Of a DNA stretch of 36,211 bases, positions 1 through 36,211 are shown in pieces. The DNA comes from Phycisphaerales bacterium (GTDB taxonomy: Bacteria > Planctomycetota > Phycisphaerae > Phycisphaerales > SM1A02): the NCBI GenBank assembly GCA_007693845.1, contig RECV01000135.1, positions 1-36,211 of the forward strand, read 5' to 3'. Below the pieces are notes generated by a model. The model was not told the origin of the DNA and did no database searches. It saw nothing but the letters and a program-made list of their open reading frames with translations. Within the stretch, counting starts at the first letter, position 1, and each line of letters starts with the position of its first letter. A program made the position numbers and the translations under genes.

Positions 1-1
1 A

Positions 2-15
2 AGACCAATTGGTCT
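2..15. repeat. 14-bp perfect palindrome
   Basis: AGACCAATTGGTCT is a perfect palindrome at the extreme left edge, followed on the plus strand by GTTTCTC. It could be an operator half-site pair or a short terminator of a gene outside the window. The stem is only five pairs if an AATT loop forms, so the terminator reading is weak. Confidence 0.3.
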
Positions 16-110
16 GTTTCTCAGTGATCCCCATATGTCGCTCCTCGTGCCCCTCGTCATTTCCGCCGTGAATCTTACGCCCGCGTCAACCAACTACGAT
101 ACCAAATCCG

Positions 111-824
111 ATGCAGGCGGCGCCGCACGCCCCTGCTACCATGTGCCGCATGACCGAGTCGACTGTTGTCTGGACCGTTCGTGATCTGCGCCGCCGGTGG
201 AAGCCGTTCAAGGAGGAGCTCCAGGCCGCCCGCCGGGATCACCCCACCGCGATCCGCATCCACCGCTGCTGTTCGTGGATGCAGCGCGTCGAAATATCCG
301 AATCCATGCACGACGATGATGCGCTGATCTACCGCTGGATCGCTCTGAACAGTCTGTACGGCCGGTGGAACGATGAGCGAAGAGAGCCGGCTCCGAATCG
401 GCAGACTCTTTCCGACTTCGCCGATCGCCTGCTTGAACTTGACTCCGACGGCCGCATCGTCACCGTCCTGCACGATCACAAGCGGCTGGTGATGTCGATC
501 ATGGATGATGAGTTTCTTGCAAAGCACTACTGGGAAGAGCCGGGCGATGCTCGCGCCCGCCGCTCAAAGAAAGCCGTCTTCGATGTCCGCCAGTGCTACC
601 TTGATCAGCGCTTTGCGCCGGTCCTCTGGCGACTGCTCAATCGGATCTATCTGATGCGGTGCCAGATCATGCACGGTGCAGCGACCGCTGGCGGCGCGCT
701 CAACCGCTCAAGTCTGCGGCGGTGCAATGTCATGCTCGGTCATCTGCTGCCGGCGATCCTGCTCATCATCATTGATCACGGCAAGGATGAGGACTGGGGA
801 ACGCTCTGTTATCCGCCGCACTGA
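111..824 (+). CDS. HEPN-domain (Apea-like) hypothetical protein
   Basis: This 237-residue protein has no signal peptide or membrane segment and is probably cytosolic. The C-terminal half carries R-CQIM-H (R183 to H188, an R-x4-H motif) followed by G and a long hydrophobic helix. This is the signature of HEPN folds of the Apea-like kind. The stretch YRWIALNSLYGRW near residues 74-86 matches the helix that usually opens such domains. HEPN proteins are often RNases or RNA-binding parts of defence and toxin systems, but stand-alone Apea-like copies are common and mostly uncharacterised. The start is uncertain: ATG codons at 111, 141 and 150 are in frame and none has a clear ribosome binding site. 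The first 13 residues look unstructured, so 150 is plausible. It converges on yebC with a 54-base gap. No partner antitoxin gene is visible. Confidence 0.6.
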   Translation: MQAAPHAPATMCRMTESTVVWTVRDLRRRWKPFKEELQAARRDHPTAIRIHRCCSWMQRVEISESMHDDDALIYRWIALNSLYGRWNDERREPAPNRQTLSDFADRLLELDSDGRIVTVLHDHKRLVMSIMDDEFLAKHYWEEPGDARARRSKKAVFDVRQCYLDQRFAPVLWRLLNRIYLMRCQIMHGAATAGGALNRSSLRRCNVMLGHLLPAILLIIIDHGKDEDWGTLCYPPH

Positions 825-878
825 TGCGGCCATCTGCGGCCATCGTGCAACGCGGCGGGCTCCGACTGACGGCTCAAC

Positions 879-1628
879 TCACGCCAGCTTGGCCATCACC
901 TCATCGTCGATCTCCGCGTTGTGGTAGACGTTCTGCACGTCATCGTGATCTTCCAGCGTGTCGACCAGGCGCATGACTTTGCCCGCGAGTTCTTCATCGC
1001 ATTCAATCGTGTTTGCCGGGATCATGGTGAGTTCCGCAGAGTCCGGTGTGATGCCGGCCTTCTCGAGCGCCTGACGAACGGGGATGAAGTTCGTCGGCTC
1101 GCAGGTGACTTCCCACGCTCCGCCGGAGTCAGCGACATCCTCCGCGCCGGCTTCGAGGACGATCTCCATGAGCTTCTCCTCTTCGACCTTGTCTGCTTCG
1201 ATGACGATGACGCCCTTGGGGGCAAAGCCGAAGGCGACCGCGCCGGGCTTGCCGAGGTTGCCCCCACCCTTTTCAAAGATCTTGCGCATTTCGGGGGCGG
1301 TGCGGTTCACGTTGTCGGTGAGGCAGTCGACGATGACCGCCACGCCGCCGGGCCCGTAGCCCTCGTAACGGATTTCCTGGTAGCTCTCGCCGGAGTCGAG
1401 TTCGCCTGAGCCCTTTTTGATGGCCTTCTCGATATTGTCCTTGGGCATGTTCGCCGCTTTGGCGTCTTCGATCGCGTAGCGGAGAGTCAGGTTCATTTCC
1501 GGATCGCCGCCGCCGTTCTTTGCGGCGATGATGATCGCGCGGCTGCACTTGGACCACATCTTGCCCTTCACGGCATCCTGGCGCGCCTTGCGGTGTTTGA
1601 TGTTCGCCCATTTACTATGACCTGCCAT
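879..1628 (-). CDS. yebC: YebC/PmpR (TACO1) family protein
   Basis: This 249-residue protein opens with MAGHSKWANIKHRKARQDA, the family's hallmark N-terminus. GGDPEMNLTLRYAIEDAKAANMPKDN-type sequence follows, then the three-domain body, including a GPGGVAVIV strand near residues 90-98. Length matches the family (about 240-250). YebC members act in the cytosol. They have been described as transcriptional regulators (PmpR in Pseudomonas) and, for YebC and mitochondrial TACO1, as translation factors that relieve stalling at proline-rich stretches. A translation role fits its position at the end of the nusA-infB-rbfA gene string. GGGAG lies about ten bases before the ATG. The gap to the upstream lipoprotein gene is 57 bases, so co-transcription is likely but not certain. 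Confidence 0.95.
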   Translation of the reverse strand: MAGHSKWANIKHRKARQDAVKGKMWSKCSRAIIIAAKNGGGDPEMNLTLRYAIEDAKAANMPKDNIEKAIKKGSGELDSGESYQEIRYEGYGPGGVAVIVDCLTDNVNRTAPEMRKIFEKGGGNLGKPGAVAFGFAPKGVIVIEADKVEEEKLMEIVLEAGAEDVADSGGAWEVTCEPTNFIPVRQALEKAGITPDSAELTMIPANTIECDEELAGKVMRLVDTLEDHDDVQNVYHNAEIDDEVMAKLA

Positions 1629-1685
1629 CGTTCATCACTCCCTCCGCACCGGCTTTGACCGGGCGGTACTTGCTGTGTTCATCGA

Positions 1686-4600
1686 TCAGGGTTGCGTAGA
1701 CCGCTCCGCGAGAATCGGCGCGATCTCCGGCGGGCGGCCGGCTTCCACGGCGTCGACCTTCCCGCGCAGTCGTTCGTGCAATTCGCCGTAAAGTTCATCA
1801 TACATCTCTTCCGGCGGCTTCACGAGGACCCCCCACCCTCGCGTCTGAATCGCTTCAAACTGCCCGATGAGACGGGTGCGGAATGCCGGCTCATTCAGGA
1901 GGGCGAGCCCGGCGCGCCACTGTTCGAGCGCTTCATCTTCACGGCCGAGACGCCAGAGCACATCGCCGAGGTGATCATGCACCTCCGCGCTCGGGTCATC
2001 GCTCATGGCATCTAATGCGGCTTCAAGGAGCGTCAAGGCGCCGGGCTGATGCTCGCCTTCATCGGGGCCCTCATCCTCCAGTTGCCCCTGCTTGTACCGA
2101 AGCCAGCCGATGGTATCGCGGATGCTGCCGCTATCGGGATCGAGTTCGTACGCCCGTTCGATCAGGTGGATGGTCCGCTCATCGAGTTGTCCGTTGATAA
2201 GCCGGCCGTAGCCGAGATTGTTCTTCGCCATCGCATGGGTCGGGTCGGCGTCGACGGCTTCCTCAAGCAATCGCAGCGTGCCGGACTCGTTGCCGAGCAG
2301 ATTGAAAAACTGGCTGGCGTGAAAGAACACTTTCGCGCGGGTCGGTTCGCCTTCGAGAAACACCATGCCGGGCAGTTGATTCGCCGCATCGAGATCATCA
2401 ATGAGTTGAATGGTTCGCTCGACCTGCCTGCGCTCTTCGGGAACAAGCGCATCGGCGACGAAGACGAGCGAGGTCAGAAACGCGAATGCATCGTCCGGAA
2501 GCGATCCATCCTCACGAAGGCGGGCCCGGAGCGCGGTCGCAGCGGCTTCGGCGTGTCCATCCTCCATCAGCGACTGCGCGAGGTCGCGCCAGACGATGGG
2601 GGCCTGCTCGCCAGCGGTCGACTGCGCGTATCGAGCTGCGGCCCGCGCGATCTGATCGAACCGCGTCTCCGCAACCTCATCACGCCGTGAAAGCGCTCGC
2701 ATGGCAATCGCGTACACCTGAAGCGGCGCTTCCGCCTGACGCATCGCGAGCGCTTCAACCAGTTCGATGGCGAGCCGGTCCAGCGCCTCATCGGCCCCAT
2801 CGACCCGGGCGATGATCGCCACCGCCGTGATGAGTTGATCCGGCGCGGTGTCGGCAGCATGTTCCGCCAGCCAGGTGAGATGTTCTTTCGCGCGGGCGTG
2901 CATGCCCATACCGGCGTAGAGCGCTGCCAGTTCCGTTTCACGGCGCGGCCCCTTCGGGCGAGTCGTCAGCCGCTCCTCCCCGTAACGAAACGCCCGGTCG
3001 ATTTGTCCGGTCGCGCGGTACAGCGATTCAATGAGTCGCCGGGCGGTGATATGATCCGGCTTGCGTTGAATGATGTCCTCCAGCGCATCAATCGCCTCCG
3101 CAGCACGATTGGCGCGAGCCATGGCGCCGACCCAGTGTTCCAGCAGGATCGGATCACCCGGCCGCTTGCGTCGTTGGTCGTTGAGCCATTCGATGGCGGC
3201 GTCGAGCCGGTCGCGCACTTCCCACGCCGAAAGCGCAAGCTGCAAGGCCTGCACGTCGCTGGGGTCATTCTCGTAGACCTTGAGCAGCCGTTCGAGGGCC
3301 TGGTCGTACCGCCGCTGATTGAGTTCCTGCCGCGCGACGTAGCGATCGTAGAGCGGGCTTTCCGAATCCTGCTCATAGAGTTGCCGCCCCAGTTCCATGA
3401 AGGTCTGGCCATCGCTCAACATTCCATCCGGCCCGTAGAGCAGGAACAAGACCTCGTAGGCCGGTTCGTAACCCGGATCATCCTCGAGCGCAGCGCGGCT
3501 GGCATCGGCGGCGAGTTGTCCCCACGCTCGCTGCTCCGAGCGACGAACTTGCACCTCGGCATAGGCCGCGCACGCCTTGGCGTACTCCACCATCACCGCC
3601 CGGCGGAAGTCATCCGGCCAGGCATCGTCATCGGAGTCCTCCATAATCGCCATCGCCCGCTGGGATGCTTCGATCGCTTCTGCCGGCATGGAAAGCGCCC
3701 GGCTCGCCTGGGACGCCACCGACCACGTCCAGGGGTGATCGAATCGGTCGGCCTCATCCATTGCGCGGCGGAGCAGAAGCGGTTCCTCCAGCAGCGTCGC
3801 CAACTCCATGCGCAGCCAGAACACGATCGGCTCATCGGGCCATCGTTCAGCCGCCTGCTCCATCAGTTGCCACGCCTCGCCGAATGCGCCCAGCGTCGCC
3901 ACGATGCGGGTGCGGAGCACCTGGCCGGCGAGACGATCCGACGATGACTCGGGGAACACCTCCAGCAATGCATCGGGGCTCGGCACGGCGAAGACGAGCT
4001 GGTTCGTGATCGTCGCCGCGAGATCGGGATGACGATCGATCAACTCGATCGCAGCCGTAATCGCTCCCGGCTGATCCTGCGCGGTCCACCACTGCAGGAG
4101 CGTTCTCATCACGGAACGATCGCGCGGCCGCTGTTTAAGAAACTCACTCAACATCGGTCGCGCCTGATCGCGCGGCAGCAGCGCGACGGCGGTCCGCACG
4201 AGGTCAGCGCGTTCGGGGCTCTCTTCGAGCCGCTTCCGAACCGCGCGCACGAGCAGCGAGACATCTTCGACCTGGTCGTGCAGATACCGCGCCAGTTGAA
4301 TCTCGCGATCGCTGATGGGCGCATCCTGGTCAATCAGTTCGAGCCAGATGAGCTGGGCGCGGTACGGCCGGTGGCGGGCAAGTTCTGCGTAGATGCGGCG
4401 CGGGGGAAGGGCGGCAGGATCCACATCCGGCAGTTCCGCGGCGTGTTCGTATGCCGCCGCCGCTTCGTCGTACTCCGTCAGCCGGCAATGCGCATCACCC
4501 AGTTGCCGCAGTATCTCACTGCGTTGCTGATACACGGAAACAATGCGCGGGCCGTACACCGACCGTTCAATCAATGCGGGATCAAAAGCGACCGCGCGGG

Positions 4601-5375
4601 AAGCCACTTCCGTCAGCGCACGATCGAAACCGAGTTGCCGGAAGATCGTCACCAGCGTAAACGAGACGAGCACATCCGCGGCGGGGTCATGATCAAAGCT
4701 GAGATCATCGAGCAAACGCCTTGCGAAGATCGCGCCCGCCTTTTCGTACCGTTCCAGATTGGCGTAGGCGAGCCCGACGGTCATGATCGACTCGGGATCG
4801 CGCGGCTCCAATCGCAATGCTCGTTCGTAGTACCGCACGCCACTTCGCTGCTGCCCGCCGGAGATCAGCGCTCGCGCAAGTTCACGGTAGAGCGCGACGG
4901 CGTGCGGGTCATACCCGATCGCGCGCTGGAACGTGTTGGCCGCGACCACGTGGCGTTCTTCCTGCATCGCCTGCCGTCCAACAAAGAACAGCTCGAGCGC
5001 AGCGCGTTGATCTTCTTCATCTGTTTCCCGTGACGGATCCGGGGGTTTCCAGTCGCCGGCAAACTCCGCGGGCGCGGCCGCTTCTTCACTGCGGCTCAGG
5101 GTTTCCAACGCTTCTCGCAAGCTCTGCTGCGCTTTCACATCCGAATCAGCGCGGGGCGCGAGTTGATCGTGGTTGAGACCGGGCGGCAGCGGGACAGTCG
5201 CCAAGCGCCGCGCCTCACGATCGGCTTCGCGTTCCGCGGCCAGCGCGAGCGCCTCCCGCGCGGAGAGGGTGGCATCTTGCGTCATCGACGCATCTGGTTC
5301 TAGCGATGCGCACCCGAGGGGGATGAACAGGAGCAGTAGTAACGGTAATCGAGTTATGCGTCCGTCTCTGGACAT
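1686..5375 (-). CDS. Very large TPR-repeat lipoprotein
   Basis: From the ATG at 5375 this encodes 1229 residues. The reading frame is open for 384 bases upstream, but that part is low-complexity Arg/Pro-rich sequence overlapping the neighbouring gene. The start at 5375 gives a classic lipoprotein signal: MSRDGRITRL, a run of leucines, and a lipobox ending PLGC with Cys22 as the lipidation site. Ala/Arg/Leu-rich helix pairs with TPR spacing fill the rest, for example FQRAIGYDPHAVALYRELAR and YERALRLEPRDPESIMTVG near residues 150-210, and another set near the C-terminus (EEAVDADPTHAMAKNNLGY). The product is probably a periplasmic or outer-membrane TPR scaffold. Partners are unknown. It lies between the HhH-GPD-like gene (151-base gap) and yebC. 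Confidence 0.8.
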   Translation of the reverse strand: MSRDGRITRLPLLLLLFIPLGCASLEPDASMTQDATLSAREALALAAEREADREARRLATVPLPPGLNHDQLAPRADSDVKAQQSLREALETLSRSEEAAAPAEFAGDWKPPDPSRETDEEDQRAALELFFVGRQAMQEERHVVAANTFQRAIGYDPHAVALYRELARALISGGQQRSGVRYYERALRLEPRDPESIMTVGLAYANLERYEKAGAIFARRLLDDLSFDHDPAADVLVSFTLVTIFRQLGFDRALTEVASRAVAFDPALIERSVYGPRIVSVYQQRSEILRQLGDAHCRLTEYDEAAAAYEHAAELPDVDPAALPPRRIYAELARHRPYRAQLIWLELIDQDAPISDREIQLARYLHDQVEDVSLLVRAVRKRLEESPERADLVRTAVALLPRDQARPMLSEFLKQRPRDRSVMRTLLQWWTAQDQPGAITAAIELIDRHPDLAATITNQLVFAVPSPDALLEVFPESSSDRLAGQVLRTRIVATLGAFGEAWQLMEQAAERWPDEPIVFWLRMELATLLEEPLLLRRAMDEADRFDHPWTWSVASQASRALSMPAEAIEASQRAMAIMEDSDDDAWPDDFRRAVMVEYAKACAAYAEVQVRRSEQRAWGQLAADASRAALEDDPGYEPAYEVLFLLYGPDGMLSDGQTFMELGRQLYEQDSESPLYDRYVARQELNQRRYDQALERLLKVYENDPSDVQALQLALSAWEVRDRLDAAIEWLNDQRRKRPGDPILLEHWVGAMARANRAAEAIDALEDIIQRKPDHITARRLIESLYRATGQIDRAFRYGEERLTTRPKGPRRETELAALYAGMGMHARAKEHLTWLAEHAADTAPDQLITAVAIIARVDGADEALDRLAIELVEALAMRQAEAPLQVYAIAMRALSRRDEVAETRFDQIARAAARYAQSTAGEQAPIVWRDLAQSLMEDGHAEAAATALRARLREDGSLPDDAFAFLTSLVFVADALVPEERRQVERTIQLIDDLDAANQLPGMVFLEGEPTRAKVFFHASQFFNLLGNESGTLRLLEEAVDADPTHAMAKNNLGYGRLINGQLDERTIHLIERAYELDPDSGSIRDTIGWLRYKQGQLEDEGPDEGEHQPGALTLLEAALDAMSDDPSAEVHDHLGDVLWRLGREDEALEQWRAGLALLNEPAFRTRLIGQFEAIQTRGWGVLVKPPEEMYDELYGELHERLRGKVDAVEAGRPPEIAPILAERSTQP

Positions 5376-5526
5376 GAATCCGTCCCTCGGCCGGCGATGT
5401 CCATCGGCGGCAACATTCCGTTTCAATCTCCACCCGAATAGTACGCCCGGTGGGTGCCCCACCGCTGATGGAGCTCTCGGTGCGGAAGAGGCCGACAATC
5501 CGGACTGCACATCATGCTGCCGCGGG

Positions 5527-6252
5527 TCAGGGTTTACCGGCCGTCTTCCTCTCCGTCGTCCGTTTGGTGACGGACTTTTTCCGTGTGTTTTTCTTGGTCG
5601 TCTTTCCGGCGGAGGACTTCTTGGTGCCCTTGCTTCGGGTCTTACGCTTGGGTGCGTTCTCGACCGCGTACTGCAGGGCGAGATGGGCATCACGGGCATC
5701 CGCGGCCTTGATCTGTCGTTCGAGCCAGGAGATGGTCTCGTCCAAATCGACGGACTCATCGATCACTCCCTCTTCGAGCAATCGCGCGCGGAGTTGTTCA
5801 TCCACCGGGATCGCGTGGGCATCAAAACTCAGCAGCGCGACGCGCGCTGCCACGTAGGGGACGATGCCTTCGAGCGAATCGAGGTACTTCCGGACATCAC
5901 GTTTGCCGAGCGAAACCAGCGCATCCAGCGCGACGGCGTGCTCCCGTGAGTACAGATCGCGGAGTGTGGCCCGCAGGCGCTGGCAGCGTTCAATACCGCC
6001 GGGATAGCGCACGCCGATGATGTCCTGAATTTCATCGGCCATGCAGACCCGCAGTTCGTTGAAGTCAACGATGCTCGACTGGATATGCCGGTACGCGATC
6101 TGGGCCTTCTCGCTGGTCGTCTCCCAGAGCAGGAACGAATACACCAGCACCGCGATGGGATCATCGGAATCCGGCGCTTCGGGCAGTTCGGCACCCTTTT
6201 GCTTTTTCAGCAGCGCGTTGAGCTTGGTTGCATCTTTTTCACCGTTCTTCAC
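5527..6252 (-). CDS. HhH-GPD (endonuclease III fold)-like protein with basic tail
   Basis: This 241-residue protein starts with GTG, overlapping the rbfA stop by four bases (GTGA). Residues 30-195 resemble the HhH-GPD DNA glycosylase fold. A helix-hairpin-helix-like segment, LEGIVPYVAARVALLSF (127-143), is followed by IPVDEQLRARLL (148-159). Asp151 there aligns with the catalytic Asp of the VDTH motif in endonuclease III. The Lys of bifunctional enzymes is absent (PYVA in place of RKTA) and there is no C-terminal Fe-S cysteine cluster. Residues 202-241 are almost all Lys, Arg, Thr, Ser and Gly, like the tail of a histone-H1-like protein. It may be a divergent monofunctional glycosylase or a non-enzymatic nucleic-acid binder. 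Coupling to rbfA suggests a link to RNA or ribosomes, which is inference only. Confidence 0.6.
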   Translation of the reverse strand: MKNGEKDATKLNALLKKQKGAELPEAPDSDDPIAVLVYSFLLWETTSEKAQIAYRHIQSSIVDFNELRVCMADEIQDIIGVRYPGGIERCQRLRATLRDLYSREHAVALDALVSLGKRDVRKYLDSLEGIVPYVAARVALLSFDAHAIPVDEQLRARLLEEGVIDESVDLDETISWLERQIKAADARDAHLALQYAVENAPKRKTRSKGTKKSSAGKTTKKNTRKKSVTKRTTERKTAGKP

Positions 6253-6665
6253 GTGGATTCACCCTCTCGAAACTGTTCGGCATCATCGGCCGTTGTCGGT
6301 TCATTGCTTTCTTCGTGACTCAGATCATCACCGACCGCGCGGCGGATGGCGGCATTCACCTCGGCCTGCTTCTGCAGCGACGAATCCAGCTTGAAAATCA
6401 GCCGGGGCATGCGCCGAAAGGAAACCTCGCTGGCGATCTCGCGCCGCAAGTGGCCGGCCGCACTGTGCAACCCCTTCAACGTCATGCGTTCGTGTTCATG
6501 CGGCAGGACGGAGACATACACCCGCGCCTCGCTGTAATCATCGGTCAGGCGGATCTCGGTCACGGAGATCATCCCCCGCACCCGCGGATCATGCAGACCC
6601 TTCACCAGGCGCGCCTGGATCGCGCGGCGAAGAACGGAAGCAACTTGTTGCGCATGAACACTCAT
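6249..6665 (-). CDS. rbfA: 30S ribosome-binding factor A
   Basis: This 138-residue protein has the RbfA KH-type fold pattern. An N-terminal helix with the RAIQARLVKGLHDPRV motif is followed by MISVTEIRLTDDYSEARVYVSVL, helix LKGLHSAAGHLRREIASEV, and RRMPRLIFKLDSSL before the C-terminal helix. RbfA binds the 30S subunit near helix 1 of 16S rRNA and is needed for late maturation and cold adaptation. Position after infB is the conserved bacterial order. The stop codon overlaps the GTG start of the HhH-GPD-like gene. The usual downstream partners, a DHH phosphoesterase and truB, are not here. Confidence 0.95.
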   Translation of the reverse strand: MSVHAQQVASVLRRAIQARLVKGLHDPRVRGMISVTEIRLTDDYSEARVYVSVLPHEHERMTLKGLHSAAGHLRREIASEVSFRRMPRLIFKLDSSLQKQAEVNAAIRRAVGDDLSHEESNEPTTADDAEQFREGEST

Positions 6666-6697
6666 TCGTCATCCATCTCGACCATCGCGGAACCACA

Positions 6698-9637
6698 TCA
6701 GCCGTCCAGCGTACGCCGTACCTCCCGCGTCTTGTAACACTCGAGCACATCGCCGACGCGAATATCGTCGTAACCGACGATCTTCATGCCGCATTCCTGA
6801 CCCGCACGGACTTCCTTGGCATCGTCCTTGAACCGCTTGAGCTGCTCCAGCCGGCGGTCCTTTTCGATCACCACATCGTCGCGCGTCACGCGAATCTGTG
6901 CGTTGCGCTCGATCACGCCGTCGGTGACGTAGCAGCCGGCAATCATGCCGACCTTCGTGATCTTGAAGACCTCGCGCACCTCGGCATGGCCGAGCACTTC
7001 GAGCTTGACCTCCGGCTCGAGCAGACCCTCCGCGGCCTTCTTGACGTCATCCAGAATGTCGTAGATCACATCGTAGAACCGGATATCGACGTTCTTCTGC
7101 TCGGCGGCCTTGCGCGCCTGGCTCGACGCAGTAACGTTGAAGCCGAGCACGATCGCACCGGAGGCCTCGGCGAGCGAGACATCCGACTCGCTCACGCCAC
7201 CGATGCCGGCGTGCTTGATCGAAATCGTGATCTCCTCGTTGGAGATCTTCTCCAGCGAGGCCTTGAGCGTTTCCAAAGAGCCGTGCACATCGACCTTGAG
7301 CACCAGCGGCAGTTCCTTGCGCTGTGAAGCGGCAAGGTGCTGGAAAATGTTGTCGAGCGTGACCTTCTCCTTGGAGAGATCACGCGTGCGTTCCTGATCC
7401 TGTCGTTCCGCCGCGGCGGCCTCGGCAGCCTTCAGCGACTTGACGACGTAGAAGTTGTCACCTGCATCCGGCACGAGGTTGATGCCGGAGATTGCCACCG
7501 GCTGCGATGGGCCAGCTTCCTCAATGCGCTTGCCGTGATCGTTGACGATGTCGCGCACGCGGCCGAAGGCCCGGCCGACCACGACGAAGTCGCCCTTCTT
7601 CAGTTTGCCGTGCTGCACCAGGATGCTGGCAACCGGACCGCGGCCTTCCTTCGTCGCCGCCTCGAGCACTGTGCCCTGCGCCTGGCCGCCGAAGTCGGAC
7701 TTGAGTTCGAGCAGTTCGGCCTGGTAGTCGAGCACCTCAAGCAGATCCTGAATGCCTTCGCCCTTGAGCGCGCTGATGCGCAGCACCTCGGTGCTGCCAC
7801 CCCATTCGACGGGATTAAGTTCGTGCTCCGCAAGCTGGCCGAGAATGCGCTGAATGTTCGAATCGGTCGCTTCGGGCTTGTCGATCTTGTTGAGGGCGAC
7901 CACGATCGGCACACCGGCCGCCTTGGCGTGGTTGATTGATTCGACGGTCTGCGGCATCACGCCGTCATCCGCCGCGACGACCAGCACGACCACATCGGTC
8001 ACCTTCGCACCACGTGAGCGCATTTCGGTGAACGCCTCGTGGCCGGGCGTGTCGATGAACGTCACAAGCCGCTCGTTTTCCTCGCCCATCTTCACCGGAA
8101 CCTGGAAGGCGCTGGTCGCCTGGGTGATTCCGCCGGCTTCGCCTTCCGCAACCTTCGCGTTGCGGATCTTGTCCAGCAGTGACGTCTTGCCGTGGTCCAC
8201 GTGCCCGAGAATGGTGACGACGGGTGAGCGCGGCCGCTCATCTTCCAGCTCGCGTTTCTCGAATTGCTCTTCGATTTGCTCCTCCGCGGACTTCTGCTCG
8301 ACGACCTCGAGTTCGATGTTGTGTTCGAGCATGACTTCGATCGCATCCTCGGTTTCGAGGACACTGTTGACCGTGTACGGCTTGCCGGCGAGGATGAGCT
8401 TACGCAGGATCTGAACCGCCTTCACGCCGGTCGCGGCGGAAAGGTCCTTGACGGTGATCGGCTCTGCGATTTTGACGGTACCGCCCGATTCCGCCGCGGT
8501 CTGGGCCTTGTGACCACCGCCTGCAGATCGTTTGAGATTGTCGCGCCGCGCGGCTTTGAAGAATCCGCCGGCCCGATTGAGACGCCGCTCGCGTTCGAGC
8601 AGGTCCTGTTCGCGCCAGTTGAACGGACGAGCGCTGTCGGCACCCGAGCCCGAGAAGGAGCGGCCACTGCGGCCACCGCTCTCCGCCGCGCCTCCGCTGC
8701 GCCGCTTGTTGCGTCGATTCGCGGCTCCGCCGCCACCACCACCTCCGCCACGGCCGCCGCGCTGCGCGTCGGGTTCGGGCACATCCATCGAGCCCGCTCC
8801 GCGACCGGCACGGGGACCGCTCCGGCCAATCTGGTTGGGGCCGCCGCCGGCTCGTGCACTGCTGCTGCGGGATCGAGGTGCGGGAACAACATCGGGCTGT
8901 TCGACGCGAATCACCTTCGGTCCAGAGAGCTTGGTCGCCGTCGGCTGCTGCAGTTTCGGCCCGGCCGGGGTAATGGAATCCGGCCTCGTCGGAATGTTCA
9001 TCGTCGGCTTGGCGTGCGTTTTCTTCGACGGGGCATCACTCGAAGCGGCCGGCCGGAGTTCGGCACCATCGCCGCCATCCTGTTTGCCCTTCTCTTCAGA
9101 TCCTTCACCTGTAGCCGGTACGGTTGGCGTTCCGGCATCGGACCCGCCGGATTCCTTCGCGTCGGGCTTCAGCTTGGCCGGTGCCGATTCGGCTTGTTTC
9201 TTCGAAACGTCAGCCGCGTCGTCCTTCGCCTTGGGCTTGACGGGTTCGCCCTTGTCGGCTGCGCCAGCGGACTTCTTCGCCGTTGCGGCACCATTGTCAG
9301 CGGAGGCGTCCTTCTTCTCTTTGGTGTCGGCGGGTTTGGATTTTGCGGTCTTCTTCTTCGCCTTGGCGCGAGCTTTCTTCACATCCACCGGTGCGGCTGT
9401 TTGCACAGCGGTCGCGGAAGCGGACGCGGACTTCGATACGTCCTGCTTCGCCTCAGCGCCGGCGGCGTCACTGAACCACTCACGGATCGTGGCCTGCAAG
9501 CCGAGCGAAACCGTGGACATGTGGTTGGTGATCCCCGGAATGTCCTCGGCTTCACACTTGGCAACGACATCCTTCGACGAAACGCCGAGTTCTTTTGCAA
9601 TCTGAAAGACGCGAACTGTATTTGACTTCCTCGCCAC
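6698..9637 (-). CDS. infB: Translation initiation factor IF-2
   Basis: The GTPase delivers initiator tRNA to the 30S subunit. From the GTG at 9637 the protein has 979 residues; an in-frame GTG at 9670 would add 11. I prefer 9637 because GGAG lies six bases before it and the protein then begins [19 protein letters not shown], close to the usual IF2 N-domain start. A long low-complexity Ala/Lys/Asp linker follows, then a Gly/Arg-rich stretch with a run of glycines (about residues 290-340), then a second IF2N domain ([19 protein letters not shown]). The GTPase domain has GHVDHGKTS (about 478), DTPGHEAF and NKID. Domains II, III and IV follow, ending [19 protein letters not shown]. It lies between nusA (81-base gap from this start) and rbfA (32-base gap). 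Confidence 0.96.
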
Positions 9638-9718
9638 AGTGGACTCCGAATACGAATTGACAACTGTCACTGACTACGACCCGCCCCCATCATCAAACTG
9701 TTGACCAAACTGAAACAC

Positions 9719-11185
9719 TCACTCGGCATCGGACCGAGCGGCCGGCTCTTCCTCCCGCTTTCGACTTTCTTGCTCACCCTCAGGTGAGGCCTCTGAGGGT
9801 GAAGCGGGTGCTTCGCCCTCGTGTTCTGCATCTTCGGACGCCGCCTTGGCGGTGCGCTCGCCTCCACCGAGGATGGATGCAGCGATGGAATCGGATTCGG
9901 GATCGGCTTCGACCGAATCGCCGCCGCCGAGGATCGCGCTGCCAGCGGCGAGCTCCTCCTGACGGCGCTTCTCCGCCTCTTCCTTTTCCTTTTGCTGCTG
10001 TTCGGCGACGATTTTCGCCTTGGCAGAGCAGATCTCGACCACCTGCTGCGCCAGTGCGACGGGCATCTCCAGTTCCTCTTCGAGCACGCCCATGCCGACT
10101 TCTTCGATGTCGAAGACGCTGATCATGCCGAGCGCGCCCATCCGGTCGAGCATTTCGTCGGTGATGCCTTCGATCGGCTTCAGGGTTTCTTCGAGGATCT
10201 CGAGCGACTTGGCGAACTCCGCCGGCGTGAGGATGTCAATATCCCAACCAGTGAGGCGAGCCGCGAGCCGGACATTCTGACCACGTCGGCCGATCGCCAG
10301 CGAAAGCTGATCCTCGCGGACAATGATCGTCGCGCGGCCGAGCTCAAAGCAGAGGGAAACTTCCTCGACCTCCGCGGGCTTCAGCGCGTTGGCGATCAGG
10401 ATCTGGCTTGATTCGTTCCAGCGGACGATGTCGATCTTCTCCCCGCCCAGTTCATCGACGATGTTGCGAATGCGGCTGCCGCGCACCCCGACGCAGGCGC
10501 CGACGGCATCGACCTTGGAGTCGATGGATGAGACGGCAATCTTCGTACGGAAACCGGCCTCACGGCTCATGGCCTTGATCTCGATGACGCGCTCCGCGAC
10601 CTCGGGCACTTCCGCTTCGAACAGCTTGCGGATGAAATCGGGATGACTGCGCGAGAGGACGATCTTGACCTGGTTGCCCGACTCGCGGACATCGAGAATG
10701 AGACATCGCACGCGGTCGCCCGGCTGGAACTGCTCGCTGGGGATCTGCTCGGACCGGGGCATGAACCCTTCAGCGCGATCGACCTGGACAATGAGCGCGC
10801 CGCCTTCATAGCGGTGTGCGGTGCCGGTGACAATCTCCCCCTGCCGCTTGGAGAATTCTTCCAGCAGTGAGTTTCGCTCGTCTTCCCGGAATCGCTGAAT
10901 CATGACCTGCTTGGCGGTCTGGGCGGGAATGCGCCCGAGCGTCGCCATCGGAATGATCTCCTGCGTCGGCTCGGCTCCCTCCTCATCGGGCTCATGATTG
11001 CGCCAGAGGGTGATTTCGCCGGTCAAGCGGTCCATCTTGCAGCCGAACGCTTCGGTATCGAGCGAGTTGAAGTGCTTGCGTGCCGCGCTGACCATGGCCT
11101 GCTCGAGGTCCTGAATGAGCAGGTCCCGATCGATGTTGCGGTCACGGGCGATGGAGTCGAGGATGCGAAGGGTTTCTGAATTCAT
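9719..11185 (-). CDS. nusA: Transcription termination/antitermination protein NusA
   Basis: This 488-residue factor binds RNA polymerase and nascent RNA to modulate pausing, termination and antitermination. It has the N-terminal polymerase-binding domain (ILDSIARDRNIDRDLLIQDLEQA), an S1 domain around GEIVTGTAHRYEGGALIVQV, and KH1/KH2 with GVRGSRIRNIVDELGGEKID and LAIGRRGQNVRLAARLTGWDI. A helical segment (EGITDEMLDRMGALGMISVF) then resembles one helix-hairpin-helix unit. The last 95 residues are a Glu/Ala/Ser-rich acidic tail with two SILGGG repeats (AILGGGD and SILGGGE) and no ordered domain. The start ATG has only a weak AGGA upstream. It is the first gene of the nusA-infB-rbfA string and has a long structured leader. 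Confidence 0.96.
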   Translation of the reverse strand: MNSETLRILDSIARDRNIDRDLLIQDLEQAMVSAARKHFNSLDTEAFGCKMDRLTGEITLWRNHEPDEEGAEPTQEIIPMATLGRIPAQTAKQVMIQRFREDERNSLLEEFSKRQGEIVTGTAHRYEGGALIVQVDRAEGFMPRSEQIPSEQFQPGDRVRCLILDVRESGNQVKIVLSRSHPDFIRKLFEAEVPEVAERVIEIKAMSREAGFRTKIAVSSIDSKVDAVGACVGVRGSRIRNIVDELGGEKIDIVRWNESSQILIANALKPAEVEEVSLCFELGRATIIVREDQLSLAIGRRGQNVRLAARLTGWDIDILTPAEFAKSLEILEETLKPIEGITDEMLDRMGALGMISVFDIEEVGMGVLEEELEMPVALAQQVVEICSAKAKIVAEQQQKEKEEAEKRRQEELAAGSAILGGGDSVEADPESDSIAASILGGGERTAKAASEDAEHEGEAPASPSEASPEGEQESRKREEEPAARSDAE

Positions 11186-11268
11186 GCGTGCCGATCCTGA
11201 GTTGTCGAGAAAAGTTGTTGAGTTGTCATGCCGCGAGGGGCGGCGAGAGCCGATTCCAAAACGACAAA

Positions 11269-11301
11269 GTCCACGAGAGCCGCTGATGGCTCCTCGTGGA
11301 C
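11269..11301 (-). terminator. Terminator-like hairpin inside the nusA leader
   Basis: On the minus strand GTCCACGA pairs with TCGTGGAC, and inside it GAGCC pairs with GGCTC across a six-base loop, with one unpaired base. This makes thirteen base pairs. Directly after it comes TTTGTCGTTTTGG, a T-rich tract typical of intrinsic terminators. It sits 84 bases before the nusA start, so it would act as an attenuator rather than an end-of-gene terminator. Confidence 0.55.
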
Positions 11302-11307
11302 CCGTAC

Positions 11308-11329
11308 CCGCGATGAAGGATCATCGCGG
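11308..11329 (-). repeat. Perfect 9-bp stem-loop in nusA leader
   Basis: CCGCGATGA and TCATCGCGG pair perfectly around a four-base loop (TCCT on the transcribed strand). It lies seven bases upstream of the terminator-like hairpin, so the two stems are stacked in series. A third stem (GACCTG/CAGGTC) is at 11335-11357. Confidence 0.6.
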
Positions 11330-11567
11330 CATCCGACCTGTCGCAAAGCTTCAGGTCAAGACGACCACCTTTCTGGACCTCTCCCGCCGGGATGGCTGAT
11401 CACCATCCGCCGGTTGGTCCGGTGGCCGCGGGCCTTGTGAGCCCAGCATTCGACATGACGGCGCTTAGTCGTCATGGCGGGTGGCTGGTTGAATGGCGAA
11501 AAGCTTCACCATGCGGCTCCAAACGAAGTAACAAAAGCGACCCTCGCTCGGGTCAATCCGAACAGAC

Positions 11568-11596
11568 ACAATAGACCCCACATGAGGCCATGTCAA
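11568..11596 (-). promoter_or_regulatory. Sigma-70 type promoter for nusA
   Basis: On the minus strand a perfect -35 box TTGACA (11596-11591) is followed after exactly 17 bases by TATTGT (11573-11568), matching four of six bases of the TATAAT -10 consensus. The predicted transcription start is near 11561. The position, between fliM and nusA, means the nusA string can be expressed independently of fliM. Confidence 0.7.
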
Positions 11597-11669
11597 TCTG
11601 GAGAGGGTCGTGAGAGCGGCAACGCCGCCCTTAGCGAGCGCGGGCCGGCCGGAACGAGCTTGACCTCGC

Positions 11670-12686
11670 TCACACCCGATCACCCGCCTTAATGCGACGC
11701 TGAATCCGGACAGCCCGATGCCCTTTGAACTGGCCGATATGGCCGATGAACTTCGGCACGCCCTCAACTTCGAGGACGACCGGCGACACTGCGGGCTTTT
11801 CGGTCGTGATGATGTCCCCGACTTCCAGCGACCGCAGATCCTGCATCGAAATCGCGGTCTGGGCGAGGATCGCCCCCACGTCCAGCGCCGCATCGGAGAT
11901 CTGCCCGGCGATGTGGCGGCCCCAATGCGACTCTTCGCTGTGCTTGCCGGTCATGAACCAGTTCCGGGCGCTCAAGTCCTCGATCAGCGGCTCGATCACG
12001 TTGAACGGGATGCACAAGCTCATCGTCCCGGCCCGGTTGGTCATCTTGATCTCGAAGCCGATCACAACCACGACCTCGTTGGGCGGCACGATCTGCATGA
12101 TCTGAGGGTTGGACTCCATTTCGCCCAGTTTGAAGTCGATCTTGCGGACGCTCTCCCACGCCTCGGTCAGTGCCGCCATGCCGCGTTCGAGAATCTGCTT
12201 GATCAGCCGGGTCTCGATCATCGTCATCGCCCGCTGCGGGATGAACACATCGTGATTGGACCCGCCGAGCAGGCGGTCGATGATCGGGTAGATGATGAGC
12301 GGCGAGAGTTCCAGACAGAGCTGGCCGTCCAGCGGCGGGGCGTCCACAAGGTTGAAACTCGTCGGGTTGGGCAGGGACCCGATGAACTCGGAGTAGGTCA
12401 TCTGCTCCGCGTTGGCGACCCGGACCTCCACGATCGTGCGGAGAAAGCCGGAAAGCGAGGCCCCGTAGTTTCGCGCGAAGGATTCGTGCAGCGTCTGCAG
12501 GGCGCGCATCTGGTCTTTGCTGATGCGTTCCGGACGCTTGAAGTCATAGTCCTTGATTTCGACCTGTTCAAGGTCCCGGCGGAACCGGGAGAAAATCTGC
12601 ACATCCTCCCCGGCCTCTTCAACCTCGCCGGTCGAAACCGCGCTGAGCAGAGCGTCAATGTCAGATTGGTCAAGAACGTCGCTCAT
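11670..12686 (-). CDS. fliM: Flagellar motor switch protein FliM
   Basis: This 338-residue C-ring protein binds CheY-P and helps set rotation direction. The extreme N-terminus has the CheY-P binding peptide pattern (LDQSDIDALLSA, residues 5-16). The middle domain has RISKDQMRALQTLHESFARN, then the Gly-rich loop DRLLGGS. The C-terminal 80 residues form the surface-presentation (SpoA/FliN-like) domain with LRSLEVGDIITTEKP and a KFIGHIGQFKGHRAVRI ending. Length is typical (about 330). It stands apart from the large flagellar operon, with no fliN or fliL beside it. Its neighbours are dsbD-like (divergent) and nusA (downstream, same strand). The rest of the switch is presumably elsewhere, except fliG at 23993. 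Confidence 0.96.
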   Translation of the reverse strand: MSDVLDQSDIDALLSAVSTGEVEEAGEDVQIFSRFRRDLEQVEIKDYDFKRPERISKDQMRALQTLHESFARNYGASLSGFLRTIVEVRVANAEQMTYSEFIGSLPNPTSFNLVDAPPLDGQLCLELSPLIIYPIIDRLLGGSNHDVFIPQRAMTMIETRLIKQILERGMAALTEAWESVRKIDFKLGEMESNPQIMQIVPPNEVVVVIGFEIKMTNRAGTMSLCIPFNVIEPLIEDLSARNWFMTGKHSEESHWGRHIAGQISDAALDVGAILAQTAISMQDLRSLEVGDIITTEKPAVSPVVLEVEGVPKFIGHIGQFKGHRAVRIQRRIKAGDRV

Positions 12687-12795
12687 GCCGGGGAGAATCG
12701 CTCCGAAAGGCGAAAGGAAGGGAATGAATCGGCCGTTCGGGGCGTTCTCATTCCTGAAAGGTCGGCCTGACCGGATCGAGCCTTGCGTGAGACGG

Positions 12796-12809
12796 GCAAC
12801 CGGGCGTCC
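12796..12809 (-). promoter_or_regulatory. Possible weak sigma-54 promoter for fliM
   Basis: On the minus strand GGACGCCCGGTTGC has the GG and GC dinucleotides with the required ten-base spacing and a TTGC -12 box. The -24 box departs from GGCACG. A start near 12784 would give a leader of about 98 bases to fliM. No enhancer dyad like the one upstream of flgB was seen nearby, so this is tentative. Confidence 0.25.
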
Positions 12810-12931
12810 GGCTGATGCTTCAGGCCCGAACTGCCGATCTCATTGGGTGTTATCGGAGGATTTCGACTGCCCGCTTGAGTCCGTACGATCAGTCCCGGAT
12901 GATACTGTTCTCAACTTCCAGTCCGATCGCC

Positions 12932-12948
12932 CGGATCGTCCCGATCCG
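12932..12948. repeat. 17-bp inverted repeat upstream of dsbD-like gene
   Basis: CGGATCG and CGATCCG are perfect inverted arms around TCC. The centre is 79 bases before the preferred dsbD-like start. It could be an operator or an mRNA hairpin; there is no T tract for a terminator on either strand. Confidence 0.35.
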
Positions 12949-13018
12949 CGACGATCTCCCCGACGCTCGATTTTCACCCCCACCACGACAGATTTCTGCA
13001 GCCCTGAGTAGCCGCTCC

Positions 13019-15088
13019 ATGATCCGAGAAATTCTGAAAGCTCCCGACGCTCACCAGCTGAAGAAGCCACATGCCGTCATCCGCGGATTGCTGGCGTGCC
13101 TGTTCATCGCCCTGCTCACCGCACCGGCGATGGCTCAGTTTCCCGGCTCCCCGGGGGGTCAGCGCGGCGGGCCGCCCCCGCAGGCCGAGCGGGTCAAAGC
13201 GGAACTCGTCCTGAAGGAAGGCGTGGCGCGACCCGGTGAGCGCGTCCACTTGGGCGTGATTCTCACGATGCAGCCGAACTGGAAGATCCAGGCCGGCCTT
13301 GGCTCCGGCGATGTTGAAGACCCGTACATTCCCACGCGATTCGAACTGACCCTGCCGGATGGATGGACCGAGCACCCGGTCCATTGGCCTGAAGCCAGCA
13401 CCTTCACGCTGGAGATCGGCGACTTCAAGGAAACGCTCAAGGGATATCTCGACACGACCCTGGCCGCGATCCCGCTGGACATCCCCGAGGATGCTGAGCC
13501 GGCCGAGTACTCGATTGAAGCAAAAGTTCATTACCAGGCATGCGACGACACGCAATGCCTGATGCCCACCTCGACCAATGTGAAGATGACGGTCCGGGTG
13601 GTTGCGGAGGATTGGACGGGTGAAGTCACCGCCATTGACGACGATGTCCGCGCGATGTTCGACCACGCCCTGTCGCGGACGGCATATGACGCAGATGCAG
13701 ACGATGTAGAAGATGATGCAAGCGATAAACAGCCCGTCGCGACCGAAGCGACCGGGCCGACGTTCTTCGGCTGGCGGGTGCCGAGTCTGGGCGGTGTGGG
13801 TGGTGTGATGCTGCTCGCGCTCTTTGCCGCGATCGGCGGCTTTGTCTTGAACCTCACACCCTGCGTGCTGCCGGTCATCCCGATCAAGGTCATGACGATC
13901 ATGCAGCACGCCAACAAGCCGGGCAAGAATCTGGTTCTCGGCACATGGATGGCGCTGGGGGTGATCGCCTTCTGGGTCGGCATCGGCCTGCCCGTGGCGC
14001 TCTTTGCGGGGATCACCGATCCATCGCGACTCTTCGGCATCTGGTGGCTGACGATGGGAATCGGCCTCCTGATCGCCTTCATGGGTATCGGGATCATGGG
14101 GATGTTCACGATCCAGTTGCCCCAGTCGGCCTACGCGATCAACCCCAAGGCCGATACGGCGTGGGGGTCGTTCCTCTTCGGCATCATGACCGCGATCCTC
14201 GGCCTGCCGTGTTTCGGCTTCGTGGCCGGCGCCCTGTTGGCGGGGGCGGCGACCATGCCGGCCTCGACGATCATGATCATCTTCACCTCGCTCGGGATCG
14301 GCATGGCGCTGCCGTACTTCGTCCTCTCAGCCAAACCGTCGCTGGTGGAGAAACTGCCTCGCACCGGACCGGCCAGCGAACTGGTGAAGCAGGTCATGGG
14401 GCTGCTGCTGCTCGCTGCCGCGGCCTACTTCATCGGCTCGGGCATGATCGCGCTGGTAAATGATGCGCCGTACCTTGCGCGTCAACTGCACTGGTGGGCC
14501 GTCGCGCTCTTCGCTGCTGTCTCCGGACTCTGGCTGATCGTTCGGACCTTCCAGATATCCTCGAACCTCGGGCCGCGGGTCAGCTTTTCGGTCATCGGCC
14601 TGATCATTGCGGGGGCGGCCGTTGTGTACGCATCGAACTCAACACTGAATGCTCGCTCAAACTGGGAAGCGCGTCAGGCGGCACTCGCCGACGCGGACGG
14701 GACCGGGTACGTCACGGGCTATTGGAACGATTACACCCCCAGCGTCTTTGAACAGGCGCGCAATGACGACAGAATCATTCTGCTCGACTTCACCGCCGAA
14801 TGGTGCATCAACTGCAAGGCGCTGAAGGCCGCCGTCCTCGATCGGGATCCGGTGCGCAGTCAGTTGGCCGAGCCGGATGTCGTCAAGTTCACCGTCGATC
14901 TCACCAGCACGCGCGCACAGGGTTGGGAGTTCCTGAATGAACTCGGCCACACCGGAATCCCGCTGCTGGTGATCTACACGCCCGGCAAGGAACAGCCGTG
15001 GGAATCCAACGCCTACACCTCGCAGCAGGTCATGGCCGCATTGGAACAGGCCCGAACGCATCGGGACGACACACTGGCGCAACGATAA
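13019..15088 (+). CDS. dsbD: DsbD-type thiol:disulfide interchange protein
   Basis: DsbD carries electrons from cytosolic thioredoxin across the inner membrane to periplasmic thiol proteins. The ATG at 13019 gives 689 residues with a signal peptide (hydrophobic stretch 22-36, cut after AMA-Q). The periplasmic N-domain has Cys175 and Cys180 in QACDDTQC, matching the DsbD alpha-domain pair. The membrane domain holds LNLTPCVLPVIPIKV (Cys282) and LGLPCFGFVAGALLAGA (Cys398), the redox pair of the CcdA/DsbD core, with about eight helices between 257 and 538. The C-terminal thioredoxin-like domain has TAEWCINCKALK (Cys596, Cys599). All six key cysteines are present. It is the only large plus-strand gene. 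Its role here could be cytochrome c maturation or disulfide repair; context does not decide. Confidence 0.93.
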   Translation: MIREILKAPDAHQLKKPHAVIRGLLACLFIALLTAPAMAQFPGSPGGQRGGPPPQAERVKAELVLKEGVARPGERVHLGVILTMQPNWKIQAGLGSGDVEDPYIPTRFELTLPDGWTEHPVHWPEASTFTLEIGDFKETLKGYLDTTLAAIPLDIPEDAEPAEYSIEAKVHYQACDDTQCLMPTSTNVKMTVRVVAEDWTGEVTAIDDDVRAMFDHALSRTAYDADADDVEDDASDKQPVATEATGPTFFGWRVPSLGGVGGVMLLALFAAIGGFVLNLTPCVLPVIPIKVMTIMQHANKPGKNLVLGTWMALGVIAFWVGIGLPVALFAGITDPSRLFGIWWLTMGIGLLIAFMGIGIMGMFTIQLPQSAYAINPKADTAWGSFLFGIMTAILGLPCFGFVAGALLAGAATMPASTIMIIFTSLGIGMALPYFVLSAKPSLVEKLPRTGPASELVKQVMGLLLLAAAAYFIGSGMIALVNDAPYLARQLHWWAVALFAAVSGLWLIVRTFQISSNLGPRVSFSVIGLIIAGAAVVYASNSTLNARSNWEARQAALADADGTGYVTGYWNDYTPSVFEQARNDDRIILLDFTAEWCINCKALKAAVLDRDPVRSQLAEPDVVKFTVDLTSTRAQGWEFLNELGHTGIPLLVIYTPGKEQPWESNAYTSQQVMAALEQARTHRDDTLAQR

Positions 15089-15139
15089 TCCCCAGCGGCG
15101 TACGTTGCGTTGGATCGACCACTGTCCCCTGCCCAGCAC

Positions 15140-15484
15140 TCAAGATGAAGGCTTCGCCGGGTATTGACCGCGCACCTCACCGGTGCGCCGGGCGTACTGC
15201 AGACCGCGCTCCGGCGGGAAACGTTTCAGCCCCTCCTCACGCAGGCGCGGTGCGTGGTCGCGTTCGTAGGCAGCAAAGGATGCCTTGTCCTTGAAGTGAT
15301 ACCGCACTTCGCACACGATGAACTGGTGTTCACCCGCCGGATCGGGCTCGAACCGGATCACTTCCGCATCAAGCGCCCCGGCCTCGCAGACATCACGCAG
15401 GTGCTCATCGTTCAGCCAGGCGATCCACTCATCAGCGACGGCGGCCTCGGTGAAAGTGCACGTGACGGTGTACGAATAGCTCAT
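15140..15484 (-). CDS. DUF4286-like small protein
   Basis: This protein has 114 residues from the ATG at 15484 (MSYSYTVTCTF); an upstream in-frame start at 15511 is less likely. It has a compact alpha-beta layout: a beta strand, WIAWLNDEHLRDVCEAGALDAEVIRF, FIVCEVRYHF, then FAAYERDHAPRLREEGLKRFP. That matches DUF4286, a dimeric alpha/beta-barrel-like family of unknown function related in fold to antibiotic monooxygenase-like proteins. No catalytic residues can be assigned. It converges with dsbD-like (51-base gap). A short dyad TGAAC-N9-GTTCA lies just before the start. Confidence 0.65.
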   Translation of the reverse strand: MSYSYTVTCTFTEAAVADEWIAWLNDEHLRDVCEAGALDAEVIRFEPDPAGEHQFIVCEVRYHFKDKASFAAYERDHAPRLREEGLKRFPPERGLQYARRTGEVRGQYPAKPSS

Positions 15485-15540
15485 GCGGGAAGGATACACG
15501 GTGAACGACACACATGTTCATCCGGGTGAGAACAATCAAT

Positions 15541-15568
15541 GCCCGGGGGTGCGCATGGAGACCCGGGC
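15541..15568 (-). terminator. Possible terminator after the flagellar operon
   Basis: GCCCGGG and CCCGGGC form a perfect seven-pair GC-rich stem around a 14-base loop. On the minus strand it is followed by ATTGATTGTTCT. The hairpin lies 59 bases after the flbD stop and upstream of the DUF4286-like gene. The T tract is interrupted, so strength is uncertain. Confidence 0.45.
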
Positions 15569-15626
15569 CTTCCTCCCGTTGGTCGTCAGGCCCGGCTTCG
15601 CGTGGCGTGGATGATGGATGATCGTT

Positions 15627-15824
15627 TCAGGTGCGCGGCATCATCTGACGCAGGTGTCGCCCGTATTCGATGCACTTCTCGATGATCTCGTGCATTTCCT
15701 CCTGAACCAGCACGGTCTCACCGTTGATCAGCTTGATCGTGGTATCAGGATTCTGCTCCACGCTGCGGATCAGGTCCGCATTGAGGACGATCGGTTTCCC
15801 GTTGAGTCGTGTGACAGGAATCAT
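15627..15824 (-). CDS. flbD: FlbD family flagellar protein
   Basis: This 65-residue protein begins MIPVTRLNGKPIVLNADLI and continues SVEQNPDTTIKLINGETVLVQE, the full pattern of the short FlbD family found after flgE in many bacteria. This is the small FlbD family, not the NtrC-like FlbD of Caulobacter. Its function is not established; it is a soluble companion of hook and motor genes. It is the last gene of the operon, 51 bases after flgE. The motA/motB pair that often follows is missing. Confidence 0.93.
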   Translation of the reverse strand: MIPVTRLNGKPIVLNADLIRSVEQNPDTTIKLINGETVLVQEEMHEIIEKCIEYGRHLRQMMPRT

Positions 15825-15875
15825 GGCGCAGCCGTTACAAAGTTGAGCGAATCAAACTCGGGTCGTGGTTGTTGC

Positions 15876-17654
15876 TTACCGGCCCAGCACCAGGAGCTGC
15901 TGGATCAGTTCGTTCGTGGTGGTGATGACCCGGCTGGACGCGGAATAGCCGGTCGATGCGAGGATCATGTTGATGAACTCCTGCGAGAGGTCGACGTTCG
16001 ACAGTTCCAGCGCGCCGCCGACCACCCGCCCCGTGCCGAACTCGGTGGGTTTGGTCACGAGCGGCGTGCCGGAGTTCGGGCCGGCGGTGAAGAGATTGTT
16101 CCCAGCGTCGACGAGCCCTTCCGGGTTGGAGAAGTTGGCGAGCGCGATCTGCCCGATGGTGCGCGTCAGGCCGTTGGTGAACGCGCCGCTGATCACGCCG
16201 TCGTTGCCGATGGAGAAGTTGCTCAACGTGCCGATCGGCGAGCCGTCCTGATAGACGGCCGCGAGATTGCTGCCCTTGTCGGTCAGTGCCGAGATGGCAT
16301 CCGTCCCCGAGTCAAAGTCCATGGTGACCGTGAGCGGGCTGACCGCACCGTTCTGGCGAATGATGGAGAACGAGTCATTTGACGCTTCAACGTATTTGCC
16401 GTTGGCGTCAAAGTTGACGATCCCCATGCCGACAATGCGGTTGAGCGCATCATTGTCTTTCGATTCAGCGATGTATTTCCACGTTGTACCCGCACCGTCT
16501 TCCGCATCCTTGAGGACGAACGTCAGGTCCACAGTCAGAGGCGTGCCGAGCGAATCGTACACAATGAAGCTGGTACGGACCGATTCGCCGTCCGCCTCAC
16601 CGCTCTTGCTCATGACGAACGGCTGGCTGATCGCGTTGCCGGAGTCACTCGAGGCGACGAAGGATGCGGTCTGCATGTTGAGATCCTGGACCTTGCCCTC
16701 GTTGCCGGTGATGACGATCTGACCGTCCGCGTTGATCTCAATACCGCCGCCGAGGTTGAAACCGTTGACATCGGTGCTGGTAAGCCCGAGGACATCTTCC
16801 AGAAACTCGATGTAATCATTCATATTCGTTCCGAAACCATCGACGCCGCGGTCAGCGGCGGTGGCGGCGTCCATGAAACCGAAGGTGAACTTGCCGAGGT
16901 CCTTGCCGCCCTTTTCGATGCCGGAGATGGTGATGATGGTGTTCTCGCCGCCTTCGATGGCCTGGAACACGCCGCCCGCTCCGTTGTCGATCCACAAGCT
17001 GTTTGCTGGATCGGTCAGGTCTTCCGTGCCGTCCATCTCTGTACCCGGAGTCAGCGTGTCGGTGGTGAACATGGCGCGGGCGTTGTGGATTGATCCGCTC
17101 GTGGGCAGTGGGCCGGAGGCGTTCAGGTTGCCGTTGAACACCACACTGCGCGACGCTTCGGCGAGAGTGAGCGTTCCGAGCGGTATGTTCAGATCGACCA
17201 GTTCACCGTCCACGACCTGGAACTGATCATCAACCGTGAATCCCTGCACCTTGCTTCCAGTGATGGTCACCAGGTCATTGGCTTCGTTGCGCTGAAAGGA
17301 GCCGGCGCGGGTGTAGAACTGTTCGTTGCCGTTCCGGACGATGAAGAACCCGTCCCCCTCGATGGCGATGTCCGTCAGCACGCCGGTCGCGCTGATGGCG
17401 CCGTTGGAAAAGCTGCGTTGCGTGCCGGCAACCGTGGTGCCGAGGCCGACCTGGCCGGGATTCGTGCCGCCGCTGAATTCGTTCGGCGAGGTGCCGAGCG
17501 AAAAGTTCCGACTGAACGTCGGCTGAAAGATCATGCGATTCGACTTGAATGCCGTCGTGTTGACGTTGGCGATGTTGTTGCCAATCACATCGAGCCGGCG
17601 TGAGTTGGCGGACAGTCCGGACAAGCCGGTGAACATGGAAGTCATGGAAGCCAT
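15876..17654 (-). CDS. flgE: Flagellar hook protein FlgE
   Basis: The hook subunit is exported by the flagellar type III system and polymerises outside the cell. The chosen ATG at 17654 has AAGGAG seven bases upstream; a TTG one codon earlier is in frame. The 592-residue protein has the D0 helix start SMFTGLSGLSANSRRLDVIGNNIANVNTTAFKS and the mirrored C-terminus ELSNVDLSQEFINMILASTGYSASSRVI. TDIAIEGDGFFIV marks the conserved FlgE/F/G core. The middle (about 170-450) is a long variable surface insert, so it is larger than the enteric FlgE of about 400 residues. It sits downstream of flgD and the TIGR02530-type gene, as expected for a hook module. Confidence 0.95.
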   Translation of the reverse strand: MASMTSMFTGLSGLSANSRRLDVIGNNIANVNTTAFKSNRMIFQPTFSRNFSLGTSPNEFSGGTNPGQVGLGTTVAGTQRSFSNGAISATGVLTDIAIEGDGFFIVRNGNEQFYTRAGSFQRNEANDLVTITGSKVQGFTVDDQFQVVDGELVDLNIPLGTLTLAEASRSVVFNGNLNASGPLPTSGSIHNARAMFTTDTLTPGTEMDGTEDLTDPANSLWIDNGAGGVFQAIEGGENTIITISGIEKGGKDLGKFTFGFMDAATAADRGVDGFGTNMNDYIEFLEDVLGLTSTDVNGFNLGGGIEINADGQIVITGNEGKVQDLNMQTASFVASSDSGNAISQPFVMSKSGEADGESVRTSFIVYDSLGTPLTVDLTFVLKDAEDGAGTTWKYIAESKDNDALNRIVGMGIVNFDANGKYVEASNDSFSIIRQNGAVSPLTVTMDFDSGTDAISALTDKGSNLAAVYQDGSPIGTLSNFSIGNDGVISGAFTNGLTRTIGQIALANFSNPEGLVDAGNNLFTAGPNSGTPLVTKPTEFGTGRVVGGALELSNVDLSQEFINMILASTGYSASSRVITTTNELIQQLLVLGR

Positions 17655-17698
17655 CAATGCACTCCTTCGAATGCGGGGTCAATCAGTCACTCAGTCGT

Positions 17699-18211
17699 TC
17701 AGTCAGGACGATCCGCCGGAAACGTAAAGTGCCGGGCCGCGCCGGGCGGCATGATGCCGGCTCCCCAGATGCCCATGCCCGGCCGCAACGGCTCGGATGG
17801 GTGATCCCGTTCCGGATCGATCACGTACACCGCCGCATCGACGGTGTTCACCACCGACGATGTCGGCGTCAGTTCATCGGTCAACGTTCGTTCGTTCACA
17901 TCCAGTGTCATCCCGCGCCCGTCAATCAGCATGAGCGCGCTCGACGCACCGGATGATTCGGCCAGATCGGCCGCGGCGCTCAAACGGTCCAGTTGCGCTT
18001 CATCCAAAGGCGGATCGGCTTCGAAGGCCACGGTCACCTTGCGACCGCTGCTTACCCGACCGTCCGACACGAGCGCCAGCATCTGATCGAACCCCCGCGC
18101 TTCGAACGGCGGCCGGGCCGCCGAGACACGGCCCGAGGCGACGGGACGAACCGCCGGTTCGAGTCGCTTGAGAAGTTGGAGGGGGTTGATCGGCATCGGC
18201 GTCGGGATCAC
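17699..18211 (-). CDS. TIGR02530-type flagellar operon protein
   Basis: This 170-residue protein starts with GTG at 18211; an ATG at 18196 is also in frame and no clear ribosome site decides between them. The central part, LDRLSAAADLAESSGASSALMLIDGRGMTLDVNERTLT-like sequence at about 75-115, follows the pattern of the short flagellar operon protein TIGR02530. That family is encoded between flgD and flgE in Firmicutes, Leptospira and relatives, and its exact role is unproven but linked to hook assembly. The family normally covers about 95 residues; here there is an extra N-terminal segment and a C-terminal extension of about 50 residues (VVNTVDAAVYVIDPERD). The gap to flgD is 15 bases. Confidence 0.7.
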   Translation of the reverse strand: MIPTPMPINPLQLLKRLEPAVRPVASGRVSAARPPFEARGFDQMLALVSDGRVSSGRKVTVAFEADPPLDEAQLDRLSAAADLAESSGASSALMLIDGRGMTLDVNERTLTDELTPTSSVVNTVDAAVYVIDPERDHPSEPLRPGMGIWGAGIMPPGAARHFTFPADRPD

Positions 18212-18226
18212 AAAGAGAGATCGGGA

Positions 18227-18778
18227 TCAGGGAAGTTCATCCTCGGAATCGGTTTCGTCACCCGCGCTATCCGGCTGACCGCCGGCTCCGGGAGTGTCCT
18301 CATCGACGGGTGGTGAAGGCGGCGGCACATCAGCAGGCACCGGTGCGCCGGGTTGATCAAAGAGCGAAGGGTCGATGATCGTCTCGACATTCTGCATCGG
18401 CATGACCCAGCCATTGTCGAGTTCGAGATTGACGGTTTTGCCTTCCCGAATCACGGAAACGACGTACCCGGCCACGCGGTCATTCTCCGTGTTGAGCCCG
18501 CCGACGAATTTCCCGATCAGGTTGCCCGCAGAGGCGAGTTGATTTTCGAGTACGAGCGATTCGAGCTGCTGCGTGAGCTTGAGGTCCGACTCGATCGAAC
18601 GAATCGCGCTGATCTGCTCAAGCAGCGCGGCGGAGTCGTTCGGGTCAAACGGATCCTGGTTCGAAAGCTCAGTGAAAATGATCTTGATGAAGTCCTCGGA
18701 AGACATCTCACTGAACGCGCTCTGCGTGTTGCGCTGGAGGGCATTCTCAACCGGATTGAAGCCACTGACCTGACTCAT
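18227..18778 (-). CDS. flgD: Flagellar hook assembly protein FlgD
   Basis: This 183-residue hook-capping scaffold is needed for FlgE polymerisation. The N-terminal part has SSEDFIKIIFTELSNQDPFDPND, the classic FlgD L-x2-Q-DP motif region, followed by LLEQISAIRSIESDLKLTQQLESL. The C-terminal part, GKFVGGLNTENDRVAGYVVSV, matches the start of the FlgD Tudor-like domain, but the Ig-like FLN domain seen in enteric FlgD is absent. The last 35 residues are Pro/Asp/Glu-rich. This short type is common outside Proteobacteria. The gene begins seven bases after fliK. Confidence 0.93.
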   Translation of the reverse strand: MSQVSGFNPVENALQRNTQSAFSEMSSEDFIKIIFTELSNQDPFDPNDSAALLEQISAIRSIESDLKLTQQLESLVLENQLASAGNLIGKFVGGLNTENDRVAGYVVSVIREGKTVNLELDNGWVMPMQNVETIIDPSLFDQPGAPVPADVPPPSPPVDEDTPGAGGQPDSAGDETDSEDELP

Positions 18779-18784
18779 GATGAA

Positions 18785-20530
18785 TCACTCCTCGATCGCT
18801 GCGGCGTGAATCTCTCGCTTCTCTCCGCGGTGGAGTGCGTGAATGACATCCTCAAAGACATCGTCGCGAGAATTGCGTCCGGATCGTTCGTCGGGGGAGG
18901 AGTCCCGACGTCCGCGGCTCTGGCCGTCGCCGGCATCCTGCCGCGTCTGCTCCCGGCCGTTCTCTTCGTTCTGCTGCGACATTCCGTTCCAGGATGTACT
19001 TGACGATGAGTTCGTCACGGTCAGTCTCTCCACGGTCAAGCCCTGGCCCTCCAGCGCAACCCGCAGAACGGCCAGATTGCGTTCAAGCAATTGCTGTGCC
19101 TGCGCGGATTCCGCCTGGAAGCTCGCGGTGACCACCCCCTGCATCACCGTCATCTGCACGCGCAACTGACCCAGATCCGGCGGATCCAGCCGCATCGTCA
19201 GCGCGCCCCCCCGCTGATTCACCATCGTCGTCAGGCCGCGCAAAACGCGGCCGGAGAACTGCTCCTCGTCAATCGCTGCGCCCCGGGTCGGCAATTGTTG
19301 CGTCTGAGAGGTGCCGCTTTCAGCGCCCGCGTTCAACGTCGCACCGCCCGCCAGCGTGTTAACCGGCACGGCACGTCCCGAATCCGCCGAGGTCGCCGTC
19401 GAAGCGGCTCCGCCGCCCGCATTCTCCAGTCGGACCGCCGTCTCGATCTGCATCACCCGCGCATCGGCGGCACGCATACCCTTGCGCGAGGGCATGACAC
19501 GCGTCTCGTTCTCCGTCGCTTCACGCTGTTGATGGGACGTGGTCGGCTCCGGCGGCTTTGATTGTGAATCCGGCGACTTCTCGCCCTGCGTGGTTGCGTT
19601 CGGTTTGACCGTCTCCGCCCGACGGGATTCCCCCTGCCGATCGTGACGCGGTTCCGTCTGTCGGTTCACCTGCTCGCGCCGCGGCTTCTCCTCATCAACA
19701 ACAAACGGACGCGAGATCGATTGGTCCGTCGCGCGGTCCGTTCTTGCTGACTCCCGGCCGGAACGGTTCGCCGATGAATCTTCCTCTCCACCCTTCGCTG
19801 CGGTGGATCCATCCGGCGCGACGGCCGCGATTGCGATCTTTTCATCAGGCACATCCGCATTCGGCGGGGGCAAGTCCTTCTCAGCGCTCGGCGGCACTTC
19901 CTCATCGGTCTCCTCCGCCGGCAGTTCGCCATCCGCCTGCTGCGAGTTCGGCTTTACCGCCGGAGCGTCGCTGGTTGATTCGTCAGCCTGCTCAGAAGAG
20001 TCGGAGTCCGAATCCGACTTCGAGGTTGTCGTTTCGGCATTCAACTGCAGGTGCGGCTGGTCTGGCGTCTCACGCTCAGGCCGCAGTTCTTGCGCTTCGC
20101 TTGGTTGATCCTGCGCCTGCTCCTGCCGCGATGCATCATCGCGTTGCCCAGGGGATTTCTCATCCTTCCGGTCCGTTTCCCCAGACTCCCCGGTTTCGCC
20201 GGCGTTGTCCTGCTTCGGCCGTTCCTCCGACGATTCGGCACGTTTCTCCGGCGACTTCGACGACGATTCGTCGCTGCGGGAGTTCTGTTGCGCCGCATTG
20301 TCCTTCGGTAGCGCATTCGCCGATCGCTCGGAATCAACGTCGGCGGCACTGCGACCGGTTGATTCGAAGACGTTTCGGAACGATACGACCTGGCCGGCGG
20401 AGCGGTTGTCCCGCTGCTGGCTGGAGTCCAACGACGGGGACTGGCTGAAAATGGATGCAGCCCCGGTCTGCGGGGATGAAGGGCGGCTGGGGGCGTTACT
20501 GAGCGTCGGCAATTCGGTCCGCATGGTCAT
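18785..20530 (-). CDS. fliK: Flagellar hook-length control protein FliK
   Basis: FliK measures hook length and switches export specificity through FlhB. The C-terminal Flg_hook domain is clear: GGALTMRLDPPDLGQLRVQM, then VTASFQAESAQAQQLLERNLAVLRVALEGQGLTVERLTV (about 460-520). The preceding 430 residues are low-complexity Ser/Glu/Asp/Gln/Arg sequence, as expected for the unfolded ruler part. I place the start at ATG 20530 (581 residues) or ATG 20524, because upstream codons would run further into the MotE-like gene. It overlaps that gene by 35 bases. A short C-terminal tail after the hook domain is polar and charged. Confidence 0.85.
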   Translation of the reverse strand: MTMRTELPTLSNAPSRPSSPQTGAASIFSQSPSLDSSQQRDNRSAGQVVSFRNVFESTGRSAADVDSERSANALPKDNAAQQNSRSDESSSKSPEKRAESSEERPKQDNAGETGESGETDRKDEKSPGQRDDASRQEQAQDQPSEAQELRPERETPDQPHLQLNAETTTSKSDSDSDSSEQADESTSDAPAVKPNSQQADGELPAEETDEEVPPSAEKDLPPPNADVPDEKIAIAAVAPDGSTAAKGGEEDSSANRSGRESARTDRATDQSISRPFVVDEEKPRREQVNRQTEPRHDRQGESRRAETVKPNATTQGEKSPDSQSKPPEPTTSHQQREATENETRVMPSRKGMRAADARVMQIETAVRLENAGGGAASTATSADSGRAVPVNTLAGGATLNAGAESGTSQTQQLPTRGAAIDEEQFSGRVLRGLTTMVNQRGGALTMRLDPPDLGQLRVQMTVMQGVVTASFQAESAQAQQLLERNLAVLRVALEGQGLTVERLTVTNSSSSTSWNGMSQQNEENGREQTRQDAGDGQSRGRRDSSPDERSGRNSRDDVFEDVIHALHRGEKREIHAAAIEE

Positions 20531-21218
20531 CGTCTCGCGCAAGTTCGGCATCAGTGCCGAATCTCCGGAGACGTTCCAGCAATTCCGTTGCCAAACGGAT
20601 TTCTTCATCCGTGCGGAACTGTTCAAGGATCTTGCTGGAGGCCCGCGCGTTCATGGCATCCAGATAGGCCACGGCCTGATCGATCTGATTGTCGCGCACC
20701 AGTTCTACCATGATGGCCTTGCCCTGCCGCGGCGGCACGGACTCAAGCTGACGCACCGCTTTGGCGAACTGCTCATCGGCCCGTCGCTCACGTTCGGCGG
20801 CGATCGCTTCTTCCCACGCTCGTCGTTCCTCTTCGAACTCCTCTTCGCGGTCCTGTAGACGCCTGAGATTGCTCGACAGCTGTTCCAGCAGGTGTTCGCG
20901 TTCTGACTTGAGTCGCCGAATCGCGCGCTGCTCGATCTCCTCGAGATGGCTGATGTGCTCGATCTGCATTTCGCTGGACATCGGCAGCCGACGGCGGCGG
21001 ACATCGGCTTCTTCCATCGCGCGAAGAGCTTCGGCTTCCTGGGCGGCAGCTTCTGCCGCGGCTTCGGCCTGCGCAACGGTCGGCGCGAGCAGATCACGCA
21101 ATGATTCGATCCGATCGCGGCTCAAGCGATCCGACTGCCAGAGCCACACCGCGAAGAGCGCCAGCGCGAGCAGGTGGACCACGGCCATGAAACTGACGAC
21201 ATTCCAGAGGGTTTTCAT
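20496..21218 (-). CDS. motE: MotE-like membrane coiled-coil protein
   Basis: This 240-residue protein has one N-terminal membrane helix (about 5-28, FMAVVHLLALALFAVWLW) followed by a long Glu/Arg-rich coiled coil (about 60-160). A C-terminal helical domain (about 160-225) includes IDQAVAYLDAMNARASSKILEQF and LATELLERLRR, the same layout as the MgtE-N-like domain of MotE. MotE is a periplasmic chaperone-like stator partner described in alphaproteobacteria; similar proteins occur between fliJ and fliK in other phyla. Start ATG overlaps the fliJ stop by four bases (ATGA). The gene symbol is tentative. If correct, the coiled coil and C-domain lie in the periplasm. Confidence 0.65.
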   Translation of the reverse strand: MKTLWNVVSFMAVVHLLALALFAVWLWQSDRLSRDRIESLRDLLAPTVAQAEAAAEAAAQEAEALRAMEEADVRRRRLPMSSEMQIEHISHLEEIEQRAIRRLKSEREHLLEQLSSNLRRLQDREEEFEEERRAWEEAIAAERERRADEQFAKAVRQLESVPPRQGKAIMVELVRDNQIDQAVAYLDAMNARASSKILEQFRTDEEIRLATELLERLRRFGTDAELARDDDHADRIADAQ

Positions 21219-21679
21219 TCGTGGTTCTCCCAGGTCTGATCCGATCGCGCAGCGCGCTGGACCACAAGTTCATCAAGTGCCGCTGCTTCGGCCTTCTCGT
21301 GTCGGGCCTTCCACTCCTGGAAACGCTTCTCCCGCAACAACTCGATGGCCCGGCGATCCCGGGTCGCTTCGATCAGCGACTGCCGCGCCCGTGAGAGCCG
21401 CTGATGCAGCCCGGCCAACTCCACCACCATCCGGTCGGCTTCCTGCATGATGCGCATCCCCGATGCGGCGTGAAGACGCAGATCATCCGTGGCCAATTGT
21501 CCGACCAGGTGGTCGCGCATTTGATGCTTGCTGTCCGCCAGAAACTGCTGCTGACTCCGAATGCGATCCTCAATTCTCTGCCGCTCCTGTTCCAGCGCGG
21601 CGACTTCACGCTGGCGCTGCTGCTCGGTGTGGCAACGCGCTTTCAGAACCGGCTCGAGTTTGAATCGAAACTTCGCCAT
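21215..21679 (-). CDS. fliJ: Flagellar export chaperone FliJ
   Basis: This 154-residue, almost entirely helical protein begins MAKFRFKLEPVLKARCHTEQQ, the recurrent FliJ N-terminus. It continues as coiled coil, with LQRAR-like and REKRFQEWKARHEKAEAAALDELVVQR segments. FliJ is a central stalk of the FliI ATPase and recycles export chaperones. It is on the same strand, 10 bases after fliI, and overlaps the MotE-like gene by four bases. Confidence 0.9.
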   Translation of the reverse strand: MAKFRFKLEPVLKARCHTEQQRQREVAALEQERQRIEDRIRSQQQFLADSKHQMRDHLVGQLATDDLRLHAASGMRIMQEADRMVVELAGLHQRLSRARQSLIEATRDRRAIELLREKRFQEWKARHEKAEAAALDELVVQRAARSDQTWENHE

Positions 21680-21689
21680 GATTGCTCAT

Positions 21690-23114
21690 TCAGGATGCTT
21701 TGGATCCGCCTCTATTCTGCGTGTTCGTGATGGGATTGGGCGATGCCGCCGGAGCGGCCCGCTCGATTTTGGTGCGCAGATCGTTCGCCTCGGCGGCCAG
21801 TTCGATCAACTGCCGACAGATCATCGGATACGAAGCCGGTTCGCTGCTTGACTGCTGCAGGAACTGGTCAATCCGCGGCTTGAGCGCGATGGCCACATCG
21901 CAATCGGGATTCGATCCGCGCGCGTACGCGCCGATGTTGATCAGTTCTTCGGATTCCGAATAAGCCGACAACAACCGAACCATGGTTCGCCGCGCCTGCA
22001 CGTGGTGCTGATCGCAGACATCGTTCGCCACGCGCGAGATCGATTCGAGCAGGTCGATCGCGGGATAGTGGCCGCGCGATGCCAGTTTGCGGGACAGGGC
22101 GATATGCCCATCGAGAATTCCCCGCGCAGCGTCGGAGATCGGCTCGTTCAGGTCATCGCCTTCCACAAGCACGGCATAGAGACCGGTGATCGAGCCGCCG
22201 CTGGTCAACGCTCCGGCGCGTTCCAGCAGACGGGGCATCATCGCGAAGACCGAAGGCGTGTAGCCCTTCGTGGCGGGTTGCTCGCCGACGGTCAGTCCGA
22301 TCTGCCGCTGGGCCTGGGCGAACCGGGTGATTGAGTCCATCATCAGCATCACATCGGCGCCGAGATCACGGAAGTACTCTGCAGCGGTGCACGCGACCAT
22401 CGCCGCGCGAACACGGAGCAGTGGCGATTCATCTCCGGTTGCCACGATGACGACGGAACGGGCGAGACCTTCCGGTCCGAGCGCGGATTCGAGAAAGTCG
22501 CGCACCTCCCGGCCGCGTTCGCCGATGAGCGCAATGACGTTGACATCCGCGCTGGTGTGCCGCGCGATTGACGCCACGAGCGTGGACTTACCCACGCCGG
22601 GGCCGGAGAAGATACCGATCCGTTGCCCCTTTCCGAGCGTGACCATCGCATCGATCGCGGCGACGCCGGTGGGCAACGGCTCATCGATTCTGCGCCGGGT
22701 CAGGGCGCCGGTCGGCGCGGGGTCGAGCGGTCGCAATGTCGTATCAGCCAGCGGGCGTCCACCGTCGATCGGCTCGCCCATCCCGTCGAGAATGCGTCCC
22801 AGCAGACAGTCGCCGACAGGAAGTGTTTGTGCGGATTGTTCACCGATCACGCGCCAGCCCGGTGCGATCCCGGCGCTGCCGGAGAAGAGCATGACGACGG
22901 CGTGGTCACCGTCAAATCCAACGACCTCGCCGCGTATACTTTCGGTCGCCATGGAATTCCGGCGAGCCGGCCCTTCAAAGCGAACCAGCGAACCGACAGG
23001 CAGCGGCAGATACTGAACCAGCACGCTCAAGCCGCGCACGGCAACCACCGAGCCCGCCACCTCGATGGACCGCAATCGCCGCAGGGTGTCAAGCTGTGTC
23101 CCTAAAACACTCAC
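21690..23114 (-). CDS. fliI: Flagellum-specific ATPase FliI
   Basis: This 474-residue cytosolic ATPase powers type III export. It has the Walker A motif GPGVGKST at 171-178, followed by VIALIGERGREVRDFLE. Downstream motifs typical of FliI/V-type ATPases include MMDSITRFAQAQRQIGL, with conserved Asp-Ser and Arg positions, and the GSITGLYAVLVEGDDLNEPI loop. The start is a GTG whose bases overlap the fliH stop (GTGA), so translation is probably coupled. Length is typical (about 440-475). The extreme C-terminus (AAPAASPNPITNTQN) is a short disordered tail. Confidence 0.96.
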   Translation of the reverse strand: MSVLGTQLDTLRRLRSIEVAGSVVAVRGLSVLVQYLPLPVGSLVRFEGPARRNSMATESIRGEVVGFDGDHAVVMLFSGSAGIAPGWRVIGEQSAQTLPVGDCLLGRILDGMGEPIDGGRPLADTTLRPLDPAPTGALTRRRIDEPLPTGVAAIDAMVTLGKGQRIGIFSGPGVGKSTLVASIARHTSADVNVIALIGERGREVRDFLESALGPEGLARSVVIVATGDESPLLRVRAAMVACTAAEYFRDLGADVMLMMDSITRFAQAQRQIGLTVGEQPATKGYTPSVFAMMPRLLERAGALTSGGSITGLYAVLVEGDDLNEPISDAARGILDGHIALSRKLASRGHYPAIDLLESISRVANDVCDQHHVQARRTMVRLLSAYSESEELINIGAYARGSNPDCDVAIALKPRIDQFLQQSSSEPASYPMICRQLIELAAEANDLRTKIERAAPAASPNPITNTQNRGGSKAS

Positions 23115-23920
23115 GGCGATTCGTCCTCGCGCAGATTGGGATCGGTTGCTGATTCTGAATCTGATTCTGATTGATCGGCAGTAGGACCCGGCGCCTCTTC
23201 CACCGGTTCAGCCACCGGCGGATCCGCCCAGGGGAGCAGCGCGATCGCCAGTCTTTCGATCTGTCGTTCCAGCGTCGCGTCGATGTGACCGCCCTTGAAG
23301 GAGATGCGACACCCGCCCCGTTGCAATTCGGGCGTTTCACGCACCGTGGCGTGAATCTTCTGATCCAGGTCGGACAAAAGATCCGGCAGCGCTTCCTCGA
23401 TGATGGGTCGATCTTCCGGATTGACGTGAACCGCGATAGAAGTCGGGCCGGCCAGCACGCTCAAGCACTCGGCGAGTTGATCCGTCACCACTGTGGGGTC
23501 GTATTCAATCACGCGGCGAACGATCTGTTCCCCCAGCGCGAAGGCAAAGGAGAGCACATCCTCCCGCGCGGTGAGCAGCATCGTGTTGCGCTGCTGCTCC
23601 CAGTCCGCCAGGGTCTGCCGCCATGCGGCATTGATTTCTTCCAGTTGCGGCTTCAATTCCTGCAGTGCGGTTTCGCGGCCCTCGCCCCTGCCCTTCTCAC
23701 GCCCTTCGTTCATGCCCCGCTCGAAGCCCTGTTGGTATCCGCGATCGTCGGCGGCTTCGACCAGTCGCCTGGCTTCATCGCGCGCCTTGGCCAGGATGGT
23801 GTTCGCTTCATCGCGCGCCTGCTGAAGAATGCGATCGCCCTGCTTCTTCAGATCGCCCAGATCCAGCACCATCGCGTTCTTGAGCAGGCGGCTGGACTGT
23901 TTGTTCTTGATGAGGGGCAT
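23111..23920 (-). CDS. fliH: Flagellar assembly protein FliH
   Basis: This 269-residue regulator and C-ring tether of FliI carries an N-terminal coiled-coil part rich in Ala/Arg/Glu (DRILQQARDEANTILAKARDEARRLVE). It then has the Gly-spaced repeat GYQQGFERGMNEGREKGRGEG around 70-90, the GxxxG-type array that defines FliH. The C-terminal domain (REDVLSFAFALGEQIVRRVIEYDP to GGCRISFKGGHIDATLERQIERL) resembles the FliH/YscL fold. The last 40 residues are acidic and disordered. It is between fliG (72-base gap) and fliI (4-base overlap). Confidence 0.92.
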   Translation of the reverse strand: MPLIKNKQSSRLLKNAMVLDLGDLKKQGDRILQQARDEANTILAKARDEARRLVEAADDRGYQQGFERGMNEGREKGRGEGRETALQELKPQLEEINAAWRQTLADWEQQRNTMLLTAREDVLSFAFALGEQIVRRVIEYDPTVVTDQLAECLSVLAGPTSIAVHVNPEDRPIIEEALPDLLSDLDQKIHATVRETPELQRGGCRISFKGGHIDATLERQIERLAIALLPWADPPVAEPVEEAPGPTADQSESDSESATDPNLREDESP

Positions 23921-23992
23921 GACTGACTCACACGTTCAGAGGTCCATTTCAGCAATGGAGGGCGTTGACGTTTCGCGCTTTCAGGTGGCCGG

Positions 23993-25033
23993 TCAGACCA
24001 CGACGTCCTTCTCGCCGCCGCGGCCGGCAATGATGATTTCACCCGCATCTTCAAGCCGCCGCACGATGTCCACGATGCGCTGCTGCGCTGCTTCGACATC
24101 GCTGAGGCGCACGGGTCCCATGTACTGCATATCTTCCTTGATGAGTTCCGCAGCGCGGCTGGACATGTTATTGAAGATCTTGTCCTTGAGATTGTCGCTG
24201 GCGGTCTTGAGCGAGACAGCCAGTTCGTCGTTGTCAACTTCCTTGAGGACGGCCTGAATCCCCTTGTCGTCGACGCTGATGATGTCCTCGAAGACGAACA
24301 TGAGCCGACGAATCTGCTCGACCAGGTCGGGGTCTTCCGCCTCGATTCCCTCCATGATCGACTTTTCCGTCGCGCGATCGCAGAGGTTGAGGATTTCCGC
24401 GACGGTCTCCACGCCCCCGACCTTCTCCACCGTGTGCATCAGCATGTTGGACAAACGCGATTCGAGTCCGCTTTCCACTTCACGGATCACGGTCGGGTTG
24501 GTCTGCTCCATGTTCGCCACCCGACGCACGACTTCGGTCTGCTTCTGCTCGGGCAGGCCGATGAGAATTTCCGAGGCCTTGTGGTGCGGCAGGTGGCTGA
24601 CGATGAGCGCGATGGTCTGCGGATGCTCATCCTGGATGAAGGTCAGCAGGTTTTCGCTTTCAGCTTTCTGGAGAAACGAGAAAGGCGTCTTCTGAACCTG
24701 CGTCTGGATCTGGTTGATCATCTTCGACGCCAGGGACGGATCGAGCGACTCTTTCAGAAGAAGCGTGGCGTGATCAAGCCCGCCCTCCTTCATGTACTGG
24801 CTCGCCATCTTGAGGGCGTAGAACTCTTCGACGACCGCGGCCGCGAGGGAGGAGGGAATCTCTCCGATGGACGCGATGGTTCGGCTGACTTCTTCCACCG
24901 TCTCCGAAGGCAGTTCGCGCAACAGCTTGCCGGCCGAATCACGTTCCAGCGTCAGCAGCAGAATCGCCGCTTTGACCACGCCGTCCAGTTCATCGATGTT
25001 GTCGGGCAGCTTTTGGCCGGGACGAAATGCCAT
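23993..25033 (-). CDS. fliG: Flagellar motor switch protein FliG
   Basis: FliG (346 residues) links the MS ring to the C-ring and carries the torque residues. The three FliG domains are visible: N-domain with KAAILLLTLERDSAGKLLREL, middle domain with the EHPQ motif (FIQDEHPQTIALIVSHL), and C-domain with RRLMFVFEDIISVDDKGIQAVLKEV followed by AVSLKTASDNLKDKIFNNMS and AAQQRIVDIVRRLEDAGEI. The charged torque helix residues (Asp, Lys, Glu, Asp) are kept. The protein is close in pattern to Thermotoga FliG. Start ATG 25033 is 22 bases downstream of fliF. Confidence 0.97.
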   Translation of the reverse strand: MAFRPGQKLPDNIDELDGVVKAAILLLTLERDSAGKLLRELPSETVEEVSRTIASIGEIPSSLAAAVVEEFYALKMASQYMKEGGLDHATLLLKESLDPSLASKMINQIQTQVQKTPFSFLQKAESENLLTFIQDEHPQTIALIVSHLPHHKASEILIGLPEQKQTEVVRRVANMEQTNPTVIREVESGLESRLSNMLMHTVEKVGGVETVAEILNLCDRATEKSIMEGIEAEDPDLVEQIRRLMFVFEDIISVDDKGIQAVLKEVDNDELAVSLKTASDNLKDKIFNNMSSRAAELIKEDMQYMGPVRLSDVEAAQQRIVDIVRRLEDAGEIIIAGRGGEKDVVV

Positions 25034-25054
25034 GCGCGTTCCTTGCTCCTTCGA

Positions 25055-26722
25055 TCAGGCGTGGGATTTCATCCAGCGTCGGACGAGACCGGCGGCTTCC
25101 GCGGGTGTCTGACTCGCCAGTTCGTTGATCTGGCTCAACATCTGCTGTCGCCGCAGATCGTCTTCATCGACTTCAACGCCGTCGAGTGTGGCGGGTGTTT
25201 CCCCGGCCTCGCCGACGAGTTCCGATTCCGCATCCCGCAAGGCAGGGGTGACGCCCACCAGATCCTCCGGCGTGGGCAGCTCTTCCCGGACGGAGGCCTT
25301 GCGGACGAGCATGAACATCATCGCCAGCGACACGATGGCCAACGCGAGCAGGCCGACGGTCTTGACCAGCCCTTCGCTGACCAGGCCGCCGATCGCGCCG
25401 GATTCACCGGCACCCATCGGGCCGCCGAAGCCCTGCAGAGACGCCACCGCAAAATCAGGGATCATTGAGACCATAACTGTACCCGCAACCGCGCCGTCAA
25501 CCGCCCTGGTATCTATCAACGGCTCGATTTGCGAGCGGATTCTTTCCGTTTCCGCCTCCACCAGCGCATCGAGTTGTTCCGGTTCGGGCTGTGCGGCCTC
25601 GTCCCCCAGACGGTCCTGATAAAGACGAACAAAGTACGACTTCGGCACGCCGATCGTCGAGTTGATCAGGAGCGGATGGCTGCGGTGATCGGTAATCCGG
25701 GCATCGGAGTTGCCGACGAACGGAATCATCGAGGCATCGGTTCGCTCATCGCTGAGGGTGGAGGTTCGCCCTCCGCCGCCGCGAATGTTCGCGCCGGTAT
25801 TGGGTCGGACCCCGGCTTCCCGGCCGCCGGTCTGATTGGTGGTGTTGACGATGCGGCTGGATTCGCCCGTCACCCCGAGCTTCGGCTCGTCGAAATCTCG
25901 CCGCTGCTGAATGATCTGCCGCGTATCGACGGTCACGCTGACGGCAACATTCACGCCCGGAATGTACGCGAGCGTTTCGGCGATCTTCTCACGAACCAGT
26001 TGCTCCTTGGTGAGCTGAACTTCCAGATTGCTGCTTGCATTGAGTTGATCGGCCTTTCGCGCGCGGTGCACCCGGCCGGCCACCGCATCAATCACCCGAA
26101 CGTGTTCAACCTCAAGCCCGGCATGGGCGCCGGCGACCATCTCCGCAATCGCATCGACGGTATTTTGCTCCAGCCCGCGCCGGGCGCGGACGGTCACCGA
26201 AGCGGAGGCCGGCAGGTGCGCCCGACCGATGCCGTGCTGATTCTTCGGTTCGTCGATCACCACCCGGGCCCAATCGATGCCGTTCATGCTGGCAATCGTC
26301 CGGCCGAGGACGTTCATGGTCGCGTTCAGCCAGCGTCGTTCGTTCTGCGCCCGGCTGAGAAACGGGCTGTCCTGTTCGATGAGCGTGTCGAAGTCGATCT
26401 GGTTGGGCGTGATGACCTCGTTGTCGGTCAGGCGCGCCAGGATCGTGTATTTGCGATCGACGGGCACGTGGATCTCCCCGCCCCGCTCTCGGTAGGGAAT
26501 GTTCTGAGCGCGGAGGTATTCCACCGCTTTTCCGCGGGCATCGCTGCTGATGCCGGGCTGAAGACCGAGCGGTTCCATGGATGTGCCGCCGGCGTATTGA
26601 GCGATGAGGAACAGAGCCAACAGAAGGATGACCATCATCGAACCGATGAGCATCTTCGCGGTGGACGAGAGTTCGCGCACCTGCTTCCAGATCTGTTCCA
26701 GCGTGTTCTGCAGGGCCTGCAT
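25055..26722 (-). CDS. fliF: Flagellar MS-ring protein FliF
   Basis: This 555-residue inner-membrane ring protein has a first membrane helix near residues 25-45 (MLIGSMMVILLLALFLIAQY). The ring-building domains RBM1 to RBM3 follow, including FDTLIEQDSPFLSRAQNERR and TVRARRGLEQNTVDAIAEMV-like segments. The disordered linker (about 310-345) carries GGREAGVRPNTGANIRGGGG. The second membrane helix is near 445-465 (LVKTVGLLALAIVSLAMMFML). The cytosolic end is a FliG-binding tail with DDLRRQQMLSQINELASQTPAEAAGLVRRWMKS. A 116-base gap to fliE holds an imperfect hairpin. Length is typical for FliF. Confidence 0.96.
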   Translation of the reverse strand: MQALQNTLEQIWKQVRELSSTAKMLIGSMMVILLLALFLIAQYAGGTSMEPLGLQPGISSDARGKAVEYLRAQNIPYRERGGEIHVPVDRKYTILARLTDNEVITPNQIDFDTLIEQDSPFLSRAQNERRWLNATMNVLGRTIASMNGIDWARVVIDEPKNQHGIGRAHLPASASVTVRARRGLEQNTVDAIAEMVAGAHAGLEVEHVRVIDAVAGRVHRARKADQLNASSNLEVQLTKEQLVREKIAETLAYIPGVNVAVSVTVDTRQIIQQRRDFDEPKLGVTGESSRIVNTTNQTGGREAGVRPNTGANIRGGGGRTSTLSDERTDASMIPFVGNSDARITDHRSHPLLINSTIGVPKSYFVRLYQDRLGDEAAQPEPEQLDALVEAETERIRSQIEPLIDTRAVDGAVAGTVMVSMIPDFAVASLQGFGGPMGAGESGAIGGLVSEGLVKTVGLLALAIVSLAMMFMLVRKASVREELPTPEDLVGVTPALRDAESELVGEAGETPATLDGVEVDEDDLRRQQMLSQINELASQTPAEAAGLVRRWMKSHA

Positions 26723-26838
26723 GCGTCGGCCTCCATGCCTGGCAAGCGGGAAATCGAGAAATGGCGGACGATCAAAATGTCCGTCGCCGCCGAACGTGCC
26801 ATCCTGGCGTCGTCAGCGGTGATTCAGGTGTTATCGGC

Positions 26839-27147
26839 TCAGACTCGGATTTGCTTCACTTCCTCGTACGCTTCCATCACTTTATTTCTCACCTGAAGCA
26901 ACATTTTGAAGGCCACGTCGGCTTTCTCCGTCGCCAGGATCACGTTTTCCAAGTCATTGCGCCGACCCGCGTGAAGGTCTTCCACCGCTTCACGCGCGTC
27001 TGACTGGAGCTTGTTGACCTCCGCGATCTGCTCCTTGAGGAACTCCTTGAAGTCTGGGCCGTTCGCCGAGCCGGACTGCCCCGGCTGGCTCTGCGCCGGC
27101 TTCGTCAGCGGCGTGGTTTTTCCAATCAGTCCCAGGGGATCGGTCAT
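26839..27147 (-). CDS. fliE: Flagellar hook-basal body complex protein FliE
   Basis: This 102-residue adapter joins the MS ring to the rod. After a short variable start (MTDPLGLIGKTTPLTKPAQ) it has FKEFLKEQIAEVNKLQSDAREAVEDLHAGR and then the C-terminal family signature NDLENVILATEKADVAFKMLLQVRNKVMEAYEEVKQIRV. Length is typical (100-110). It follows flgC by 23 bases, the conserved flgB-flgC-fliE order. Confidence 0.95.
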   Translation of the reverse strand: MTDPLGLIGKTTPLTKPAQSQPGQSGSANGPDFKEFLKEQIAEVNKLQSDAREAVEDLHAGRRNDLENVILATEKADVAFKMLLQVRNKVMEAYEEVKQIRV

Positions 27148-27170
27148 GTCAGTTCCTCAGGCCGGTCGGA

Positions 27171-27575
27171 TCATCCGAGCAGTTGCAGCGCAATACTTGT
27201 CATCGACTTGGTCGCCTCGATCGCCGCAATGTTGGCCTCGTACGAGCGGGCCGCTTCCATCGCATTCATCTGTTCCACGACGGGATTAATGTTCGGATAG
27301 CCGACGTAGCCGTTCTCATCAGCGAACGGTGAGCCGGGCTCATACTTCAACATCGGGGTGCCGTCGTCAAGTTCAATATTGCTCACGTGAACACCCATCG
27401 GTTCACCACGGCTGGGATCTCCAGCGGCGAGATGCGCGATCCGGCGGCGGAACGGCTCGTACTCGCCGTTCTCGTTCAGGATGGTGTCCTTGTTCGCCAC
27501 ATTCGCCGCAACCACATTGAGGCGGGTTCGTTGGGCGATGAGGCCGGAGGTCGAAATGTCAAGAGAGCCGAGCAT
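27171..27575 (-). CDS. flgC: Flagellar basal-body rod protein FlgC
   Basis: This 134-residue rod subunit is exported by the flagellar system. The start MLGSLDISTSGLIAQRTRLNVVAANVANKDT matches the rod-protein N-terminus. The centre VHVSNIELDDGTPMLKYEPGSPFADENGYVGYPNINPVVEQM is characteristic of FlgC. The C-terminus MNAMEAARSYEANIAAIEATKSM is the mirror helix. It sits 30 bases after flgB. Confidence 0.96.
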   Translation of the reverse strand: MLGSLDISTSGLIAQRTRLNVVAANVANKDTILNENGEYEPFRRRIAHLAAGDPSRGEPMGVHVSNIELDDGTPMLKYEPGSPFADENGYVGYPNINPVVEQMNAMEAARSYEANIAAIEATKSMTSIALQLLG

Positions 27576-27605
27576 GATTCAAGCCCCTGTTTCGGGGGTC
27601 AATGT

Positions 27606-28040
27606 TTACAGTCGCTCACGAATGGCGAGATTGAGGGTTTCAAACTCCCGGCGCAAGAACTGCGCTGCGGAGCGATACATCGTGAAGTTCTCGACCATGT
27701 GTTGCATGGTGCGTTCCAGATCCCGGTCGTTCTCATCGTGAAAAAGAATATTCTCCCCGGCGGGCGTCGGATGCAGTGTCATCTCGCGGTCATTGACTTC
27801 CACTTCGGAAGAGGACGGCAGCTTGAGCTCGCCGCCACGGTTGCCATGCCGTGCCCGCCGATCATCCATCGCCTCGCCGAGCTGCTTCTGAAAAGCGCTG
27901 ACGGAAACATCGAGCGGGCGGTAGTCGGGCGTGGAAAGGTTTGCGATGTTGTGGACGATCAACGCGTGCCGCTGCCCGGCGAACTGCATCGTTCGCTCCA
28001 GAACCGGTATCGAGCCCGCGTTGGTGAGTCCGGCAATCAT
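27606..28040 (-). CDS. flgB: Flagellar basal-body rod protein FlgB
   Basis: This is the first rod subunit and first gene of the operon. The ATG at 28040 gives 144 residues starting MIAGLTNAGSIPVLERTMQFAGQRHALI, then VHNIANLSTPDYRPLDVSVSAF, the usual N-terminus. The C-terminal part has NDRDLERTMQHMVENFTMYRSAAQFLRREF. The frame is open up to 28157, but that extension would overlap the promoter and enhancer region and begins with non-family sequence, so 28040 is preferred. The predicted sigma-54 start is about 29 bases upstream. Confidence 0.94.
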   Translation of the reverse strand: MIAGLTNAGSIPVLERTMQFAGQRHALIVHNIANLSTPDYRPLDVSVSAFQKQLGEAMDDRRARHGNRGGELKLPSSSEVEVNDREMTLHPTPAGENILFHDENDRDLERTMQHMVENFTMYRSAAQFLRREFETLNLAIRERL

Positions 28041-28079
28041 GCATCCTGCTCCGTCGAGTTCATCCTGTGACTGGTACGC

Positions 28080-28094
28080 TGCAAATCCCATGCC
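28080..28094 (-). promoter_or_regulatory. Sigma-54 (-24/-12) promoter of the flgB operon
   Basis: On the minus strand GGCATG-GGAT-TTGCA matches the sigma-54 consensus GGCACG-N4-TTGCA with one substitution. The GG and GC dinucleotides are exactly ten bases apart. Transcription is predicted to start near 28069, leaving a 29-base leader to flgB. It lies between the flgB gene and an NtrC-family regulator gene and has two enhancer-like dyads upstream. Confidence 0.8.
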
Positions 28095-28136
28095 GCCGAT
28101 CAGTCGCCTCACACTGCTTCGTTCCGCCGCGCCAGT

Positions 28137-28153
28137 GGCGCAATCGCTGCGCT
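28137..28153. promoter_or_regulatory. Enhancer-like dyad 1 (regulator binding site)
   Basis: On the minus strand this reads AGCGCAGCGATTGCGCC, a dyad with arms GCGCA and TGCGC. Thirteen of 17 positions are identical to dyad 2. The centre is about -76 relative to the predicted sigma-54 start, within the usual enhancer range. The likely binder is the adjacent NtrC-type regulator, which has a Fis-type helix-turn-helix. Confidence 0.6.
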
Positions 28154-28166
28154 TCACCTGAGCTCG

Positions 28167-28183
28167 AGCGCAACGGTTGCGCT
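28167..28183. promoter_or_regulatory. Enhancer-like dyad 2 (regulator binding site)
   Basis: AGCGCAACCGTTGCGCT on the minus strand is a perfect inverted repeat with seven-base arms and a three-base spacer. Its centre is exactly 30 bp from dyad 1 (three helical turns) and about -106 from the predicted start. It follows the regulator stop codon by 15 bases; no T tract follows, so a terminator function is unlikely. Confidence 0.65.
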
Positions 28184-28198
28184 GTCGGGGCGCCTGGC

Positions 28199-29758
28199 CT
28201 ACAGCGATTCATCCACAAGCCGCGCTTCCTTCCATTTCTTGAGTTTCAACCCCAGCGTGCGCACGCCGATGCCGAGGGCCTCAGCGCTCTTCTGACGGTG
28301 GCCGTTGTGGTGTTCCAGCGTGGCGATGATCGTCTCACGTTCAATGTCATCCAGCGTCAACTCACCGTTGCAGATGTGGCCGATCTCATGACCCTCCGCA
28401 CCGTCGATCTGCGGCGCATCGTTGAGTTCCATCATGGAGGATGCCCGCGCGGCGATCGGACGGGCCTGTCCGTTAACCGTTGACGGCGCGATCTCGGTTG
28501 ATGTTGCCAGGATTGGATCCGCTGCGGGAAGCCACGGCGCGACCAGGGGCGCTTCAATCGTCTCCCCGGCGGTCAGCACGGCCGCTCGCTCGCAAAGATT
28601 CTGCAACTCGCGGACATTGCCCGGCCAGGAATAACGCTGGAAGAGTTCCATCGCATCCGGCGTGACGCGCTTGACGGGCTTGCCCTCCCGCTTGGCCACC
28701 TGCTCAAGAAAGTGCTGAACGAGTTCCGGAATATCCTCCACATGTTCCCGCAATGCCGGCATCGGCAGCGGCAGCACATTGAGGCGGAAGTACAGATCCT
28801 GCCGAAAGGTCCCGCGCTCCACCTCGCGCGACAGATCTCGGTTGGTCGTCGCAATCACCCGGACATCCACGGACCGGCTGGTTGAAGAGCCGACCCGCTC
28901 GAAACACTGTTCCTGCAGGACTCGCAGCAGCTTGGCCTGAATCTCGGGGGCGATCTCACTGATCTCATCGAGCAGCAGCGTGCCGCCGTCCGCAAGTTCG
29001 AAACGACCTTTGCGAAGTTTGTCCGCGCCGGTGAACGCGCCTTTCTCGTGGCCGAAGAGTTCCGATTCCAGCAGATTCGTCGAGAGCGCTGCACAGTTGA
29101 TCGCGAGGAACGGTTGGGCCGCGCGCGGGCTGGACTCGTGGATCGCGCGGGCCGCGACTTCCTTGCCGGCTCCGGACTCACCGGTAATCAGCACGGTGCC
29201 GTGACTGTCCGCAATGCGATCGATGCGTTCGCGCAGTTCGCTCATGATCCGGCCCCGGCCGATCATCTTGTGCGCGCGCACCTTTCGCCGCGATCGGCCG
29301 TTGTGCGAATCCTCAGCCGCACCTTCGGCCGTTTCCGAGACCGCCTCCGTTCCGGGCGTGCCGGACAATCGCAGAATGGCGTTTTCACGGACCAGCTTGG
29401 CGTGGTTGATGGCGCGGGCGATCGTGACCAGCAGCACATCGCCGCTGAAAGGCTTGGTGATGTAGTCGTACGCGCCGTTCTTCATGGCCTGCACCGCGGT
29501 TTCGATCGTGCCGTAGGCGGTCATGAGCACGACGGGCAGTTGCTCATCCTGATCACGGATGGTGGCCAGCAGATCCAAGCCGTCCATCTCCGGCATCTGG
29601 AGATCAGTCACGACCACATCGACCGAGCGTTTGCTCAGTTTGTCGATCGCATCCTTGCCACTGGAGGCGGTTACAACCGCGTGGCCCTTGCGGGAGAGGG
29701 TCGTTGCGACACTGTCGCGCATCATTTCCTTATCATCGACGACGAGTATTCGGCTCAC
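28199..29758 (-). CDS. NtrC-family sigma-54-dependent response regulator
   Basis: This 519-residue activator has a receiver domain with acidic pocket D8/D9, phospho-acceptor D52 in VVVTDLQMPEMDG, and the conserved Lys102 (TKPF). The AAA+ domain has Walker A GESGAGKE (193-200), the GAFTGA loop (240-245) that contacts sigma-54, and Walker B LLLDE (261-265). The C-terminus has a Fis-type HTH: ERETIIATLEHHNGHRQKSAEALGIGVRTLG. Start is GTG overlapping the kinase stop by four bases. Adjacency to the flgB operon and its kinase suggests a FlgR/FleR-like master activator of flagellar genes. Unlike Helicobacter FlgR, it keeps its DNA-binding domain. Its likely sites are the dyads at 28137 and 28167. 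Confidence 0.93.
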   Translation of the reverse strand: MSRILVVDDKEMMRDSVATTLSRKGHAVVTASSGKDAIDKLSKRSVDVVVTDLQMPEMDGLDLLATIRDQDEQLPVVLMTAYGTIETAVQAMKNGAYDYITKPFSGDVLLVTIARAINHAKLVRENAILRLSGTPGTEAVSETAEGAAEDSHNGRSRRKVRAHKMIGRGRIMSELRERIDRIADSHGTVLITGESGAGKEVAARAIHESSPRAAQPFLAINCAALSTNLLESELFGHEKGAFTGADKLRKGRFELADGGTLLLDEISEIAPEIQAKLLRVLQEQCFERVGSSTSRSVDVRVIATTNRDLSREVERGTFRQDLYFRLNVLPLPMPALREHVEDIPELVQHFLEQVAKREGKPVKRVTPDAMELFQRYSWPGNVRELQNLCERAAVLTAGETIEAPLVAPWLPAADPILATSTEIAPSTVNGQARPIAARASSMMELNDAPQIDGAEGHEIGHICNGELTLDDIERETIIATLEHHNGHRQKSAEALGIGVRTLGLKLKKWKEARLVDESL

Positions 29759-30792
29759 GGTGCGTACTCCAGGCTGGCGGGTTGTTGATTCTCGTTGTTT
29801 GTTTCCGTGCGGGCGATCGTCATGATCGAAATCGGCGGGTCCGCTTCCATTGCCTCGTCGGCCCCGGGATCATCATCGCCTTCCGCTTCCCGCGCGGACT
29901 CGAGCGGTCTACGGGGCAGGCAGAGTTCAATTCGCGCGCCGCCCGCATCGCGGTTACTCACGTTGATGTGCCCGCCATGGGCGTCGATGATCCGGTGCAC
30001 GATCGCCAGACCTAGGCCGGTTCCGGTTTTCCGGGTCGTGAAGAACGGGTTGAACATGCGTTCGACGACTTCGGGTGGAATACCCGGGCCATTGTCTTCC
30101 ACCGCAATGACGATGCGTTCGTCGTACTGCCCGCCGGGACAGCGCATCTTGCGCTCTTCGGTGATGACCCGCACGCGGCGCGGCCGATCGAGAATGCCGT
30201 CCGTCTCCCCCATGGCCTCGACGGCATTTCGCACGATGTTGCCCAGTGCCTGTCCCAGCAGCCCGGCGTCGGCGTGCATCGGACCGGCCGCGCGGAACGA
30301 ACACGCCAGCTCGGTGCCGCTGTTCTGAAACAGGGCCGTACAGCCGTCCAGTGCACGCTGCACCAGCGCCTTCGGGTCGATCGGCTGCGGCTCGATGGTC
30401 GTCTTCCGGGCAAAGGAAAGGACATCACGGACGATGGCATCGAGCCCGACGACCGCGCGATCGATCTTGCGGCACACCTCCGCCTGGTCGGGGCGGTCCG
30501 CCAGATCCTCCTCCAGCATCTGGACGTAGAGTTGAATCGAACCGAGCGGGTTGCGAATCTCGTGAGCGATGCCGGCGGCCATTTCACCCAGCGCCGCGAG
30601 CGATCGCGAGCGGCGGAGTTTGGCGTTCGCTTCGGCGAGTTCGGCCTGCAACTGCGCGACCTGCTCCTTCAGCGCGACGTGGGTCTGCTGCAACTGCTCA
30701 GTGGTTTCCGCGACCACGCCCATTAGCTCGCGCAGGTCGTCGACATCCAGCGATCCGCCGTGCTTCGCCATTGACTTCAGAACGGAGTTCAT
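29755..30792 (-). CDS. Cytosolic sensor histidine kinase (FlgS/FleS-like)
   Basis: This 345-residue protein has no membrane helix. Residues 20-65 form a coiled coil (LQQTHVALKEQVAQLQAELAEANAKLRR). The HisKA domain has AALGEMAAGIAHEIRNPLGS with the phospho-accepting His77. The HATPase domain has an N-box (GQALGNIVRNAVEAM), G1 (VEDNGPGIPPEVVERMF), F-box (NPFFTTRKTGTGLGLAIVHRI) and further Gly motifs. The combination of a cytosolic short kinase next to an NtrC-type regulator is that of flagellar two-component pairs such as FlgS-FlgR and FleS-FleR. The input signal is not obvious from sequence. The 60-residue C-terminal tail is acidic and low complexity. It is 3 bases from the flgN-like gene. Confidence 0.9.
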   Translation of the reverse strand: MNSVLKSMAKHGGSLDVDDLRELMGVVAETTEQLQQTHVALKEQVAQLQAELAEANAKLRRSRSLAALGEMAAGIAHEIRNPLGSIQLYVQMLEEDLADRPDQAEVCRKIDRAVVGLDAIVRDVLSFARKTTIEPQPIDPKALVQRALDGCTALFQNSGTELACSFRAAGPMHADAGLLGQALGNIVRNAVEAMGETDGILDRPRRVRVITEERKMRCPGGQYDERIVIAVEDNGPGIPPEVVERMFNPFFTTRKTGTGLGLAIVHRIIDAHGGHINVSNRDAGGARIELCLPRRPLESAREAEGDDDPGADEAMEADPPISIMTIARTETNNENQQPASLEYAP

Positions 30793-30795
30793 CGC

Positions 30796-31272
30796 TTAGC
30801 CCTTCCGATCGGAAAACCGCGGATCGCGTGCGGCGTGCCGCTTCGCCATGTAAGCGCGCTGGGCTTGTTTCGCATTGCCGAGCGAATTGATCTCTTTGCG
30901 TGATTCATCACGAAGTCGCTCCATGGATTTCTGATCTTCCTCATCGCGCTGCATGATGTCGCTGAGACAGCTTGAAAGCCCTTCAATGGTGTGGCCGAGC
31001 TTGCGGCGCGTCTCCTCGTCCAGTCCCCTCGGCTCATCGCGAACGCGCTCACTCAGCGCATTGATCTTCTCCTGACGCGTGAGCAGACGTTCGAGAATCG
31101 TCTGACGCTGATCGAGCAGCGAGAGCAGTTCATCGTGCTGATCGCCCTGAATCAGTTGGCGCTGACGTGCCGCCAGTTCACGCAACTGCGTCAGATCTTC
31201 CTGCTGACGGTTCAGCAGCGCGATCAGTTCGGTCCGGGGTTCATCCGCAATCTGGCCTGTCGTCTCGTTCAT
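30796..31272 (-). CDS. flgN: FlgN-like flagellar export chaperone
   Basis: This 158-residue, all-helical, highly charged protein has an N-terminal region (LIALLNRQQEDLTQLRELAARQRQLI, DELLSLLDQRQTILERLL) that matches FlgN-type helix hairpins. FlgN chaperones the hook-associated proteins FlgK and FlgL. Sequence identity in this family is low, so the call rests on heptad pattern, size (120-160) and the flagellar neighbourhood. The C-terminal 30 residues are basic (AKRHAARDPRFSDRKG). It is directly upstream of the kinase gene, with a three-base gap. Confidence 0.65.
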   Translation of the reverse strand: MNETTGQIADEPRTELIALLNRQQEDLTQLRELAARQRQLIQGDQHDELLSLLDQRQTILERLLTRQEKINALSERVRDEPRGLDEETRRKLGHTIEGLSSCLSDIMQRDEEDQKSMERLRDESRKEINSLGNAKQAQRAYMAKRHAARDPRFSDRKG

Positions 31273-31329
31273 TCGTGCATCCTTCCGCAGTCGGCCGGCA
31301 TCACGCCGTTCGTCGGAGAGTCATCAGTT

Positions 31330-33912
31330 TCACTCGGGGCGCTGATCCCCGGCCCGCGCGGTCCGCGCCGCAACCGGCGTATTGCGCAACCACTGTTCCC
31401 ACGCCGCCCGATCAAGCAATGCATCTGGCGCGTCAAACGCTTCATCCCGCAACTGCTGCAAATGGGTCAATGCCCGTTTGTGAGCGGTCTGCGCTCGATC
31501 CCGATCGCCCATCGCCATGTAGGCATTGACGACCTGGATGAGGGCGTGCATTGAGACGTGATGATCGGGGTACCGGCGAACCGTGAGGTCATACCAGCGG
31601 ATCGCTTGATCAAAGAGCCCCAGTTCGAATGCCGCCTCGGCGCGCAACAGGTGGGAACTGCGAAGCAGATCCTCATCCAGCGCTGACAACCGTTCGGTCG
31701 GCCGATTCTCCAGCTTCTCCCTCACCTGGCTGTAGAGCGCCATGGCTTCGCGCAAATGATCAAACCGGAGTTCCTCCAGTCGGCGCTGTTCGCCAAGCGA
31801 TTCGATCCGCTCGTCGCGAAGTCGGTGTTCAATGTCCCGCGCCAGCCCGCGGTAGCTGTCCGCCAGCCGATACATGATCTGATGAATACCCGGGTCATCC
31901 GGATAGCGCCGGGTCGCCTGGTCGAGATACTCCACCGCATCGGTGTACTCACCGGTGCGGTAATAGAGCGTACCGAGTTCAATGAGCGCATCGCGGAAGT
32001 CATCCGCATCCGGCTGAATGGGGGCGACTCCGGAAAGGACCTGTCGCAACTGCCGTTCCGCTTCCGGCTTGCGTTCCAGCGCGAGATAGCACCGCGCCAA
32101 CGGGACGTGCGCCCGAGTGGCCACCACACTCCGCGGCTGTTCATCAATGACCAGTTCATAGTAGCGGGCGGCATCCTCGTACTGTTGCAAAGCGTGATGG
32201 GCCTGCGCCAGTCGGAACGCCACCTCGCCCCGCCGGGGATCTTCCCGGGATCGGCCCGAGAGATACTCATCGAGATGACGAATGGCCTCTTCGTGCAGAC
32301 CGGCCCGGTCGAAACTCTGGCCCGCCAGCCACAACGACTCGGCCCATGACTCATCCTCGACCGGATTTGCCGCCACGGCACGAGCATGGCGCACGAAATA
32401 TTCACCCGCCTTCTCGTACTTGACGTTGGCCTGATACCGCTTCGCCGGATCAATCGACGGCGTGCGGGTCGCAGCGCCAGATTGATCGCCCGCGGCCTCC
32501 GCCATGATGTTGTCCGCCAGTTGCCGGCTGGAGGACGCCAGACGGAGCAGCACATCGATCGGGACCGCGTTCGGCTGAAAGAGTTCCTCAGCAATCTCTG
32601 CGTAGGCGATCGCCAGTTCTAACTGTCCCAAAGCCAGAGCCGCATCATGCCGATCCACGAGACTCGCCGCGACCCGTTCCTTCGTGACGAAGCGGTCGCC
32701 TTCCTGATTTCGCAGGCGTCGTCTCAGCTCACGATAATCGTGCCGGCTGTCCTCGTGATTGCCGAGCTGACTGTTGACCTCAGCGCGGCCGAGCAGTCCG
32801 GGCAGAAAGCTGGGCGTGCCTACGAAATCACGCACGACGGGATCAAAGAAGCCGTAAGCCAGTTCCAGATCGCCGCGAACGACCGCGAGTCGCCCGAGCA
32901 CGACGAGCGCATCGCCGCGCGCCGGCTCATCGCTCTCAAACATGTCCATCGACCGCGTGAGATGAAACTCCGCGTCGTCGAACCGGCCAAGGTCGTAGTA
33001 TCCGCGCCCGAGCAGGGCGTTCAATTCGCCGAAGTTGACCCGGGAATCGTCCGACGCTTCGTATTCAAGCCGACGAAGATCGACGAGGAGTTGATCGACC
33101 GCGCGTTGCGGTTCACCGAAGCCCAGCCGAATCTCCGCCAACCGCGAGATCGCCCAGGCCCGATCGGGAAGCGTCGAACGCTGATCGGTTCTGAACTCCG
33201 CCAGTTTTTGCTCGACGGTGCTTCGATCGTAATCCGGCTGGCGGAGGCGAGCTTCGACCAGTCTTCGAAAAACGCGAATGCGGGCATTGCGCGCCGCGGA
33301 CGCGGCTCCGCTGACATCAAGGTGATCCAGTTCATCGAGCAGTCGTTCGGCGGCATCAAGCTGTCCGAGTCCGATTCGCGACATGGCCCATCGCTCGAGG
33401 CGAACGGCGTCCATGGGAACGCCGAATTCTCGCGCCAGCGCGTACTGCTCATCGATGCGTTCGTTGTTCTCCGGCAGGGAAGCCCCCGCTTCCCGCTGGG
33501 CGAGCGACGTCCAGTCGGCGACCGCGCGGTGAAATCGTCCTCTTTCCTCGTTGGTGGCCAGTTCCAGATTCGGCTCTAACACATCACGCAGACGTCGGCC
33601 GGCCTGTTCGAGTTTCCCGTCGCCGATCCAGATTTCGACTTCCGCCATCGCCGCGCCGAAGTCATCGTCCGGAGCGCGCTGGATGGCAACGATCACCCCC
33701 ACCGCGATCAGCGCCAGACTGAGCAGGATGGTCGGCACCTGCCAGAGCTGCGAGGGCGAGGTCCAGTCCACCGGCGCACTTTCGTCGTCGGACCACTCCT
33801 CCGCATCCGGCGGTGGCGCATCATTTTGCTGTGGACCGTCAGCCACGCGAGATCCTCTCAGGTCCACCCCGAACGCGGGGTGGAGACGATCACCAAATCG
33901 CAGCGAATCCAT
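31330..33912 (-). CDS. Membrane-anchored TPR-repeat protein
   Basis: This 860-residue protein has an acidic, Pro-rich N-terminus (about 25-55), one membrane helix (about 60-80, VPTILLSLALIAVGVIVAI) and then TPR-type helix pairs to the end. Examples are WAISRLAEIRLGFGEPQRAVDQL, FGELNALLGRGYYDLGRFDDAEFHL and YADAVEYLDQATRRYPDDPGIHQIMY-like units. The topology suggests a short cytosolic N-terminus and an extracytoplasmic TPR solenoid, or the reverse. It may be a scaffold or secretion-related protein; no named family is recognised. It is 57 bases upstream of the flgN-like gene on the same strand. This suggests, but does not prove, a motility link. The downstream end contains Arg-rich TPRs. Confidence 0.65.
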   Translation of the reverse strand: MDSLRFGDRLHPAFGVDLRGSRVADGPQQNDAPPPDAEEWSDDESAPVDWTSPSQLWQVPTILLSLALIAVGVIVAIQRAPDDDFGAAMAEVEIWIGDGKLEQAGRRLRDVLEPNLELATNEERGRFHRAVADWTSLAQREAGASLPENNERIDEQYALAREFGVPMDAVRLERWAMSRIGLGQLDAAERLLDELDHLDVSGAASAARNARIRVFRRLVEARLRQPDYDRSTVEQKLAEFRTDQRSTLPDRAWAISRLAEIRLGFGEPQRAVDQLLVDLRRLEYEASDDSRVNFGELNALLGRGYYDLGRFDDAEFHLTRSMDMFESDEPARGDALVVLGRLAVVRGDLELAYGFFDPVVRDFVGTPSFLPGLLGRAEVNSQLGNHEDSRHDYRELRRRLRNQEGDRFVTKERVAASLVDRHDAALALGQLELAIAYAEIAEELFQPNAVPIDVLLRLASSSRQLADNIMAEAAGDQSGAATRTPSIDPAKRYQANVKYEKAGEYFVRHARAVAANPVEDESWAESLWLAGQSFDRAGLHEEAIRHLDEYLSGRSREDPRRGEVAFRLAQAHHALQQYEDAARYYELVIDEQPRSVVATRAHVPLARCYLALERKPEAERQLRQVLSGVAPIQPDADDFRDALIELGTLYYRTGEYTDAVEYLDQATRRYPDDPGIHQIMYRLADSYRGLARDIEHRLRDERIESLGEQRRLEELRFDHLREAMALYSQVREKLENRPTERLSALDEDLLRSSHLLRAEAAFELGLFDQAIRWYDLTVRRYPDHHVSMHALIQVVNAYMAMGDRDRAQTAHKRALTHLQQLRDEAFDAPDALLDRAAWEQWLRNTPVAARTARAGDQRPE

Positions 33913-34053
33913 TCGCCGCCGCTCGGCTTATCGGTTGCGACAGAATCGAAACTTCAGGATTCGGAGCAATGACCGGAATTTTTTGCGCGAGCGGACCGGC
34001 GGTACGGAGCCGCGGCGTACTCGATGAACATCCCGGATGTCCTCACCCGCGCA

Positions 34054-35679
34054 TCAGGAGGATGAATCATCGCGCTGGCCGTCATCCTGATTTCGAGGCG
34101 TTTGGTCGCTCTCCGGTTTTGGATCCCGGCTGGTGCGACGGCGCACCACCACGGTCCGGGCCAGCAGGTCGTTGAACCCCTGCATATGCGGACTGAGCAG
34201 CGCAAAAACCGCCAGCGGCGGAACGATCAGAATGATGATCCGAATCGCGTTGCGAATCAGGATCGCGCGCGGAGGCGGCGACTTGCCGTCCACGGCCAAC
34301 ACGCGCAACCCGAGCAGCGCTTTGCCCGGACTGGCACGGCCGACAAGTTCCCCCAGCGTGCCGAACAAGCCCGCCACGCCGATCATGATCAGGAACGGGG
34401 CCGCCAGATCAAGCTGATCGGTGATGATCGGCAGGCGGAGCAGTTCCACCGGCGGCACGCGAAGGATCAGTACCGCCAGCACCGCGCCGGGAATGAGATC
34501 AACCAACAAGGCCAGACAGCGCGGCAAGGGAGCGGCCGGGATCCATGCCGCAGGGATTCGAACGGATGAAGCATCCCCCGGCCGGACGAGAACCACCACC
34601 AGAACCGCGATCACCGCGAGGGTCAGCATCATGATCATGTGCCAGAGCCGTCCGACGGGAAGCGGCACCGAGGTCATGATCTCCGACTCGCTGATCTCGC
34701 CGTTCACCGGATCGATCATCCGGATCGAGAGATGATCGCGTGTCGAGTATTCGATCAGGACCGCCCCGCGTTTCATACCGCGCACGGACCAGAACCCGCT
34801 CGGAACGGGCAATTCCGCCAGCAGAATCCGCTGGTCCGGACGCAGATAGCTGATTTGAAACGGCGTCGCCATGCGTTCCGATGTGCGGTGAACCGCAGCC
34901 AATCGTCCGTCCACGCTGATCAGCTCACGCACGAAGTTCAGATCGAGCGGCACGCTTTGGGTGCGCCACGCACCGTCACGGTCTCTGCGGTGCCAGAGCG
35001 TGCGACCCGCATCGCCGGGATCTCGCGTCAGCAGGTTGAGGCGATCGCGGGATGATCCATCCAGCGCCAGTCGCGTCTTCGGGCCGAATCGCAGTTCGTC
35101 GGGAAGTTCAACGGCCTGCCAACGGCCGCCGCGCTTCTGCATGAGCCGGGGCGGAGAGCCGGCCTGTTCCGGCGCGAACAAGGCGAACAGCCCCGAGTCC
35201 CCCGCCGCCAGCCCCATCAACTCACTGGTGGCGGGAAGCGGATCGTTGAGCTCAAAACGATTGCTCGGCGAGGTCGAATAGACCGCCAGATCAGCGCGAC
35301 GAATGGCCTGAAGCGAATAGACATCGTGCTGCCACGTGCCGCCCACATCCCGCGCGGGTGAGAGCATCCAGACCCGACCGTTCCACGCCGCCATCGCCAT
35401 GGGCATCGACGCCACAGGCAGCGCCTGCTGCAGGTACGGCCCGTCCATCTCCTGCGTGTGCAGTGAGAGGACGAACTGCTCCGGCTTTCGTTCATCAGGG
35501 TGGATCATCCAAAGATGCGATGCCGAACTGGCGGTCCACATCCGCTGCGCATCTTCTTCCGCGACCGCCTTCGTCGTCATCGCCGGCCCGAACGCCAGGA
35601 TCAGCCCGAGGATAAACAGTGCGATCCACGGCGAGCGGGGCTCGGAGCTATCGAGAGCAGGATGCTGAAGCGCAGGCAT
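34054..35679 (-). CDS. RDD-domain membrane protein with large periplasmic-like part
   Basis: From ATG 35679 (541 residues) a signal-like hydrophobic helix (about 18-35, ALFILGLILAFGPAMTTKAVA) is followed by a 320-residue part with repeated beta-rich segments such as SSASHLWMIHPDERKPEQFVL and DPLPATSELMGLAAGDSGLF, reminiscent of a beta-propeller. The C-terminal 150 residues hold four or five hydrophobic helices, with PLPRCLALLVDLIPGAVLAVLIL and SPGKALLGLRVLAVDGKSP, the RDD-domain pattern (transport-associated family of unknown role). An alternative GTG start at 35778 would couple it to the next gene by a GTGA overlap, but adds 33 residues before the signal. The function is unknown. Gap to the TPR gene is 141 bases. 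Confidence 0.6.
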   Translation of the reverse strand: MPALQHPALDSSEPRSPWIALFILGLILAFGPAMTTKAVAEEDAQRMWTASSASHLWMIHPDERKPEQFVLSLHTQEMDGPYLQQALPVASMPMAMAAWNGRVWMLSPARDVGGTWQHDVYSLQAIRRADLAVYSTSPSNRFELNDPLPATSELMGLAAGDSGLFALFAPEQAGSPPRLMQKRGGRWQAVELPDELRFGPKTRLALDGSSRDRLNLLTRDPGDAGRTLWHRRDRDGAWRTQSVPLDLNFVRELISVDGRLAAVHRTSERMATPFQISYLRPDQRILLAELPVPSGFWSVRGMKRGAVLIEYSTRDHLSIRMIDPVNGEISESEIMTSVPLPVGRLWHMIMMLTLAVIAVLVVVLVRPGDASSVRIPAAWIPAAPLPRCLALLVDLIPGAVLAVLILRVPPVELLRLPIITDQLDLAAPFLIMIGVAGLFGTLGELVGRASPGKALLGLRVLAVDGKSPPPRAILIRNAIRIIILIVPPLAVFALLSPHMQGFNDLLARTVVVRRRTSRDPKPESDQTPRNQDDGQRDDSSS

Positions 35680-35774
35680 CCGCGGATGATACTTCACCCC
35701 TCTCTGATCAGCCATGCATGCTTGCTGATGCCCCGTTCTGGAACAGAAATTCGCGGCCGAGCATGCCGTCCGGA

Positions 35775-36211
35775 TCACCGTCCGATCAACTCCAGACAGG
35801 TCGACTCACCGTCGATGACCTCCGGCCGGAGCGAACTGACAAGCCGCTCAAGATCAAAGACGCGGTCAAGCACGTTTCGATCCACATCCGCCGTCGGCGA
35901 ACTGAGCGCAATTTTGATCTCCATCGACCCGACGCGTTCATCCATCGGCTCGATATCCACCAGCGTGGGCATCAGGGGCCGGATCACGCCGCCCGCGCGG
36001 CCGGTGGGTTGATCGACCGGGCGGTATCGCCCGATGACGCTTTGCATGACCGGGTGTCCGTTTGCATCCAGTCCTTCCGCCCGAATCGGTTGCTGCGTCG
36101 CTCGGTCGAAGAACAGCCGGACGGGCCCGCCCTGCCCCTCCACGGTCACCCGCCACGCATTGCGTTGATCGTCGTAGTACACGGTCGGCGCATCGCGGCC
36201 GGGCTCGATCT
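35775..36211 (-). CDS. LolA-like or lipoprotein-type protein, 5' end cut by window
   Basis: Only the last 145 or so residues are inside the window; the frame runs open through the right edge, so the true start is outside. The visible part has RVTVEGQGGPVRLFFDRATQQPIRAEGLDANGHPVMQSVIGRYRP-like sequence. That pattern of beta strands, with a residue-rich turn and a marked end, resembles LolA/LppX lipoprotein carrier folds. The family call is weak. The stop codon overlaps the in-frame GTG of the RDD gene (GTGA), suggesting they are translated together. Confidence 0.4.
   Translation of the reverse strand, partial: IEPGRDAPTVYYDDQRNAWRVTVEGQGGPVRLFFDRATQQPIRAEGLDANGHPVMQSVIGRYRPVDQPTGRAGGVIRPLMPTLVDIEPMDERVGSMEIKIALSSPTADVDRNVLDRVFDLERLVSSLRPEVIDGESTCLELIGR

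Follow-up and report, generated by a model that had tools for sequence, protein, structure and literature searches.

The region between flgB and the regulator gene next to it in this Phycisphaerales genome holds two dyads and a -24/-12 promoter, which we read, with a probability of about 0.84, as a sigma-54 unit by which the adjacent two-component system would turn on flgB together with the genes downstream. That this is how the neighboring regulator activates the operon is very probable because the site is found again in the corresponding position across the order. Coordinates of the features are collected in Table 1 and refer to the window, that is, the whole stretch of 36,211 nucleotides that was analysed; genome-wide work consisted of pattern searches of the 3.26-Mb draft.

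Table 1. Features of the flgB region and related elements, with positions in the window unless a contig or locus is named.
Feature	Position	Strand	Remarks
Enhancer dyad 1, AGCGCAACCGTTGCGCT	28167..28183	minus	Centre 28175 (-106); perfect 17-bp palindrome with 8-bp arms; from sequence and the conserved GCGCA-N5-TGCGC
Enhancer dyad 2, AGCGCAGCGATTGCGCC	28137..28153	minus	Centre 28145 (-76); 5-bp arms GCGCA/TGCGC; from sequence and the conserved motif
Sigma-54 (-24/-12) promoter, CGGCATGGGATTTGCA	28080..28095	minus	Predicted +1 at 28069; equivalent promoters in relatives
flgB, first gene of the flagellar operon	27606..28040	minus	TIGR01396 at 54.6 bits, slightly below the 59.05 cut-off; place beside the regulator kept in 46/50 genomes
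Rest of operon: flgC, fliE, fliF, fliG, fliH, fliI, fliJ, unnamed ORF, fliK, flgD, unnamed ORF, flgE	15876..27575	minus	Pfam/NCBIfam matches
NtrC-type response regulator, proposed enhancer-binding protein	28199..29758	minus	Receiver, AAA+ with GAFTGA, Fis HTH; orthologue adjoins flgB across the order
Histidine kinase, proposed cognate sensor	29755..30792	minus	HisKA and HATPase_c; no membrane segment evident; 4-bp overlap with regulator gene
FlgN-like coiled-coil ORF, same gene string	30796..31272	minus	Pfam FlgN match below threshold (19.9 bits)
Third GCGCA-N5-TGCGC dyad, inside flgB	27651..27665	minus	Centre about +411; G001, G032 and G011 have an exact dyad at these codons too
Conserved non-coding stretch of ~174 nt, candidate small RNA	L281:1513-1686; G000:C1 about 6358-6531	minus	Dyad and sigma-54 promoter TGGCATATCTCTTGCT at its head, hairpin at its end

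The probable enhancer-promoter unit ahead of flgB

The promoter foreseen by the original prediction is in place: it has the form GG-N10-GC, deviates from TGGCAYGNNNNTTGCW by a single mismatch and ends 39 bp ahead of the flgB ATG (28040), with the predicted start 29 bases upstream of that ATG. The sequence equally bears out the description of the two 17-bp dyads, whose centres lie exactly 30 bp apart at -76 and -106 and which are identical at 13 of 17 positions. A sigma-54 promoter match alone is within chance for 36 kb (0.63 expected), and the weight of this one is in its position and conservation, not its rarity. The pattern shared by the dyads, AGCGCANNNNTTGCGC (AGCGCA-N4-TTGCGC), gives 4 strand-matches in the window versus 0.01 expected, and the genome scan that had been proposed for it returned only three sites in the whole draft (28168, 28138 and, in flgB, 27651), all in this window and within a span of at most 0.55 kb. 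The looser form GCGCA-N5-TGCGC is no rarity on its own, with 17 sites genome-wide versus 9 for a reversed control, and was rejected as a stand-alone finder of the regulon as too common. The genome also contains rpoN (Sigma54_DBD, 207.5 bits, contig C248), the absence of which had been named as evidence against the prediction.

NtrC enhancers such as that of glnA are paired 17-bp dyads at about -100, set near whole helical turns apart, and their half-site is of the TGCAC type. The paired 17-bp dyads near -100, close to whole helical turns apart, are alike here, whereas the half-site is GCGCA. Comparative evidence supports the element as a putative sigma-54 enhancer-promoter unit for a flagellar regulator of the FlgR/FlrC/FlbD-like kind.

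Conservation across the order

Sixty relatives were searched for the regulator, and 50 distinct genomes with an adjacent regulator were examined; the genomes are related and their counts non-independent. flgB is the next gene after the regulator in 46 of these 50 genomes of the order. Picking by regulator homology alone and keeping gaps of at least 60 bp left 35 usable regulator-flgB regions, in which every palindrome with 5-bp arms and a gap of 0 to 10 was enumerated with no prior motif. GCGCA-N5-TGCGC came out on top of this unbiased enumeration, being exact in 23 of the 35 regions, while the runner-up, a partly overlapping pattern, reached 10. Shuffled regions gave a mean of 0.12 and a maximum of 2 exact occurrences, and a stretch of regulator coding sequence taken as control had it in 0/35; with up to one mismatch allowed, the count is 31/35 versus 2.06 in shuffles. 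The profile of the site, GCGCA(A/G)NNN(T/C)TGCGC, is symmetric, with nearly all information in the arms. Dyad and sigma-54 promoter stand in the right order and at the right distance in 24 of the 35 (median centre of the nearest dyad, -84.5). The dyad is thus kept beside flgB across the order, where a lack of conservation in relatives would have spoken against the prediction. Between this genome (G000) and its nearest relative (G001) the gap is mostly unalignable, and both retain the promoter and two dyads, 30 and 31 bp apart, which is site turnover with the function apparently retained.

The unit is not universal: some relatives have a single dyad or none before flgB, and in three genomes flgB begins 21 to 23 bp past the regulator with no promoter in between. 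These three, together with the common orientation of the genes and the lack of a visible terminator, would suit an arrangement in which flgB is transcribed mostly by read-through from the kinase and regulator genes and the sigma-54 unit only boosts it. We consider this unlikely, as most relatives retain promoter and dyad in a gap of 60 to 230 bp, an arrangement superfluous for read-through.

The dyad pairs are spaced 18 to 24 or 30 to 31 bp apart, about two or three helical turns, the wider spacing being found in this genus and in G022 and the narrower elsewhere. The idea of an NtrC-class enhancer is supported: the presence of rpoN and the conservation of the dyad across the order speak for it, but the 30-bp spacing that had been expected to be conserved is not, and we rejected it as a rule in favor of rough helical phasing. 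This phasing is only suggestive (Rayleigh p about 0.0015), the 18 pairs coming from related genomes in few clades.

Sites elsewhere and a candidate small RNA

A blind search for dyad plus promoter in 201 genomes of the order found flgB in 22 of 30 fetched loci at the farther spacing and in 11 of 30 at the nearer, or 33 of 60 with both spacings pooled; a few loci recur between the searches. In a phylum-wide scan flgB lay beside a match only in loci within the order, and an extension of the unit beyond the order was rejected. In Candidatus Scalindua (L039:4338-4700) flgB likewise follows the regulator and a sigma-54 promoter, TGGTATACGTTTTGCT, is present, but the GCGCA dyad is absent.

The unit also stands ahead of fliD in six genomes (G036, G039, G043, G047, G055 and G059), the dyad being farther out in G039. 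fliD was rejected as a target in the present genome, where neither a dyad nor a good promoter was found before it. Genus g36 has a promoter but no dyad before flgB, and four of its genomes (L026, L027, L029, L030) carry an exact dyad directly past the fliE stop, about 1.3 kb after the regulator stop; other conserved sequence and then fliF follow it. This dyad may serve a fliF promoter or may act backwards on flgB, for which downstream enhancers in Caulobacter, to judge from titles cited in PMC3096577, offer a precedent. The dyad inside flgB is kept in three relatives at AQxxR codons, with synonymous codons differing and numbers small; its retention is perhaps above what codon use would predict, and its role is uncertain. 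We rejected it as part of a second promoter unit for flgC, the best sigma-54-like match overlapping the flgC start codon.

The only other strong enhancer-promoter pair in the genome is on the minus strand of contig C1, with its dyad at 6619-6633, and heads the non-coding stretch listed in Table 1. Conservation of this stretch in two sister genomes starts at the predicted start and finishes with a strong hairpin, and its mean column identity is 94% (97% over the last 120 columns), against 77% for flgB between G000 and G001. A short reading frame within it terminates earlier in G001, as the alignment shows, and no ORF matching the PilZ gene that follows is visible at the corresponding place there, which makes an RNA more probable than either a protein or a leader. 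The stretch folds modestly better than its shuffles (z = -2.31) and matches no Rfam family. A covariance model finds the candidate RNA in three genomes of this genus only, and a search of another 148 genomes from the family, at the stricter filter setting, found none. A DNA match in G016 was rejected as an RNA homologue, as it resembles coding sequence. The Campylobacter RNA CJnc230 is an RpoN-dependent flagellar small RNA processed from flgE mRNA (PMC11187230), whereas the candidate on C1 is headed by a dyad and sigma-54 promoter of its own.

The inverted repeats might themselves act as RNA, forming a hairpin at the 3' end of the regulator mRNA or serving as its terminator or attenuator, given that in many genomes they lie within about 50 bp of the regulator stop codon. 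This is very improbable: the conserved arms are just 5 bp long, a search for a terminator-like site came up empty, sites occur at fliD promoters and ahead of the non-coding stretch as well, and the spacing of paired sites is close to two or three turns of the helix.

The regulator, its kinase and the operon

The regulator has the make-up ascribed to it in the original prediction, with the GAFTGA motif in its sequence and matches to a receiver (PF00072), a sigma-54 AAA+ domain (PF00158) and a Fis HTH (PF02954). Its scores against the Campylobacter FlgR model NF049963 (302.9, cut-off 750), the Caulobacter FlbD equivalog NF050807 (354.6, cut-off 750) and the NtrC equivalog TIGR01818 (440, curated cut-off 558.6) are all below the curated cut-offs, and it is therefore best called an unassigned flagellar NtrC-family regulator. 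Its best named relatives belong to Phycisphaerae genomes, and the window is assigned to that class accordingly. Apart from the place beside flgB, the link of the kinase-regulator pair to flagellar genes is seen in the co-occurrence of the regulator orthologue with FliD (Fisher p = 9e-7). flgN-like ORF (an uncharacterised coiled-coil ORF), kinase, regulator and flgB follow one another in a consecutive row.

The dyads could be a genuine conserved site of another DNA-binding protein, such as a different sigma-54 activator or a repressor, with the adjacent regulator acting elsewhere or enhancer-free. With 27 regions of the genome matching the regulator, itself included, sigma-54 activators are many, and Helicobacter pylori FlgR, as cited in PMC7064773, is a precedent for the enhancer-free mode. 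We hold such a binder to be quite improbable, since the dyad site adjoins the regulator in most genomes and is found ahead of fliD and past fliE as well, and the recognition region of the regulator's Fis HTH, LGIGVRTLGLKLKKWK, is nearly invariant across the order, which fits a fixed DNA site.

The operon from flgB to flgE spans about 12.2 kb, and two ORFs within it (17699-18211 and 20496-21218, minus strand) have zero Pfam/NCBIfam matches. Since the largest gap between called flagellar genes is only 116 bp, sole control of the whole 12-kb operon by the predicted start at 28069 is plausible.

In the mechanism we propose for the adjacent regulator, the kinase and the regulator would take part in phosphorylation upon a flagellar cue, and regulator dimers would occupy both GCGCA-N5-TGCGC dyads, which face nearly the same side of the helix, and oligomerise there. 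The GAFTGA loop, with ATP, would then open the promoter for RNA polymerase-sigma-54 at 28069, leading to transcription of flgB and the downstream genes. Regulator binding, phosphorylation, the start site and the single transcript are all inferred.

Relation to known systems

In Campylobacter, Vibrio and Pseudomonas, the FlgSR, FlrBC and FleSR pairs of kinase and NtrC-type regulator activate sigma-54 promoters of rod and hook genes, including flgB (PMC7064773). The present system resembles them in having a kinase, an NtrC-type regulator and a sigma-54 flgB promoter, but differs in that kinase and regulator lie directly ahead of flgB and the regulator scores far below the FlgR cut-off. Caulobacter FlbD, which acts at ftr sites, is likewise a flagellar regulator of the NtrC family and has defined DNA sites; its control is by FliX, not by phosphorylation (PMC3096577), whereas here the genes for kinase and regulator overlap, and the score falls under the FlbD model cut-off. 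The system is of a known kind, and what is new is the sequence of the site, the RNA, and the content of the operon, which counts MS-ring and rotor genes among its members. No description of an enhancer code for flagellar genes in Phycisphaerae was found in the literature searched.

For FlgS of Campylobacter, the MS ring, the rotor and the export apparatus are prerequisites to turning on rod and hook genes (PMC7064773). In contrast, the flgB operon here itself includes fliF and fliG, for the MS ring and rotor, which are needed upstream there as the FlgS signal. With these two genes inside the operon that the unit would switch, their first products would come from low-level transcription, unless the kinase responds to a different signal. 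One possible though doubtful reading is that a single sigma-54 enhancer operon with fliF and fliG, parts that are sensed in Campylobacter, would form a self-reinforcing circuit and not a gene-class checkpoint, and that the same enhancer would drive a dedicated small RNA (about 174 nt, on C1) in this genus.

A 15-bp site that stays fixed throughout an order makes the regulon readable from genomes alone, and it leads as well to a candidate for a small RNA driven by sigma-54. With MS-ring and rotor genes placed inside the regulated operon, this system offers a clear test case for the assembly-checkpoint model.
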